Made by a program: the position numbers and the translations under genes. From assembly GCF_014863405.1 (NCBI RefSeq), contig NZ_JACZZA010000003.1:186001-250000 (forward strand): DNA of 64,000 bases, in the 5' to 3' direction. The stretch comes from Dyella acidiphila. Its GTDB lineage: Bacteria > Pseudomonadota > Gammaproteobacteria > Xanthomonadales > Rhodanobacteraceae. The notes below the pieces were generated by a model. The model was not told the DNA's origin, ran no database searches, and was given only the letters and a program-made list of their open reading frames with translations. Numbering within the stretch: position 1 is the first letter of the stretch; each line of letters starts with the position of its first letter. Shown here in pieces: positions 1-64,000 of this stretch.

Positions 1-1
1 A

Positions 2-3105
<3,104 letters not shown>

Positions 3106-3147
3106 GCGATCCTCACGTTAAACGCAGGTAATTTCGGATAGATCAAG

Positions 3148-3177
3148 GGCCGGTAGCCATGGGTTACCGGCCTTTTT
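3148..3177 (+). terminator. Rho-independent terminator of gltBD
   Basis: Arms GGCCGGTAGCC (3148-3158) and GGTTACCGGCC (3162-3172) form an 11-bp stem with one G-T pair and a 3-nt loop. Five T residues (3173-3177) and a further T-rich stretch follow. It sits 42 bp after the gltD stop and nothing else is encoded before the next gene at 3396. Confidence 0.9.
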
Positions 3178-3395
3178 ATTTTTATTGTCGCTATATCAGC
3201 TAGATAGCACGGAAATCATCAGGCGAAACCTGAATAAGCCGGCACGTACCTACTTTCGATTTGTTAAGGACTTGTCGGATTAAATCGATCTGTGAAACAC
3301 TCGGGAAGTGTCCCCACACACCCAACGTCCCCAATCCCTGATTTATCCCCCGTTGGGTTAATCACAAATCAAGTTGTTCCTTGGAGGGTTGAAAA

Positions 3396-6245
3396 ATGAC
3401 TCGTAATAAGCTTGCGCTTTCGTTGGCGGGCTTGCTGCTGGCTCCGATTGCCGGCACTGCATTTGCCCAGAGCGCACCGGCACAGGATCAGTCCCAGCCG
3501 ACCGCCAGCCAGAGTAACCCGCAGCAATTGCAGACCATCACGGTGACCGGTTCGGCACTTCCCCGCGTCGATACGGAAACCCCCTCGCCGGTGACGGTAC
3601 TGACCGCGCAGCAGATTGCCCGCAGCGGTTACACCACCATCTCCGACGTTGTTCGCTCGATCTCCGCCGACAACAGCGGCTCGATCCCCAATGCCTTTAC
3701 CGCCGGCTTTGCGGCCGGCGCTTCCGGTGTCGCACTGCGCGGCCTGACCGTGAACTCCACCGTGGTGCTGATCGACGGCCATCGCGCCGCCAGCTACCCG
3801 GTTTCGGATGACGGTGAGCGCTCGTTCGTCGACCTCAACACCATTCCGATCTCGGCCGTCGAACGCATCGAAGTGCTGAAGGACGGCGCGTCCTCGCTGT
3901 ACGGCGCCGACGCCATCGCCGGTGTGGTCAACATCATCCTCAAGCCCGGTTACCAGGGCGTGGAAGGCACCGCCGACATCGGCAACTCGCAGCACGGCGG
4001 CGGCTTCACCAAGAAGGCCACCTTCCTGGCCGGCTTCGGCGACCTGAACAAGGATCGCTACAACGTCTACTTCAGCGCGCAGTACGAGATGGACAACCCC
4101 ATCTACAACCGCGAGCGCGACTATCCGTACAACTCCAAGGACCTGACTGCGCTTGGCGGCCCGAACGGCAACTTCGGCAACCCGGCAACGTTCAACGGTT
4201 CCACCGTCGGCGCCACCGCCCCGGCTACGCTGGGTGTAGGCGCCAATCCGCTGACCGGTGCGACGCAGGTCAAGAATTCGCTGTACTCGCCGCTCGGTTC
4301 CTGCACCAACGGCACCGTGCTGACCAGCACCGCTGGCGTCGGCAGCTACTGCGCAGAAAATCAGGTTGCGCAGTACGGTGAAATCCAGCCGCAGACCGAG
4401 CAGGGCGGCCTGTACGCCCGCGGCACCTTCAAGATCAACGACACCACCAAGGCTTACCTCTCGGTCAGCTACATGGAGTCGAAGCTGTGGGCACAGCTGA
4501 CGCCGCAGCAGATCCAGACCTCCACGCCGAACAACACCAACAACATCGCGCTGCCGCCGGTGCTCACCACGGGCCCCAACGCCGGCAAGCTCAACCCGAA
4601 CGATCCGTATGCGGCGGCGGGCGAGTACGCGCTGCTCAACTACCAGTTCGGCGACATCCCGCAGAACAACACCTACGACAACCACAACGCACGCGTGGTG
4701 GCTGATGTCTCCGGTATAGCGGGCGAGTGGAACTACGACGCCGCCGTGGTGCTCAACCACGACTGGCTCAACACCACCCAGACCGGCTTCATCAACTACC
4801 CGGCACTGGTCAACGCGATCACCAGCGGTTCGTACAACTTCATCAATCCGTCGGCCAACAGCGCTGCGGAGCTGGCCCAGTTGTCGCCGAACCTGTCCAA
4901 GCAGTCGACCTCGGACCTGGATTCGCTGGACTTGAACGCCAGCCGCTCGCTGTTCGACCTGCCCGGCGGTTCGGCCGGCCTGGCCGTGGGTTCGCAGTTC
5001 CGCTACGAAGCGCAGAACGATCCGGCGCTGAACCCGGATGACCTGTTCCAGAGCCTGGGCATCGCCCAGACCAAGGGTCACCGCAACGTCAGCGGCGCCT
5101 ACGCCGAACTCGACCTGCCGCTGCTGGAATCGCTGGAAGTGGACGCTTCCGGCCGTTACGACCATTACAGCGACGTGGGCAACAACTTCTCGCCGAAGAT
5201 CGGCTTCAAGTGGAAGCCGCTGGACTGGGTTGCCATCCGCGGTACCTACTCGAAGGGCTTCCGCGCGCCGAGCTTCGCTGAAAACGGCTCCAGCTCGTCG
5301 GAAGGCTTTGTCACGCTGAACCCGGCGCAGTACACGAACTTCGTGAATGCGCACAACGGCAATGCCTATTCGACCGTGCCGTACAGCCTGGCCGAATACA
5401 CCGTGGCCAATCCGAACATCCGTCCGGAGAAGGCCAGCAACTTCACCTTCGGCGTGGTGCTGCAGCCGACCAGCTGGCTGAATGCCTCGGTCGACTACTA
5501 CGACATCAAGAAGAGCAACGTGATCACCGGCCCGAACTTCGGCCAGGCGATCAGCAACTACTTCGCCACCGGTGCCACCGGCGTGCCGGGCGTCACCGTG
5601 ATCCCGGACATTGCCGACCCGACCGCACCGAACGCGCAGGCGCGTCCGGCTGAGTTCATCGGCCAGTACATCAACGCCAACTCGCTCAAGACCGATGGCG
5701 TCGATATCGATCTGCAGGGCCATTGGGACTTCGGCAACGGCATTCACTACGTCAGTGAACTGTCGGGCACCGAGGTGTTCAACTGGCGCATGGTGCTGCC
5801 GGACGGCACGGTTGAGTCGTTCGCCGGTACGCAGGGTCCGTACAACCTGTCCTCGGGCGCCGGCACGCCGCGTCTGAAGGGCTCCTGGTCGAACACGGTG
5901 CAGTACGGCCCGGCCACGGTCACCGCCACGATCTACTACACCGGCGGCTACTCCGAGATCGCCGAAGACGTGGGCGTAGGTCCGGATTCGTGCCTGTCGT
6001 TCAACGCCGCCGGCACTCAGTTCCTGCCGTCCAACTGCCGCATCAGCTCGTTCACCGACGTGGACCTGACCGGCAGCTACGCGATCAACAGCCACATCAG
6101 CGTGACCGCCTCGATCATGAACGCCATGGACCGCAAGGCCCCGTTCGATCCGGCCAACTACGCCGCTGTGAACTACAACCCGACGTATTCCTACGCCGGT
6201 GTCGTGGGTCGCTTCTACAACCTGGGCGTGAAGGTGAAGTTCTAA
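3396..6245 (+). CDS. TonB-dependent outer-membrane receptor
   Basis: A 949-residue TonB-dependent receptor. The first 25 residues are a signal peptide ending in AFAQ. A plug domain follows at about residues 45-190 (ITVTGS, ALRGLTVNSTVVLIDGHR, then VERIEVLKDGASSLYGADAIAGVVNII, a typical plug signature quoted here in parts). The rest is a 22-strand barrel rich in aromatic-ended strands and closes with the terminal Phe (YNLGVKVKF). Energy comes from TonB-ExbBD, not encoded here. The substrate cannot be read from sequence; this expanded Xanthomonadales subfamily includes carbohydrate, peptide and siderophore receptors. A strong ribosome site (TTGGAGGG, 3381-3388) supports the start. It is transcribed alone, between terminators at 3148 and 6320. 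Confidence 0.93.
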   Translation: MTRNKLALSLAGLLLAPIAGTAFAQSAPAQDQSQPTASQSNPQQLQTITVTGSALPRVDTETPSPVTVLTAQQIARSGYTTISDVVRSISADNSGSIPNAFTAGFAAGASGVALRGLTVNSTVVLIDGHRAASYPVSDDGERSFVDLNTIPISAVERIEVLKDGASSLYGADAIAGVVNIILKPGYQGVEGTADIGNSQHGGGFTKKATFLAGFGDLNKDRYNVYFSAQYEMDNPIYNRERDYPYNSKDLTALGGPNGNFGNPATFNGSTVGATAPATLGVGANPLTGATQVKNSLYSPLGSCTNGTVLTSTAGVGSYCAENQVAQYGEIQPQTEQGGLYARGTFKINDTTKAYLSVSYMESKLWAQLTPQQIQTSTPNNTNNIALPPVLTTGPNAGKLNPNDPYAAAGEYALLNYQFGDIPQNNTYDNHNARVVADVSGIAGEWNYDAAVVLNHDWLNTTQTGFINYPALVNAITSGSYNFINPSANSAAELAQLSPNLSKQSTSDLDSLDLNASRSLFDLPGGSAGLAVGSQFRYEAQNDPALNPDDLFQSLGIAQTKGHRNVSGAYAELDLPLLESLEVDASGRYDHYSDVGNNFSPKIGFKWKPLDWVAIRGTYSKGFRAPSFAENGSSSSEGFVTLNPAQYTNFVNAHNGNAYSTVPYSLAEYTVANPNIRPEKASNFTFGVVLQPTSWLNASVDYYDIKKSNVITGPNFGQAISNYFATGATGVPGVTVIPDIADPTAPNAQARPAEFIGQYINANSLKTDGVDIDLQGHWDFGNGIHYVSELSGTEVFNWRMVLPDGTVESFAGTQGPYNLSSGAGTPRLKGSWSNTVQYGPATVTATIYYTGGYSEIAEDVGVGPDSCLSFNAAGTQFLPSNCRISSFTDVDLTGSYAINSHISVTASIMNAMDRKAPFDPANYAAVNYNPTYSYAGVVGRFYNLGVKVKF

Positions 6246-6260
6246 GCCGGATACGGTTTT

Positions 6261-6286
6261 CGCCACGGCAGTCCGCTGCCGTGGCG
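6261..6286 (+). other. Perfect hairpin just after the TonB-receptor gene
   Basis: Arms CGCCACGGCAG (6261-6271) and CTGCCGTGGCG (6276-6286) are perfectly complementary over 11 bp with a 4-nt loop. No T-run follows, so it is more likely a 3'-end stabilising hairpin than a terminator. The true terminator is 34 bp further on. Confidence 0.6.
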
Positions 6287-6319
6287 GATGTATTCCAAGC
6301 TTCGAATTGGACCATCAAG

Positions 6320-6353
6320 GCGACGTACCCTTACCGGTACGTCGCTTTTTTTT
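6320..6353 (+). terminator. Rho-independent terminator of the TonB-receptor gene
   Basis: Perfect 10-bp stem GCGACGTACC (6320-6329) with GGTACGTCGC (6336-6345), a 6-nt loop, then eight T residues. This is a textbook intrinsic terminator on the plus strand. Confidence 0.93.
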
Positions 6354-6374
6354 GGGAAATCGCAGCCTCTGCAC

Positions 6375-6408
6375 CGTCATCCCGGCGTAGGCCGGGACCC
6401 AGTGACTT
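6375..6408. repeat. REP-like palindromic repeat (CGTCAT class)
   Basis: The core TCCCGGC (6380-6386) pairs with GCCGGGA (6391-6397), preceded by CGTCA and followed by CCCAGTGACTT. The layout matches the CGTCATTCCCGC-type extragenic palindromes common in Xanthomonadales, and a related copy lies at 42871-42910. No coding role is seen. Confidence 0.55.
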
Positions 6409-6536
6409 TGGTGCCCCCGAAAACGCGGGGTCACGGCCTTCACTGGAATCACGGCGGTGACGCCATGCATTGGCCTGCGCGCGCCAGTGACCGACAATGC
6501 CCGCATGCCCCTGCCATCTCCCAGCACTGCACCAGC

Positions 6537-7766
6537 ATGCTGAGCCGCCTCTGGTTCGGCTTCTTCCTTGCCGCCACCCTGGCGGCCCTGGCGCGCTGGC
6601 TGGTCGGCGGCGACGAAACAGTATTCGCGGCCATTGTCGGCTCGCTGTTCGAGATGGCGGATTTGTCGGTCAAAGTGATGCTGCTGTTGTTCGGCACGCT
6701 GACCTTGTGGCTGGGTTTCCTTGCCATCGCCGAGCGTGCGGGCCTGGTCGATGGCCTCGCGCGCCTGCTGGGCCCCTTGTTTGCGCGCCTGATGCCGGAG
6801 GTGCCGCGCGGGCATCCGGCGATCGGCCTGATCACGCTGAATTTCGCCGCCAACGCATTGGGCCTGGACAATGCCGCCACGCCGATCGGGCTGCGCGCGA
6901 TGCGCGAGCTGCAGACGCTCAATCCTTCCGACAGCACTGCCAGCAATGCGCAGATCCTGTTCCTGGTATTGAACGCATCCTCGCTGACGATCTTGCCGGT
7001 GACCGTGTTCATGTACCGCGCGCAGGCCGGTGCGCAAGATCCGACCCTGGTGTTCCTGCCGATCCTGCTGGCGCATTTCGCCTCCAACCTGGTCGGATTG
7101 CTGTCGGTGGCGTACATGCAGCGTCTGCGCCTGTGGGATCCGGTGGTACTGGCGTGGCTGCTGGGAGGTGCTGCGGTGCTGGCCGCGTTCCTCGCCTTGC
7201 TCGTGTCGTTGACGGCGACGGCGCTGGCCTCGTTGTCGTCGCTGCTGGGCAATCTCGCTTTGTTCGGCATCATCATCGTGTTTCTGTGTGCCGGCGCGTA
7301 CAAGCGGGTGCCGTTGTTCGAAAGCTTTGTCGATGGTGCGAAACAGGGCTTCGACGTATCGAAAGAATTGCTGCCGTACCTGGTGGCGATGCTGTGCATG
7401 GTCGGTGTGCTGCGTGCCTCCGGCGCGCTGGATTTTGCGTTGGACGGCATCCGCTGGCTGGCGCAGCACGCGGGCATGGACACGCGCTTCGTCGATGCCC
7501 TGCCCACCGCGCTGGTCAAGCCGTTTTCCGGCAGTGCGTCGCGCGCGATGCTGATCGAAACCATGCATCATTCGGGGGTGGACAGCTTTCCCGCGCTGGT
7601 CGCGGCGACGGTGCAGGGCAGCACCGAAACCACCTTCTATGTGGTGGCCGTCTATTTTGGTGCCGTGGGTATCCGGCGCGTGCGCCATACCGTGGGCTGC
7701 GCGCTGCTGGCGGAGCTGGCCGGCGTGCTCGCGTCGATCGGCGTGTGCTATTGGTTCTTCGGTTGA
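6537..7766 (+). CDS. Spore-maturation-like protein, fused SpmA/SpmB-type nucleoside-recognition membrane protein
   Basis: A 409-residue integral membrane protein with at least eight hydrophobic segments. It has two halves that each resemble a nucleoside-recognition (Gate) domain: the first centres on NFAANALGLDNAATPIGL (about residues 100-117), the second on KPFSGSASRAML and VQGSTETTFYVVAVYFG (about 315-375). In Bacillus the two halves are separate proteins, SpmA and SpmB; Gram-negative homologues are often one chain of unknown substrate. The start at 6537 is preferred because homologues begin at this MLSRLW-like position; an in-frame ATG at 6465 would add 24 polar residues. The next gene begins 22 bp later, so an operon with the MGS-like and NRDE genes is likely. 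Confidence 0.82.
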   Translation: MLSRLWFGFFLAATLAALARWLVGGDETVFAAIVGSLFEMADLSVKVMLLLFGTLTLWLGFLAIAERAGLVDGLARLLGPLFARLMPEVPRGHPAIGLITLNFAANALGLDNAATPIGLRAMRELQTLNPSDSTASNAQILFLVLNASSLTILPVTVFMYRAQAGAQDPTLVFLPILLAHFASNLVGLLSVAYMQRLRLWDPVVLAWLLGGAAVLAAFLALLVSLTATALASLSSLLGNLALFGIIIVFLCAGAYKRVPLFESFVDGAKQGFDVSKELLPYLVAMLCMVGVLRASGALDFALDGIRWLAQHAGMDTRFVDALPTALVKPFSGSASRAMLIETMHHSGVDSFPALVAATVQGSTETTFYVVAVYFGAVGIRRVRHTVGCALLAELAGVLASIGVCYWFFG

Positions 7767-7788
7767 GTCGACAAACAGGGGATAAGCA

Positions 7789-8664
7789 ATGCGAATGGGT
7801 CTGGCTGCCAACGCGATTCATCACGATCACGATGATGCGGCCCTGTTTCGATGGCTGCGCGCCAGCGAGCGTGGCATCCGCGAATTGAACCTGGGTCTGC
7901 ATGCGGTAGGGCGCACGTATGCGGCCATTGCGCGGCAAGGCCTGCTCGCCGATTACCCCGGCCTGGTGCGCTATCCCTATGGCCACGAAGGCGGCCTGAT
8001 GAAGCTAGTGGCGGAAGTGGTAGGCATGCCGCAGCCGGGACGCATGCTGGATGGTGCGATCTACCTGATCAATCCGGTCGATCCTTCCTCGACATTTCCC
8101 GAAGCGGTGGCCTTGAAGCGCCAGTGCGTGATTCACCAGAAACCGTTTATTTCCACGGTAGCTTCGGCGCGCGACTGGATCGAGGTCGAACGCATTCACG
8201 CCGGCCTGGCGCCGGATCCGGGTGCCGACGGGCTGTATGCGCTGGAACAGCAGACCATCGCAATGATCGCCCACGATGCGATGAAGCCGCAGATGATGGC
8301 CTACGCCACCGATCACTTCGATGTGCTGTCGCGCTTTGCGCGCCGCGTCGCCACCGGTACCACCGGCCAGCAGTTGAATGAGTTGGCCTGGAGTCGCGGC
8401 TGGCCGCAGGACCAGCTGTGGGTGCAGCGGTTCCAGAGCGGCCCGATGGGTGGCGATGCACAGATCGCCGACATGGTGTTGGAGCGTTGCTGTCAGCGCG
8501 CGATCTTTTTTGAAGACCCACATGTCGCGCGCCAGCATGAAGCGGATATCCAGCTGCTGGAACGCGCCGTTACCACGGTTACCGATGAAACCGTATGCAT
8601 GACGGCGCCGCGGGTGGCCCATCGCTGGGCCGAGGCAGTGCGGCAGCGCTCCGCGCGCCGATGA
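7789..8664 (+). CDS. mgsA: Methylglyoxal synthase-like protein with duplicated MGS domain
   Basis: A 291-residue protein, about twice the usual MgsA length of about 150. The C-terminal half (about residues 155-285) has the methylglyoxal synthase signature: IAMIAHD, RRVATGTTGQ, then SGPMGGDAQIADMV with the catalytic Asp, and IFFEDP. The enzyme turns dihydroxyacetone phosphate into methylglyoxal and phosphate. The N-terminal half (about 30-145) looks like a degenerate second copy: YGHEGGLMKLVAEVVG stands where SGPMGGDxQI is expected, then DGAIYLINPVDPSSTFPEA matches the IFFWDPLNAxxHDPD region, but the catalytic Asp and the phosphate-binding TGTTG are absent. It lies 22 bp after the Spm-like gene and 18 bp before the NRDE gene. 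Confidence 0.85.
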   Translation: MRMGLAANAIHHDHDDAALFRWLRASERGIRELNLGLHAVGRTYAAIARQGLLADYPGLVRYPYGHEGGLMKLVAEVVGMPQPGRMLDGAIYLINPVDPSSTFPEAVALKRQCVIHQKPFISTVASARDWIEVERIHAGLAPDPGADGLYALEQQTIAMIAHDAMKPQMMAYATDHFDVLSRFARRVATGTTGQQLNELAWSRGWPQDQLWVQRFQSGPMGGDAQIADMVLERCCQRAIFFEDPHVARQHEADIQLLERAVTTVTDETVCMTAPRVAHRWAEAVRQRSARR

Positions 8665-8682
8665 GCTAACATCGCCAGTCCT

Positions 8683-9474
8683 ATGTGCCTGATCGCCTTC
8701 GCCTGGCAAGCCCATCCCCGCTGGCGCCTGTTGCTGGCCGGCAATCGCGATGAATATCACGCGCGTCCCAGCGCTGCGCTGGCGCGCTGGGACGATCTGC
8801 CGATCGTCGGCGGCCGCGATCTGGAGGCGGGCGGCACCTGGCTCGGTGTGACCGAAGCGGGCCGCTGCTGCGTGGTGACCAATGTGCGTGATCCGCGCGA
8901 TCCGCAGCAGGGCACTTCACGCGGCCTGCTGGCTACCGATTATCTTGCCGGTGCGAACGATGCGAGCGCGCATGCGCAAGCGCTGCTGGCCGCCGCATCC
9001 GCATATCGGCCGTTCAACCTGCTCACCTTCGATGAAGAGCATGGTTTTTATCTCGGCAATCGCCCGTCGGCGCGTGCGCAATGGATTGCACCTGGCGTGC
9101 ACGGGCTTTCCAATGCGGACTTCAATACGCCGTGGCCGAAGACCAAGGCCTTGATGCGGCGTTTGCAGGCGTGGCTGGATGCCGGGCATGAAGTGGATTT
9201 CGCACCGCTGTTCCGCGCGCTGGCGAATGAGCAGCATGCGCCGGATGAATTGCTGCCCGATACCGGTGTGGGTGTCGAGCTGGAACGCTGGCTGTCGTCG
9301 GCATTTATTCGCGGCGAGCAATACGGCACGCGCGCCTGCACGGTGGTGGCGATCGGCTATGACGGCAGGGGCATGATCGTGGAGCGGCGCTTCGGCCCGA
9401 ACGGGCGTTTTGAAGGCGAAAGCGAGCTTTCGTGGCAGGCCCCGTCCGACCTGCCCATGCGCCGGCTGGGCTAG
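8683..9474 (+). CDS. NRDE-family protein (TANGO2-like)
   Basis: A 263-residue protein that begins MCLIAFAW and carries AGNRDEYHARPSA at about residues 20-32, the motif that names the NRDE family. This is related to Ntn-hydrolase-like folds with a possibly processed Cys2, and to eukaryotic TANGO2, implicated in haem or lipid handling. Further family features are GGRDLEAGGTWLGV and YGTRACTVVAI near the C-terminus. The biochemical activity is not established. It is the third gene of the run starting at 6537, with an 18-bp gap. Its TAG stop sits in TAGGTTG, directly beside the inverted repeat at 9480. Confidence 0.88.
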   Translation: MCLIAFAWQAHPRWRLLLAGNRDEYHARPSAALARWDDLPIVGGRDLEAGGTWLGVTEAGRCCVVTNVRDPRDPQQGTSRGLLATDYLAGANDASAHAQALLAAASAYRPFNLLTFDEEHGFYLGNRPSARAQWIAPGVHGLSNADFNTPWPKTKALMRRLQAWLDAGHEVDFAPLFRALANEQHAPDELLPDTGVGVELERWLSSAFIRGEQYGTRACTVVAIGYDGRGMIVERRFGPNGRFEGESELSWQAPSDLPMRRLG

Positions 9475-9479
9475 GTTGC

Positions 9480-9592
9480 GTAGGTTGGGTTAGCGCAGCG
9501 TAACCCAACAAATGCTCGGTCGAGCACGAGTGCTGGAGGCTATGGGCGAGGGTGTAGATTTTGTTGGGTTACGCTGCGCTAACCCAACCTAC
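9480..9592. repeat. Large perfect inverted repeat built from two GTAGGTTGGG palindromes
   Basis: Two 33-bp arms, 9480-9512 and 9560-9592, are exact reverse complements separated by 47 bp. Each arm runs GTAGGTTGGGTTA, GCGCAGCG, TAACCCAACAAA and is itself palindromic around its core. It lies between convergent genes (NRDE and the YchJ-like gene). Without T-runs it could still act as a bidirectional barrier. Related copies occur at 29947-30028, 31286-31324 and 56039-56084. Confidence 0.85.
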
Positions 9593-9603
9593 ACGGGTGC
9601 GGC

Positions 9604-10005
9604 TCAGCTTTCCGGGAACTGGCCGTCCAGGTAATACCAGCGTCCCTGCTCGCGCACGAAGCGGCTGATCTCATGCATGCGCTGCGCCTTGCCGCCGCCG
9701 TAGCGCAGCCGGGCGATGAATTCCACGGTGGCATGCTCGCCATCCTGCTCGTGCCGGCGCACCTCCAGCCCCAGCCAGGTCGGTGCGGGCTGCTGCGCGG
9801 CGAGCTTCAGGCTGGCCGGGCGCGTGCTGGCGTGCCAGGTGGCCAGCAGATAGTCCTCGCGCTTGAGCACATAGGCGCTGTAGCGCGAACGCATCAGGAC
9901 CTCGGCACTGGTCGCCGCCTCGCCCGCATGCAGCGGGCCGCAGCAGCGCGCGTAGCCGGCGCTGTTGCCGCAGGGGCAGGGCGTTAGCGTGTCGATGGCC
10001 TGCAA
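9604..10005 (-). CDS. YchJ-family SEC-C metal-binding protein
   Basis: A 133-residue member of the YchJ/UPF0225 family. The N-terminal SEC-C zinc motif is [19 protein letters not shown] (about residues 9-27), followed by the conserved [10 protein letters not shown] and a cystatin/NTF2-like C-terminal domain ([25 protein letters not shown]). Function is unknown; SEC-C motifs bind zinc and often mediate protein contacts. The start codon is TTG at 10005, supported by a GGAG site about eight bases upstream on the minus strand and by the family's short leader before CPCG. It is divergent from the esterase gene at 10180. Confidence 0.88.
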
Positions 10006-10179
10006 GCGCGTGCTCCGGTGGGGAGAGCGCTCATGCTAATGCAAGGCTTATCTAGGCAGAAAGTCATGCATGGCTTTTGGCCTGGATCGCTTAAAGTCGA
10101 GCGGCTGCCGGGAGAGCAGCTTCCAGACATCGATGGCACTCGCCGCCTTCAGAGTGGGGCGGCCGTTGCGGAGATCCCC

Positions 10180-12102
10180 ATGCACGCACTTCGTTCCCTG
10201 TTTTCCGCCACTGCGCTCGCGCTGGCCTTGTCCGCGGCCGTTCACGCGCAGACCGCGCCGATGACGCCCGATATTCCCACCGGCTTCACCGCACCCACCA
10301 GCGCCAACGACTACATCAAGCGCGTGGTGATGATCCCGATGCGCGATGGTGTGAAGCTGCATACCGTCATCGTGATCCCGAAGGGCGCGCATAACGCGCC
10401 GATCCTGCTGACCCGCACGCCGTACAACGCGGATGGACGCGCCCAGCGCAACGACTCGCCGCGGATGCTCGATCTGCTGCCGCAGGGCGACGAGGTATTC
10501 GTCAAGGCCGGCTATATCCGCGTGTTCCAGGATATCCGCGGCAAGTACGGCTCCGAAGGCGACTACGTGATGACGCTGCCGCTGCGCGGCCCGCTCAACA
10601 GCGGCAAGGTGGATGAATCCACCGATGCCTACGACACCATCGACTGGCTGTCGAAGAACATTCCCGAGTCGAACGGGAAGATCGGCATGCTCGGTTCCTC
10701 GTATGAGGGCTTTACCGTGGTGATGGCGCTGATCAATCCGAACCCGGCGCTGAAAGTGGCCGCGCCGGAAAGCCCGATGGTGGATGGCTGGATGGGCGAC
10801 GACTGGTTCCACTACGGTGCCTTCCGCCAGAACAACCTGGACTACATCACCGAGCAGACTACGCAGAAAGGCACGGGCTACACGATCCCGCGCGAAGGGT
10901 TGGACGACTACACCAATCTGCTGCGCGCCGGCTCCACCGGCGATTTCGCGCGCGCCAACGGACTGGATGGACTGCCGTTCTGGCGCAAGATCCACGAACA
11001 TCCGGCCTACGATGCGTTCTGGTCGAACCAGGCGCTGGACAAGATCCTTGCCAAGCAGCCGCTGAAAGTGCCGGTGATGTGGGAGCAGGGCCTGTGGGAC
11101 CAGGAAGACATGTGGGGCGCAATCCACAGCTACGAGGCGCTGGAGCCGAAAGACACCGGCAACAACATGAACTACCTGGTGATGGGCCCGTGGCGGCATA
11201 GCCAGGTCAACTACGACGGCAGCACGCTGGGGCCGATGAAATGGGATGGCGATACCGCGCTGCAATTCCGCCGCGACGTGCTGCTGCCGTTCTTCAATCA
11301 ATACCTCAAGGACGGTGCGCCGAAAGCGAATACGCCGCCGGTGCTGATCTACAACACCGGTGAAAACCATTGGGATCGCTTCAAGCATTGGCCGCTGTCC
11401 TGCGCGCAGGGCTGTACGTCCAAGCCCAAGCCGCTGTATCTGCAAGCGGATGGGAGCCTGTCCTTCGATGCGCCCGCGGCCGGCGCTACGCAGTACGACG
11501 AATACATTTCCGATCCGGCCAAGCCGGTGCCGTACATTCCGCGTCCGGTGGTGCCGACCGATCACGAGGCGTGGACGCACTGGCTGCTCGACGACCAGCG
11601 CTTCGTCGACGGTCGCCCGGACGTGCTTACCTATGTCAGTGCGCCGCTGAGTACGCCGCTGCATTTGGGCGGCGCGCCGCAGGTGAACCTGGTGGCTTCC
11701 ACCAGCGGCACCGACAGCGACTGGGTGGTGAAGATCATCGACGTCTATCCCGACACGGTGCCTTCCAATCCGTCGATGGGCGGCTATGAACTGCCGATTT
11801 CGCTGGACATCTTCCGCGGCCGCTACCGCACCAGCTTCGAGCATCCGCAGGCGATCGAGGCGAACACGCCGCTGTTGTACAGCTTCGGCCTGCCGACGGT
11901 GAACCATGTATTCCAGCCGGGGCACCGCATCATGGTGCAGGTGCAGTCGAGCCTGTTCCCGCTGTACGACCGCAATCCGCAGACCTTCGTGCCGAACATC
12001 TTCGATGCCAAGCCGGGCGACTACGTGAAAGCCACCCAGCGCGTGTGGCACGCGCCGGACCACGCCAGCTTCATCAGCTTGCCGGTAGTGTCGGGGCAGT
12101 AA
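10180..12102 (+). CDS. Secreted alpha-amino-acid ester hydrolase (CocE/NonD, S15 family)
   Basis: A 640-residue exported serine hydrolase with a signal peptide of about 24 residues ending AVHAQ. The alpha/beta-hydrolase nucleophile is in GSSYEGF (about residue 170), the acid in LWDQEDMWG and the histidine in MGPWRHSQ. This arrangement and the extra acidic residues (DGWMGDDWFHYG and the QED after the acid) match alpha-amino-acid ester hydrolases. Those enzymes recognise the alpha-amino group through a carboxylate cluster and hydrolyse or synthesise beta-lactam side-chain esters. A C-terminal jelly-roll domain (from about 430) is present. ATG 10180 is chosen because it starts the signal peptide; the frame is open back to 10018. 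Natural substrates are probably amino-acid or peptide esters in the periplasm. Confidence 0.9.
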   Translation: MHALRSLFSATALALALSAAVHAQTAPMTPDIPTGFTAPTSANDYIKRVVMIPMRDGVKLHTVIVIPKGAHNAPILLTRTPYNADGRAQRNDSPRMLDLLPQGDEVFVKAGYIRVFQDIRGKYGSEGDYVMTLPLRGPLNSGKVDESTDAYDTIDWLSKNIPESNGKIGMLGSSYEGFTVVMALINPNPALKVAAPESPMVDGWMGDDWFHYGAFRQNNLDYITEQTTQKGTGYTIPREGLDDYTNLLRAGSTGDFARANGLDGLPFWRKIHEHPAYDAFWSNQALDKILAKQPLKVPVMWEQGLWDQEDMWGAIHSYEALEPKDTGNNMNYLVMGPWRHSQVNYDGSTLGPMKWDGDTALQFRRDVLLPFFNQYLKDGAPKANTPPVLIYNTGENHWDRFKHWPLSCAQGCTSKPKPLYLQADGSLSFDAPAAGATQYDEYISDPAKPVPYIPRPVVPTDHEAWTHWLLDDQRFVDGRPDVLTYVSAPLSTPLHLGGAPQVNLVASTSGTDSDWVVKIIDVYPDTVPSNPSMGGYELPISLDIFRGRYRTSFEHPQAIEANTPLLYSFGLPTVNHVFQPGHRIMVQVQSSLFPLYDRNPQTFVPNIFDAKPGDYVKATQRVWHAPDHASFISLPVVSGQ

Positions 12103-12124
12103 GAACCGTGTGCCGGCGCAGTGC

Positions 12125-12724
12125 TCAGGCGCTGCGCCGGCGCCACAGCCGCAGGTAGTTGTTGGCGGGCATGGCGACATCTTCCGCCAGTTCGAAACCG
12201 GCGGTAGCAGCAAGCTCGTCCACTGCGGCGGCATCGCGGATGCCCATGTGCGGCGCGCGCATTTTCAGCTCGCGATCGAAGGCGGCATTGCTGTCGCTGG
12301 TGAATTGGCCGTCGCGATTGAACGGCCCGTAGATCGCCACGCAGGCATCGTCGGTGGTGACCTGCGGCAGCGCGGCGAACATCTGCTGCACTTCGTGCCA
12401 GGCCATGATGTGCAAGGTGTTGGCGCTGAATACCGCGTCGTAGCGCCATTGCGGCCAGCTGCCGGTGACGTCGAGCTGCAGCGGCGCCGGTGCATTGGGC
12501 AGTGCGGCGGCATCCAGCCATAGGCGAATACCGGGCAGATGTTCCGCGCGATCGGAGGATTGCCAGATCAAATGCGGCATGGCCTGGGCGAAATGCGCCG
12601 CATGCTGGCCGGTACCGCTGCCGATTTCCAGCACATGGCGCCGATCGGCGAACCACTCGCGCAGTTGCGCCAGGATCGGCGCGCGATTGCGTTCGCTCGC
12701 CGGCGAGTAGGGCTTTTCGATCAA
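12125..12724 (-). CDS. DUF938 SAM-dependent methyltransferase-like protein
   Basis: A 199-residue class I methyltransferase of the DUF938 family. The SAM motif I is VLEIGSGTGQHAAHFA (about residue 28), preceded by the family start KPYSPASERNRAPIL. Later conserved features are FSANTLHIMAW and YGPFNRDGQFTSDSN. Its substrate is unknown. The frame is open far upstream but no ATG lies near the conserved N-terminus. TTG at 12724 overlaps the stop of the upstream 69-residue membrane protein (TTGA), which makes it the natural start with translational coupling. It converges with the esterase gene, with 22 bp between the stops. Confidence 0.85.
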   Translation of the reverse strand: MIEKPYSPASERNRAPILAQLREWFADRRHVLEIGSGTGQHAAHFAQAMPHLIWQSSDRAEHLPGIRLWLDAAALPNAPAPLQLDVTGSWPQWRYDAVFSANTLHIMAWHEVQQMFAALPQVTTDDACVAIYGPFNRDGQFTSDSNAAFDRELKMRAPHMGIRDAAAVDELAATAGFELAEDVAMPANNYLRLWRRRSA

Positions 12725-12930
12725 GCCGGGCGTCCGCGCAGTACGCGCGCCGGCAGCATCAGCATCGCGCCGAGCAGCGAGAACACCGCAGTAACGGTGA
12801 TGCCGAGCAGGCGGAACGGCAGCAACAGCAGCCACACGATGGGATACAGCACCAGCGCCAGCAGCGCGAGCGGCCAGCACACCACCAGCAACAGCAACCA
12901 GAGCAGGAAACCGACCATGTGCATCACCAT
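12721..12930 (-). CDS. Small hydrophobic membrane protein, 69 aa
   Basis: Almost the whole sequence is hydrophobic, with two probable transmembrane helices (FLLWLLLLVVCWPLALLALV, then VTAVFSLLGAMLML) and a short basic tail ending RGRPA. I do not recognise the family. Its stop overlaps the TTG start of the DUF938 gene by four bases, so the two are likely co-translated, which supports it being a real gene. Confidence 0.65.
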   Translation of the reverse strand: MVMHMVGFLLWLLLLVVCWPLALLALVLYPIVWLLLLPFRLLGITVTAVFSLLGAMLMLPARVLRGRPA

Positions 12931-12999
12931 GACGACGGGTTGAGTAGCCGACTCTAGCGCAGGCGACCCGGCCGGCGTAGATGACTGCCGGCACCCCGT

Positions 13000-13575
13000 T
13001 CAGACCAGCGGGCTGACGCCGATCAGCCGGCTGTGCAGCCAGAACGCGAACAGTGCCCAGGCCGCTACGCCGATCGCCACGGTAACGATGTCGCCCTTGA
13101 TCGAGCCGGCCCGATAGACCGTTCCCGCGCGCCGGTCGCGGCTGCGCGAGATCGTGAACAGTGCGATCGACCAGCACAGGAACGGCACGAACAGCACCAG
13201 GTCATGCAACATGCCGGTAGCCAATAAGTGACCGAACGACCATGCGCCCGCCGACAGCGCCTGTGGATGGCCCAGCTTCGAGCGGAAATGATTGCCGGGC
13301 ACATAGGGCGCCACGAACAACACCAGCGCCACCAGCATGAACAGCGCGTTGAGATGCATCAGCCACACTGGCGGCAGGTAGATCGGGGTTGGATGCTGGC
13401 GCGCGTGGCCGAAGCCGACCACGATCAGCACGATGCCGATCAGCGAGAGCAGGGCATAGAGGCCCTTATAGGGCATGCCCATGCGCGCGACCAGCCGATT
13501 GCGCCAGTCGTTGGCGACCAGGCGGATGGAATGCACGCCGAGAAAGACGATCAGGCCGAGGATCAACACAAGCAT
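13000..13575 (-). CDS. nnrU: NnrU-family integral membrane protein
   Basis: A 191-residue protein with six hydrophobic segments. NnrU hallmarks are the N-terminal LGVHSIRLVANDWRNRLVARMG and the central HPQALSAGAWSFGHLLATG, with conserved histidines in membrane helices. NnrU was named from nitrite/nitric-oxide reduction clusters and is related to isoprenoid/haem-handling NnrU-MddA-like proteins, but no denitrification genes lie nearby, so a respiratory role is not shown here. ATG 13575 is chosen; the open frame extends to 13662 but without the conserved hydrophobic start. Confidence 0.82.
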   Translation of the reverse strand: MLVLILGLIVFLGVHSIRLVANDWRNRLVARMGMPYKGLYALLSLIGIVLIVVGFGHARQHPTPIYLPPVWLMHLNALFMLVALVLFVAPYVPGNHFRSKLGHPQALSAGAWSFGHLLATGMLHDLVLFVPFLCWSIALFTISRSRDRRAGTVYRAGSIKGDIVTVAIGVAAWALFAFWLHSRLIGVSPLV

Positions 13576-13630
13576 GGTGAGATCTCCAGATGGGTACGCT
13601 TGATTCGCTCTATAGGGAGCGGCACCTACG

Positions 13631-14191
13631 CTAATTGCCGCGCGATTCCACTCGCGCCACAAGTGCCAACGCCCCCGGATTCATCGTGATACGCCCGATC
13701 GAGCGCACCGGCAGCCATGCATCGCCCGGCTGCAGGCGTCCCTCGGAGGTATCGATATGGCCTTGCGCGCAATAGATCAGCACCACCGCATCGTCGACCA
13801 CCTGGCGGCCGGGCTCATCCCATACCACCAGTTCGCCGTGCACCTTCGACCGCCGCAGCATCAGATTGAAATCGCGGGTGGGACCGCCATTCAACGTGAC
13901 TTCCACCTGTGCTTCGCCGGCAAATGCAAACGGCGAGAACTTTGTGGCGAGCGCATGCATGCTGCCATCGTCGAGCTTCATCACGAAGCCTGCGCCTTCG
14001 AGCAAGGCGATATGCCGGTCGATACCCGGGAACGCCGAGAACGGCGCGGCGCTATCGACCTCGGCCACGCTTACGCGCCAGTCGAATTCGTCCATGCCGG
14101 CGCCGACCGGATGCACGGCGAGCTCGCGCGTGCGGCCCATGCCGTTTTTCCAGGGTGTTGCGACACACTCGCGCAAGCGGATGATGCTCAT
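13631..14191 (-). CDS. HutD/Ves-family cupin protein
   Basis: A 186-residue HutD-family protein, a bicupin fold. Family features are the start MSIIRLRECVATPWKNGMGRTRELAV, FDWRVSVAEVDSAAPFSAFPGIDR and the C-terminal DAWLPVRSIGR. HutD is associated with histidine utilisation in Pseudomonas, and Ves is its cold-responsive E. coli homologue. No hut genes are present here, so the role is open. The ATG at 14191 overlaps the dinG stop by four bases (ATGA), giving a dinG-hutD pair. Confidence 0.85.
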   Translation of the reverse strand: MSIIRLRECVATPWKNGMGRTRELAVHPVGAGMDEFDWRVSVAEVDSAAPFSAFPGIDRHIALLEGAGFVMKLDDGSMHALATKFSPFAFAGEAQVEVTLNGGPTRDFNLMLRRSKVHGELVVWDEPGRQVVDDAVVLIYCAQGHIDTSEGRLQPGDAWLPVRSIGRITMNPGALALVARVESRGN

Positions 14192-16290
14192 GCCGTACGC
14201 TCGATCACGCGTTGGAAAGGTGGCAACGCTTTTAGCATCTGGCTGCCGTACTGGCGCGTAACCACGCGGCGGTCGAGCAGCACGATGCGGCCGCGATCGG
14301 TTTCGCTGCGGATCAGGCGTCCGCAGTACTGGGTCAGCAGGCGCGTGGCTTCGGGTACCGCCACTTCGATAAAGGGATTGCGTCCGCGCGATTCCAGCCA
14401 CTCGGCATAGGTGGCGCCGACCGGATCGGTCGGTACCGCAAACGGCAGCTGCGTAATCACTACGGTTTCGCACAGCTTGCCGGGCAGATCCAGGCCTTCG
14501 CCGAAGGACGCCAGGCCGAACAGCGTGCTGCCCTTGCCGGCCTCGATCGCCGCGGTGTGTTCGGCGATCAACTGCGTCTTGCCGAGCGAGCCTTGCGCGC
14601 GCACCTTGCGCACCTTGTCGATCGGCAGCCGCTGCAGCACGCGCTCGAGCTTTGCGCGCGAGGTGAACAGCACCAGGTTGCCGGCGTCCCAGTCCAGATG
14701 TTCGGCCAGCCAGTCGGTAATTTCCTGGGCGTGCTGTTCGCGCGCATCGGGCATGGCGGCGATGGCCGGTACTTCCAGCCGCGCCTGCGCGTTCAGATCG
14801 AACGGCGAGGGCAGACTGATGGTGACGGCGTCGTCGGGCAGGCCTACCGCATCGGCGAAACCGCGAAAATTGCCGCCTGCACTGAGGGTGGCCGAGGTCA
14901 TCACCGCGGCGCTCGCGTTGTCCCACAGGATGTGGCGCAGCAAGGCGCCGGCCGATACCGCCGAGGCGTGACAGACCAGCTGCTGGTCGGGCGACAGCGT
15001 GACCCAGCGCGCCAGCGGCGGCAGGTGCTCGGGATCTTCGCCGGCCCACGCGCGCCAGGTACGCACCTGGCGGTCGATGCGCTCCAGCGCCATGCCCAGT
15101 TCGCGCGACAGCGCTTCCTGGGTAGGGCCGCCTTCGCTCATCTCGGTGACGGTACGGCGCACGGCGGTGAGCCAGCGCTGGATTTCCGCGCTGGCGAGAA
15201 ACAGCAGGTTGGCCTGCTGCACCCATTGCTCCGGCAGCTGTCCCAGCGAGCCGCGATACATCGGTTCGGTTTCGGCGGGATCGGGCAGCCAGGACTGGCG
15301 GATATCCTTTTCCAGCTCCTCCAGCGCGTTGCTCAGTTCCTGCAGTTTTTCATCGCCCACATCGAGCGTGAGCTTGCCGATCACTTCCTTGTCGGTCAGC
15401 GAATACGCCGCGTGCACCTGCCGCCCGAGCCGACTGATCTGGCGCACGGCATGGCCCAGTGCCACCTCCGACGCGCCGCGGTCGATGGTCTTGTTCGGCA
15501 TGTGGTGCGCTTCGTCGAACACGTACAGCGTTTCTTCCGGCTTGGGCAGGAATACGCCGCCCCAGCTTTCTTCACCACTGGATAGGGTGAGATCGGACAG
15601 CACCAGGTCCTGGTTGGCGACGATGATGTCCGCGTCGGCCACCGCGCGGCGCGCGGCGAAGAACGGACACAGCATGAAATGCCCGCAACGGCGGCCGGTG
15701 CAGCCGCCAGCGCTGGTGGTGATCAAGGCACGCAGCATGTCGCCCGGTGTTTCCGGCGCGGCATCCATGTCGCCGTTCCATTCATTGCGCTCGAACGCAT
15801 CGGTGAGCTTGCGCATCACCTGCTTGTCGCGCTCGGCCGGCGGCTTGCTCCACAAGGCCAGATCGTTGTCGAAACCCAGGCCCATCTGGTCGGCGCCGCC
15901 AAGGCTGCCGGCGGCCATCTGCAAGTTGCGCGGGCACAGATAACGTCCGCGGCCCTTGGCCAGCGCCACCTTGGCCTCGGTGCCGTTGAGCTTGAGATAA
16001 AGCGGGATATCGCGTTCGACCAGCTGTTCCTGCAAGGCCACCGTGGCGGTGGCGATCAGCAGCTTTTTCTTCTGCGCCCTGGCCACTTCGACACCGGCGA
16101 TCAGATAGGCCATCGATTTGCCGGTACCGGTCGGCGCTTCGATCACCGCCGCACCCGCTGGCTGCGCCAAGGCCTTGGCCACTTCGGCAATCATGCGCAG
16201 CTGCGCCGGCCGCCCGCGGAAGCCCGGCAGGCCATCCTTGATGCGCGTGTAGGCGCCACGGATGGCGTCCTTGGCAGTGTCGGTGAGCAT
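14188..16290 (-). CDS. dinG: ATP-dependent DNA helicase DinG
   Basis: A 700-residue XPD-like 5'-3' helicase, close to the 716 residues of E. coli DinG. The Walker A motif is EAPTGTGKSMAYLIA, and the iron-sulfur cysteines are in GRGRYLCP, then CTGRRCGHFMLCPFF. Motif II is DEAHH, motif III SATLS, with helicase C-terminal motifs including FGLASFGEGLDLPG and QYCGRLIRSETDRGR. It unwinds R-loops and D-loops and belongs to the DNA-damage response. The start MLTDTAKDAIRGAY at 16290 matches family N-termini; the longer frame adds an unrelated leader. No LexA box was identified. Confidence 0.96.
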   Translation of the reverse strand: MLTDTAKDAIRGAYTRIKDGLPGFRGRPAQLRMIAEVAKALAQPAGAAVIEAPTGTGKSMAYLIAGVEVARAQKKKLLIATATVALQEQLVERDIPLYLKLNGTEAKVALAKGRGRYLCPRNLQMAAGSLGGADQMGLGFDNDLALWSKPPAERDKQVMRKLTDAFERNEWNGDMDAAPETPGDMLRALITTSAGGCTGRRCGHFMLCPFFAARRAVADADIIVANQDLVLSDLTLSSGEESWGGVFLPKPEETLYVFDEAHHMPNKTIDRGASEVALGHAVRQISRLGRQVHAAYSLTDKEVIGKLTLDVGDEKLQELSNALEELEKDIRQSWLPDPAETEPMYRGSLGQLPEQWVQQANLLFLASAEIQRWLTAVRRTVTEMSEGGPTQEALSRELGMALERIDRQVRTWRAWAGEDPEHLPPLARWVTLSPDQQLVCHASAVSAGALLRHILWDNASAAVMTSATLSAGGNFRGFADAVGLPDDAVTISLPSPFDLNAQARLEVPAIAAMPDAREQHAQEITDWLAEHLDWDAGNLVLFTSRAKLERVLQRLPIDKVRKVRAQGSLGKTQLIAEHTAAIEAGKGSTLFGLASFGEGLDLPGKLCETVVITQLPFAVPTDPVGATYAEWLESRGRNPFIEVAVPEATRLLTQYCGRLIRSETDRGRIVLLDRRVVTRQYGSQMLKALPPFQRVIERTA

Positions 16291-16404
16291 GGATAGATAA
16301 GGTGCGAGGCGAAGCTGCTGCCCATTCTCGCATATCGGCGCCGGCACCCGCGGAGACCTGTTGCGTAGCCATGGCGGACAAGGCATGGCGCCTTGGCGGG
16401 GGCC

Positions 16405-17265
16405 TCAAGGTCGATGAGCCATATTCCAGCGCGCCCATAGATTCGACCAACCCATCCATTGCCCCGGGTAGCTGCGTACCAATTGGCTGAAGTAATCGTT
16501 GACTCGCTGGCTCGCCTGTTCACCCGACAGCGAACGAAGATCGAGGGCTTCACCGATATCCAGCACCTGGCTGCCGTCCCTATAGATCGATGCGGTAGGC
16601 ACCACGATCGCGCCGGCCCGTTGGCCCAGGCGGTACAGCGCTCCGGGTGATGCGGCCGGTTTGCCCAGGAAATCGGTATACAGGTCCGTGTCGGCGCCGT
16701 AATAGCAATCGAGCATGGTCGCCACGGTCCCCCCGCGCCCTAGCTGCCTGAAAATACGTAGCGCGACGGTACTCTCGGCGGATCCTACGACCTGGATGGG
16801 AAAGCCGCAGGCGAGCGAGATTTTCTCGAACAGTCGCAATCCTGGCCGCGGATCGCCGGCTGCGACGACCAGCAACTCTTTTACCCATCCCTTCATTGCC
16901 AGCAAGGCGAAGAACATGAAGCCGAAATACGAGCAGCCAAATAACAGTGGTCGCCCATCTTGGACATATCTGCGAACGGCTGCGTAGTTGATGTCGTGTT
17001 CGCAAATGGTGGGGGCGAGCTTGCCGATGTCATGCGGGTCGGCATGGGCAAGAAACATCTGGTCCGCCATGAATCTTGCGCGTACCAGGCTGATATCGCG
17101 CAGCGTTTTGCGTGAGTAATGGCCTGCCTGCCGCAATGCGCTTTCGGCATCTTGCAGATAGTGTGCATGCTCGTTCGAAGTATGGAGTTTCCGCGCTGCG
17201 ATTAGCGGCAATACATGGCGAGCAAGATGCGGGTGGTGCTTGATGAGCAAGGGGGCGAATTTCAA
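16405..17265 (-). CDS. LpxL/HtrB-type lysophospholipid acyltransferase homologue lacking the catalytic HX4D
   Basis: A 286-residue protein related to lipid A late acyltransferases. Recognisable family features are DFLGKPAASPGALYRLGQRAGA, the following VVPTASIYRDG, and the C-terminal YFSQLVRSYPGQWMGWSN. Where active enzymes have GGHFGNWE-like sequence with the catalytic His-X4-Asp/Glu, this protein reads GRPLLFGCSYFGFMFF, so the His is Ser and the acid is Phe. It is therefore probably a non-canonical or non-catalytic member. The start is uncertain: TTG at 17265 with AAGGA about six bases upstream fits; an open frame to 17415 would run through the hairpins and overlap the peptide gene. It follows the two GCPC mini-genes on the same strand. 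Confidence 0.7.
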   Translation of the reverse strand: MKFAPLLIKHHPHLARHVLPLIAARKLHTSNEHAHYLQDAESALRQAGHYSRKTLRDISLVRARFMADQMFLAHADPHDIGKLAPTICEHDINYAAVRRYVQDGRPLLFGCSYFGFMFFALLAMKGWVKELLVVAAGDPRPGLRLFEKISLACGFPIQVVGSAESTVALRIFRQLGRGGTVATMLDCYYGADTDLYTDFLGKPAASPGALYRLGQRAGAIVVPTASIYRDGSQVLDIGEALDLRSLSGEQASQRVNDYFSQLVRSYPGQWMGWSNLWARWNMAHRP

Positions 17266-17295
17266 AAATGTTTCCTTGTCGCTGGCATGTGTCGC

Positions 17296-17347
17296 GCAAT
17301 ACGCAGGTGCGTATTGCACGTGGCCAGCTATGCCGGCCACGTGCAAT
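17296..17347 (-). promoter_or_regulatory. Overlapping hairpins between GCPC peptide gene B and the acyltransferase-like gene
   Basis: Hairpin 1 has perfect 13-bp arms (17313-17325 and 17335-17347, 9-nt loop). Hairpin 2 has perfect 10-bp arms GCAATACGCA (17296-17305) and TGCGTATTGC (17308-17317). They share bases 17313-17317, so full formation of both is impossible. Read on the minus strand, hairpin 1 starts 12 nt after the peptide B stop and hairpin 2 comes next, about 30 bases before the proposed TTG start. No T-run follows, so this looks like an mRNA-processing or translational switch rather than a plain terminator; that is inference. Confidence 0.5.
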
Positions 17348-17359
17348 CCATACAGACAC

Positions 17360-17494
17360 TTACCAATGCATGGCGCAGCAGGGGCAGCCGACCCTGCTGG
17401 CCACGGTGTTTGCATGAGCGATCACCGGTAGCGACAAGGCGGCGACGCCGGCGAGTGACGCGATGCGGCGCCAGGTGTTTGCGAATAGCTTCAT
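17360..17494 (-). CDS. GCPC peptide precursor B (44 aa, signal peptide plus 16-residue peptide)
   Basis: A 44-codon gene starting ATG at 17494 with AGGAG six bases upstream and ending TAA. Residues 1-28 form a Sec-type signal peptide: MKLFANTWRRI, a hydrophobic core, then LPVIAHA. Predicted signal peptidase cleavage leaves NTVASRVGCPCCAMHW, a 16-residue peptide with three cysteines. It resembles the product of the upstream mini-gene (17553-17699) in length, in MKL-xAxxW-xx-hA start, in LPxIAxA cleavage region and in the R-(V)-GCPC motif. I know no named family. It could be a secreted metal-binding or signalling peptide or a modified (RiPP-like) precursor. Confidence 0.6.
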   Translation of the reverse strand: MKLFANTWRRIASLAGVAALSLPVIAHANTVASRVGCPCCAMHW

Positions 17495-17552
17495 GGAAAT
17501 CTCCTGATGTGTTTCGGCGTTTGCGCGGGATGCGAACGTCGGGCGACGATGA

Positions 17553-17699
17553 TCAGAACGCGCTCCAGCCCGTGTCCCAGCAAGGGCATCCACGTGCGGA
17601 AAGGGTGCTCGATGCTTGCGCAATGGCTGGCAAAGGCGTCGCAGCCACGCTTGCGGACAATGCAAGGTGGTGCCAGATCCTGGCGGGTAACTTCATCAT
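17553..17699 (-). CDS. GCPC peptide precursor A (48 aa, signal peptide plus 19-residue peptide)
   Basis: A 48-codon gene starting ATG at 17699 (or the adjacent ATG at 17696) with GGAGAA five bases upstream, stop TGA. It reads MMKLPARIWHHLALSASV, then AATPLPAIAQA, a signal peptide with a predicted AQA cleavage site. The mature part is SSTLSARGCPCWDTGWSAF, 19 residues. It is a paralogue of peptide B, 58 bp downstream. The conserved residues fall on both the leader and the GCPC core, which two chance frames would not show. A 90-codon frame covering the same DNA in another register was rejected in favour of this pair. Confidence 0.6.
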   Translation of the reverse strand: MMKLPARIWHHLALSASVAATPLPAIAQASSTLSARGCPCWDTGWSAF

Positions 17700-17824
17700 T
17701 GTTCTCCGTATCTAGCGATCGAATGAGGTTCGCGGCAGCAGGCTGCAGCCGCTCATCCAGCATTGCGATACGGTCTGTGCTTCACAATCGGAGAAGTGCG
17801 CGTACCCGGGTCGTTGTTCGCGGA

Positions 17825-17850
17825 AAGCTTGTAAGGCTTTTCTTAAGCTT
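17825..17850 (-). promoter_or_regulatory. Possible response-regulator box upstream of the GCPC peptide genes
   Basis: On the minus strand the sequence reads CTTAAG, six bases, CTTACA, within AAGCTTAAG...CAAGCTT. Two CTTAAG-like half-sites in direct orientation, about one helical turn apart, resemble PmrA/OmpR-family boxes. It lies about 130 bp upstream of peptide A in a locally A/T-rich stretch. The region 17700-17906 otherwise holds no gene I can support. Confidence 0.25.
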
Positions 17851-17906
17851 CACACTGTCGGCGTCGCATTCATGGAATCGCCACTACGTTTGCCATTCGA
17901 ACACTT

Positions 17907-19544
17907 TCAGGCTTTTGTGCCGATCGCCAGCGCTACCGCCTCTGCGATACGGATGCCGTCCACGCCGGCAGAAAGAATGCCGCCGGCATAACCGGCGCCT
18001 TCGCCGGCGGGAAACAAGCCGCGGGTGTTGAGGCTCTGGTAATCGTCGTCGTTGCGGCGGATGCGTACTGGTGAGGAGGTGCGTGTTTCCACGGCGGTAA
18101 AGATCGCATCGGGGCGACCGAAGCCCTTGATCTTGCGGTCGAAGGCCGGCATCGCTTCGCGGATGGCTTCAATCGCATAGTCCGGCAGTGCGCCGGCCAG
18201 GTCGGTGAGATGGACACCGGGCTTGTAGGAAGGTTGGACTTCGCCGAACGCGCTGGATGGCCGGCCGGCAAGAAAATCGCCGAGCAATTGCCCCGGCGCT
18301 TCGTACGTACCGCCGCCGAGTTCGAACGCGCGGCTTTCCCAATGGCGTTGCAGGGCGATGCCGGCAAGCGGGCTGCCGCTGTTGTCGTACGGCGTGAAAT
18401 CGGCCGGATCGATGCCGACCACGATGGCGGCATTCGCATTGCGCTCGTTGCGCGAATACTGGCTCATGCCATTGGTAACCACGCGGCCCGGTTCGCTGGT
18501 GGCGGCCACCACGGTGCCCCCGGGGCACATGCAGAAGCTGTAGACCGAACGCCCGTTGCGGCAGTGATGCACCAGCTTGTAGTCGGCGGCGCCGAGCAGC
18601 GGATGGCCGGCCTGCGGGCCGAAGCGGGCCTGATCGATCAGCGACTGCGGATGCTCCACGCGAAAGCCGATCGAGAACGGTTTGGCTTCCAGGTAGACGC
18701 CGCGCCGGTGCAGCATTTCCACGGTGTCGCGGGCGCTATGGCCAAGCGCGAGCACTACGTGGTCGGTGCGGATCTGCTCGCCGCTGGCCAGCATCACGCC
18801 GCGCACGTGGCGCGTGCCTTGTGCATCGGTCTCGACCAGCAAGTCGTCGACGCGCTGCTGGAAGCGGATCTCGCCACCCAGCGCCTCGATCGTGTTGCGC
18901 ATGTTTTCCACCATCGTCACCAGGCGGAAGGTGCCGATATGTGGCTTGCTTACATAGATGATTTCTTCCGGCGCGCCGGCCTTCACGAACTCGGTGAGCA
19001 CCTTGCGGCCGTAGTGGTGCGGATCGGAAATCTGGCTGTAGAGCTTGCCGTCGGAAAACGTGCCGGCGCCGCCTTCGCCGAATTGCACGTTCGACTCCGG
19101 ATGCAGGTTGCGCTTGCGCCACAGATCCCAGGTGTCCTTGGTGCGCTCGCGTACTGCCTTGCCGCGTTCGAGGATGATCGGGCGGAAGCCCATCTGCGCC
19201 AGCAGCAGGCCGGCGAACAGTCCGCAAGGGCCCAGGCCGATCACGACAGGACGATGTGCCGCTCCCTCCGACGCCTTGGCGACAAAGCGGTAGTCGGTGT
19301 CGGGGGTGGGACGTACATGCGGATCATCGGCAAAGCGCTGCAGCAGCTTTGCCTGGTCGGCAACCTCGACATCGAGCGTGTAGATCAGCTGGATGTTGCC
19401 GCGTTTGCGCGCGTCGTGGCCGCGGCGGAACACGCTATAGCTGCGGATAGCCTGGGCGCCGATATGCAGCTTGGCGCGGATGGCCGCGGGCAGCGCATCT
19501 TCGGCGTGATCCAGGGGCAGCTTGATATCGGTGAGTCGCAGCAT
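17907..19544 (-). CDS. FAD-dependent dehydrogenase of COG2509 type
   Basis: A 545-residue flavoprotein. An N-terminal alpha/beta domain (residues 1-90, RRGHDARKRGNIQLIYTLD) precedes the FAD-binding motif VVIGLGPCGLFAGLLLAQMG, followed by ILERG. Further family features are NVQFGEGGAGTFSDGKL, FCMCPGGTVVAATSEPG and the C-terminal LFPAGEGAGYAGGILSAGVDG, which contacts FAD. This family is widespread and described only as an uncharacterised FAD-dependent dehydrogenase; its substrate is unknown. Length and start (MLRLTDIKLPL) match the family. It is on the same strand as the peptide genes but 207 bp away. Confidence 0.9.
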   Translation of the reverse strand: MLRLTDIKLPLDHAEDALPAAIRAKLHIGAQAIRSYSVFRRGHDARKRGNIQLIYTLDVEVADQAKLLQRFADDPHVRPTPDTDYRFVAKASEGAAHRPVVIGLGPCGLFAGLLLAQMGFRPIILERGKAVRERTKDTWDLWRKRNLHPESNVQFGEGGAGTFSDGKLYSQISDPHHYGRKVLTEFVKAGAPEEIIYVSKPHIGTFRLVTMVENMRNTIEALGGEIRFQQRVDDLLVETDAQGTRHVRGVMLASGEQIRTDHVVLALGHSARDTVEMLHRRGVYLEAKPFSIGFRVEHPQSLIDQARFGPQAGHPLLGAADYKLVHHCRNGRSVYSFCMCPGGTVVAATSEPGRVVTNGMSQYSRNERNANAAIVVGIDPADFTPYDNSGSPLAGIALQRHWESRAFELGGGTYEAPGQLLGDFLAGRPSSAFGEVQPSYKPGVHLTDLAGALPDYAIEAIREAMPAFDRKIKGFGRPDAIFTAVETRTSSPVRIRRNDDDYQSLNTRGLFPAGEGAGYAGGILSAGVDGIRIAEAVALAIGTKA

Positions 19545-19659
19545 GCGGGGCAGGGCAAATGAGACGGTGGGCTATTGTCTCAAAGCTGGCCGCAAACCGC
19601 TGCGTACCGTGTTTTGCCCCCTCGCCCCGGGTTCCGCAGGGGCGGGGGGGCAAAGCGCA
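19545..19659. other. Intergenic gap with G/C-rich imperfect hairpin
   Basis: A long imperfect stem (TTTTGCCCCCTCGCCCC near 19613 against GGGGCGGGGGGGCAAAG near 19639) lies between the DsbA-like gene and the FAD protein. It ends without a T-run on the minus strand, so a terminator role is possible but unproven. Confidence 0.4.
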
Positions 19660-20307
19660 TCAACCTTCGGCGGCGACCTTCTGCAGAATCTCCTCGAACG
19701 CTTCCGGCGGCTGGCCACCCTGGATCAGATACTTTTCGTTGATGATCACCGAGGGTACGGCGCGGATGCCCTGCGACTGGTAGAAGCGCTCCTGCTCGCG
19801 CACTTCCTCGGCAAAGCGGTCGCTGTCCAGCAACTGGCGCGCCTGGGCGGCGTCCAGCCCGGCCTCGCCGGCCACGCGCGCCAGCACCTCATGCGAGCTG
19901 ACATTCTCGCCATGGCTGAAATAAGCCTGCAGCAAGGCTTCCTTCAGCGCCTGCTGCCGACCTTGCTCGCCGGCCCAGTGCAGCAGCCGGTGCGCATCGA
20001 AGGTGTTGTAGATGCGGCTGCGCTTGTCCATGTTGAAGGTGAAGCCCAGCGCTGCGCCGCGCTCGCGGATGCCAGCCTGGTTCTTGGTGATCTGCTCCGG
20101 CGTGCTGCCGTATTTGTGCGCCAGGTGCTCGGTGATGTCCTCGCCTTCCGGCACCATCTGCGGATTGAGCTCGAACGGCTGGAAATGCAGCTCGGCGCTG
20201 ACCGTGCCGTCCAGGTTCTTGAGCGCCTGCTCCAGCGATTTCAGCCCGACCGCGCACCAGGGGCAGACGACGTCGGATACAAAGTCGATTTTCAGGTGCT
20301 TGGTCAC
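19660..20307 (-). CDS. DsbA-family oxidoreductase, FrnE-like
   Basis: A 215-residue thioredoxin-fold protein of the FrnE/DsbA-like group. The active site is CPWC in IDFVSDVVCPWCAVG near the N-terminus, with an inserted helical domain and a cis-Pro loop IRAVPSVIINEKYLIQGGQ. FrnE-like proteins are usually cytoplasmic 2-hydroxychromene isomerase/disulfide isomerase relatives, and no signal peptide is seen here. The GTG at 20307 is preferred because it has a GGAGA site seven bases upstream and starts exactly at the family N-terminus; the open frame to 20358 adds unrelated residues. It follows the TonB receptor after a terminator. Confidence 0.9.
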   Translation of the reverse strand: MTKHLKIDFVSDVVCPWCAVGLKSLEQALKNLDGTVSAELHFQPFELNPQMVPEGEDITEHLAHKYGSTPEQITKNQAGIRERGAALGFTFNMDKRSRIYNTFDAHRLLHWAGEQGRQQALKEALLQAYFSHGENVSSHEVLARVAGEAGLDAAQARQLLDSDRFAEEVREQERFYQSQGIRAVPSVIINEKYLIQGGQPPEAFEEILQKVAAEG

Positions 20308-20382
20308 GGCGGCTCTCCGGTGGCGAAGGCCCGAAGATGGGGGCGCGGCCATGGCCAATCAATGCGACCCGGCCCCAAACAA

Positions 20383-20407
20383 GCAGGGCCGGCGATGCCG
20401 GCCCTGC
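20383..20407 (-). terminator. Terminator of the Oar-like TonB-receptor gene
   Basis: Perfect 11-bp arms GCAGGGCCGGC (20383-20393) and GCCGGCCCTGC (20397-20407) with a 3-nt loop. Read on the minus strand it begins 27 bp after the receptor stop and is followed by TTGTTTGGGG, a weak T-rich tail. Confidence 0.7.
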
Positions 20408-20433
20408 GATCGATGTGCCCCTCGTCCAGTGGC

Positions 20434-23400
20434 TTACCAGTCGTAGCTGGCCGACACGCGCACATAGCGCGGGTCTTGCAGATACAGCGGCATGCCGTAG
20501 GTATTGGAGACCGTATACGGTGCCGTTTCATAGGTGGCATCGAGCACCGTGGCCTTGCGCTCGTTCAGTACGTTGAACACGTCCAGGGTCAGCGCCAGCT
20601 TCTTGTCCGCAAAGGCGGGCTGGTAGGTGACGCCGAGATTGAGCTGCCTGGTCCAGGGCAGGCGGCCGAGGCTGCCCAGCGGCGTGGGGCTGCCCGCGCA
20701 ATAGCGATAACGCGAGCCGTACAGCGTCGGATCCGATTCATTGCTGCCGTAGTAGCCGAGGCAGGCCTTGGGGGCGCCGGACATCAGCTGAAGCGAACCG
20801 GAGACCATCCATTCCGGCGAAATCAGGTAGGCACCGTAAGCCTTGAACTGATGCGTGCGATCGTTGGACAGCACGCCATTGCTGTTTTCCATCAACTGCG
20901 CGAAGTCCCAGTCCTGGGTCTTGGAAATATCCTTCTGGCCCTGGGTGGACAGCACCTGTCCCTCGGTATTGCCGTAGTTGCGCGAGAAGGTGTAGTCGAT
21001 GCGGCCCTGCCACTTGCCGTCGAAGGGGTGTTCCAGGAACAGATCCAGCGCGTAGTACTTGCGCTTGGCTCCTTCATTGAAGCCCCAGTCGCGATTGCTC
21101 ATGGTGACTTCGCTGTAGCCGATGCCGTTGCTGTTGGGCAGCAGGAAGGTATTGCTCCTGCCGGGATTGAAAATCCAGCAGCCGCCGGGGATGGTGATCT
21201 TGCTGACATCGATGCCCTGCGCCGTGGCGGCTTTCTCCAGTGCGCCGGCATCGCACACGTCATCGATGGCGGCCTGCAGCTTGCGCACGGTCAGCTTGGC
21301 GCCGTAGACCCAGTTGCTGCCGAGGGTTTTACTGAAGCCGAGGATGGCCTCGTCCTGATATTGCGAGCGCAGGTTCTTCGCCGTCACCGTGTGGGGATCC
21401 GGCGTCTGGCCGTATTCGTTGTTGGCGGAAACGGGCCCTGGACCGAGCGGCTTCAGGCCGGTCGGTGCGCCGGTGACCGGATCGATGCCGCCGTAGGTGA
21501 AATATTCCTTGGTATAGGTGGAAGCGGATGCGCCGCGCACGGCCACGCTGTTGGGCAGGGCCAGGTAATAGCGCCCCAGGTTGCCGAACAGCTTGAAGCT
21601 GGCATCGCCGAACACGTCCCAGCTGAAGCCAAGCCGCGGCGCCCACTGGGCGGTGTTGTGGACGAAGGCCTGGTGCGCGGAGTTGTAGTTGGTGAACTGG
21701 TCGTTGCGCAGGCCGATGTTGAGCAGCCAGCGGTCGTTGATCTGCCAGCGGTCTTCGATGTACTGCGCTTTTTGATCCACCGACATGTTGGTGGTGGAGT
21801 CGAAGACATACTTGTAGGCGTAGTAACCCTGGCCGCCCGGTGCGCCGATGCCGAAGCTGCTGTTCAGCGGCTTGCTGGGATCGGCGGCCTTGCTGTAATA
21901 CCAGGCGTAACCGGGGCCGAATACCCGCATGCCTTCGTCATGCGCATTGCTGCTGATGTTGTCGATACCGGCCGACAGCAGATGATCGCCCAATTTGTAT
22001 TCAAGATCGGCGCGCAGGCCGCGGCTGCTGTAACGCGCGTCCGGTGCTTTCACGTCGCGTGTGGTGATGCCGTTGCGGATCGGCGTGCCGCCGGTGATGG
22101 TCGGATCCTGGTCGGTGACGCCGGCGAGGTAGGTGAGGCTGGGATTGGCGCCCGGATATTGCTGGAAGTCGATGGCGCGGTTCACGCCGTAGGTGGCCGA
22201 GAAGGTCAGGTCTTCGGTGATATAGCTGGTGAATTTGCCGGTGTAGATGTCCGAGCCGGCCTTGGTCCAGGCGTTGTGTCCAAACAAGGCACCTTGCTGG
22301 CCGGTGGTGTAGTCGTACGCATACAGGTTGCTGTTGTAGGAATTCTTGTTGGAGATATTGGTCAGCTCGAGGATGTTGCTGTCGTTGATGTTCCAGTCGA
22401 GCTTGACGTAATGCTTGGGCAGGCTATAGCTGTAATGATCGACGTTGGGCTGGGCCGATGCGATGTTCGAGGTCGACTTTCCATCCTGCTTCTGCGCCTC
22501 GACCGCTGCGAACAGGAACAGCGTGTTCTTGATCAGCGGGCCGCCAGCATAGGCATCGTAGGTGGTGACGGTGCGCGTGTTGTTCTTTTGCGCGCGGTAG
22601 ATCGTTCCCGGCAGCTTGTCGTTGGTGTAGCCGAAGCCGACCGGTAGCGGGCGATCCGGGTAATACACGTTCCTGGGATCGGAGGCCAGCGCGCTGGGCG
22701 ACCACTGCACCTGCACGCCAAAGTGCCATTCGTTGCTGCCGCGCTTGCCGATCTGGTTGATCACGCCGCCGGTGGAGCGGCCGTACTTGGCGCTGTAGCC
22801 GCCGGTGAAGATTTCCTGCTGGTCGATCGCGCCGTAGGGCAGGCCGATGCCGCCCAGGCCGTTGAGCGGATCGGTGGTGTTGTAGCCGTTGATGTAATAC
22901 GCGTTTTCGGACACGGAAGCGCCGCCGAAGGACACCAGCGGATTGCCGGTCGGTCCGGTGAAATAGCTGCTGCCGCCGACCACACCCGGCGCCAGCAGCG
23001 CAATCGCTTCGGCCGAGCGGCCGAGCGGAAGCTGCGCCAGATCCTTGGCGGTGATGACGGTGCGTGAATCCACCGTGCTGACATCGATCGGCGGCAACGC
23101 CGAGGCGCTGACGCTCACGGCCTGAAGGGATTTGGCATTCGTCTGCGAAGCAAACGAGACATCGGCGCTGGCATTCACCACTACCTGCACGTTGCTGCGC
23201 GTATCGACCACGCTGCCGGCGTTTTGCAGGGTTACCGTGTAATTGCCGACCGGCAGACTGGTGATGGTGTAGTGCCCGCCGGCGTCCACGCTGGCCTTGC
23301 GGCTTACGCCGGTATCGCTGGTGGCGATGACGGTGCTGCCCGGTTGCGCCTGCCCGGCAATACCGCCGGTGGTCGACTGCGCGGACACGTCAGTCATGCC

Positions 23401-23466
23401 CAGCGCCATTGCACATGCCAGTGCGAGCAGCTTGTAGCCATGCCGTGGGTGATGTTCTGCCTTCAT
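20434..23466 (-). CDS. TonB-dependent receptor with N-terminal carboxypeptidase-regulatory-like domain (Oar-like)
   Basis: A 1,010-residue outer-membrane receptor. The signal peptide ends near TDVSAQ. A CarboxypepD_reg-like Ig domain follows (residues about 32-110: GIAGQAQPGSTVIATSDTG, HYTITSLPVGNYTV), then a plug (LAQLPLGRSAEAIALLAPG, INGYNTTDPLNGLGG) and a barrel of typical Oar type ending RVSASYDW with terminal aromatic. Oar-like receptors lack the classic TonB box and their ligands are mostly unknown; some handle peptides or proteins. The ATG at 23466 carries a GGAGAA ribosome site and begins the signal peptide; the longer frame is rejected. A 14-bp palindrome upstream (23624-23637) may be its operator. 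Confidence 0.92.
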   Translation of the reverse strand: MKAEHHPRHGYKLLALACAMALGMTDVSAQSTTGGIAGQAQPGSTVIATSDTGVSRKASVDAGGHYTITSLPVGNYTVTLQNAGSVVDTRSNVQVVVNASADVSFASQTNAKSLQAVSVSASALPPIDVSTVDSRTVITAKDLAQLPLGRSAEAIALLAPGVVGGSSYFTGPTGNPLVSFGGASVSENAYYINGYNTTDPLNGLGGIGLPYGAIDQQEIFTGGYSAKYGRSTGGVINQIGKRGSNEWHFGVQVQWSPSALASDPRNVYYPDRPLPVGFGYTNDKLPGTIYRAQKNNTRTVTTYDAYAGGPLIKNTLFLFAAVEAQKQDGKSTSNIASAQPNVDHYSYSLPKHYVKLDWNINDSNILELTNISNKNSYNSNLYAYDYTTGQQGALFGHNAWTKAGSDIYTGKFTSYITEDLTFSATYGVNRAIDFQQYPGANPSLTYLAGVTDQDPTITGGTPIRNGITTRDVKAPDARYSSRGLRADLEYKLGDHLLSAGIDNISSNAHDEGMRVFGPGYAWYYSKAADPSKPLNSSFGIGAPGGQGYYAYKYVFDSTTNMSVDQKAQYIEDRWQINDRWLLNIGLRNDQFTNYNSAHQAFVHNTAQWAPRLGFSWDVFGDASFKLFGNLGRYYLALPNSVAVRGASASTYTKEYFTYGGIDPVTGAPTGLKPLGPGPVSANNEYGQTPDPHTVTAKNLRSQYQDEAILGFSKTLGSNWVYGAKLTVRKLQAAIDDVCDAGALEKAATAQGIDVSKITIPGGCWIFNPGRSNTFLLPNSNGIGYSEVTMSNRDWGFNEGAKRKYYALDLFLEHPFDGKWQGRIDYTFSRNYGNTEGQVLSTQGQKDISKTQDWDFAQLMENSNGVLSNDRTHQFKAYGAYLISPEWMVSGSLQLMSGAPKACLGYYGSNESDPTLYGSRYRYCAGSPTPLGSLGRLPWTRQLNLGVTYQPAFADKKLALTLDVFNVLNERKATVLDATYETAPYTVSNTYGMPLYLQDPRYVRVSASYDW

Positions 23467-23623
23467 GCTTGCGTTCTCCCTGCTTGGAATGATGTCGACC
23501 GCATGCCTGAGCGCAGGCAATGCCTCCCCTTGGATCGCCGCGGCGATCGGTGTCGACGTGAATGAGTTCGAAGGTTTTCCCCCGCGGCACCCGCGTCAGT
23601 GGCGGGTGAATCGGGTCCGCGCA

Positions 23624-23637
23624 TTAACACCTGTTAA
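23624..23637. promoter_or_regulatory. Perfect 14-bp palindrome TTAACACCTGTTAA upstream of the Oar-like receptor
   Basis: The palindrome lies 158 bp upstream of the receptor start in a locally A/T-rich stretch (GTTAAAAAAGGCGTAAC follows). Perfect symmetry over 14 bp and position suggest an operator for a dimeric regulator. The remaining gap between the receptor start and the triple terminator (23467-23744) shows no gene. Confidence 0.35.
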
Positions 23638-23744
23638 AAAAGGCGTAACAATCGGATTGATCGCAAACTCACTGCAGAAAGTGATGTTGTGCATGCCGGC
23701 GGCGATGCATCGTGCAGCGGCGCAGTGGCAATGCTGCGCAAGCA

Positions 23745-23842
23745 CAAAAACAAAATGGCGCGGTCGGTGCCGCGCAAGCACAAAAAACGGCGCGGTCGAA
23801 GCCGCGCAAGCAAAAAAAAACGGCGCGGTCGAAGCCGCGCCG
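23745..23842 (-). terminator. Three tandem rho-independent terminators after the DUF1993 gene
   Basis: On the minus strand three consecutive G/C hairpins with T-runs follow the DUF1993 stop. The first is CGGCGCGG/CCGCGCCG (23821-23842) with nine Ts. The second is GCGCGG/CCGCGC (23790-23807) with six Ts. The third is a diverged copy (23757-23775) with TTTTGTTTTT. The stems share the loop CTTCGA or CACCGA and the linker TTGCTTGCGC or similar, so the array arose by duplication of one terminator. It separates the MFS/DUF1993 unit from the Oar-like receptor. Confidence 0.85.
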
Positions 23843-23867
23843 TTGCTGTTGCATGGGTTATGTCTGA

Positions 23868-24374
23868 TCAGGGCTTGCCGATGAAATCCTGCTTGCCGAT
23901 ATCGGCGCCGGCTTCGCGCAGGATGTTGTAGGCGGTGGTGCTATGGAAGAACAGGTTGGGCAGTACGAAGTGCAGCAGATAGGCCTCGCCTTCGAAATCC
24001 TGCGTGCCGTTGCGTGTCTTGATCGTCACGGTGCGCGTTTCGCAACCGTCGAGCTGTTCGGGCTTGAAGCTCTTGATGTAGTCGACGGCGCGCTCGATGC
24101 GGTTGTACAGCTCGTGGAACGAGGTTTCGTTGTCCTCGAATTTCAGCGGGTCGACGCCGGCCAGGCGCGCGGTGCCGTTCTTGGCCATGTCGGTGGCGAT
24201 CTGCACCTGCTTCACCAGCGGCAGCATGTCGGCGATCAGGCGCGTCTGCAGGATGGTCGAATCGTCCACGTTCTTGGCCTTGGCGTGCGCCTCACCCTGC
24301 TTCAGCACGTGCTGCAGGTTGTTGAGTGCGCGCAGGAATACGGGGACGGCGACCTGGTACATCGAGATGCTCAT
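23868..24374 (-). CDS. DUF1993-family protein
   Basis: A 168-residue soluble protein of the DUF1993 family (DinB-like four-helix fold). The family features are the N-terminal [37 protein letters not shown] and the C-terminal YLLHFVLPNLFFHSTTAYNI, LREAGADIGKQDFIG. No enzymatic activity is established. The ATG overlaps the stop of the upstream MFS pump gene by four bases, so both are translated from one message. Three tandem terminators follow. Confidence 0.9.
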   Translation of the reverse strand: MSISMYQVAVPVFLRALNNLQHVLKQGEAHAKAKNVDDSTILQTRLIADMLPLVKQVQIATDMAKNGTARLAGVDPLKFEDNETSFHELYNRIERAVDYIKSFKPEQLDGCETRTVTIKTRNGTQDFEGEAYLLHFVLPNLFFHSTTAYNILREAGADIGKQDFIGKP

Positions 24375-25726
24375 GGGGATGACTCCGGTTGATCGTGAGG
24401 ATGATGCTCGTGGGCGATGACGTCGGCCACGGGGGAAAGCTCGCCGTGCGCCGGCATCGACGGATGTTCAGATGCTGTCGCCGCCTGCACCGGCTGAACG
24501 TGGCGGATGGCATAGCTGGCAAGGATGGCCGCACCCACCAGCAGCAAGGCGGCCAGCACAAAGGAGATGCCGGGCAGGTGCATCGGCGCGTGGTCGCTGA
24601 TGAACAGCGCGAACAGGTTGGCGAACACCGCCGGACCGAAAATACCGGCGAGACTGGCCAGGCTGGTCAGGGCGCCTTGCAGGCGGCCCTGTTCGTGCGG
24701 ATCCACCTGCTGGGTCATCAGCGCTTGCGCGGGCGGCCCCGACAAGCCACCCAGACACAGGAACGGAATGCCGAGCAGGAACACCCATCCGACCGATGCC
24801 AGTCCGAACAGCAAGTAGCCCAGCACGCACAGCGACAGGCCGATCATGATCAGCCGCCGTTCGCCCAGGCGGGGCATCAGCTGCCGCACCAGCACTGCCT
24901 GCACCACGCCGCTACACAGGCCGACCAGGCCGAGCGTAAAGCCCACTGCCTGCGGGCCCCAGCCATAGCGGTAATCGGTGTACAGCACATAGGTGGAATT
25001 GAGCGAAAACTGCGCCAGATTGATCAGGAAGACCACCGCGGCGAAGGCGAACACTTGCGGATAGCGGCGCAACAGCACCAGCGCACCGAACGGGTTGGCA
25101 TGGCGCCAGTTGAAATGCCTGGTGCGCTGCTCCGGCGGCAGCGATTCGGGCAGCACGAAGAAGCCGTAGCAGAAATTGATCAGCGACAGCACGGCCGCCA
25201 CCCAGAACGGCAGGCGCAGGCCGATATGCCCGAGGAAGCCGCCCAGCGCCGGACCGATGATGAAGCCGACGGCGAAGGCCGCGCCCATCATGCCGAATGC
25301 GGCGGCACGCCGTTCCTTCGGCACGATGTCGGCGATATAGGCGTTGGAGGTGGAGAAACTGGCCGCGCAGATGCCGGATACGGCACGGCCCACGAACAGC
25401 AGCCACAGCGTTGGCGTCAGCGCCATCACCAGAAAATCCACGCCCAGGCCGAAGCTGGAAATCAGGATCACCGAGCGCCGCCCATAGCGATCCGACAGCG
25501 TGCCCTGCACCGGCGAAAACACGAACTGCATCAGCATGTAGACCGTGCCGAAGGCGCTGGTCCACACCGCGGCCTTGGCGATGCTGCCGCCGATCAGATC
25601 CACGATCAGGTGCGGCAGCACCGGAATGATGATGCCGAAGGCCAGCATGTCCAGCATCACCGTCACGAAGATGAAGGCGAGGGCGGCTTGGTGGCGGGGT
25701 GATGCGGTGGGCGGGGCGGAATCCAT
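24371..25726 (-). CDS. MFS drug/proton antiporter, TetA-like (DHA1)
   Basis: A 451-residue transporter with 12 predicted membrane helices. Motif A is [16 protein letters not shown] between helices 2 and 3, and motif C-like [13 protein letters not shown] is in helix 5. The start [20 protein letters not shown] is typical of tetracycline-type antiporters (TCR/Tet). Such proteins export drugs in exchange for protons across the inner membrane; actual substrates cannot be predicted. The C-terminal tail of about 35 residues is unusual: it is soluble and has a His cluster ([15 protein letters not shown]). It is co-translated with the DUF1993 gene. Confidence 0.88.
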
Positions 25727-25852
25727 GCTGCGGGCGTGGCCAGTGCGGGCTAGGACAAAGGTGCAACGATAGCCGATGGCGGGCGGCTTGGCATGGGCGG
25801 TGCCCGCGCAAAAAGTCGCGCCGGCCCGGGAGATGCGTTATTTCACTTTTGC

Positions 25853-25878
25853 GTCATGCCGGCTTGCGCCAGCATGAC
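25853..25878. repeat. REP-like palindrome GTCATGCCGGC
   Basis: Arms GTCATGCCGGC (25853-25863) and GCCAGCATGAC (25868-25878) pair with one mismatch around a 4-nt loop. It lies between the MFS pump gene and the EF-hand gene, with no coding content in the 163-bp gap. The class resembles other GTCAT extragenic palindromes in this window. Confidence 0.5.
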
Positions 25879-25889
25879 AGCCCGGCGCC

Positions 25890-26216
25890 TTACTGCGGCG
25901 GCTGCAGCAGTTCCCGCTCGGTCAGGTAACCGTGGTGGTGATGGTCGAGCTTGCGGAATTCGCGGCGCAGATTGTCCTGCCACTCCTGCAAGGTCACGGG
26001 CTTGCCGTGGCCGCCGGGCAGTTCGTCCGCTTCCAGTACGCCGTCGTGGTTGCGGTCCAGGCGATAAAAGCCCTGGCTCATGTACGCCACGTACTCGGTT
26101 TCGCTGACGCGGCCGTCGCCGTTGCTGTCCATCGCCTGGAACAAGCTGCTGGCCGTGCCTTGTGCGCACACCGCCAGAGGCAGCCACAGCAGCCACGCCG
26201 CGACTGCCGCGCGCAT
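25890..26216 (-). CDS. Exported EF-hand protein, 108 aa
   Basis: A small periplasmic calcium-binding-type protein. A signal peptide of about 19 residues (LLWLPLAVCAQG) precedes two EF-hand loops, DSNGDGRVSETE and DRNHDGVLEADE, and a third degenerate loop DHHHHGYLTERE in which the first Asp is followed by histidines. Bacterial EF-hand proteins of this size are usually calcium sensors or buffers; the partner is unknown. Its ATG overlaps the folE stop by four bases (ATGA), so it is expressed from the folE message. Confidence 0.85.
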   Translation of the reverse strand: MRAAVAAWLLWLPLAVCAQGTASSLFQAMDSNGDGRVSETEYVAYMSQGFYRLDRNHDGVLEADELPGGHGKPVTLQEWQDNLRREFRKLDHHHHGYLTERELLQPPQ

Positions 26217-26818
26217 CAGCGGCGGCCGCCGCGCAGGCCGATGAAGTCGAGGAATTCGGCGCGGGTGCGTGCGTCGTCGCGAAACGCGCCCAGCATCTGA
26301 CTGGTCACCATCGAGACGCCGCGCTTGTGCACGCCGCGCGTGGTCATGCATTCGTGGCTGGCATCCACCACCACGGCCACGCCGGCCGGATGCAGGTTTT
26401 CCTGGATGCAGCGGGCGATTTCCGCGGTCATCTTTTCCTGCACCTGGAAGCGGCGCGCATAGGCGTCCACCACTCGGGCCAGCTTGCTGATGCCGACCAC
26501 CCGGTTGGTCGGCAGATAGCCCACGTGGGCGCGGCCGATGATCGGCGCCATGTGGTGTTCGCAATGGCTTTCGAATTCGATATCGCGCAGCACCACCATC
26601 TCGTCGTAGCCGGCCACTTCCTCGAAAGTGCGGCGCAGGTATTCGCCCGGATCGGTCTGGTAGCCGCTGAACCAGTCGCGATAGGCCTTGACCACGCGGC
26701 GCGGCGTATCGATCAGGCCTTCGCGCTGCGGATCTTCGCCGGCCCAGCGCAACAGGGTGCGCACCGCTTCTTCGGCTTGCTCGCGGGTGACGTCGGTGGG
26801 CTCGTGATGCTCGCTCAT
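26216..26818 (-). CDS. folE: GTP cyclohydrolase I
   Basis: A 200-residue FolE that converts GTP to 7,8-dihydroneopterin triphosphate, the first step of folate synthesis. The zinc and catalytic signature [20 protein letters not shown], then [20 protein letters not shown], and [11 protein letters not shown] (second Zn Cys) are all present, so this is the zinc-dependent type IA enzyme. The start [19 protein letters not shown] fits the family; the frame remains open to 27067 but enters the divergent AroE-like promoter region. It is divergent from the shikimate dehydrogenase-like gene and co-translated with the EF-hand gene. Confidence 0.97.
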
Positions 26819-26957
26819 GCGGCTTCCTTGATACGGGTTCAGACCGCTTATTGTAATGCTCGCGTCAAGCCTTGACGTGCCGGGGCGATCACTCCGGCAC
26901 AAGCCCGCCCCGGCAGGGGGGGTATGATGGTCGGCCCCTGGCCCGTCCCCGCTCGCC

Positions 26958-27782
26958 ATGACCCGCAGCATCAACCGCGATACCCAGTTGTGCATGTCCC
27001 TGTCTGGCCGTCCGGGCAATTTCGGCACGCGCTTCCAGAATTTCCTGTACGAGGCGCTGGATCTCAACTTCGTCTACAAGGCCTTTACCACCCGCGATCT
27101 GCCGGCGGCGATCGGCGGCATCCGTGCGCTGGGCATCCGCGGCTGCGCCGTCTCGATGCCGTTCAAGGAAGCATGCCTGCCGCTGGTCGATGCGATCGAC
27201 GATTCGGCCCAGGCGATCGCCTCGATCAACACCATCGTCAACGACGACGGCGTGCTGCATGCCTATAACACCGACTACATCGCCATCCGCAAGCTGATCG
27301 AGCAGCATGGCCTGTCGCCCGATCTGCCGCTGGCGCTGCGCGGCAGCGGCGGCATGGCCAAGGCGGTGGCCTGCGCTTTTCGCGACGCCGGTTTCCGCCA
27401 CGGGCAGATCGTGGCGCGCAACGAAGCGGCAGGGCGCAAGCTGGCCGAGGTCAGCGGTTTCTCATGGGCGCGCGATATGTCCGGTGTGCAGGCGCAACTG
27501 TTGATCAACGTGACGCCGCTCGGCATGGAAGGTGCCGAGGCGGATCAGCTGGCATTCGAGCGCATCGAGGTCGAGCACGCGCACGTGGTGTTCGATGTCG
27601 TGGCGCTGCCGCCGGAAACGCCGCTGATCAAGCTGGCGCGGGCGCTGCACAAGCCGGTGATCACCGGCGCCGAAGTGATCGTGCTGCAGGCCGTGGAGCA
27701 GTTCGTGCTCTACACCGGCGTACGGCCGGACGATGCGCTGGTTGCCAAGGCCGCAGCGCATGCCTTGGGCCAAGCTGCGTAG
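26958..27782 (+). CDS. Shikimate 5-dehydrogenase-like protein
   Basis: A 274-residue AroE-family protein. The catalytic Lys is in [12 protein letters not shown] (about residue 70) and the catalytic Asp in INTIVNDDG, then NTDYIAI (about 107). The NADP motif is [17 protein letters not shown], and the C-terminal [18 protein letters not shown] matches the AroE end. It could be the pathway AroE, but the lead-in [20 protein letters not shown] differs from the usual VxGxPIxHSxSP substrate loop. It resembles the separate class annotated shikimate 5-dehydrogenase family, so a different quinate- or shikimate-like substrate is possible. Confidence 0.82.
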
Positions 27783-27789
27783 CTGGGAC

Positions 27790-29214
27790 TCAATCTTCGG
27801 TCGTTTCTTCGTCGCCGACGATCGCATCACCCAGGAATTGCTGCGCCTGCTCGCCCGGCAATGATTCCACGTCGCGCAAGCGGCGCTCGATCGCGCGCGT
27901 GCGTACGCTGGTGGCATCGATATGCTTGCCGGCTTCGTCGAGCTTCTTGCGCACCATGCGCAGCACGTCGCCGAACTTGCCGAATTCGTTCTTGACGGCG
28001 CCAAGCAGCTGCCACACTTCGCTGCTGCGCTGCTGGATCGCCAGAGTACGAAAGCCCATCTGCAGGCTGTTGAGCAAGGCCGACAGCGTAGTCGGGCCGG
28101 CAATGGTGACGCGCTGTTCGCGCTGCAGGCTTTCGAACAGGCCGGGGCGGCGGATGATTTCCGCATACAAGCCTTCGGTGGGCAGGAACAGAATGGCGAA
28201 ATCGGTAGTGGCCGGCGGCGCGATGTATTTGGCGCGGATGGTCTTGGCTTCTTCGCGGATATGCCGCTCCAGTGCCAGCGCGGCGCGCTCGACGCCCTCC
28301 GCGTCGGCCTGCTGTTGCGCATCGAGCAGGCGTTCGTAGTCTTCGCTGGGGAATTTTGCGTCGATCGGCAGCCAGACGTGATGATCGCGATCGCTGCCGG
28401 GCAGGCGCACGGCGAATTCCACGCGATCGTCCGAGCCGGGCACGGTGGCGACATTGGATGCGTATTGCTCCGGCGCCAGCATCTGCTCCAGCAGTGCGCT
28501 CAATTGCATTTCGCCCAGGATGCCGCGCGTTTTCACATTGCTCAGCACGCGCTTGAGATCGCCCACGCCGCTGGCCAGCGACTGCATCTCGCCCAGGCCG
28601 CGCTGCACCGCTTCAAGGCGGTCGGAAACCAGCTTGAAGGAATGACCCAGCCGCGTCTCCAGCGTGGCCTGCAGTTTTTCGTCCACCGTGGCGCGCATTT
28701 GTTCCAGCTTGGCGGCGTTGTCCTGCTGCATCGCGCTGAGCCGGGTTTCCAGCGTGCTGCGCACTTCGCCGAGCCGCGTTTCGCTGTTGGCGGTGAGTTC
28801 GCTCAGGCGCTGCTGTTGCTGTTCGCCGAAGCGTGCGAAGGTCGCAGCCAACTCCTCGCGGCCGCGGCGCGCATCTTCGGCCAGGCGCTGGGCCAGTGAT
28901 TGCATGCCGTTGTCGGTGCGTTCGGTCAGCAGCTCCAGCCGCTGGCCGAACTGGCCGATGCGCTCCTGCTGCTGTGCGGCCATCGCATCGAGCTGCTCCT
29001 GTACCAGGCCGCGGAACTGCGCCAGCGCCTGGCTGAGTTCGCCGCGCCCGGCACGCTGCTCCTGCGCCAGCGCGTCGCGCAGATGGCGATTGTCGTCCTT
29101 CAGCGCATCCAGCCGCGCATGCAGTCCGCCATCGCCGCGACCACGCAACAGGAGCACTACCTGCAGCACCAGCAGCAGGACGGTCAGGGCCAGCAAGAGA
29201 TCGATCAGGGGCAT
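27790..29214 (-). CDS. rmuC: DNA recombination protein RmuC
   Basis: A 474-residue RmuC. It has an N-terminal membrane anchor (LLLALTVLLLVLQVVLLL), then a long coiled coil rich in Gln and Arg (about residues 35-210), then the RmuC nuclease-like domain with TRGILGEMQLSALLEQML, WLPIDAKFPSEDYERL, FLPTEGLYAEI and ARGRSKIDATSVRTRA-like end. RmuC limits inversions at short inverted repeats, notable in a window with several such repeats. It converges with the AroE-like gene with only 7 bp between stops. Confidence 0.93.
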   Translation of the reverse strand: MPLIDLLLALTVLLLVLQVVLLLRGRGDGGLHARLDALKDDNRHLRDALAQEQRAGRGELSQALAQFRGLVQEQLDAMAAQQQERIGQFGQRLELLTERTDNGMQSLAQRLAEDARRGREELAATFARFGEQQQQRLSELTANSETRLGEVRSTLETRLSAMQQDNAAKLEQMRATVDEKLQATLETRLGHSFKLVSDRLEAVQRGLGEMQSLASGVGDLKRVLSNVKTRGILGEMQLSALLEQMLAPEQYASNVATVPGSDDRVEFAVRLPGSDRDHHVWLPIDAKFPSEDYERLLDAQQQADAEGVERAALALERHIREEAKTIRAKYIAPPATTDFAILFLPTEGLYAEIIRRPGLFESLQREQRVTIAGPTTLSALLNSLQMGFRTLAIQQRSSEVWQLLGAVKNEFGKFGDVLRMVRKKLDEAGKHIDATSVRTRAIERRLRDVESLPGEQAQQFLGDAIVGDEETTED

Positions 29215-29296
29215 GGTGGATTCCGAAACAGTGCGGGGTACAGTTTACGCGCTGCGATATCAATCCTTGAGATCGACGTACCGACGGGGCCCGCGC

Positions 29297-29950
29297 ATGC
29301 CAATTACCCATACGCTGAACGGCAAGACCCGCTGGCTGGCTGTGCTGATCGCGCTGGCCGGCTGGAGCGGCTTGCTGCTGCAATGGTATCTGCTGCAGCG
29401 TGCGGCGCAGACCGATGGCCGCGGCATCGGGCAGTTGCTGGTGGCGTATTTCGGCTATTTCACCATTCTCACCAATCTGCTGGTCTGCGCTGCCGTGAGC
29501 TGGCCGCTGGCGGCGCCGACATCGGCACCCGGCCGGTTCTTCCTGCGGCCCGCGGCGATCGGCTGGGTCACCGCCAGCATCGTCTTCGTCGGCCTGGCTT
29601 ATCACCTGCTGCTGCGCCGGATATGGCAGCCGCAGGGCCTGCACTGGGTGGCCAATACGCTGCTGCATTACGTCACGCCAGGGCTGTTCGTGATCTATAG
29701 CCTGGCGATGTTGCGGGGGATTGCGCTGCGCTGGACGGCGCCGTTGTGGTGGAGCGGCTATCTGGTGGCTTACTTCGTCTACGCGCTGGTGCGTGGGGCT
29801 CTGATCGGCAGCTATCCGTATGGGTTTATCGATGTGGCGGCGCTTGGTTATGCGGTGACGATACGCAACGGGTGCTTTTTGCTGCTGGCGTTTTTGTTGC
29901 TGGGTTATGTGCTGATCGGTGCGTGGCGCCTGGGCTCGCGTCGATCGTAG
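29297..29950 (+). CDS. Pr6Pr-family membrane protein
   Basis: A 217-residue integral membrane protein with six hydrophobic segments. The pattern YFTILTNLLVCAAV (helix 2), LLHYVTPGLFVIYSL (helix 4) and YGFIDVAALGYAV near the end is typical of the Pr6Pr/FAR-17a-AIG1-like family, whose bacterial function is unknown. ATG 29297 starts the hydrophobic protein; the open frame runs much further back but is antisense to rmuC. The TAG stop (29948-29950) lies inside the inverted repeat beginning at 29947. Confidence 0.8.
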   Translation: MPITHTLNGKTRWLAVLIALAGWSGLLLQWYLLQRAAQTDGRGIGQLLVAYFGYFTILTNLLVCAAVSWPLAAPTSAPGRFFLRPAAIGWVTASIVFVGLAYHLLLRRIWQPQGLHWVANTLLHYVTPGLFVIYSLAMLRGIALRWTAPLWWSGYLVAYFVYALVRGALIGSYPYGFIDVAALGYAVTIRNGCFLLLAFLLLGYVLIGAWRLGSRRS

Positions 29951-30028
29951 GTTGGGTTAGCGCAGCGTAACCCAACGAATTCGCTACGAAGCGGCATCGT
30001 TGGGTTACGCTGCGCTAACTCAACCTAC
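29947..30028. repeat. Inverted repeat pair of the GTAGGTTGGG family
   Basis: Arms of 32 bp (29947-29978 and 29997-30028) are reverse complements with one mismatch and an 18-bp spacer. The arm is the same sequence as at 9480, with GA in place of AAA at its inner end. The outer GTAG provides the stop codon of the Pr6Pr gene. It separates two convergent genes. Confidence 0.85.
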
Positions 30029-30059
30029 CCCTGCCTACCAAGCCATGTGCTGGTGGGGT

Positions 30060-31232
30060 TTAGTCGACGCGGCAGAACACGGCTTTCAGATAGCGACTCT
30101 CCGGCACATCTGTGCGCACCGGATGATCGGCCCCGGCGCCGCGCACTTCCAGCACCTGGATTTCGCGCCCTGCGTTCAAGGCCACACGTCGCAGCATTTC
30201 CAGGAAATCCGCCTCGCTGACCAGGCCGGTGCAGGAGCAGGTCAGCAGCAGGCCGCCGGGCGGGATCACGTCCAGCGCCAGCCGGTTCATGGCGAAGTAT
30301 TTCTTCAGCGCATCGAGCACTTTGTTGCGATCGCGGGTGAGCTTGGCCGGATCGAGGATTACCGCGTCGTAGCGTTCGCCGCGCGCCACGGCCTGGCGCA
30401 GCCATTCGAAGATATCGGCCTGTTCGAAGCGAGCGGCCAGATGATTGGCCTGCGCATTGGCGCGGGCGATTTCGAGGATGCCCGCATCCATGTCCACGCC
30501 GGTGGCTTCGCTGGCGCCGCCGGCCAGCGCATGCACGGCGAAGCCGCCGGCATTGCAGCACAGGTCCAGCACGCGGCGGCCGCGCGCCAGCTCGGCAAAG
30601 CGCCGGCGGTTTTCGCGCTGGTCGGCGAAGAAGCCGGTCTTGTGGCCATAGCCGGGCGCCGCATGGAAACGCAGGCCGTGCTCGTGCACTTCCACGGGCG
30701 TAGGGGCTTCCATCGCGCGGCAGTCGAAAGATTCCTGCTTCTGCACATGACTTTCGGCAAACCAGTACAGGCGCGCACCCGGAAAATTGCGCAGCAGCGC
30801 CGCGTGGATGGCGTCGCGGAATTTCCACATGCCGGCGGCGAAATACTCGATCACCAGGATATCGGCGTAGCGGTCGACGATCAGTCCGGAAAGGCCATCG
30901 CCTTCGCTATGCACCACGCGCCAGGCGTCTGTGACGTTGTCGAGAGTGAGCAGCTGCCGGCGCAGCGCCACCGCGCGGTCGATGCGTGCGCCGATCCAGT
31001 CGGCATCGATCGCTTCATCCGCATCGGCGGTCAGCAGGCGCAGCGCGATGCGCGCATGCCCGTTCCAGAAGCCGCGCCCGACAAAGCGCTGCTTGGCGTC
31101 GACGACATCGACCACGCTGCCCGGTGGAATCCGCGATTCGGGCTTGTGCACCTGCGCCGACCAGACCCAGGGGTGGCCCGGCGTGCGGTCGGATTTCAGG
31201 CGGATAAGAGGCAGTTCGGCGGGGGTATTCAT
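30060..31232 (-). CDS. rlmI: 23S rRNA methyltransferase, RlmI-like
   Basis: A 390-residue class I SAM methyltransferase, near the 396 of E. coli RlmI, which methylates C1962 of 23S rRNA. An N-terminal PUA-like domain (PWVWSAQVHKPESRIPPGSVVDV in parts) is followed by the RlmI/K middle domain (GDGLSGLIVDRY) and the Rossmann domain: DLCCNAGGFAVHAL motif I, VILDPAKLTRDRN motif IV, and CSCTGLVSEADF with the catalytic Cys region. The ATG at 31232 is chosen because the PUA domain starts there; an upstream ATG at 31280 adds residues overlapping a palindromic repeat. Confidence 0.88.
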   Translation of the reverse strand: MNTPAELPLIRLKSDRTPGHPWVWSAQVHKPESRIPPGSVVDVVDAKQRFVGRGFWNGHARIALRLLTADADEAIDADWIGARIDRAVALRRQLLTLDNVTDAWRVVHSEGDGLSGLIVDRYADILVIEYFAAGMWKFRDAIHAALLRNFPGARLYWFAESHVQKQESFDCRAMEAPTPVEVHEHGLRFHAAPGYGHKTGFFADQRENRRRFAELARGRRVLDLCCNAGGFAVHALAGGASEATGVDMDAGILEIARANAQANHLAARFEQADIFEWLRQAVARGERYDAVILDPAKLTRDRNKVLDALKKYFAMNRLALDVIPPGGLLLTCSCTGLVSEADFLEMLRRVALNAGREIQVLEVRGAGADHPVRTDVPESRYLKAVFCRVD

Positions 31233-31285
31233 CCGCCCATGATAACCGCTACCCCGGCTTTTCCAGCGAAATCGCCCCACCCGCA

Positions 31286-31324
31286 GGTTGGGTTACCCCG
31301 GACTTGATCTGGGGGTAACCCAAC
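31286..31324. repeat. GTAGGTTGGG-family palindrome with alternative core
   Basis: The ends AGGTTGGGTTA and GTAACCCAAC are those of the family, but the centre is CCCCGGACTTGATCTGGGG instead of GCGCAGCG. It is one long palindrome, lying upstream of the rlmI-like gene. A second member with this core is at 56039-56084. Confidence 0.75.
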
Positions 31325-31390
31325 AAAATCGCGCCAAACGCAGGCTTATCCCCGCATAAAGTCCGATGTAGCCCAGTGGACGCTAACAGC

Positions 31391-31828
31391 TCAACGCAGC
31401 TTCAGCACCAGCCACGACAGCAGCGCCAGCACGTTCACCCCCAGGCGGGAAACGCCGGGTCCCGAGAACGCCAGCATGAAGCGCTGGCTGCCGAACTGCC
31501 AGCTGAGCTCCGGCCGGGTGGGAATATGCAGCGCCGCGTACAGATCGATGCAGGCGCCGCAGTGCAGGGCATAGACGAAGATCGGCGTGGCGATCAGCGG
31601 CAGCTGCAGCAATTGCGCGATGCTGGAGAAGCGGATGCCGCGCTCGCTGTTTTCCAGCAGCAGCACGCCGGCCACCAGCACGAAGGCATACAGCGCAAAC
31701 TGGATCAGCCCGATCGCTGCCGTATGCAGCGGTCCGATCGCCAGCAGGCGCGGCAGTACGGTGGCCATGCCGTAGAAGCCGCCGGCGACTTCCAGGATAC
31801 CGATCAGGCGAAACAGGATCAGACGCAT
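31391..31828 (-). CDS. Conserved-looking membrane protein, 145 aa
   Basis: Four hydrophobic segments are visible (ILEVAGGFYGMATVL, IGLIQFALYAFVLVAGVLLL, LIATPIFVYALHCGACI, VLALLSWLVLKLR). The third contains a CGAC motif that might bind metal or form a disulfide. I do not recognise the family. Codon pattern and the 21-bp spacing after the srkA stop (same strand) suggest it is real and cotranscribed with srkA. Confidence 0.6.
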   Translation of the reverse strand: MRLILFRLIGILEVAGGFYGMATVLPRLLAIGPLHTAAIGLIQFALYAFVLVAGVLLLENSERGIRFSSIAQLLQLPLIATPIFVYALHCGACIDLYAALHIPTRPELSWQFGSQRFMLAFSGPGVSRLGVNVLALLSWLVLKLR

Positions 31829-31849
31829 TCAACACCCCAGCAAGAAAAA

Positions 31850-32797
31850 TTATTCGAGTTCATCGGCCTGCTCATGCAGGTCCGTGATGTGCTGCTCCCA
31901 CCAGCGCGCCTCGGCAGCGAACGGAAACGCGGCAGGGAAGGCCGGATCATGCCAGCGTGCGGCGATCCAGCCCGCATAATGCACCTGGCGCATGGTGCGC
32001 AGGGCCGGAATCAGCGCCAGTTCGGCGTGATCGAAGTCACGCATCGAAGCATAGCCTTCCAGCAAGGCCTCCATCGCCTGTTCGTCGTGCGCCAGCATCC
32101 ATAGATCCTGTACTGCCGGGCCCATGCGCGCATCGTCGAGATCGACGAAATGCGGACCGGCATCGGTCCACAGCACATTGCCCGGATGGCAATCGCCATG
32201 CAGGCGCAAGGTGCGCACCGGGCCGACCGCGTCGAAGCGCGCAGCTACCGCACGATCGACGCGCTGCACCGCCTGGCGATAGCGCTCGCCCAGCGCGGAA
32301 GGCAGCAGGCTGGAGGCGAGCACCGCATGCATCGGCTGCGCGATCAGGCTGTCGCGATCGAGCCGCCCACGATGCGCAAACGCGCTGCGCGAACCCACCG
32401 CATGCATGCGTGCGATCAAGCGCCCCAGCCATTCCAGCTGATCGGCCGATTCCAGCGACGGCGCGCGTCCGCCATGCCGCGGCGAGAGCGTGTAGCGGTA
32501 GCCATCGTGATGCAGCAGAGTGCGGCCGCCGAATACGCACGGCGCCACTACCGGCAATTCCGCCTCGGCCAGTTCCTGTGCGAAGGCATGCTCTTCGAGG
32601 ATCGCCGCATCGCTCCAGCGCTGCGGCCGATAGAACTTGGCGATCACCGGCGAGGCATCTTCCAGGCCTACCTGCCAGACCCGGTTCTCGTAGCTGTTCA
32701 AGCCCAGCAGGCGCCCATCCGGCCACAGGCCGCAGGCGCTCACCGCGTCGAGCACGAGGTCGGGCGTGAGCCGGGCGTAAGGGGTTTCGTCAGACAT
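31850..32797 (-). CDS. srkA: Stress-response serine/threonine kinase SrkA (YihE)
   Basis: A 315-residue aminoglycoside-phosphotransferase-fold kinase. The nucleotide-binding region includes YENRVWQVG and VIAKFYRPQRWSD (catalytic Lys). The Brenner catalytic motif is LRLHGDCHPGNVLW and the metal-binding Asp follows in FVDLDDARMGPAVQDLWM. Length and the C-terminal WHDPAFPAAFPFAAEARWWEQH match E. coli SrkA, which phosphorylates proteins and counters MazF-linked death under stress. The thioesterase gene lies 15 bp upstream on the same strand. Confidence 0.93.
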   Translation of the reverse strand: MSDETPYARLTPDLVLDAVSACGLWPDGRLLGLNSYENRVWQVGLEDASPVIAKFYRPQRWSDAAILEEHAFAQELAEAELPVVAPCVFGGRTLLHHDGYRYTLSPRHGGRAPSLESADQLEWLGRLIARMHAVGSRSAFAHRGRLDRDSLIAQPMHAVLASSLLPSALGERYRQAVQRVDRAVAARFDAVGPVRTLRLHGDCHPGNVLWTDAGPHFVDLDDARMGPAVQDLWMLAHDEQAMEALLEGYASMRDFDHAELALIPALRTMRQVHYAGWIAARWHDPAFPAAFPFAAEARWWEQHITDLHEQADELE

Positions 32798-32812
32798 GCG
32801 CGCACTTGCGCA

Positions 32813-33253
32813 TCAACGCGCACCCACCGCGCCGGCCGGCACCACGGCCATGGTCAGGCGTGAAATGCACACCAGCTTGCCGGCCTCGTCTTCGATGCGG
32901 ATCTCCCACACCTGCGTGGAGCGTCCCAAATGAAACGGACGGGCGGTGCCGACCACGTTGCCGCTGAGCACGCCGCGCATATGGTTGGCATTGATATCCA
33001 GGCCCACGGCGCGTTCCTTGTCCGCATCGAGCGTGAGCATGGCGGCAGTGCTGCCGAGGGTTTCGGCCAGCGCCACCGAGGCGCCGCCATGCAGCAGCCC
33101 GTAGGGCTGGTGCGTACGGCGATCGACCGGCATGGTGCCCTGCAGCCAGTCGTCGCCGACTGCGCTGATGCGGATGCCCAGGGCCTCCATCAGCGTGTTC
33201 TGGCTCCAGCCGTTCAGGCGGGCGAGGTCGGTATCCTGTTTCCAGATGCGCAT
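32813..33253 (-). CDS. Hotdog-fold acyl-CoA thioesterase, MenI/EntH-like
   Basis: A 146-residue hotdog thioesterase of the YdiI/EntH/PaaI type. The catalytic region is PYGLLHGGASVALAETLGS, with the catalytic Glu in LAE, preceded by the usual MPVDRRTHQP. The family start TLMEALGIRI and the end ISRLTMAVVP are also present. These enzymes hydrolyse aryl-CoA or aryl-carrier thioesters, for example DHNA-CoA or misloaded EntB; which one here is open. ATG 33253 is chosen from the family N-terminus. It is divergent from the ferredoxin-reductase gene with 57 bp between. Confidence 0.9.
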   Translation of the reverse strand: MRIWKQDTDLARLNGWSQNTLMEALGIRISAVGDDWLQGTMPVDRRTHQPYGLLHGGASVALAETLGSTAAMLTLDADKERAVGLDINANHMRGVLSGNVVGTARPFHLGRSTQVWEIRIEDEAGKLVCISRLTMAVVPAGAVGAR

Positions 33254-33310
33254 GCGGTTGATACTCGTGCAGGGAGGCCGCATTGTCCGCCGACCACCCC
33301 TGCGGCGACA

Positions 33311-34378
33311 ATGCGCCCCGTGTTTATCGTCACTCTCAAATCTTCCGGCCGCCGCTTCGGCGTGATGCCCGGCGAAACCGTGCTGGAAGCGGCGCAGCGC
33401 GCCGGCATCGCGCTGCCGTATTCCTGCCGTGCCGGCGTGTGCGGCAGCTGCAAGGCGCTGCTGCTGGAGGGGCGCTGCGAATATCCGCACAATCCGCCCG
33501 CCGCGCTCGATGCGCACGATCGCCTGCAGCATGCGGTGCTGCTGTGCCAGGCGGTGCCGGCGAGCAACCTGGTGCTGCAGGCACGCGAAGTGACCTCGGT
33601 GGAAGATATCGCGCGGCGCCGGCTGATCGTGCAGGTGAGCCGCAAATGGCAGCTTGCGCCGGACGTGATCGGCCTGCATCTGCAGCCCGCGCAAGGCGAA
33701 TTGCGTTTGAACTGGCTGCCGGGCCAGTACCTGGACGTGCTGCTGGACGATGGCCGGCGGCGGCCGTTCTCGATCGCCAACGGGCCGCAGGCCGATGGCG
33801 TGATCGAGCTGCATGTGCGGCATGTGCTCGGCGGCGGCTTCACCTCCTGGGTCAGCGATGTGCTGCGCGAGGGCGACACGCTGCCGATCGAAGGCCCGTT
33901 GGGCACGTTTGTGCCGCGCGAGGATTCGGAGCGGCCGATGGTGTTCATGGCCGGCGGCACCGGCTTTGCGCCAGTGAAAGCGATCGTCGAGCACTTTCTG
34001 GCGCTCGGCACGCGCCGCGCGATCGAGGTGTATTGGGGCGCACGCAACCGGGAAGATCTCTATCTGCAGCCGCTGGCCGAAGGCTGGGCGGCGCAGGCGC
34101 ATCGGCTGCGCTTTCACGCGGTGCTGTCCGATCCGCAGCAGGCGCAGGCGGCCGGCATACGCGCCGGGCTGGTGCATGAAGCAGTGCTGCATGATCAGCC
34201 GGATCTTGCCGGCCACGACGTGTACATGAGCGGGCCGCCGCCGATGATCGATGCCGGCCGCCGGCTGTTTGTCGAAGCCGGACTGCCGGAAGACCGGCTC
34301 TATTACGACTCGTTCGACTATGCGCCCGACGTGCTGGCGCAGATCCTGGCCGCGCGTGCCGGACTCAACGTCGGTTGA
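33311..34378 (+). CDS. 2Fe-2S ferredoxin-NAD(P)H reductase (CDP-6-deoxy-glucoseen reductase-like)
   Basis: A 355-residue two-part electron carrier. The N-terminal plant-type 2Fe-2S domain has CRAGVCGSCKALLLEG, with the fourth Cys in VLLCQAVP (about residue 78). The C-terminal ferredoxin-NADP reductase module has the FAD motif RRPFSIANGP, the NAD motif MAGGTGFAPVKAIVEH and the end VYMSGPPPMIDAG. Annotation as CDP-6-deoxy-delta-3,4-glucoseen reductase is by family; in Xanthomonadales it is usually a generic flavin or ubiquinone-linked reductase. It is a monocistronic plus-strand gene between two minus-strand sets. Confidence 0.9.
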   Translation: MRPVFIVTLKSSGRRFGVMPGETVLEAAQRAGIALPYSCRAGVCGSCKALLLEGRCEYPHNPPAALDAHDRLQHAVLLCQAVPASNLVLQAREVTSVEDIARRRLIVQVSRKWQLAPDVIGLHLQPAQGELRLNWLPGQYLDVLLDDGRRRPFSIANGPQADGVIELHVRHVLGGGFTSWVSDVLREGDTLPIEGPLGTFVPREDSERPMVFMAGGTGFAPVKAIVEHFLALGTRRAIEVYWGARNREDLYLQPLAEGWAAQAHRLRFHAVLSDPQQAQAAGIRAGLVHEAVLHDQPDLAGHDVYMSGPPPMIDAGRRLFVEAGLPEDRLYYDSFDYAPDVLAQILAARAGLNVG

Positions 34379-34387
34379 AGCGGGCGC

Positions 34388-34831
34388 TCAGTTTTTGCCC
34401 TTGGCCACCGGCATCTGCGCCTGCTGCCAGGCCAGCACGCCGCCGCCCAGGGTATAGACGCGGGTAAAGCCGGCCTTGATCAGGCGTTGCGCGGCGCCGT
34501 CGCTGTTGCGGCCATCCTTGTCCATCACCACCACCGGCAGCTCGCGCGCCTTGGCCAGATCCTTGTTTTCCGGATCGAACTGGCTCATCGCCACATGTTT
34601 GGCGCCGGGCACGTGCATCTTCTCGAAGTCGGCGATGGCGGAAAGGTCGATCAGCAGCGGGGTGTCGCGGTTGATCAGCTGGGTCAGGCCGGCCGGGGTC
34701 AGTTCCTTGTACTTGCGCAGCAGCACCATGAGCTGGGTGACGATCAGCGCAATCACCAGCGCGACGAGGGCCAGGACGAGCACGAGGTGGTTGCCCAGGA
34801 ACTGGGGCAGCTTATGCAGGAAATCGTTCAT
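34388..34831 (-). CDS. Membrane-anchored rhodanese-like protein (YibN type)
   Basis: A 147-residue protein with an N-terminal membrane helix (LVLVLALVALVIALIVTQLM) and a C-terminal rhodanese domain: LLIDLSAIADFEKMHVPGAKHV, then the active-site loop VVVMDKDGRNSDGAA and YTLGGGVLAWQQAQMP. The canonical catalytic Cys of the loop is replaced by Asp, so sulfurtransferase activity is doubtful; E. coli YibN also has a modified loop, as I recall. The function is unknown; YibN has been linked to membrane protein insertion. It converges with the reductase gene (9-bp gap). Confidence 0.87.
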   Translation of the reverse strand: MNDFLHKLPQFLGNHLVLVLALVALVIALIVTQLMVLLRKYKELTPAGLTQLINRDTPLLIDLSAIADFEKMHVPGAKHVAMSQFDPENKDLAKARELPVVVMDKDGRNSDGAAQRLIKAGFTRVYTLGGGVLAWQQAQMPVAKGKN

Positions 34832-34907
34832 GGAGGGCCGGACCGGTTGCAGGCAAACGGCAATTATAGGCGAGTTCCCCGGCGCCTGTTCGCACCGGGG
34901 CGGCGAT

Positions 34908-35330
34908 TCAATTGGACTGGTTGATGTCCGGGATGCCGCTTTCCAGCCACCAGTGGTTCTTGTCCTGGTCGTAGTGCCAGACCTGGTGGTCGACGATGGT
35001 GCGTACCGACTGGGTATGCACATTGGTCAGGCTGATCTGCACTACCTGGCGCACTTCGTTCGGGCCATTGGGCATCGGGCCGTTGCCGTCGTCGTAGTCG
35101 CTGACCTGCACCTGCTTGAAGCGGGCGCGGTCCAGGTCGGTGATCGGGTGGGCGTCGCGCACCTTCGGATCGACAAACTGCTCTGCCGCCTCGAAGCCAT
35201 TCCAGCGGACGGCGTTGGCGTATTCGATCATGGTGTGGGTCAGCGCATCGCTGCGCTTGTCGGTGGCGCAGCCGGCCAGCAGCAACATCGTCGACAGCAG
35301 GATCGGACCAGTCATAAGGCGCATGGACAT
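34908..35330 (-). CDS. Lipoprotein of unknown function, 140 aa
   Basis: The N-terminus MSMRLMTGPILLSTMLLLAG followed by C is a lipoprotein signal with lipobox LLAGC. The mature part is a compact alpha/beta domain (NTF2-like appearance) with FEAAEQFVDPKVR, ISLTNVHTQSVRTIVDHQVW and an end HWWLESGIPDINQ. I do not recognise a named family with certainty. It is probably anchored in the outer membrane facing the periplasm. It lies between the rhodanese gene and the thioesterase-like gene on the same strand. Confidence 0.8.
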   Translation of the reverse strand: MSMRLMTGPILLSTMLLLAGCATDKRSDALTHTMIEYANAVRWNGFEAAEQFVDPKVRDAHPITDLDRARFKQVQVSDYDDGNGPMPNGPNEVRQVVQISLTNVHTQSVRTIVDHQVWHYDQDKNHWWLESGIPDINQSN

Positions 35331-35356
35331 ACAGCGAACTCCCCTCCCAGATCGGC

Positions 35357-35839
35357 TCATTCTGCCGCAGGCGTGCGCCGTTTCGCCACGAACTGTGCCG
35401 CAAGCGTGGCAGCCGGCTTGCCGTCCTCGCCCGGCACTTCGGCGGTAATCGCGATGCGGGCCCGGCCACGGGCCGACAAGGTGGCGAAGAACACTTCCCA
35501 GCTGGCGTCCTCGGCACGCTGCGCCAGGGACTGGAAATCGCCCCAGACCGGGCTGAGGTAGCGCACAGCGGATTCGCCCACGTAGACGTCGCAGTCTTCG
35601 CCGTGCTGGCGCAGGGCCAGCTCCACCACGCCCCAGCCGGTGAGCGTCATCAGGCTGACCAGGCTGCCGCCGAAGGCGCAGCCCTTGTCGTTGACGTTGG
35701 GCCCGAGCGGGCAGGCGAGGGTGAGGCGTTCGCCGTCGTAGCTGCCCAGTTCCAGTGCCATGGATTCGGCCAGCGGAATGCCGTCGCGGATAAAGTCCAC
35801 CAGATTCTGGGCGGCCGCGTGCAGGTCGAGCTTGTCCAT
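35357..35839 (-). CDS. YiiD-C-type thioesterase-like hotdog protein
   Basis: A 160-residue protein of the YiiD C-terminal/putative thioesterase family. The family pattern is FIRDGIPLAESMALELGSYDG, NVNDKGCAFGGSLVSLMTLTG (central helix, conserved FGGS) and YLSPVWGDF. The hotdog fold suggests an acyl-CoA or acyl-ACP thioesterase, but substrate is unknown. ATG 35839 (MDKLDLHAAAQNLV) is used; the longer frame is antisense to hemD. It is divergent from hemD with about 79 bp between. Confidence 0.85.
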   Translation of the reverse strand: MDKLDLHAAAQNLVDFIRDGIPLAESMALELGSYDGERLTLACPLGPNVNDKGCAFGGSLVSLMTLTGWGVVELALRQHGEDCDVYVGESAVRYLSPVWGDFQSLAQRAEDASWEVFFATLSARGRARIAITAEVPGEDGKPAATLAAQFVAKRRTPAAE

Positions 35840-35918
35840 CGAAGATCGTATTTGGGGGAGGGAGTCGGCAAGTGTAGAGGCTAGACTCGGGTTCCTGCCT
35901 CCCTCGCTGCCGCTGCCG

Positions 35919-36740
35919 ATGCCATCTCGCGTGCGTCCGACCTCGCCATCCTCTGCGCCGGGCCCGCTGGCTGGACGGACGATCGTGATTACGCGCCCTG
36001 CCGGCACCGGCAGCAGTCTGGCGCGCAAGGTACGCACGCTGGGTGGCCTGCCGCTGCTGCTGCCGGGCTTGTCGCTGCGTGCCGCGCCCGCTACGGATGC
36101 GCTGCGCAGCCAATGGGACGCCGCCCAGCACGACGATGTGCTGATCTTCACCAGCCCCGCCGCGGTGCGTTATGCGCTGCGCTTGGCGCTGTGCCGCACC
36201 ACGGCCGTTGTCGTTGCCGTGGGACAGGGCACGGCGCGCGCCCTGCAGCGCCATGGCATCGAGGCGCTGTTGCCGGAAGTCCAGCAAAACAGCGAAGGGG
36301 TCTTGCAGTTGCCGCTAATGCAAGCACTGCGCGGGCGCAGCGTGGCGCTGATCACCGCGCCTTCCGGGCGCGGCCTGCTGCAAGCGGAAATCGCCACGCG
36401 CGGTGCGGCGCTGCGTGAAGTGCATGTCTATGGGCGGGCCGCGCCGCGGCTGAACCGGCGGCATGCCGAGGCGCTGCTGCAACTGCCGGCCGGCGCCTGT
36501 GTGCTGCTGTCCAGCGGCGAGGCCATCCAGCATCTGCAGGCCCAGCTGCCGGCGCAGGCATGGCAGCGGCTTTGCAGCGCCTGTGCCGTAGTCAGCAGCG
36601 AGCGTATCGGCGAGCAGGCGCGCGCCGCCGGTTTCAAACGACTTCATCAGGCTACATCGGCCACGCAGGCCGATTTGCTGGCCGCAGCCGTGGAGATTTG
36701 TTCACAAGTACGCCACGAAGCGGGCGACGCGGGCTGTTAG
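35919..36740 (+). CDS. hemD: Uroporphyrinogen-III synthase
   Basis: A 273-residue HemD that cyclises and inverts ring D of hydroxymethylbilane to uroporphyrinogen III. Sequence is poorly conserved in the family, but VITRPAGTGSSLARKVRTLGG, VLIFTSPAAVRYAL, VGQGTARALQRHG, and VLLSSGEAIQHL fit the two-lobed fold. Assignment is strengthened by the hemX and hemY genes immediately downstream. The ATG at 35919 is the best start; an extended frame to 35760 lacks family similarity. The usual upstream partner hemC is not in this window. Confidence 0.88.
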   Translation: MPSRVRPTSPSSAPGPLAGRTIVITRPAGTGSSLARKVRTLGGLPLLLPGLSLRAAPATDALRSQWDAAQHDDVLIFTSPAAVRYALRLALCRTTAVVVAVGQGTARALQRHGIEALLPEVQQNSEGVLQLPLMQALRGRSVALITAPSGRGLLQAEIATRGAALREVHVYGRAAPRLNRRHAEALLQLPAGACVLLSSGEAIQHLQAQLPAQAWQRLCSACAVVSSERIGEQARAAGFKRLHQATSATQADLLAAAVEICSQVRHEAGDAGC

Positions 36741-36749
36741 CATGCGCGC

Positions 36750-37859
36750 ATGAGCCAGGACGATCTCACCCCCGAACGAAACACCGCGCCAGCCGGCGTG
36801 CCTGCCACCGCCACCCGCGCCGCGCGGCCGCCGGCCCGCTCCAGCGGCACCCTGGCACTCGCGCTGCTGCTGGCGCTGATTGCGCTGGTCGGCACTGCCT
36901 ACGTGGCTTGGCGGCAATGGCAGGTGCTGCATCTGGATGCACGCACCTTGCGCGTCACCGCCGGCCTGGAACAGCGGGTCAATACGCTGGAACACAATCT
37001 TTCCGGCGCCACCGGCCAGAACAATCTGCTGAGCCAGCGCCTTAACGACGCCGACCAAGTCAACCGTTCGCTGCGCGAAGAGCTGCTGTCGCAAGACCAG
37101 CGCGTGCGCGATCTGGAAGAAGCCGTCGGCCGGCTGTCCGAAAAGACCCTGTCCGGCCAGGACGCCATGCGCCTGGACGAAACCGAGGCGCTGCTGCGCA
37201 TGGGCGCCGAGCGCTACACCCTGTTCCACGATGCGCAAAGTGCGGCGCAGGCTTTTGCGCTGGCCGAACAGACGCTTGCCGGCGTCAACGACAATGCTTT
37301 CAACGGCGTGCGGCAGAGCATCGATGCCGAACACGAAGCCCTGCTGAAGAGCCAGCCGGCCGATCGCCAGCAACTGCTGGACAACATGGCGCAGCTGCGC
37401 AACGCATTGCCCGAGCTTGCACTCAAGCCGCTGGACCAGCCGGTTACGGGCAACGACAGCGGCGTCTGGGCACGCATTCGCCATGCGCTCTACAGCGTGG
37501 TGCAGATCCAGCGCGACAACGGCGCACCGATCGATATCGCCGATGCACGCATTGCACGCGAAATGGTGGCGCTGGACCTGGCGCAAGCGCAGGCTGCGCT
37601 GATCGCCTGGGACAACGCCGCCTGCAGTGCTGCGCTCAAACGCGCCGATGCCGGCCTTGCGGCACAGTTCGACCTGCAGTCGCCGCCGGTGCAGCAGGCG
37701 CGCGAACAGCTCGCCACGCTGGGCAATCAGCTCAAGCCGGCCATTCCGGTCACCCTCGGCGGTGCCTTGGCCGAGTTGCGCAATCTGCGTGCGGTGCATG
37801 CGTTGAAGCCCGCCGCCGAGAGCACGGCGGCGCCGGCACCGGCAGGTAACAAGCCATGA
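36750..37859 (+). CDS. hemX: HemX protein (uroporphyrin-III C-methyltransferase-like membrane protein)
   Basis: A 369-residue HemX. It has a short cytoplasmic N-terminus rich in Ala/Pro, one membrane helix (GTLALALLLALIALVGTAYVA in parts, about residues 32-50), then a periplasmic coiled coil (LEQRVNTLEHNLSGATGQN) and a helical domain (RLDETEALLRMGAERYTLF). Despite older names it lacks a SAM-binding motif and is not a proven methyltransferase; it is thought to act in haem biosynthesis organisation. It starts 9 bp after hemD and overlaps hemY by four bases. Confidence 0.9.
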   Translation: MSQDDLTPERNTAPAGVPATATRAARPPARSSGTLALALLLALIALVGTAYVAWRQWQVLHLDARTLRVTAGLEQRVNTLEHNLSGATGQNNLLSQRLNDADQVNRSLREELLSQDQRVRDLEEAVGRLSEKTLSGQDAMRLDETEALLRMGAERYTLFHDAQSAAQAFALAEQTLAGVNDNAFNGVRQSIDAEHEALLKSQPADRQQLLDNMAQLRNALPELALKPLDQPVTGNDSGVWARIRHALYSVVQIQRDNGAPIDIADARIAREMVALDLAQAQAALIAWDNAACSAALKRADAGLAAQFDLQSPPVQQAREQLATLGNQLKPAIPVTLGGALAELRNLRAVHALKPAAESTAAPAPAGNKP

Positions 37860-39115
37860 AGGTCTGGCGCTGGATTCTGCTGCTGGTGATCGTGGCGGCG
37901 GTGGCCGCCTTCGGCTGGCACTGGATTGCCACCGATCCGGGCTATGTATTGGTGCGTTTTCGCGGCGTCACCGCGCAGACCAGCCTGCTGGCGGCGGTGG
38001 TATTGCTGCTGTTGGCCTGGGCATTGCTGGTGGCGCTGTGGCGTTTGCTGCGCTGGCCATTCGGTGCGTTTTCGCGCCGTCATCGCCGTCTGAGCCAGCA
38101 ACGCCTGGCCGATGGTCTGGTAGCGCTGATGGAAGGACGACATAGCGAGGCGGAACGCGATCTCAGTCGCGCCTCGCGCCTGAATACCTTGCGCGGGCCG
38201 GCCTTGCTGGCGGCCGCGGAAGCGTCCTCGCGCCGTGGCGAGCATGCGCGTGCGCTGGAATCGCTGGATGAGGCGGCACAGGTCGCGCCGCGTGCCGCAC
38301 GTGTGCTGCGTGCGCGCGTGCTGCGTCGCGATGGTCGTCCGGCCGAAGCCCTGACCCTGCTTACGCCCGAGGCGGAAAGCGGCAATCTCAGCCCGGGCGG
38401 CTGGCGCGAATATGCGTTGGCGGCATTGGCCAGCGGCGATACGCGCCGCGCGCGCGAAGCGCTGGATCCGCTGCAAAAGAGCGGTGTGCTTGGTACGCGC
38501 GCCTACGGCTCGCTGGAAACCCTGACCCTGGTCGCCAGCATCAATGCGGCGACCGATGGCGCGGTGCTCAATACGCTGTGGTCGCAATTGCCGAAGTCGC
38601 AGCGCCGCGCGCCGGCCGTGATCGATGCGTATGCGCGCAAGGCCGCCGCGTTCGGGCTGGAATTGCCGGCCATGGACGAAGTGGAATCGGCCTTGCGGCG
38701 CGAATGGTCGCCGCAGCTGGTGGAGACCTACGGCAACTTGTCCGGCGGCGATCTCGAAGCACGCCTGCGCCGCGCCGAGGCCTGGCAGGATAGCCATCCG
38801 AACGATCCCAGCTTGTTGTTGGCGCTGGGCCGCATGAGCGTGCGCCTGGGGCAGTGGAACAAAGCGCGCCAGCATCTGGAGCGTGCGCTGGCGCTGGTGC
38901 CGACGCCCAATGCGTGGGAGGCGCTGGGCGATGCGTATACCGGGCTCGGCGATGCGCAGCTGGCGCAGCGTTGCTATCGCAATGCGATTGCGATGGGGCG
39001 TGGGGAAAATCCTGAGCTGTTGCCGGCCAGCAGCATGGTTGGCGGGCGCCTGGATACGCGGCCGATTGCGATTGAAGAACGCGATGAGCATGGGGTGCCG
39101 CGGTTGCGTTCGTGA
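37856..39115 (+). CDS. hemY: HemY protein (TPR, protoheme IX biogenesis)
   Basis: A 419-residue HemY. Two N-terminal membrane helices (WILLLVIVAAVAAFGW, then LLAAVVLLLLAWALLVALW) flank the conserved GYVLVRFRGVTAQTS. The rest is TPR-like helical repeat (RASRLNTLRGPALLAAAEASSR, HSEAERDL; NDPSLLLALGRMSVRLGQWN, KARQHLERAL). HemY binds haem-pathway proteins in the inner membrane and is distinct from the protoporphyrinogen oxidase of the same name. Its start overlaps the hemX stop (ATGA). It converges with kdpE. Confidence 0.92.
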   Translation: MKVWRWILLLVIVAAVAAFGWHWIATDPGYVLVRFRGVTAQTSLLAAVVLLLLAWALLVALWRLLRWPFGAFSRRHRRLSQQRLADGLVALMEGRHSEAERDLSRASRLNTLRGPALLAAAEASSRRGEHARALESLDEAAQVAPRAARVLRARVLRRDGRPAEALTLLTPEAESGNLSPGGWREYALAALASGDTRRAREALDPLQKSGVLGTRAYGSLETLTLVASINAATDGAVLNTLWSQLPKSQRRAPAVIDAYARKAAAFGLELPAMDEVESALRREWSPQLVETYGNLSGGDLEARLRRAEAWQDSHPNDPSLLLALGRMSVRLGQWNKARQHLERALALVPTPNAWEALGDAYTGLGDAQLAQRCYRNAIAMGRGENPELLPASSMVGGRLDTRPIAIEERDEHGVPRLRS

Positions 39116-39453
39116 TGTTTGGCGGTGAGTTGTGCACCGCGTGCCGTACGCACGGCATGTCGTTAATGCGGACCACTGCCTGCGGCGCTTTCGGCCCCGC
39201 ACCGCTGCCGAGGGGCCCCGGGAGAACAGCGCGCCATTCTGGCGCGCACTCTTCAATGAAGCTCGCAGACCGGAATACGCGGCAAATGTGCTGCCTTATC
39301 GAATCCCGCGCGATCGACCCCCTACCCTGCTCGGCAGGGGAGGGTTGGGGTGGGGTTGCACGCGCTTGCCCCGAAGCACGCTAAATCTCATAAGCCGCGC
39401 CGGAATGTGCGACAAAGTCACCTGCAGGCAGGCCTGCATCGCACCAGTCAACC
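39116..39453. other. Convergent intergenic region between hemY and kdpE with hairpins
   Basis: No gene is supported in these 338 bp. It contains a perfect hairpin GCGCGCCA/TGGCGCGC (39229-39236 and 39240-39247, 3-nt loop), a weaker TGCCGT/ACGGCA near 39142, and CCCTGC/GCAGGG near 39325 followed by AGGGTTGGGGTGGGG. The last is reminiscent of a common Xanthomonadales extragenic repeat. These probably terminate or insulate the converging hem and kdp operons. Confidence 0.5.
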
Positions 39454-40155
39454 TTACGCGTTCATACCCGGCAAGAAGCGATAACCAACACCCGGCTCGG
39501 TCTTCAACCAGCGCGGCGTCGCGGGATCATCGCCAAGTTTCTGCCGTAATTTACCCAGCACAATGCGCAGGTAGTGGGTGTCCTGCACATGCGTGCCGCC
39601 CCAGATCTCGCGCAGCAATTGCTGCTGGCTGACCACGCGCCCCGCATGCCGAACCAGCATCGCGAGCACCGCATATTCCTTGCGCGTCAAGGATAGCGGT
39701 GCACCATCCAGCGTCACTTCGCGCAAACCAAGGTCGATATGCAGCCGTTTGTCTTCGTAACGCGGCGGTGCTTCGGCGCCTGCCACGCGATTGCGCAGCA
39801 GCGCGCGCAGGCGCGCCATCAGTTCCTGGATGCCGAACGGCTTGGTCATGTAGTCGTTGGCGCCGGCATCGAGCGCTTTTACTTTTTCCTGTTCGGTATC
39901 GCGTACCGACAACATCAGCACCGGCACCTGCGTCCACTGGCGCAGCTCGGCCAGCACTTCGTGGCCTTCGCGATCGGGCAGGCCGATATCCAGCACCACC
40001 ACGTCCGGATCGCGCGTGGCGGCCAGCGCCAGGCCGTCTGCTGCATTTGCCGCCAGCAGCACGTCATAGCCTTCGGCGCGCAGGCCGATATCGAGGAATT
40101 TGCGGATCTGCGTTTCGTCGTCGATGACCAGCACGCAGGGAATGGCAGCAGTCAT
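39454..40155 (-). CDS. kdpE: Response regulator KdpE
   Basis: A 233-residue OmpR-type response regulator. The receiver domain has VLVIDDETQIRKFL, the phosphoacceptor Asp in DVVVLDIGLPD, and the conserved Lys in YMTKPFGIQEL. The C-terminal winged-helix domain is typical (LTRKEYAVLAMLVRHAG, HYLRIVLGKLRQKLGDD). Phosphorylated by KdpD, it activates the kdp operon under potassium limitation. The start overlaps the kdpD stop by four bases (ATGA); it is the last gene of the kdp operon. Confidence 0.97.
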   Translation of the reverse strand: MTAAIPCVLVIDDETQIRKFLDIGLRAEGYDVLLAANAADGLALAATRDPDVVVLDIGLPDREGHEVLAELRQWTQVPVLMLSVRDTEQEKVKALDAGANDYMTKPFGIQELMARLRALLRNRVAGAEAPPRYEDKRLHIDLGLREVTLDGAPLSLTRKEYAVLAMLVRHAGRVVSQQQLLREIWGGTHVQDTHYLRIVLGKLRQKLGDDPATPRWLKTEPGVGYRFLPGMNA

Positions 40156-42809
40156 GGGGTAGGCGGCGCGGGCAAGGGCAGGCTGATGCGAATGGTGGTG
40201 CCAACGCCTTCGCCGGGCAAGGCTTCCACGCTGCCGCCGTGCGCGCCGATCATGCCGCGGCAGATCGCCAGGCCCAGGCCGGTGCCTTGCGGGGCGCGGT
40301 CGCCGCGGGCCACGGAATAGAACATGTCGAAGATGCGTGCGCGTTCGTCTTCGGGAATGCCCGGACCGCGGTCGATCACGTCCATGAACAAGCGATCGCC
40401 GGCCACGCGCACAATCACCCGTACCGCCTCACCCGGCGGCGAGAAACGCGCCGCGTTTTCCAGGATATTGAACAGCGCCTGCTCGATCAGCGCCGGATGC
40501 ACGAACAGCAGCACCGTTTCGCTGGGCAGCATGGTATCCACGCGCAGTTCGGGGAACAGCTTGCGCAGGCGGGTGATGGCCGAGGCGACGATTTCCGCTG
40601 CATCGGTCCAGTCGCGATTGAGCTTGAGTGTGCCGTGGCCCAGGCGCGTCATGTCCAGCAGATTCTGGATATAGCGATCCAGGCGCTGCCCTTCGCCCAG
40701 GATCGCGTCGAGCAGCTCCTGGCGCTCTTGCGCTGGCAGCTGTTGCCAATAGCTGGAGAGCGTGCCGGCTGAGCCGATCATCGAGGCCAGCGGCGAGCGC
40801 AAGTCGTGCGACACGGAAGACAGCAGCGCATTGCGCAGGCGCTCGGTTTCACCCTGCACGCGCGCACCTTCCAGCTCGGAAGCCAGCCGCGCGCGTTCCA
40901 GCGCCTGGCCGATGTCCTGCACCATGGCCAAGGCCAGGCTGCGCCGTTCGATGTCGGGCGAGTTACCGTTTTCGAAGCGCAGCGCCGCCACGCCGAGATG
41001 GCGCTCATCGGTACCCAGCGGCAGCATCCAGCAGCGCGCGCCGTTGAGGGTGTCGGTAAAGCGGCCGGCCGGTTCCGCGTGCTGCTCGCACCACTCCGCG
41101 GCGGCCATGTCCTGGGTAGTAAGCGCAAGCGTGCGCGAGCTGTTGGCGGCCACCTGCAGGTGATGCTCTACATCGCGCGAAAGAATCGCCGCTTCGCAGC
41201 GCAGGCCATGCGCGAGCGCGGCGGCGCCGACTTCGTGCACGCCATCCGCATCCGGGCTGGTGGCCAGGCGCTGGCCCAGCGTGAGCAGCGCATGCGAATG
41301 ATCGTGCGCGGCGCGCAGCGATTCCACCTGACTGGCCAGTCGCGTCGCCAGCCGGCTGCAGATCAGCGCCACCAGCAGGAACAGCACCACCGCCAGCACG
41401 TCGTCCGAATTGGCGATGGCCAGTGTGTAGCGCGGCGGCGCGAAAAAGAAGTTGTAGCCGATAAAGCACAGGATCGCGGTGTAAACCGCCACCGCCATGC
41501 GCGTGCGCACCGCCACGGTCATCACCGCAGTCAGGAAGATCAGCGCGAGGTTGGCCACGGACAGATAGCGGTCCGCAATAAAGGCCAGCCCGATCGCGAT
41601 GGCGGTGACCACGGTAGCGAAGATGTATTCGTCGCGGCGCCCGCGTGCCGGCATCAGGCGCAGTCGTTTGCGCGCACGCACGCGTTCGGTCGGCGTGGCG
41701 ATGATGGTGAGTTCGAGATGCGCGCCGCGGCGCAGCAGCTGCTGGGTCAGCGAACGTCCCAGCATGCGGGCCAGCACGCGTTCGCGCGTGCGCCCCAGGA
41801 TGATCTGGCCCACGCCTTCGCGATCGGCGTGCACCAGCAGCTCATCGGCGATGGCGTGGCCGCGCAGTACGGAGGCATCGCCGCCAAGGCGGCGCGCCAG
41901 GCGCATGGCGGTATCCACGCGTTCGCGCCGGGCATGGTCGAGCGTGGCGCCGGTATCGACGAATACCACGCTCCACGGCGCGCCGCGCCGTTCGGCGATG
42001 CGGCGTGCAATCCGCACCAGGTATTCGCTTTGCGCATGGCCGTCGATGGCGGCCATCACGCGGCGCCGCACCGGCATGGCGCCGCCGCGCGCGAGCATGT
42101 GTTCGCGCAGGTCGCTGTCGACATGGCCGGCGACGGTATCCACCGCCAACTCGCGCAGCGCGCCCAGGTTGGTGGGGGAGAAAAACGCGTCCAGGGCTGC
42201 GGCCGCGGTCTCCGGCACATAGACCTTGCCTTGCCGCAGGCGCCCGATCAGTTCGCGTGGCGGCAGGTCGATCAGCACGATGTCGCGCGCGCGATCGAGG
42301 AAGGCGTCCGGCACCGTTTCGCGCACGGTAATGCCGGTAATGCGCCGCACCTGGTCATTGAGGCTTTCCAGGTGCTGCACATTGAGCGCGGTATACACCT
42401 CGATGCCGGCATCGAGCAGCTCGGCGATATCCTGCCAGCGCCGTTCGTGGCGGCTGCCGGGCACGTTGCGATGGGCCAGTTCGTCGACCAGCAAAATCGC
42501 CGGCTTGCGTGCCAGCGCGGCATCGGGGTCGAACTCGGTGAAGTCGCGGCCCTGGTAGGTGAGGGTGCGCCGCGGCAGTACTTCCAGGCCTTCCAGCAAG
42601 GCGGCGGTTTCGGCGCGGCCATGCGTTTCCACCAGGCCGATCACCACGTCCACGCCCTGGCGCTTCAGCTCGCGCGCGGCCGACAGCATGGCGTAGGTCT
42701 TGCCCACGCCTGGCGCGGCGCCGAGGAAGATTTTCAGGCGGCGGTTGCTGTCTTCCTGCACCACGTCGAGCAGGGCGTTGGCGCGTGCGTCACGGGAGGG
42801 GTCGGTCAT
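40152..42809 (-). CDS. kdpD: Sensor histidine kinase KdpD
   Basis: An 885-residue KdpD. The N-terminal KdpD domain has Walker A GAAPGVGKTYAMLSAA and PAILLVDELAHRNVPG. A USP-like domain follows (VMAAIDGHAQSEYLVRIARR, then GQIILGRTRERVLARMLGRS), four membrane helices (about residues 400-495, DUF4118), a GAF-like segment, the phosphoacceptor His in SVSHDLRSPLASM, and ATPase N, G1 and G2 boxes (NILENAARFS, DRGPGIPEDE, GTGLGLAICRGM). It senses potassium limitation and phosphorylates KdpE. A long palindrome separates it from kdpC. Confidence 0.97.
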   Translation of the reverse strand: MTDPSRDARANALLDVVQEDSNRRLKIFLGAAPGVGKTYAMLSAARELKRQGVDVVIGLVETHGRAETAALLEGLEVLPRRTLTYQGRDFTEFDPDAALARKPAILLVDELAHRNVPGSRHERRWQDIAELLDAGIEVYTALNVQHLESLNDQVRRITGITVRETVPDAFLDRARDIVLIDLPPRELIGRLRQGKVYVPETAAAALDAFFSPTNLGALRELAVDTVAGHVDSDLREHMLARGGAMPVRRRVMAAIDGHAQSEYLVRIARRIAERRGAPWSVVFVDTGATLDHARRERVDTAMRLARRLGGDASVLRGHAIADELLVHADREGVGQIILGRTRERVLARMLGRSLTQQLLRRGAHLELTIIATPTERVRARKRLRLMPARGRRDEYIFATVVTAIAIGLAFIADRYLSVANLALIFLTAVMTVAVRTRMAVAVYTAILCFIGYNFFFAPPRYTLAIANSDDVLAVVLFLLVALICSRLATRLASQVESLRAAHDHSHALLTLGQRLATSPDADGVHEVGAAALAHGLRCEAAILSRDVEHHLQVAANSSRTLALTTQDMAAAEWCEQHAEPAGRFTDTLNGARCWMLPLGTDERHLGVAALRFENGNSPDIERRSLALAMVQDIGQALERARLASELEGARVQGETERLRNALLSSVSHDLRSPLASMIGSAGTLSSYWQQLPAQERQELLDAILGEGQRLDRYIQNLLDMTRLGHGTLKLNRDWTDAAEIVASAITRLRKLFPELRVDTMLPSETVLLFVHPALIEQALFNILENAARFSPPGEAVRVIVRVAGDRLFMDVIDRGPGIPEDERARIFDMFYSVARGDRAPQGTGLGLAICRGMIGAHGGSVEALPGEGVGTTIRISLPLPAPPTP

Positions 42810-42870
42810 GCGCGCATCTTAGCTCTTGATATCAGGACGAAGTCGGGGCGGTACCGCAAGGCAGGCTTAT

Positions 42871-42910
42871 ACCGGACGTCATTCCCGCGGTAGCGGGAAT
42901 GACGTCCGGT
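42871..42910. repeat. Perfect 18-bp REP palindrome inside the kdp operon
   Basis: Arms 42871-42888 and 42893-42910 are exact reverse complements (ACCGGACGTCATTCCCGC) with loop GGTA. It is the CGTCATTCCCGC class of extragenic palindrome and lies in the 161-bp gap between kdpC and kdpD. There is no T-run, so it is probably not a full terminator. Confidence 0.85.
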
Positions 42911-42970
42911 GTCACGTCGACATGATGCGTTGAAGAGGCGCCGTTCCTGGCCTATGCACAGGGCCGATTT

Positions 42971-43549
42971 CTACTTCGCCGACAATTGGTCAAGCGCCAG
43001 ATTCAACTGCAGCACATTCACCCGCGGCTCGCCCAGCAAGCCGAGCTGCCGCCCTTGCGTGTACTGCGCTACCAGTTGCTGCACCTGCTCCACGCCAAGC
43101 TTGCGCACTCGCGCCACCCGTGCAATCTGGTACTGCGCCGCCGCCGGGCTGATCTCCGGATCGAGGCCGCTGCCCGAGGCCGTGACCAGGTCCGCCGGTA
43201 CCGGCGCGTTGTTGCCCGGATCGGCCGTACGCAGCGCATCGATGCGCTGCTTCGCCGCATCGTGCAGCGCCGGATTGGTCGGGCCCTGGTTGGAACCATT
43301 GGACGCGGTGCCGTTATACGGTTGCGGCGACGTGGCCGAGGGACGGCCCCAGAAGTACTTCGGATCGTCGAAGCTCTGGCCGATCAGCTCCGAGCCGACC
43401 GGCTTGTCGCCGTGCATGATCAGGCTGCCGTTGGCCTGATGCGGAAACAGTACCTGCGCCACCCCGGTGGCGACCAACGGGTAGACCAGGCCGGTGATCA
43501 CGGTCAGTACCAGCAGCATGGTTACGGCATTGCGAATCAAGCGAGCCAT
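42971..43549 (-). CDS. kdpC: Potassium-transporting ATPase subunit KdpC
   Basis: A 192-residue KdpC with one N-terminal membrane helix ([21 protein letters not shown]) and the conserved soluble part: [47 protein letters not shown] and ARVARVRKL. It stabilises the KdpFABC pump at the inner membrane. It follows the outer-membrane beta-barrel gene by 11 bp rather than kdpB, which is not the classical order. Confidence 0.97.
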
Positions 43550-43560
43550 GGCGGCTTACC

Positions 43561-45036
43561 TCAGTAGTGAATGATGGCGTCGATCAAGGCGACGAACTGG
43601 TAGTCGCGATTGCCGCCGTTGTACGCATTGGCGTCGTAGGAGCGCTCGTAGCGGATCTCCGGCTGGATCTCCAGGTCCTGCGTGACGTAGTGCGTGACGC
43701 CCAGCGTGTGGCTGCTGTAGCGCGTGGCGTAGCCGGTGCGCTGGCCCTTTTCGTCGTTGTAGAACTCGTTGCGGAACGACAGCATGTTGTTGCTGTCCAG
43801 CTCGAAGTTCAGATAGTTCACCACGCCGAATTCACCCGCAGTGCCGGCAAATTCGGACGAGCCGACCACGCCCGGCGTGCCGCCCGGACCATAGCCGGGG
43901 ATATTGCGCCCGTACATGCGATAGGCCTCGGTGAGCATGTGCACGCGCTTGCTGAATTTGTGGCCCCAGGTGGCCACGTACATCTGCACGTTGTTGTAGT
44001 TGTAGTCGGAGTGGTTCCAGTTATTCACGCAGGGGTAGAGCATGTCGTTGTTGTCGGCCGACACCCAGCGCACGCAGGTCTGCAGGGACGGGCGTGCCGA
44101 ATGATTCCAGGGCGCGGTGTCGTTGCTGGCGTTGATGCCGAGCTGGAAGGTCCACTGCTGGCTCAGCCGGGTGGTGGTGAGAATGCCCGTCTGGGTATAC
44201 GGATCTTCCGTATAGAGAATCGAGTGGGTCATCAGATAATTCTGCGGCGAGAACTGCGCCTCGATATCCGGCAGCGACAGATAGCGGCCGATGCGCACCA
44301 CCATGCCCTCGGCCACCCACGGAATGTAGATGTCGCCGTAGAACAGCATCGGGTCGTCGCCGTAGATCTTGCCGTTCTGCGGTTCGCTGGTCGTAGGGTT
44401 GTTCAACAATTGATTGCTGAACACGCCTTTGGTGGTGGTGTAGTGATAGTCGTAGCCATACAGATTGGAGATGGCGAAGCCCCAATCGAGGTGATCGGTC
44501 TGCACCGTGTCTTCCACGCGCGTGATGGTGGTGACCAGCTGGTCGAATTCCACCCGGTTGGCGCGCGTGTTGTAAGAGAGCGGCGCATTGGTGAAGTTGG
44601 ACGTGCTCAGGTTGGCCGAAGGCGTGACCCAGCCGAACACCTCGATGCGGTTGCGCTGCATCCACTGGCCGAGACTGGTGCAGCCAAGCGCCTTCTCCAG
44701 CGGATAAGTGTTGTCGGTATCCGGCACGCCGATCGGCGTGGCCACGCCGCCGAGCTGCCATTCGGCGCTGGGGAAGGGCGGGGAATCGAGCGGTGCGTCC
44801 ATCGCGCGGCGTGCCGGCGCGGGTGCGTTCGGATCGGCCGGCTGCGCGTCTTCGCGGTAGGCAGCGGCAAAGCGCGAGAAGAAACCTTTGCTGCAATCGC
44901 CGCTTACTGCGGCGACCGGCGATGCCGGCAGGCTGCCGGCGGGCATGCTGCTGACATTGGTCGATTGCGCCAATACCTGCGTCACTGGCGCTGCGGCCAG
45001 CAGGATCGACGTGACAAGAGCCTTCTTGGAAACCAT
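43561..45036 (-). CDS. Outer-membrane beta-barrel protein within the kdp operon
   Basis: A 491-residue exported protein, signal peptide ending TQVLAQ. The mature part is rich in alternating aromatic strands and ends with aromatic Tyr in VALIDAIIHY, as expected for a barrel. Segments such as GWVTPSANLSTSNFTNAPLS, IGRYLSLPDIEAQFSPQNY and LGVTHYVTQDLEIQPEIRYE resemble the BBP2/OprB-like porin group (DUF1597-type). It lies between kdpB and kdpC, so it is expected to be induced by potassium limitation. A role in outer-membrane K+ permeation is inference. Confidence 0.82.
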   Translation of the reverse strand: MVSKKALVTSILLAAAPVTQVLAQSTNVSSMPAGSLPASPVAAVSGDCSKGFFSRFAAAYREDAQPADPNAPAPARRAMDAPLDSPPFPSAEWQLGGVATPIGVPDTDNTYPLEKALGCTSLGQWMQRNRIEVFGWVTPSANLSTSNFTNAPLSYNTRANRVEFDQLVTTITRVEDTVQTDHLDWGFAISNLYGYDYHYTTTKGVFSNQLLNNPTTSEPQNGKIYGDDPMLFYGDIYIPWVAEGMVVRIGRYLSLPDIEAQFSPQNYLMTHSILYTEDPYTQTGILTTTRLSQQWTFQLGINASNDTAPWNHSARPSLQTCVRWVSADNNDMLYPCVNNWNHSDYNYNNVQMYVATWGHKFSKRVHMLTEAYRMYGRNIPGYGPGGTPGVVGSSEFAGTAGEFGVVNYLNFELDSNNMLSFRNEFYNDEKGQRTGYATRYSSHTLGVTHYVTQDLEIQPEIRYERSYDANAYNGGNRDYQFVALIDAIIHY

Positions 45037-45059
45037 ACCTTCCTCTCGAACGGGGCGTT

Positions 45060-45079
45060 ACTGGGCGGCATCGCCCAGT
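45060..45079 (-). other. Hairpin between the 67-aa gene and the outer-membrane barrel gene
   Basis: ACTGGGCG and CGCCCAGT pair over 8 bp around a 4-nt loop (on the minus strand ACTGGGCGATGCCGCCCAGT). It lies between the 67-aa protein and the barrel gene in the kdp operon, without a T-run. It may be an RNA-processing or stability element. Confidence 0.45.
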
Positions 45080-45101
45080 AGCGACGCCGATGTCTAGGTG
45101 G

Positions 45102-45305
45102 TCAGATGCCGGCGTAGCCGCCGAGCACGTATTCGTCTTCTGCGGACATCGGTGTGTCCGGCGCCCTGGCGGCGGCTTCCCTTGACTGGCCTCTTACCGG
45201 CAGCTCAATCACTACATCGCAATCGGAATCGTTGGAGGAGACGCGTAGTTCCATTTGCGGGTGGTTGGCGTCGGGCAGCGAGACAGACAGTTTCAGGGTT
45301 TGCAT
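45102..45305 (-). CDS. Small acidic protein of the kdp operon, 67 aa
   Basis: Reads MQTLKLSVSLPDANHPQMEL at the start, with a beta-rich region (DCDVVIELPVRG) and an acidic C-terminus ending EDEYVLGGYAGI. No signal peptide or membrane helix is seen. It starts 11 bp after the kdpB stop with GAGGAGTGTTGCC-type ribosome site (GAGGAG about eight bases upstream). I do not recognise a family. Position suggests a small cytosolic accessory of the Kdp pump or a regulator of the following barrel gene; both are inference. Confidence 0.6.
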   Translation of the reverse strand: MQTLKLSVSLPDANHPQMELRVSSNDSDCDVVIELPVRGQSREAAARAPDTPMSAEDEYVLGGYAGI

Positions 45306-45316
45306 GGCAACACTCC

Positions 45317-47389
<2,073 letters not shown>

Positions 47390-47446
47390 GTGCTCGAAAC
47401 TCCGGAATCTCTCACTCCCTCTCCCGGCACGGGAGAGGCAGAAAAA

Positions 47447-49249
47447 TCAGTGCGCCGACATCAGGTACTCGGCAATCGGGCCGAGTGCCAGGGCAGGCAG
47501 GAAGGTGAGTGCGCCGACAATGATCACCACGCTGGCGAGCAGGGTGACGAACAGCGGCGTATGCGTGGGCAACGTGCCGGCCGAGGCGGGTACATGTTTC
47601 TTGGCGGCGATCGAACCGGCCATCGCCAGCATCGCGATCGCCAGCATGAAGCGCGCCCAGAACATGCACACGCCGAGCATCACGTTCCAGAACGGGATGT
47701 TGGCCGAGAGACCGCCGAACGCGCTGCCGTTGTTGTTGGTAGCCGAGGTGACCGCGTACAGGATCTCGCTGAAGCCATGCGCCCCCGGATTGCCCACGGT
47801 AGCGGTGGCCGCGGGCGTCATGACGGCGATGGCCGTGCAGATCACCACCAGCGCACACGGAATCAGTACGGCGAGGCTCGCCATCTTCATCTCGTAGGCT
47901 TCGATTTTCTTACCCAGGTATTCCGGCGTGCGGCCCACCATCAGGCCGGCAATAAACACCGCGACCACCGCGAAGGCGAGCATGCCGTACAGGCCCGAAC
48001 CCACGCCGCCGAAGATCACCTCGCCCAGCTGCATCAGCCACATCGGCACCAGGCCGCCGAGCGGCGTGAGCGAATCGTGCATATTGTTCACCGCGCCGCA
48101 CGAGGCCGCCGTGGTAACCGCTGCGAACAGACTGCTGGCGGCGATGCCGAAGCGGGTTTCCTTGCCTTCCATATTGCCGCCCGACTGCAGCGCCGAAGCG
48201 TGCTGGTCGATCGGCAGGCTGTGCAGGATCGGATTGCCGGCCTGTTCGGCCGCCGTCACACCGATGGTCAGCGGGACAAAGATCACCAGCATGGTGGCAA
48301 GAATCGCCAGTCCCTGGCGCCGGTCGCCCACCATCTCGCCGAAGGTGATGCACAGCGCAGCGGGGATCAGGAAGATCGCCAGCATCTCCAGGAAGTTGGA
48401 GAACGGCGTGGGATTCTCATACGGATGCGCCGAGTTCGCACCGAAGAAGCCGCCGCCGTTGGTGCCCAGCATCTTGATCGCGACCTGCGAAGCGGCCGGA
48501 CCCATCGGCAGGGTTTCGGTGGTGAGCTGGGCCGGCTTGGTCACCGCATTGCCCGCCGCATCCTTGACCGGATTGCCGGCGGCATCGGTCACCGGGTTGG
48601 CGTAGGTGGTGGTCTGCACCACCGGCACATCCACATACGGCTTCAGGTTCTGGATCACACCCTGCGAGACAAGCAGCAGCGCCAGCACAAAAGAGATCGG
48701 CATCAGCACATACAAGGTGCTGCGGGTGAGATCGACCCAGAAATTGCCGATGCCTTTGGCCGTCTTGCGCGCAAAGCCGCGCACCACCGCAATCAGTACC
48801 GCAATGCCGGTCGCCGCGGAGACGAAATTCTGCACCGCCAGCGCCGCCATCTGGGTCAGATAGCTCATGCTCGATTCGCCGGAATACGCCTGCCAATTGG
48901 TATTGGTGACGAAACTGATGGCGGTATTGATCGACAGATCCGGGCTCAGCGCCGGAAAGTGCTGCGGATTCAGCGGCAGCCATTGCTGCATGCGCTGAAA
49001 CGCATAGACCAGCACCATGCCGCATACGTTGAACAACAGCATGGCGATCGCATAGCGCTTCCAGCCCATGTCCTCGCCGGCATCCACGCCGCAGATGCGG
49101 TAGATCAATCGTTCCACCCCGCCGCCGAGGCGGGTGATGCGGTTGGGCTGGTCGGCAAACACGTGGGTCATATAGCTGCCCAGCGGCTTGATCAGCAGCA
49201 ACAGCACCACCAGAAAGATGCCGATCTGCAGAAAATCATTGGCAGTCAT
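47447..49249 (-). CDS. kdpA: Potassium-transporting ATPase potassium-binding subunit KdpA
   Basis: A 600-residue channel-like subunit with ten membrane helices, slightly longer than E. coli KdpA (557). The four selectivity-filter loops are recognisable: [44 protein letters not shown] and [15 protein letters not shown]+ enters from the periplasm. ATG 49249 overlaps the kdpF stop (ATGA), which fixes the start; the frame open to 49282 is not used. An insertion of about 40 residues rich in Val/Pro/Thr ([20 protein letters not shown]) around residue 200 accounts for the extra length. Confidence 0.97.
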
Positions 49250-49338
49250 TCGAACCACTCCGGTTTCAACAGCGCCACGCACAAATAAACCGTCAAAGCC
49301 ACCGCAAGCACGGCGGCCAGTCCGTAGAAGAAATTCAT
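49246..49338 (-). CDS. kdpF: Potassium-transporting ATPase subunit KdpF, 30 aa
   Basis: A 30-residue single-helix protein, [16 protein letters not shown] followed by [14 protein letters not shown]. The length, single transmembrane helix, end LxKPEWF-like and position directly before kdpA identify KdpF, which stabilises the Kdp complex. Start ATG at 49338 with GGAG about ten bases upstream; the stop TGA overlaps the kdpA ATG. It is too short for ordinary gene finders. Confidence 0.88.
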
Positions 49339-49379
49339 GGGATTGCTCCGTTAATCAGTCGCGGCCGCGCCGCCAACAC

Positions 49380-49472
49380 TCAGCCGCGCGGGCCCAGGCG
49401 GTCGCAAAGCAGCAGGAAGCCCAGCGTGGCGGCAGCCAGCACGAAGCCGAACAGCAGGTAGATAACGTCCAT
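49380..49472 (-). CDS. KdpF-like second micropeptide, 30 aa, first gene of the kdp operon
   Basis: A 30-codon frame reading MDVIYLLFGFVLAAATLG, then FLLLCDRLGPRG, i.e. a single membrane helix with a short basic cytoplasmic end. It ends 41 bp before kdpF. Similar short MDxxYL...CxRL proteins precede kdpF in other bacteria, as far as I recall, without an established function. The ribosome site is weak, but the coding pattern, membrane helix and location support it. Confidence 0.6.
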   Translation of the reverse strand: MDVIYLLFGFVLAAATLGFLLLCDRLGPRG

Positions 49473-49559
49473 GGGAATCACTCAATGCCTCACAGCTGCG
49501 CACTGTAGGCACCGGGGCATAAGAAGCGGGTAGCGAAAGGGCGATCCCGCGTATAGAAA

Positions 49560-49576
49560 GCGTAAAATTTTTACGC
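49560..49576. promoter_or_regulatory. Candidate kdp operator/promoter palindrome
   Basis: GCGTAAAA and TTTTACGC form a perfect 17-bp palindrome with one central base in an A/T-rich patch about 90 bp upstream of the first kdp micropeptide gene. On the minus strand TTTCTATACG follows, a possible -10 region. It could be the KdpE site, since KdpE sites are A/T-rich, but this is inference. The rest of the gap to 49751 shows no gene, only a compound hairpin near 49722-49742. Confidence 0.4.
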
Positions 49577-49751
49577 GAGGCGGAACTTGGAGCGGGCCAG
49601 CACGAGCAGGTTCAAGCGTAGTGGCGGCGCGAGCAAGCGGCGGTGGCCGGCTTGGCGAAGGGATTAGTCAATGTCTGCCTGGCATGGAACATCCCTGTTC
49701 GATGCCGGGTAACGTACCGCGGCTGCCAGCCTCGGCTGGTACGCGCGTCGC

Positions 49752-50393
49752 TCAGTTGCATTCCGTGCCGGAAGAGAATTTCCTGGAAGAAAGATAGCTC
49801 TGCACCTTGGGCACGCTCGGATTCTCTACCGAGGCATTGATGGCGTCGGTGAGTTTTTCGTCGTAGCACAGCTTGTTTTGGGTGGGATCCAGGGCATACA
49901 GCTCCAGGATGTCTTCGTCCTGCCCGTCGCCGACTTGCGGATTGGAATAGGTCGACATGAAAGCGATCCAGGGCTTGCCTGCACCGTCCTTGCCGGTGGC
50001 ATAGAGCGCCACCTTGGTGCATGGCGTGCTGTCTTCCGAGCTTCCTGAATTGTATTTGCGCTTGACTACTGACAGCGCCTTCTTCGAGGCGTCGTAGATG
50101 CCGACATAGCAGCGGTCGATGCGGCTGGAGTGGTCGCTGAAGTCCTCGCCGATGAAGCTCACCACCGACACCGAGTTAGACAGCGAAACATCCTTGGGCG
50201 AAATGGCCAGGTCCGATTCCGGCGTATCGGTTTTGGATGACATGAAGTCGCGAGCAAGTCCGTGAACCGCATCGGTATCGGTCTTGGATAAGTTCTGTTG
50301 CCGCAACTCTGTCTCTTGGGCGTTCACCTGGTTTGCTCCTGCCAATAGAAGTGGCGTTATGGCCAGCGCTAGTGCTGCAATTTTTGTGATCAT
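49752..50393 (-). CDS. Exported protein, candidate immunity protein to the T6SS effector
   Basis: A 213-residue periplasmic protein, signal peptide MITKIAALALAITPLLLAGA ending near VNAQE. The mature part contains four cysteines spread so that disulfides are possible (RCYVG, STPCTKV, KLCYDE, GTEC). I recognise no named family. Its ATG overlaps the stop of the peptidoglycan-hydrolase effector gene by four bases. This tight coupling, the periplasmic location (where the target would be cleaved) and the A/T-richer composition shared with the effector make it the likely cognate immunity protein. That is inference. Confidence 0.7.
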   Translation of the reverse strand: MITKIAALALAITPLLLAGANQVNAQETELRQQNLSKTDTDAVHGLARDFMSSKTDTPESDLAISPKDVSLSNSVSVVSFIGEDFSDHSSRIDRCYVGIYDASKKALSVVKRKYNSGSSEDSTPCTKVALYATGKDGAGKPWIAFMSTYSNPQVGDGQDEDILELYALDPTQNKLCYDEKLTDAINASVENPSVPKVQSYLSSRKFSSGTECN

Positions 50394-52756
50394 GGTCTTT
50401 GAGGTGTGTAGTCGACTTTGACGCTTGCGGTTTTCTTGCCGTGCGAGGCGGAAATCTCTTCGCTGCCGGATTTTATTTCGTCAGAAATAACAGAGTACGC
50501 ATATCTGGCAAATCCTTGCCGCTCGAAATAGCCGTTGCCGCCGCCATTTACCAGCACGGAGACGCGGCCGATAGTGTCAGTGGACAAGGCGGCATCGCAG
50601 TTGCGATTGATATTGTAATTTTTGCTGCCGACGTACTTGCTTACCCAATAGAAGCCACCGCTGTCGCAGGCTGAGTAGTTGTCCGACGCGACCTTGTCCG
50701 GGTCGTAGCGAGGCGCCCATTGCTTGAGCAGTTTCGAGTCGAGCGTGCCGTCCTTTTTTTTCGGGTTGGACCAATAGTGCTCGCTGGTCTGGGTCAGGCG
50801 ATCGTCGACATAGGCACCGGTGTTGCTAGGGAAGTTTCTATACGTGCCGTAGTCTTCATAATTGCTGGCCCAGGTCAGCTGCATGATGCCGCGGCCGTAA
50901 AAAACGGTGTAGTACTCCATCGCCGGTGCCGGCCATTTGCCCTTCTTGTTCTTTTTACCTTCTCCGTATTCCTTGACGGTCCTGACCACGTCGGTTTCGG
51001 TATAGACCTGAGCAAATAGATGCGCCATCCGCGTTGCGGTGGTGATGCCGTACTTCAGGAAGGTCTTGTTCAAGTTGATGCGGTAAGGGCTGAATCGGCC
51101 GGAGCTGGTCGCATAGCCAATCGAGCCTTGCGTTCTCTTCATGGCATCGGAGCCCTTTTGGGCCGAATAAGTAAAGAACGTCCTTGGTAGCAACTGGCTT
51201 ATTTCGTCCAGGGAAAGCCATTTACATTGCTTATATTGAGCTACGAACTGGGCCGGGTGGAAATGCCACACACTGCGATCCAGACCGGTCTTCGACCAGA
51301 ACGCCAGCTTGCTCGCATGAGTTTTGAAATTGTTCCATGAGGTGTCCTGGCCATCGTTGTTGGCCAGGTCTTTTCCGGGCTGCCGTTCCTTGGCAAAGCG
51401 GGTTTCCAGATCGCTGTCGTCCCATTCGCTCGGATGCTGTACCACCAGATAGCGCAGCTGGTCCGCTACGCCTTGGGCAGTGGCATGCGCGATAAAGTCC
51501 TTTTGCTCGTCCGCCATGGATGGTGGTGTGGCGGGTGGAGTGGTCCCGTGCAGTAGTTCCAGCAATTTAGGTACGTCGCAGATGCCGCTGACAGGGTCTA
51601 CCGCCTGGGCTTGTCCGATCTTCTGCCAGCCAAGCCAGTACGGAAAATCGGCATCGGACAGCTTGGTTATGTCATCACTCGCCAGATCGATGTAGCCGGT
51701 CTTGTCGCTGGCGTAGCGGATTAGTTCCCAGTTTTCGTTGGTCTGCGTGGTATCCGTACCCAGCACGCGGCCAAAGCGCAGCCATTCATAGCCGGCGCTG
51801 GGGCAGTCCTTGTAGAGCTTGCTCGCCAGTTGGTGCAGTTGATATTCGTAGCTGGCCTGGATGACCGGCTGTCCGACCTGTTCGAATTTTCCGCTTGGCA
51901 ATTTGCGATACGTGGTTGCCGTGCGCGTGCCACGAGCCAAATGGACGCTGACGTACAGGTCACCTGATTGGATCTGCCCTTGCGTGCCAGCAGGTGCCAG
52001 GCTGCCCGACGGTGGAGTGACCGTTGGCGCCGGGGTGCTTGCATCATTGTTGTTGCCGGCTACCGGCTTTTCCGTCGGAGCGGCCAGCAAGCCGTGAATG
52101 GCCTGCGCGTGTGGATGGTTGGCCTGGAAACTCTTGCCCGCAGGGATAATAAAGCCAGCGTTGCCGAAAAAGTCGGCCGAACCGTTGGCGCCTTTTGCCA
52201 AGGCGCTGCTGTCTTTCCAGAATGTACCCAGGTCGGTATCGGTTGCGAAGATTTCGAAATGCACGCGCTCTTCGCCGCCGTACACGCCGCTGAATCCCAG
52301 CACGTCCTTGCGCCATACCTTCTGTGCTTTGGCCGGTTGTTGCACGGTGTCGCTGGCGGAGGCAGTGCGTAACCAGTCGGGCAGCAGCTTTTGCTCGTCT
52401 GCGCTGAGCTTGCTACGTCCCTTCAGATGCATCAGCAGTGAATAAAACACGACCGGCGTATTTTCGCCGCTCTCGGTAGAGTGTTTGAGTAATACGAAAC
52501 TGGTGTCGTAGTCACCCAGGCCAGGATAATTTTCCGCCTGCGCGGCCACGCGATAGCACACTACTTCGCCGTCGGCGATAGCGTGCAAGGCTTCCTTGCC
52601 TGGCTTGAGATGGATGCCGCCATGCCAGCGATCTTCAAAGCTGATCGGGTAAAAGCCGGTTGCGCTATCGACGTAGGTGTCCAGGAAATGCTTGAGTTGC
52701 GCGTCCTCGTCGGTGGCATCCGCGCCGCTCGGCAAGATGGGGTAGCTGATCAACAT
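50390..52756 (-). CDS. T6SS cargo effector: M23-like N-terminus and GH19 lysozyme domain
   Basis: A 788-residue protein without a signal peptide. The N-terminal 200 residues look like an M23 lysostaphin-type module (RWHGGIHLKPGKEALHAIAD, GDYDTSFVLLKHS, VYGGEERVHFEIFA). A Pro/Thr linker near 225-250 and a middle domain of unknown type follow. The C-terminal 250 residues are GH19-like: LFAQVYTETD with the catalytic Glu, then FYGRGIMQLTWASNYEDYG and GGFYWVS, matching chitinase-type lysozymes that cleave peptidoglycan. Encoded 10 bp after vgrG, it is a typical VgrG-associated effector. Its DNA is visibly A/T-richer than neighbours, suggesting acquisition by transfer. Confidence 0.82.
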   Translation of the reverse strand: MLISYPILPSGADATDEDAQLKHFLDTYVDSATGFYPISFEDRWHGGIHLKPGKEALHAIADGEVVCYRVAAQAENYPGLGDYDTSFVLLKHSTESGENTPVVFYSLLMHLKGRSKLSADEQKLLPDWLRTASASDTVQQPAKAQKVWRKDVLGFSGVYGGEERVHFEIFATDTDLGTFWKDSSALAKGANGSADFFGNAGFIIPAGKSFQANHPHAQAIHGLLAAPTEKPVAGNNNDASTPAPTVTPPSGSLAPAGTQGQIQSGDLYVSVHLARGTRTATTYRKLPSGKFEQVGQPVIQASYEYQLHQLASKLYKDCPSAGYEWLRFGRVLGTDTTQTNENWELIRYASDKTGYIDLASDDITKLSDADFPYWLGWQKIGQAQAVDPVSGICDVPKLLELLHGTTPPATPPSMADEQKDFIAHATAQGVADQLRYLVVQHPSEWDDSDLETRFAKERQPGKDLANNDGQDTSWNNFKTHASKLAFWSKTGLDRSVWHFHPAQFVAQYKQCKWLSLDEISQLLPRTFFTYSAQKGSDAMKRTQGSIGYATSSGRFSPYRINLNKTFLKYGITTATRMAHLFAQVYTETDVVRTVKEYGEGKKNKKGKWPAPAMEYYTVFYGRGIMQLTWASNYEDYGTYRNFPSNTGAYVDDRLTQTSEHYWSNPKKKDGTLDSKLLKQWAPRYDPDKVASDNYSACDSGGFYWVSKYVGSKNYNINRNCDAALSTDTIGRVSVLVNGGGNGYFERQGFARYAYSVISDEIKSGSEEISASHGKKTASVKVDYTPQRP

Positions 52757-52765
52757 GCGTGCGTC

Positions 52766-55318
52766 CTAGCCTGAAAAGGGTTTGATGCCCTGGAATTTCG
52801 CCTTGTCGTTCGGCAGCGGTGGCAATGCCGGAGATTCATTCTGCGGCCCCACCCACTGATGCGTCCCACTCTTCACCGTGAAATTGCCGGGACACGCAAA
52901 GGTGATGTTGCCGCCTTCCAGCGTCACCGTGCTTTGCCCCGCCTGCAGCACGATCTTGTCCTTGGCCAGCACCTCGATGGTATCGGTGGTGGAGGTGACG
53001 GTGACGGACTGGTCGGCCAGGATCTGCATCGCATCGGTATGCGCTTCGATGCTGACCGGGCCATGGTTGGCGATGACATTCATGCCGCCATCGGCGGTGT
53101 AGAGACTCACGGCATCGCCGGTGGCGGCACCGATGGTCGCTCCGGCAGCCAGGTGCATATCGCGCTGGCTGGTGGCGTGAAGATGGTTGCCGGCGAAGGC
53201 GGCGGCGCTTTGCGAGGAAGCGAGCACCATCGATTGCGGGGCTTCGACCAGGATCACCGGTTGCGCGAAGCGTTCGACCGGATCGCCGCCGCTGCGCTGG
53301 TTGTCGGTGGGCTTGGTGGCAGCCAGACCGTTGACGTCGCCGCTGTATTTGCCGTTCTTGCCGGGATCGATCGCCTGCTGCAGGGCGGTTTGCGCCGGAT
53401 TGGCGGCGAGACCGTTGGCCTTGGCCTGGGTGGCGGCGCTGTCCAGGCGTTGTGCGGTGGCGGCTGCGGCGTTGAGTTGGCTGACGGCGCCGGCGGCATC
53501 CATCTGGGTGGATGCGCCTTGGGCTTGTTGCGTGCCCGATAGCAGCAGGCCCTCACCGGCGCGCACTACGGCCCAGCCTTCGGTCAGCAGCTCGAAGCCT
53601 TCGCCGCGATAGTTGCCGCGCGTATTGCCTTGCTGCTCGATCAGGTAGCCGAGATTGAGCTGGCTGTTGGCGGTGCTGTTGGACAGCGAGTGGCGCATTT
53701 GCCCGCCGGCATCGTCCAGCACCCATTGGCTGCCGGCGGCACCGTCGAGCGTTTGCGTCTGCATGCCGCTGAGCGTGCCGGGATGGTTGGCGCTGCTGTT
53801 TTCGCCGGCCGAGAACGGCGGTGCGGCCTGGCCGTTGTAGAGCTGGCCTACCACGATGGGCTGGTCGATATCGCCGTGGGCGTATTCGATCAGCACTTCG
53901 TTGCCGATGCGCGGCGCCATGCTGTGGCCGTGATTGGCGCCGGCCGATACTTCGGTCACGCGCACCCAGGTACCGGATTGGTCGGTGCCGGGCGCATGGC
54001 CTTGCGGATTGCCTGTGCTGGCAGTGTCGGTCAGGCCGCCGGGCAGCGGCGCGCTGCCGCGCTGCCAATAGAACTGCACACGCACCTGGTGATCGCGGCT
54101 GCCGCTGAGAGCATTGCCGGGCACGCCTACCACGATCGCGCTCTGGCAGCCGGGTGCGATCGGCTTGTCGCGATAGGGCGGCGCGATCGGTGTCTGCGCG
54201 GGTACGGCGGTGAAGCGGTTGCGATAGCTGCCCTTGTCCTGCATGCCGCTGCGGCCGTGCAGATGGGTGATGTCGGTGCCCAGGTTGTTGCTGGCGATGT
54301 GTTCGATGCGCAGCGGCACAAAGGCGTAGCCGCTGAGGTCCGGATGTTCGGTGAGCGTGTAGCTCTTGCCCGCTTCCAATGTGCGCACCGAGCCTTCGGC
54401 GCGGTTGCTGCGTACTTCCAGGCGCAGGGCATCCAGGCGATGGGTGGCAAAGCGTTGCGCCTGGTCGGCGTTGTCGAAGCGGTTGCTGCGGTCGGCTTCG
54501 AACACTTCCAGCGGCGGCAGCGCCGGCGCGCCTGACGTGGGCGAGGCCTGCGCGCTGCCGGTAATGCTGGCGACCTGGTCCGGACGCCAGCTCGCGGCCG
54601 TCACCGTATCCGGCGCCATTTGGCGGCGATCGGTGAACAGGGTGATGGTGTCGCTGGTTTCGGTGGCATCGACGCGATGGAAGCGGATGCTGTCCGGCGT
54701 ACCGCTGGGCAGGCTGGCCTGGCTGTCGAAGATCACCAGGGTATGGCCGGCGCCTTCGCTGTCCTCGCCCTGGTCGTGTTCGAAGCGATAGGACAGGCCT
54801 TCTTCGCCGAGCAGGCGATGCACGAAGTCGTAGTCGGTTTCGCGGTACTGGGTGCAGATCGGCCGCTGGCGCAGGCTGGCGGTCACCTGGGTCTGGCACT
54901 GCACTTGCGGATAGTCGGCGAAGATCGTGGTGACCACGTCGAGTGCGGTCTGGTCCTGGAAGATCAGCGCATTCCGGCGCAGCTTCAGAAATGCCAGGCT
55001 CGATTCCATCACCACGCGATAGCGCGCCAGGCCGCCGTCGGCACCCAGCGACGCGGCATGTGTGACATAGCCATGCCAGTAGCGGCGACTGCCGTCGGCG
55101 GTCGCCACGCCCAGGCGCAGCGGCTTGCCCAGCAGCTGGGTGAGGTCGAGAAAGGCCGATGCGCAGACGCAATCGAGATCGAAGCGGAAATTATCGTTGA
55201 CCGCTTCGTGGCCATTGAGCTGTTCGACAATCAGGCCATCAATGGCTGCGTCGAGCGTGATAAAGCGGGTGGTTTGCGACAGCAAGCCCAACCAGGCGGA
55301 GACATCCATTCCTTCCAT
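52766..55318 (-). CDS. vgrG: Type VI secretion spike protein VgrG
   Basis: An 850-residue VgrG (Vgr/Rhs family). The N-terminal phage gp27-like part has FITLDAAIDGLIVEQLNGHE and QYRETDYDFVHRLLGEEGLSY. The gp5-like OB domain has WVRVTEVSAGANHG and GNEVLIEYAHGDIDQPIVVG. A DUF2345-type beta-helix extension (ASSQSAAAFAGNHLHATSQ to about residue 810) and a short tail ending KPFSG follow, likely the adaptor for the downstream effector. ATG 55318 is preferred because AGAGGA precedes it; the open frame starts at 55342. No other T6SS structural gene is in this window, so this is a VgrG island. Confidence 0.93.
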   Translation of the reverse strand: MEGMDVSAWLGLLSQTTRFITLDAAIDGLIVEQLNGHEAVNDNFRFDLDCVCASAFLDLTQLLGKPLRLGVATADGSRRYWHGYVTHAASLGADGGLARYRVVMESSLAFLKLRRNALIFQDQTALDVVTTIFADYPQVQCQTQVTASLRQRPICTQYRETDYDFVHRLLGEEGLSYRFEHDQGEDSEGAGHTLVIFDSQASLPSGTPDSIRFHRVDATETSDTITLFTDRRQMAPDTVTAASWRPDQVASITGSAQASPTSGAPALPPLEVFEADRSNRFDNADQAQRFATHRLDALRLEVRSNRAEGSVRTLEAGKSYTLTEHPDLSGYAFVPLRIEHIASNNLGTDITHLHGRSGMQDKGSYRNRFTAVPAQTPIAPPYRDKPIAPGCQSAIVVGVPGNALSGSRDHQVRVQFYWQRGSAPLPGGLTDTASTGNPQGHAPGTDQSGTWVRVTEVSAGANHGHSMAPRIGNEVLIEYAHGDIDQPIVVGQLYNGQAAPPFSAGENSSANHPGTLSGMQTQTLDGAAGSQWVLDDAGGQMRHSLSNSTANSQLNLGYLIEQQGNTRGNYRGEGFELLTEGWAVVRAGEGLLLSGTQQAQGASTQMDAAGAVSQLNAAAATAQRLDSAATQAKANGLAANPAQTALQQAIDPGKNGKYSGDVNGLAATKPTDNQRSGGDPVERFAQPVILVEAPQSMVLASSQSAAAFAGNHLHATSQRDMHLAAGATIGAATGDAVSLYTADGGMNVIANHGPVSIEAHTDAMQILADQSVTVTSTTDTIEVLAKDKIVLQAGQSTVTLEGGNITFACPGNFTVKSGTHQWVGPQNESPALPPLPNDKAKFQGIKPFSG

Positions 55319-55497
55319 TGCCGATCCTCTGCGACAACACAACGACCGGGATCGCTGCTCCTAGGCGTATTGCTTGATCCCGTGGGGTTCCCTGTAAGGG
55401 GCGAGCTTACCCTGACGGGCGGTAGGGAGGAAGCTGCAAGGCGGCTAGCTAGCCGGAATTTGGCGGGTTTTTGTGACTTGCCCCGCGCTGGCGAAGG

Positions 55498-55515
55498 GTG
55501 ACATTTATGTGTCAC
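55498..55515. promoter_or_regulatory. Inverted repeat upstream of vgrG
   Basis: GTGACA and TGTCAC flank six bases (TTTATG), a perfect 6-bp dyad about 180 bp upstream of the vgrG start. It resembles a regulator half-site pair but not the exact CRP/Clp consensus TGTGA-N6-TCACA. An adjacent CCGCCT/AGGCGG hairpin near 55530 could terminate the upstream gene. Confidence 0.3.
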
Positions 55516-55572
55516 GCCACTGGCGGCCGCCTCGCCCCAAGGCGGAGGTATGTGAAATCCGCGTGCAGATAC

Positions 55573-55911
55573 CTAGTGGAAGGACGATATCGCCCAGGTG
55601 ATAAAGGCGGCATTGACCGCGGTGAGGGTCAGCGAGCCAAGGAACAGCACGTCGGCGATCCGCTCCAGGCGGTGATTGCGGCCCAGGCTGCGGGTGCGCA
55701 GTGCCCAGTAGGACATCAGGCAGGCGGCCAGGTAAGCCATGGCGTTCAAGGCCAGCAGGTCATCGCCGAGCACGTCCGTATGCCGCAGCGACACCACCAT
55801 GCGGATGATGCCGATGACGGTAAGACACACGCCGACCATCGCCGCCGAGGCGGTGAAGATGTGTACGCAAATATCGTGATCCAGCAGTGGCTGTGGCGGG
55901 TTGTCGTTCAT
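55573..55911 (-). CDS. Small membrane protein, 112 aa
   Basis: Starts MNDNPPQPLLDHDICVHIFT and has three to four membrane helices (AAMVGVCLTVIGIIRMVVSL, LNAMAYLAACLMSYWAL, ADVLFLGSLTLTAVNAAFIT). I do not recognise a named family; many Proteobacteria carry similar small multi-helix proteins of unknown function. ATG 55911 is chosen over an extended frame starting 55971. It is upstream of vgrG on the same strand but 254 bp away, so a separate unit. Confidence 0.68.
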   Translation of the reverse strand: MNDNPPQPLLDHDICVHIFTASAAMVGVCLTVIGIIRMVVSLRHTDVLGDDLLALNAMAYLAACLMSYWALRTRSLGRNHRLERIADVLFLGSLTLTAVNAAFITWAISSFH

Positions 55912-56038
55912 GACCGTCCAAACGCATGGGCACCGACTTGGATGGACCGGGATGCGCCATGCGGGTTGCACGGCAAGAGCTTGCGTTTAGGCTTGATTAG
56001 GAAATTTGCATGGCATCGAATGCGCCAGCCGTCATGCC

Positions 56039-56084
56039 GTAGGTTGGCCTACCCCCGGATCAAGTCCGGGGTAACCCAACCTAC
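56039..56084. repeat. GTAGGTTGG-family palindrome with CCCCGGATCAAG core
   Basis: Ends GTAGGTTGG and CCAACCTAC enclose the core TACCCCCGGATCAAGTCCGG. The GTAG at the right-hand end, read on the minus strand, is the stop codon (TAG, 56081-56083) of the NERD-helicase gene. It belongs with the elements at 9480, 29947 and 31286. Confidence 0.8.
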
Positions 56085-57961
56085 ACAAGGGCGAGGCTGG
56101 GTGAAAGCTGGGCCTGGATCTCGTTGATCGAACCACGAATGCGCGCGGTGAATACCGATTCTTCGTGATGGATCAGCACCAGTTGCTCGGTCGCACGCGT
56201 CATCGCCACGTACAACAGGCGCGCTTCCAGCGTTTCATCCTGGCCGGCCTTGGGCATCGCGCCGAGATGGGGAATGATCACCAGCGGAAATTCCAGCCCC
56301 TTGCTGGAATGCATGCTCACCAGCTTCACGCTGTCTTCGGCGGAAAACAGCGAACGCTTGCCTACGCTGTCGGCCAAGCGACAGAGAATGCCGGCCTGCT
56401 GCAGGGCCTGCTGGATTGCTTCGCCTTCCCAGTTGTTGCGGAAAATCACCGCCATATCGGCCAGCGCGCGTCCGTGCTCGTGCTCGCGGCGCAGGCGTTC
56501 GACCAGGCTGCGCAATTCGGCCTGCGCGTTTTCGACCCGGATCAGTTCCGGGATGGCGCCGCGGCGGCCGGCACTCTCCGGTGCGATCAACGGCACACCA
56601 TCATCCTCGCCCTGGCGTTCGTCCAGCAGCTCATGCGCGAAGCGGCGCGCGACGGAAAGGATTTCCAACGTATTGCGGTAGTTGATGCGCAGGATGGTGG
56701 TGCGGCCCTGCGCTTGCACGCCCACGCTTTTCCAGGTGAAGGCAGGGCGCTCGGCCTTGCCGTAGATATTCTGCGCATCGTCGTACAGTACCAGCAGCGC
56801 ATTGGTATCCGGATCCACCATCTGCACGATCAGGCGATACCACTCCGGTTCGAAATCGTGGCCTTCGTCGATCAGCACGGCGCCGTACTGGAAACGCGGA
56901 ATGCGGCCTTGCTCCACGCCACTCATCACGCCTTCCACCATGGCTTCGAAGAAGCCGGCGCCTTCCGGCGGCAGCGGTTCGTGGTAGGCCTCCAGCATCT
57001 TCCGGCACCACTTGTGGAAGTTGTAGACCTGCACCTTGTCGCTGAGGCCGCGCTCGCCCATCAGCTGATCGAGGCGTGCGGCCAGCGTCTTGTTGTAGCA
57101 GAGGATCAGGATCGGCTTGGCCATGCTGCGCGCCAGGTGGATCGCGCGATAGCCGAGGATCATGGTTTTGCCGGAACCGGCCACGCCGTGGATGATGCGA
57201 TGCTCATCGCCGAGCGAGCGCGCCAGTTGTTCCTGTTGCGTGTCCATCACGCGGACCAGGTCGGGAATGGCGATCTGTACGCTGCTTTCCGGTGCGGTGT
57301 CATAGGGCAGGCCGAACTGGCCTTCGCCCCATTCCACACGCAGCTCCGGGAACATGTGCCAGCGGATGCGATCGATCTGCGGCAGGGTAAGTGCGCACGG
57401 GAAGGATTGCTGGAACATCGCCCACAGCCGTTCCTGGAAGGCTTCCGCATCCACTGTCTCGTACATCTCTTCGCGGCAGATCACCAGGTGCGCCGGAATC
57501 ACCTCGCCCAGGCCGCCGTCGTCGAATTGCTTGCGGCTGATATTGCTCAGCACCACGCCATACGCCCACGGCAGCAGCAGATGGCCTTCATGGCGATGTC
57601 CCGCCGGATGGCGCAGTGCCGGATCCTGCTCCAGCATGCTTTTTATTTCCTGCACGCAGGCGCGCGCCTGCAGCAGCGGATTGGCTTTCTTTACCGCGCC
57701 GTAGCTGGTGATCAGGGTGAACTGGGTCTTGTCCGCGCCGCTGACGTTTTCGTATTTCCAGTCCTTCACTTCCAGCACCAGCAGGCCGCGGCGCGGATGG
57801 AAGATGGCGAAGTCGGGCTTGGTCTGGCGCGGGCCGATCGGCACGTCGTACCACAGCAGGTAGTCGTCCTCGAGCTTCTGTTCCAGGCGTTCGGAAAAAC
57901 GCTTTTCGCCGGCCTGCATCCGCGCCAGGCAGCTGTTGCGAGTAGGAATCAGCTTTGCCAT
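56081..57961 (-). CDS. NERD-domain UvrD-like superfamily 1 helicase
   Basis: A 626-residue protein. The N-terminal NERD domain (about residues 15-130, nuclease-related, PDFAIFHPRRGLLVLEVKDWKY) precedes a superfamily 1 helicase core: Walker A IHGVAGSGKTMILGYRA, motif II VLIDEGHDFEPEW, motif III YDDAQNIYG, motif VI-like RLLYVAMTRATEQLVL and QQSSKGLEFP-like MHSSKGLEFPLVII. NERD helicases are predicted to process DNA or act in defence; exact role unknown. The TAG stop is within the palindromic repeat at 56039-56084. Confidence 0.9.
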   Translation of the reverse strand: MAKLIPTRNSCLARMQAGEKRFSERLEQKLEDDYLLWYDVPIGPRQTKPDFAIFHPRRGLLVLEVKDWKYENVSGADKTQFTLITSYGAVKKANPLLQARACVQEIKSMLEQDPALRHPAGHRHEGHLLLPWAYGVVLSNISRKQFDDGGLGEVIPAHLVICREEMYETVDAEAFQERLWAMFQQSFPCALTLPQIDRIRWHMFPELRVEWGEGQFGLPYDTAPESSVQIAIPDLVRVMDTQQEQLARSLGDEHRIIHGVAGSGKTMILGYRAIHLARSMAKPILILCYNKTLAARLDQLMGERGLSDKVQVYNFHKWCRKMLEAYHEPLPPEGAGFFEAMVEGVMSGVEQGRIPRFQYGAVLIDEGHDFEPEWYRLIVQMVDPDTNALLVLYDDAQNIYGKAERPAFTWKSVGVQAQGRTTILRINYRNTLEILSVARRFAHELLDERQGEDDGVPLIAPESAGRRGAIPELIRVENAQAELRSLVERLRREHEHGRALADMAVIFRNNWEGEAIQQALQQAGILCRLADSVGKRSLFSAEDSVKLVSMHSSKGLEFPLVIIPHLGAMPKAGQDETLEARLLYVAMTRATEQLVLIHHEESVFTARIRGSINEIQAQLSPSLALV

Positions 57962-58058
57962 CGATGGCCGTCTCCGGCGTGATTGGTGTAGTCCAGCACG
58001 CCGGCCATCATAGGGGAATTCCGCCGGATTACCCCAGGTTTTCCCTACACCGGTCCGC

Positions 58059-58649
58059 CTAAGGCGGGTCGTCGTGCGTACCGGGCTCGCGTTCCAGCCA
58101 GCGTTGTTCCAGCCACTGCGCCACCCCGGTCACCACCAGCGCGCAGGCGATGCCGAGCGTGACCTCGCCCAGGCGGGTCAGTGCCACTGTCCAGAACGGT
58201 CCCTCATGCGGTACCAGCATCACGATGGTGGCAGTGGTGGCGCTGAGCTTGCCGGCGTTGCCGATGTTGAAGCACCAGCACAGCATGATCACTAGCACCA
58301 TGGTGCCGGCGTAGCACAGATAACTGTCGCCCAGCAGATAGGTGGCGCCGATGGCCACGGCGGCGCCGATCGCTGCGCCGATCACCTGGTCGCGCGAGGA
58401 ATTGCGGGTATCGAGATAGGTCTGCTGGGTGACCGAGATGGCGGTCAGCGCCGCCCAGAACGCCTGCTGCGTATGCAGCAGCAAGCCCAGCCCGTAACCC
58501 ATGCTGGCGCCAGCCAGGGCCTGCAGGCCCATCGATACGCCCTTGAGCAGCCGATGGCCCCATGGCATGCGCCGATAGATCTGCACCAGCTGCTGTTGCC
58601 CATGGCTGAGCTGGCGTGCGCTCTCGCGAATGGGGCGTGATTCGCTCAT
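58059..58649 (-). CDS. FUSC-family inner-membrane protein, short form
   Basis: A 196-residue membrane protein with five or six helices (MGLQALAGASMGYGLGLLLH, VIGAAIGAAVAIGATYLLG, LCYAGTMVLVIMLCWCFN) and the FUSC-like ISVTQQTYLDTRNSSRDQVIG. Full-length FUSC proteins (YccS/AaeB, fusaric-acid resistance) are about 650-700 residues with soluble domains; this is a single membrane module without them. It may be a stand-alone half-pump or a remnant. It lies 13 bp after the uvrD stop on the same strand... specifically downstream of uvrD in transcription would be 58649 below 58663, so both are on one message or close units. Confidence 0.75.
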   Translation of the reverse strand: MSESRPIRESARQLSHGQQQLVQIYRRMPWGHRLLKGVSMGLQALAGASMGYGLGLLLHTQQAFWAALTAISVTQQTYLDTRNSSRDQVIGAAIGAAVAIGATYLLGDSYLCYAGTMVLVIMLCWCFNIGNAGKLSATTATIVMLVPHEGPFWTVALTRLGEVTLGIACALVVTGVAQWLEQRWLEREPGTHDDPP

Positions 58650-58662
58650 CGCGCTATCTGAA

Positions 58663-60957
58663 CTAAAGCGGTGTGAGATTGGCGTAGGCGGCGACCAGCC
58701 ATTTGCTGCCGGCGCCTTCGAAATTCACCTGCAGCCGCGTATGTGCGCCGCTGCCTTCCGCACTCACCACCACGCCTTCGCCGAAGCTGGGATGGCGGAC
58801 GCGCTGGCCGAGCTTTACCGGCAGATCTTCCTTCAGCGAGGGCGCCGGCTCGGCGAAACGCCCCGCATACAAAGGCCGGCTGACCTGCACGCGCGGGCGT
58901 ATTTCGTCGACCAGCGAAGGTGGAATTTCGCCGAGGAAGCGCGAGGGCCGCGCCAGCATCTCGGTGCCATGCATGCGGCGCGATTCGGCGTGGGTGATCA
59001 CCAGCCGTTCGCGCGCACGGGTGATGCCGACATAGGCCAGGCGGCGTTCTTCTTCCAACCGGCCTTCGTCTTCCACCGAGCGCTGGCTGGGGAACAGGCC
59101 TTCTTCCACGCCGACCAGGAACACCAGCGGAAATTCCAGGCCCTTGGCCGAATGCAGGGTCATCAGCTGCACGCAGTTGTCCCAGGATTCGCCCTGGCCT
59201 TCGCCGGCTTCCAGCGCCGCGTGAGAGAGAAAGGCGGAGAGTTCGCTCAAGCCCGCTTCGATATCGTCGGGAGTCATCTCGAAGCGGCTGGCCACGTTGA
59301 CCAGTTCGTCGAGGTTTTCCACCCGCGATTCGGCGTTGCCGCGGCTGTCCTTTTCGTAGAACTCGCGCAAGCCCGATTGCACAATGGCGTGGTCGATCTG
59401 TTCCGCGAGCGAAAGCGCATTGGCTTTGGCAGCGCGCTTGCCCGCGGGGAGCGCGCTGGGCGAGGAGCTGTCCGCAGCGGGATCGTCAGGCAGGAGCGAG
59501 CCTTCACTCCAGGCTTCTTCAGGTTGAGTGGAGGGAGCGAAAGCGCGCGCCATGTCCTCGATCATGGCGAGAAAACTCTTGACCGCGTTCTTCGCGCGTC
59601 CGGCCAGCTCGCCACTTGAGCCCAGCTCTTGCAGCGCCGCTTCCCACATCGACAAACCTTCGCCGCGCGCACGGCGACGCAACACGTCCAGCGTGCGATC
59701 GCCGATGCCGCGCGGCGGCGTATTTACCGTGCGCTCGAACGCGGCGTCATCGTGCCGGTTGGCGGTAAGACGCAGATAGGACAACGCATCCTTGATTTCC
59801 GCGCGCTCGAAGAAGCGCAGGCCGCCGTACACGCGATACGGAATATCGCGCTGGATCAGCTGCTCTTCGAAATTGCGCGACTGCGCGTTGGAGCGATAGA
59901 GGATCGCGCAATCCTTCGCTTCGCCATGCTCGTCGATGTATTCGCGAATGCGTTCGATCACGAAGCGCGCTTCGTCCTGCTCGTTATAGGCGGCGTACAC
60001 GGCGATGCGCTCGCCTTCCTCGCCGGCCGTCCACAACTGCTTGCCCAGGCGATTGCCATTGCGCTCGATCACGCTGTTGGCGGCCTTGAGGATATTGGAG
60101 GTGGAGCGGTAGTTCTGTTCCAGCTTGATGGTGCGTGCACCGGGGAAATCGCGCAGGAATTGCTGCACGTTCTCCACCTTGGCACCGCGCCAGCCGTAGA
60201 TCGACTGGTCGTCGTCGCCGACCACGAAGACCTGGCCGCTGTTGCCGGCGAGTACGCGGATCCACGCGTATTGCAGTGCGTTGGTGTCCTGGAATTCGTC
60301 GACCAGCAGATGCCGCCAGCGCTGCTGGTAGTGCTCCAGGATAGCCGGCTGCTTCAGCCACAGCTCGTGCGCGCGCAGCAGCAATTCGGCGAAATCGACC
60401 AGGCCGGCGCGGCGGCAGGCATCTTCGTAGGCTTGATAGATCTGCACCAGGGTGCGCGTGACCGGGTGCTGGCCGTGCTCGATATTTTCCGGGCGCTTGC
60501 CTTCGTCTTTCCAGCTATTGATCTGCCAGGCGGCCTGGCGCGGCGGGAAGCGCGCCTCATCCAGGCCCAGGCCGGCGACCACGCGCTTGACCAGGCGCTG
60601 CTGGTCGTCGCCATCCAGGATCTGGAAGCTTTCCGGCAGACCCGCTTCGCGCCAGTGGCGGCGCAGCAGGCGATGTGCAATGCCATGGAAGGTGCCGACG
60701 GTGAGCCCTTGCGTGCCGCCCGGAATCAGGTTGTCCAGGCGCGCGCGCATTTCGCCCGAGGCCTTGTTGGTGAAGGTGACGGCGAGAATCGCCCACGGCG
60801 GCACGCGATCGACCTGGGTGAGCCAGCCGATGCGGTGGGTAAGTACGCGGGTCTTGCCGGAACCGGCGCCGGCGAGGACGAGGTAGTGGCCAGGTGGCGC
60901 ACAGACCGCCTCACGCTGGGCGTCGTTGAGCGAATCGATCAGGTGGGAGACATCCAT
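58663..60957 (-). CDS. uvrD: DNA helicase II UvrD
   Basis: A 764-residue superfamily 1 3'-5' helicase, near the E. coli UvrD length (720). Motifs are Walker A AGAGSGKTRVLTHRIG, motif Ia TFTNKASGEMRARL, motif II VDEFQDTNALQY, motif III VGDDDQSIYGWRGA, motif IV LEQNYRSTSNIL, motif V LMTLHSAKGLEFPLVF and VI AYVGITRARERL. A C-terminal Tudor-like segment (KLGQRVRHPSFGEGVVV) ends the protein. It acts in nucleotide-excision and mismatch repair. Start MDVSHLIDSLNDAQREAV fits the family. The FUSC gene follows 13 bp downstream. Confidence 0.97.
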   Translation of the reverse strand: MDVSHLIDSLNDAQREAVCAPPGHYLVLAGAGSGKTRVLTHRIGWLTQVDRVPPWAILAVTFTNKASGEMRARLDNLIPGGTQGLTVGTFHGIAHRLLRRHWREAGLPESFQILDGDDQQRLVKRVVAGLGLDEARFPPRQAAWQINSWKDEGKRPENIEHGQHPVTRTLVQIYQAYEDACRRAGLVDFAELLLRAHELWLKQPAILEHYQQRWRHLLVDEFQDTNALQYAWIRVLAGNSGQVFVVGDDDQSIYGWRGAKVENVQQFLRDFPGARTIKLEQNYRSTSNILKAANSVIERNGNRLGKQLWTAGEEGERIAVYAAYNEQDEARFVIERIREYIDEHGEAKDCAILYRSNAQSRNFEEQLIQRDIPYRVYGGLRFFERAEIKDALSYLRLTANRHDDAAFERTVNTPPRGIGDRTLDVLRRRARGEGLSMWEAALQELGSSGELAGRAKNAVKSFLAMIEDMARAFAPSTQPEEAWSEGSLLPDDPAADSSSPSALPAGKRAAKANALSLAEQIDHAIVQSGLREFYEKDSRGNAESRVENLDELVNVASRFEMTPDDIEAGLSELSAFLSHAALEAGEGQGESWDNCVQLMTLHSAKGLEFPLVFLVGVEEGLFPSQRSVEDEGRLEEERRLAYVGITRARERLVITHAESRRMHGTEMLARPSRFLGEIPPSLVDEIRPRVQVSRPLYAGRFAEPAPSLKEDLPVKLGQRVRHPSFGEGVVVSAEGSGAHTRLQVNFEGAGSKWLVAAYANLTPL

Positions 60958-60983
60958 CCGCTCATTGTAGCGGCTGCGCCACT

Positions 60984-61040
60984 TTCACCAAAAACCGCAC
61001 GCGCAGCTTGGGTCCGCGCAGCGTAGCCCAACAGATCCGG
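60984..61040. repeat. Degenerate relative of the GTAGGTTGGG/GCGCAGCG repeat
   Basis: The stretch CTTGGGTCCGCGCAGCGTAG then CCCAACAGATCC resembles the GCGCAGCG-core element of 9480 (TTGGGTTAGCGCAGCGTAACCCAAC) with several changes. It lies upstream of uvrD. It is probably a decayed copy. Confidence 0.45.
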
Positions 61041-61101
61041 CGCAGACCGTCGAATTGCCCCCGAATCATGTCCGCACTAACCCAGGCTGCATCGATGGCG
61101 C

Positions 61102-61320
61102 TCAGCGCTTGGAGAACAATCCGCCCAGCGTCAGCAGCGCACCGACCACAATGCCGGCAATGCCCAGCCATTGCGGAATGGCCTTGTCGTGCGTGGCGGT
61201 GAGTTTGGCCGAGCCCAGCTGCAGCACGGTGTCGGTCTGGGTGTAGCTGCCGTGGCCGAATACGGCCCACAGGCCGCCGACCAGCAAGATGAGTCCGATC
61301 ACGATCAGGATGGCGCGCAT
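61102..61320 (-). CDS. DUF3185-type small membrane protein, 72 aa
   Basis: A 72-residue protein with two membrane helices (ILIVIGLILLVGGLWAVF, LGIAGIVVGALLTLGGLF) separated by a polar loop with QTDTVLQLGSAKLTATHDKA. The pattern matches the DUF3185 family of small two-helix proteins of unknown function. The ATG at 61320 follows a GGAGCGATCC ribosome site. Confidence 0.78.
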   Translation of the reverse strand: MRAILIVIGLILLVGGLWAVFGHGSYTQTDTVLQLGSAKLTATHDKAIPQWLGIAGIVVGALLTLGGLFSKR

Positions 61321-61373
61321 GGATCGCTCCTTGGAAAGAGTGTGCCGATCATAGGTGGCATGCGCGGCCGAAG

Positions 61374-61394
61374 GAAGGCGCGCGCAGCGCCTTC
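61374..61394 (-). other. Hairpin after the OprD-like gene
   Basis: GAAGGCGC and GCGCCTTC pair over 8 bp around a 5-nt loop, 22 bp after the OprD-like stop (minus strand). It is not followed by a strong T-run, so the terminator call is uncertain. Confidence 0.45.
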
Positions 61395-61416
61395 CTCAGG
61401 CTTGTTTCACGATCGG

Positions 61417-62751
61417 CTAGAACTTGTAGTCGATCATCAGGCGGTTGTAGACGAAACTCTTGTTGCTCGGGTTGAGATTGTCGACCCCGCCGTTGGAAAT
61501 CTCCCAGCGGTCGCGCAGGGTGAGCCCGCGCAGATAGCCGTCCAGGTGATAGATCACGTCGAAATACAGGTCGTGGCTGTTGCCGCGGTAGTCGGTGATG
61601 TATTTGGCGTATGCGACGGTGAGATCCAGCTTCTTGTCGAACAGTTGGTAGTTGAAGCGGCCCTTCCACGCACGGCCGGGGCCTGCTTCGACCAGGCCGC
61701 GGATCATCGAGGTGGTGAACAGCGGATCGGTGCCGTAGTTGCTGGTGTAGGGCGAGATCAAGGCGCCGCCGCCTACCGCGCCGTCTTCGCGCGCCAGCTT
61801 GTTGTAGAACAGATCGAAGCGGCCGTCGGGAATCACCACGCCCAGATCGCCGCCAATGGCCTGGCTTTTCACCCGGTCGCCGGCGATGCCGAACAGCTTG
61901 GTATCCGTCTCGCTGAAGCGATTGTCCGAGCCGTAGTTCTGCGTGAGGTATTGCGCGCCGACCACCGGATTGAAGCCGCTGTCGGTATCGAACACATAGC
62001 TGCCCACCGCATAGCCGGTGCGCGCGAAGTTCATGAAGTCGTAGTAGCGCACCTGCGCGTTGAGGCCGCCCTTGGTGTAGCTGGTGCCGCCTTCCCAGGT
62101 GCCCGGGTCGCTGCGCGTATCGAGCGGCAGCGAGCCGTTGTTGCCGTACATCGAATCGCCGTCGTATTTGGACGGGTAATACAGGTTGTCCGGATACATG
62201 CCGTAGGAAGTGCGGCTTTTCCAGCTGTATTCGCGCAAGGCGAACAGCTTCCAGCCGGCGACCGGCGTGAGCTGCAGCAACAATGCGTTGTAGGAGGAGG
62301 GGATGATGCGCGAATCGTTATTGCCCATCCACGGATCGTCGACCAGGTATTGATAGCCGCCGCGGAACAGGAACATGCCCTGCTGGTATTGCAGGTAAGC
62401 CTGACTGAAGGCGCCGATGGAATTGTTCGGGCCGGCCAGGGTGGTGTCGATCTTGGCGGTGTTGTCCGAATGCGTGCCCAGCGAATTGACGGTGACGAAC
62501 GAGCCGCCGATGCTGAAGCCGCCGAAGAACGTGCCGGTCTGCGCATTGATCAGTGCGCCCAGCGAAAACGCGCTGGCGTTCGGCGTGGTCTTGCTGTCGT
62601 ACAAACGGTTGAAGTTGTACAGGCGCAGGTCGCCGTCGACGTGGCCGTTGGTGAAGATGTTATCCAAGCCATAGTCGTCATCCGCATGCGCGGCGAAGCT
62701 GCCGGCCATCAGGCCGAAGGCAGCGGTGGCAACGATCCAGTGCTTCAACAT
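61417..62751 (-). CDS. OprD-family outer-membrane porin
   Basis: A 444-residue porin, signal peptide ending in FAAHA before DDDYG. Strands DLRLYNFNRLYDSK, GTFFGGFSIGGSFVTVNSLG and GGYQYLVDDPWMGNNDSRIIP resemble OprD-type substrate-specific porins; the chain ends RLMIDYKF with terminal Phe. OprD porins take up amino acids, short peptides or organic acids. Its gene lies 62 bp after the sulfite-oxidase-fold gene, next to modE, so a link to molybdate metabolism is possible. The ATG at 62751 is used; the longer frame adds residues before the signal peptide. Confidence 0.78.
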   Translation of the reverse strand: MLKHWIVATAAFGLMAGSFAAHADDDYGLDNIFTNGHVDGDLRLYNFNRLYDSKTTPNASAFSLGALINAQTGTFFGGFSIGGSFVTVNSLGTHSDNTAKIDTTLAGPNNSIGAFSQAYLQYQQGMFLFRGGYQYLVDDPWMGNNDSRIIPSSYNALLLQLTPVAGWKLFALREYSWKSRTSYGMYPDNLYYPSKYDGDSMYGNNGSLPLDTRSDPGTWEGGTSYTKGGLNAQVRYYDFMNFARTGYAVGSYVFDTDSGFNPVVGAQYLTQNYGSDNRFSETDTKLFGIAGDRVKSQAIGGDLGVVIPDGRFDLFYNKLAREDGAVGGGALISPYTSNYGTDPLFTTSMIRGLVEAGPGRAWKGRFNYQLFDKKLDLTVAYAKYITDYRGNSHDLYFDVIYHLDGYLRGLTLRDRWEISNGGVDNLNPSNKSFVYNRLMIDYKF

Positions 62752-62813
62752 GCAGGCTCTCCGGGTGAAGGGATGGCGTATCGCGTTGATGGTGTGAAGC
62801 AATTCAATGGCGA

Positions 62814-63380
62814 TCAGGGTGTTGCAGCGCTGCGTGTGACCTCGATGGTGGTGACGCTATGGATCCAGCGGGCCGGCCGCTTGTCGCCAGGTACGACCAG
62901 GCGGAACGGACCGTTCTTGCTGAGTGGCTGGCCGTCCTGCGTATCGGCCAGCAGCACCTGCTCGTTGCCCAGCAGCGGGTCGAGTTCGCCGAGGCTGAAC
63001 ACCACCTGGTAATGGTCGGCAGCGCTGACACGCACCACGGTGCTCATGCTTTTTCCGCGCAGTTGTTCCCCGCTTACGGCGCCGGCACGTTGCAGTACTT
63101 CTTCCAGCGTTACGCCTTGCCAGTGCGTCGCCGGTTCGTGGTGGATCGCGGCGGTATCGATACTGGTGCGCGGCATGGCGGCGAGCGCGCTGCGGTCCAG
63201 CGTAAGCGGCGGCTTGCCATCGACCAGCACGCGGATCGTCGATGCTGCGGGTGGGGTGGTCTGTGCCTGGGCGGGATGGGCTATCAGAACGAAACAGCCC
63301 AGCAGCAGGGCTGCGCCTGCGATTTGCACATGTACGCCGAGCCATCGCCGGATCAGGCGATATCCGTTATCGAGCAGCAT
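62814..63380 (-). CDS. Exported sulfite-oxidase-fold (oxidoreductase molybdopterin-binding) protein without cysteine
   Basis: A 188-residue protein with an N-terminal membrane/signal segment (AGAALLLGCFVLIAHPAQAQ). The mature part is an oxidoreductase molybdopterin-binding domain: VDGKPPLTLDRSALAAMPR, HWQGVTLEEVLQRAG, LADTQDGQPLSKNGPFRLVV and RWIHSVTTIEV. It has no Cys in the mature part, so the usual Moco-coordinating Cys of sulfite oxidase is absent. It may bind molybdopterin or an oxyanion non-catalytically. ATG 63380 with GGGGAA upstream is preferred over TTG 63395. It is between modE and the porin. Confidence 0.75.
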   Translation of the reverse strand: MLLDNGYRLIRRWLGVHVQIAGAALLLGCFVLIAHPAQAQTTPPAASTIRVLVDGKPPLTLDRSALAAMPRTSIDTAAIHHEPATHWQGVTLEEVLQRAGAVSGEQLRGKSMSTVVRVSAADHYQVVFSLGELDPLLGNEQVLLADTQDGQPLSKNGPFRLVVPGDKRPARWIHSVTTIEVTRSAATP

Positions 63381-63459
63381 CTGGCTTTTCCCCAACGCCC
63401 GGTAGGCGCTATTACATGGAGTATATGACGGGGTGGGGCTAACGCGCCGTGACGGCAGT

Positions 63460-64000
63460 TCAGCGGCTTGTGCCGAGGATCACACTGGAGGCTTTCACGA
63501 TCGCCAGCACCGGCGTGCCTTCGGCCAAGCCCAGCGCGGTGGCGCTTTCGGCGGTGATGATGGCGCCCATGGTGCTGCCGCCGGCCAGGCGGATACGCAC
63601 GTCGGCATTGACCGGCCCGAGCGTCACCTGAGTGACGTTGCCCGGGAACTGGTTGCGTGCCGACAGGCGCAGTCCTTCGTCGGGCAGGCCGACCAGCACC
63701 GAGGAGGCCTTGATCAAGGCGATTGCCTCGCTACCCACTTCCAGCCCCAGATCCTGGGTGCTTTCGCTGGTAAGCGTGGCCACTACGTGTTCGCCGCCGG
63801 GCAGGGCGAGTTCCACCGTGTCATTGACCACGCCCTTGTGGATGGTCACTACCCGGCCGGCAAACTGGTTGCGCGCGCTGGTGCGGAACATAAGGCTCCT
63901 TAGCAGCCGGATATCGCTGGCCGAGGCATCGGCCAGGGTTTCAAATTGCGCCAGGAAACGGCGATGCACTTCTTCCAGTGCGGCAAACGCCTCGATCAGT
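63460..64000 (-). CDS. modE: Molybdate-responsive regulator ModE, 3' part, N-terminus outside window
   Basis: The frame is open from the window edge (reading LIEAFAALEEVHRRFLAQF) to the stop at 63460. The visible N-terminal end is the connector that follows the winged-helix domain in ModE. Two tandem TOBE/Mop domains follow: SARNQFAGRVVTIHKGVVND, then the family repeat SARNQFPGNVTQVTLGPVNA, each with SxxxLGL...AIVKASSVI(L/V). These bind molybdate. ModE represses molybdate transport genes and regulates molybdoenzymes. The partial length prevents assessment of the DNA-binding domain. The adjacent Moco-type protein and porin fit a molybdate-regulated unit. Confidence 0.85.
   Translation of the reverse strand, partial: LIEAFAALEEVHRRFLAQFETLADASASDIRLLRSLMFRTSARNQFAGRVVTIHKGVVNDTVELALPGGEHVVATLTSESTQDLGLEVGSEAIALIKASSVLVGLPDEGLRLSARNQFPGNVTQVTLGPVNADVRIRLAGGSTMGAIITAESATALGLAEGTPVLAIVKASSVILGTSR

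Follow-up and report, generated by a model that had tools for sequence, protein, structure and literature searches.

The window analysed here, a stretch of 64,000 nucleotides, carries on its minus strand two very short genes, pep1 and pep2, separated by 58 bp. pep1 (17553..17699) encodes a 48-codon micropeptide precursor, directly read as MMKLPARIWHHLALSASVAATPLPAIAQASSTLSARGCPCWDTGWSAF, which ends in RGCPCWDTGWSAF. Its ribosome site is GGAG, and a further in-frame ATG lies one codon after the first. pep2 (17360..17494) encodes a 44-codon micropeptide precursor, read as MKLFANTWRRIASLAGVAALSLPVIAHANTVASRVGCPCCAMHW, with the ribosome site AGGAG and the end RVGCPCCAMHW. The initial annotation had proposed two overlooked mini-genes with ribosome sites on this strand, and direct reading confirmed both. 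They are followed on the same strand by a gene for an LpxL-like protein of 286 aa (16405..17265; TTG start). The three genes make up an insert of ~1.63 kb on the minus strand (approximate extent 16294..17927).

The micropeptide pair and its hairpins

When the whole genome was searched with pep2, pep1 was found with 48% identity over 44 residues (E=4.4e-6), and the remaining four of the six own-genome matches had E values of 0.48-0.63. Between pep1 and pep2, pN/pS was 0.50 in frame 0 vs 1.25 and 0.75 in the other frames. The peptide pair of Dyella marensis, described below, gave 0.43 in frame vs 1.30 and 0.87 in the other frames; 0-3 stop-containing codon pairs were skipped in the alternative frames. 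The leader is the best conserved part of the peptides, with a pN/pS of 0.40 in one paralogue pair and 0.32 in the other. Judging by these comparisons, pep1 and pep2 are a real paralogous gene pair, as had been claimed from their shared leader and core. As a check by synonymous and non-synonymous change, coding-frame constraint was evident within both paralogue pairs but weak across genomes: the frame control, which covered two of four cross-genome pairs, gave 0.71 in the coding frame (others 0.84 and 1.23) and 0.78 (others 0.74 and 1.46), so that in one pair an alternative frame scores lower. Neither peptide matched a Pfam family at E<=1 or an NCBIfam model, which agrees with the proposal that the micropeptide family is undescribed.

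Downstream of pep2 there is a perfect hairpin, CACGTGGCCGGC-ATA-GCTGGCCACGTG (17317..17343, minus strand), which starts 16 nt past the pep2 stop. A second small hairpin, CAATACGCA-CC-TGCGTATTG, lies at 17297..17316 on the same strand and was not seen in the folded segment of D. marensis. The 97-nt hairpin region of the window has a folding z of -4.9. The hairpins show no terminator-like site, and a sigma-70-like promoter was not found within 16250-18000. We read the hairpins as putative processing or partial-termination elements.

The LpxL-like partner and the insert

The LpxL-like protein matches Pfam Lip_A_acyltrans (PF03279) through its C-terminal part, residues 172-277 only (28.6 bits vs a cut-off of 22.3, E=1e-6), and scores below the cut-offs of all nine NCBIfam models listed. 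The H-x4-D/E dyad of the family is replaced in the window copy, which reads GCSYFGFMF. A profile search of 54 loci, 53 of which matched, was used for the dyad counts, and residues were tallied by eye from the alignment rows. All five intact copies of this type lack both dyad residues and carry GCSYFG or GCSNFG in the His loop and F or Y at the acid position. The N-terminal piece of a broken copy (G444 C1, below) also reads GCSNFGC. Among the other aligned homologues, His is kept in 46 of 47 and H-x4-D/E in 41 of 47, and five have H-x4-Q. One locus (L044, from G131) gave no alignment row, and another (L045, the second match of G051) lacks both His and acid at the aligned position. The three other Lip_A_acyltrans proteins in the window's genome all have H-x4-E. 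The alignment suggests that the partner forms a distinct branch with an invariant Cys-Ser in a GCS(Y/N)FG loop. The initial annotation had called the downstream gene on the same strand an acyltransferase homologue; its relation to Lip_A_acyltrans stands, but the catalytic dyad of that family is gone. Because the dyad is gone in all five intact copies, they are not expected to transfer acyl groups by the known mechanism. Its loss points either to a new mechanism, with the invariant Cys as the obvious candidate, or to a non-enzymatic role; to judge from these residues, the partner may not be an enzyme.

Compared with LpxL, LpxM and PatA, the partner is related over the C-terminal part, and PatA and LpxM are among the structural matches of its poor model; it differs in that H-x4-D/E has become Y/N and F/Y in the five intact copies. 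The structure model, built from the window and L047 sequences only, had a pLDDT of 48 and a pTM of 0.47, and the new loop could not be placed. With this poor model, the first Foldseek matches were SRP GTPases (TM about 0.3, rmsd above 15), and behind them came PatA (TM 0.35-0.43) and LpxM (TM 0.26-0.37), which gives weak support at most. A sequence search of the PDB with the partner gave a single, meaningless match (E 0.31).

The insert is flanked on the left by a gene for an FAD-dependent protein (17907..19544, minus strand) and on the right by a helicase gene (Helicase_C_2; 14188..16296, minus strand), which we take to be DinG-type; both are outside the cassette. In all ten same-genus genomes compared, the insert is missing and the two flanking genes are adjacent, with aligned blocks 17 to 81 bp apart vs ~1,630 bp in the window. 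The upstream FAD-protein gene was sought in 11 genomes, these ten and D. marensis. It was present in all ten, and D. marensis had no match to it at E<=1e-50. The GC content of the insert is 0.588 vs a window mean of 0.640, and 13 of 312 overlapping windows of the same size are equally low. Eight further frames within the insert or at its edges had no Pfam match, and the insert contains no recognisable gene for a protease or a transporter. A gene for a DSBA-like oxidoreductase (19660-20358, minus strand), presumably FrnE-type, lies upstream of the FAD-protein gene, and after it comes one for a TonB-dependent receptor with a carboxypeptidase-regulatory domain.

The partner gene was found in 1 of 16 genomes of the genus, which is the window's own. 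Lack of conservation in close relatives had been named as a finding that would speak against the peptide genes, and it is literally the case that none of the 15 other genomes has the enzyme; the cassette reappears, however, in D. marensis. The frames are missing from the close relatives because the whole insert is absent, leaving an empty site in 10/10 genomes, and not because the frames are broken.

Recurrence of the cassette

A partner search of 233 genomes of the family gave one other strong match, with 60% identity (E=4.6e-110), so that strong matches are rare (2/233). It lies in Dyella marensis (G086, NZ_FONH01000005.1; family Rhodanobacteraceae), which was counted as another genus than that of the window's genome. 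The D. marensis cassette sits between hemB (ALAD) and a tautomerase gene, a site different from that in the window, and shows the same order: two signal-peptide-like micropeptides, a hairpin and the partner. The micropeptides, both upstream of the partner, are MKFFMKAWSRFAPAVAIALFFVPLIAQASSDFHGQACSCGFDRPFKHCPC (L046:6833-6985) and MSFFKQAWGRFAPAAGIALFFVSWIAPASKSTQSRGCDCGDYNPIPTPF (L046:7289-7438). By sequence the Dyella peptide on its own reached no better than E=0.0875, and it was retained for its position next to the partner gene. The linkage of a micropeptide pair with an acyltransferase-like gene, part of the initial proposal, is supported by recurrence: the layout is found again in another genus and, in looser form, in another family. 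The cassette is rare and is probably a small mobile unit, and we infer that it was transferred horizontally as one unit.

All four peptides of the window and D. marensis share a hydrophobic leader that contains an invariant W, the residues IA-x-A ahead of the probable cleavage site, and the C-x-C motif. The Sec-like signal regions read LPAIAQA in pep1 and LPVIAHA in pep2. Read by eye, the signals would end at AIAQA-S and VIAHA-N, and those of D. marensis at LIAQA-S and WIAPA-S; none of the four shows a lipobox with Cys at +1. The export reading rests on Ala-x-Ala and the hydrophobic stretch, with hydropathy computed and sites judged by eye. Only the window and Dyella pairs have clear Ala-x-Ala sites; the three short peptides of the other-family loci lack clear cleavage sites. 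The mature part is hardly conserved outside CxC. pep2 carries GCPCC...W, and relatives read ACSC, GCDC, CVCFAW and WCTCW. The claim that GCPC followed by W is the conserved motif does not hold, as the ends of the relatives vary; the conserved element is C-x-C, which alone is shared.

A two-partner profile search reached another family of the order, with a match in G444 at E=2.9e-57 (4/398 genomes with matches, among them a partial, canonical match in G130). A draw around the family of G444 also gave G641 (7/395 genomes with matches, five of them partial and canonical). All 12 genomes of the genus of G444 have a match, and the strong full-length type is found only in G444 and G641. The genome draws overlap, so these counts are not to be summed. 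G444 and G641 have four further enzyme loci, two each, and a clean CxC micropeptide lies upstream in two of the four. In G641 C11 (L065) the order is MKHLISSFLAMFQAPASVTAGGPQATAFECVCFAW, a hairpin, a secreted-looking protein of ~247 residues without a Pfam match, and the partner. In G641 C42 (L066) it is MKTVISAIASLLAFREPVPTLTTDMCQLASGWCTCWVS (GTG start), a hairpin, a similar secreted-looking protein and the partner; the adjoining genes resemble, as we assume, those for a proton pyrophosphatase and a soluble pyrophosphatase. G444 C6 (L053) has MLSLVTFVLSLFGDAAVTVATSPLATSCPGGGWE, a hairpin, the partner, a PP-binding acyl carrier protein and a FabF-like ketosynthase, and its peptide has a single Cys and hence no CxC. 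G444 C1 (L054) shows a GGCTCWVW frame with no stop close by, a secreted-looking protein and a partner whose gene has a broken frame, and from its sequence it appears to be either a decaying cassette or an assembly error.

Several observations accompany these loci. At L053:4697-7309 there is a run of four genes, encoding a small ORF ending in CPGGGWE, the dyad-less LPLAT-like protein, the acyl carrier protein and the FabF-like ketosynthase. The partner frame of G444 C1 (L054:898-1760, minus strand) is broken near the contig start, beside the long GGCTCWVW frame. Secreted-looking proteins of ~230-250 residues lie between micropeptide and partner in three of the four other-family loci (L065:5249-5992; L066:6109-6843, minus strand; L054:1760-2461, minus strand). 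They are alike by eye, with conserved Cys; the three compared with Pfam and the two compared with NCBIfam gave no match. A frame at L065:3278-3940 (minus strand), about 1.1 kb upstream of the cassette in G641 C11, had no Pfam match at E<=0.001; we presume a resemblance to a REP-associated transposase.

Short frames of this kind might also be open merely by chance, in an intergenic stretch rich in GC. For upstream micropeptides we used a rule of 25-60 codons, with a ribosome site and with CxC among the 22 C-terminal residues, over a search range of 650 nt, within which only pep2 of the Dyella peptides falls. Frames of this kind were found in four of six loci (window, Dyella, G641 C11 and G641 C42), and in 22 to 57 of 2000 dinucleotide shuffles per locus (1.1-2.9%). 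Since the window and Dyella loci served to define the rule, it is fairly tested only by the four others, two of which follow it. In a peptide-only search, 45 of 233 family genomes matched at E<=0.1, and 30 loci were extracted, of which 29 were not the window's. As a control, these 29 loci from weak peptide matches had five short CxC-ended frames over the locus middle, none with a ribosome site, and the five were discarded. The own-genome matches L003-L006, together with L007 and L009, were read by eye, and only L006 was noted with a GCPC end; this frame is antisense to a long coherent frame and was taken as chance. GCPC also occurs in short unrelated frames of L019 and L032-L034. Such unrelated frames, one of them in the same genome, the shuffle rate and the lack of Pfam and NCBIfam matches speak for chance. 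It is nevertheless very improbable, given the similarity between the two frames (E=4.4e-6), the frame-specific pN/pS in both paralogue pairs, and the layout repeated in D. marensis and at two of the four other-family loci.

The class-level partner search matched 1/274 genomes, the window's own only. At phylum level 25/398 genomes matched at E<=1e-12; none of the other 24 scores above 64.8 bits, and His is kept in all 19 of them for which a locus was extracted. Family matches (G045, G051, G126, G130, G131, G143 and G174) and other-family matches (G449, G464, G486, G516 and G545) were partial, and canonical where aligned. Plasmids gave no match to the cassette DNA or the partner protein, viral contigs gave 20 pattern matches with no relative, and PADLOC defence models gave no match for six proteins at E<=0.01. 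The literature searched held no description of this cassette, a negative limited to that search.

Possible functions of the cassette

The cassette has precursor-like features: tandem copies, a conserved leader, a variable end, a hairpin and a partner gene. The genes lie together as an insert and their order returns at unrelated sites, so that a joint function is likely. We tentatively favour, with somewhat less than even confidence, a RiPP-like precursor-plus-partner cassette, horizontally acquired, for an exported and possibly acylated CxC peptide. The two tandem genes would be expressed as short precursors, in which the N-terminal leader doubles as a Sec-type signal and is followed by a variable C-x-C end of 16-22 residues. 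The hairpin behind the last precursor, a feature of all five loci folded, would lead to more precursor than partner mRNA. The LpxL-like protein would be the dedicated partner, an acyltransferase relative with a lost His-acid dyad and the invariant GCS(Y/N)FG loop, and it would hold an acyl group and pass it to the precursor. Acylation would most likely be on the cysteine thiol or on Ser/Thr of the core, before Sec export, and the product would have an extracellular role. An acyl-holding partner is proposed because of its acyltransferase kinship, the dyad loss, the invariant loop, and the acyl carrier protein and ketosynthase downstream in G444 C6, which point to acyl chemistry. Acylation is our leading guess, made from that one relative and from the ancestry of the partner.

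Known systems share parts of this layout. In bufferins and other MNIO-modified RiPPs, a Sec signal replaces the classic leader of a Cys-bearing exported precursor, whose gene precedes that of its partner (PMC12452194). The cassette likewise has a Cys-bearing precursor with a Sec-like signal ahead of a partner gene; however, the insert has no match to MNIO (PF05114), DUF2063 or DoxX, and its partner is LPLAT-like. Lipidated ribosomal peptides appear in the reports on DybA, a RiPP-lipoprotein hybrid (PMC12636315), and on nostolysamides, which are acylated lanthipeptides (PMC13060382). What the cassette has in common with them is the idea of a lipidated ribosomal peptide, here a proposal only; it differs from these systems in that it has no lipobox and its partner belongs neither with the MNIOs nor with the lanthipeptide enzymes.

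The best rival is that the micropeptides are cis-acting nascent-chain sensors resembling CutF and CruR, in which a metal or thiol state would be sensed during synthesis, and ribosome movement would open or close the hairpin and so control the downstream gene. In the reports on CutF (cutFOG, Rhodobacter) and CruR (Bordetella), a short ORF with a Sec signal and a Cys motif precedes a same-strand gene, with a stem-loop in CutF (PMC9973294, PMC9426467). The cassette has the same elements, a small signal-bearing Cys-motif ORF, a stem-loop and a downstream same-strand gene, so that it matches the CutF layout. The hairpin, 16 nt past the pep2 stop, also fits. Stem-loops that follow the last peptide and precede the next gene occur in all five loci folded (z of -4.9, -4.7, -3.5, -3.4 and -4.1 vs shuffles; segments picked by eye, G444 C1 left out). 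The stems of the window and D. marensis lie in the same place and have a common core with different outer pairs (two sequences only). The predicted mean unpaired probability of the next ribosome site is 0.00 in G444 C6 (fully paired), 0.16 in G641 C42 (strong masking) and 0.36 in the window (partial masking), which would suit a sensor. Masking is predicted to be no more than partial in G641 C11 and D. marensis (both 0.47), which speaks against one. Furthermore, CutF and CruR are described as DUF2946 proteins with CxxxC/CxxC and a proline-rich or RAPP end; the cassette peptides instead have CxC, with no Pfam match at E<=1 and hence no DUF2946, and pep1 and pep2 have no PP or RAPP end. The second Dyella peptide ends in NPIPTPF, also without PP. 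Some CutF-like proteins (CzcI) are described without the proline end (PMC9973294), so its lack is not fatal. CruR has 145 residues vs 44-50 in the cassette peptides, which are tandem-duplicated, and the next gene encodes a copper protein there and an LPLAT-like protein here. A cis leader would not be expected to occur as tandem precursors in two genera, and a signal-like leader as the best conserved part does not favour a sensor either. On balance we consider a sensor rather unlikely.

It is less probable still, and in our judgement unlikely, that the peptides act unmodified. They would then be exported CxC metal- or thiol-binding or membrane-active peptides, and the LPLAT-like protein, merely co-transferred, would act on a lipid or shield the producer's envelope. 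CxC is a motif that could plausibly bind soft metals or form disulfides, and with three other Lip_A_acyltrans proteins in the genome, housekeeping lipid A synthesis could do without the copy in the insert. The dyad loss, however, speaks against ordinary lipid A acylation, and peptide and partner recur jointly at unrelated sites, which suggests a joint task.

Returning to the precursor-plus-partner cassette, its boldest form is a new class of ribosomal lipopeptides, which for the present is doubtful. Here a dyad-less LpxL-like protein, with the GCS(Y/N)FG cysteine as an acyl relay, would S- or O-acylate tandem CxC micropeptides whose leader is the Sec signal, and a minimal unit of a few genes would move between genera. 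Genes of 44-50 codons are easily overlooked, and in our searches Pfam, NCBIfam and PADLOC gave no name to the peptides or to the subfamily of the partner. If the partner modifies the peptides, the cassette would bring a tailoring fold new to ribosomal peptides and would amount to a minimal system for an exported lipopeptide or metallopeptide. If instead the peptides regulate the partner, they would be a new nascent-chain sensor outside DUF2946.
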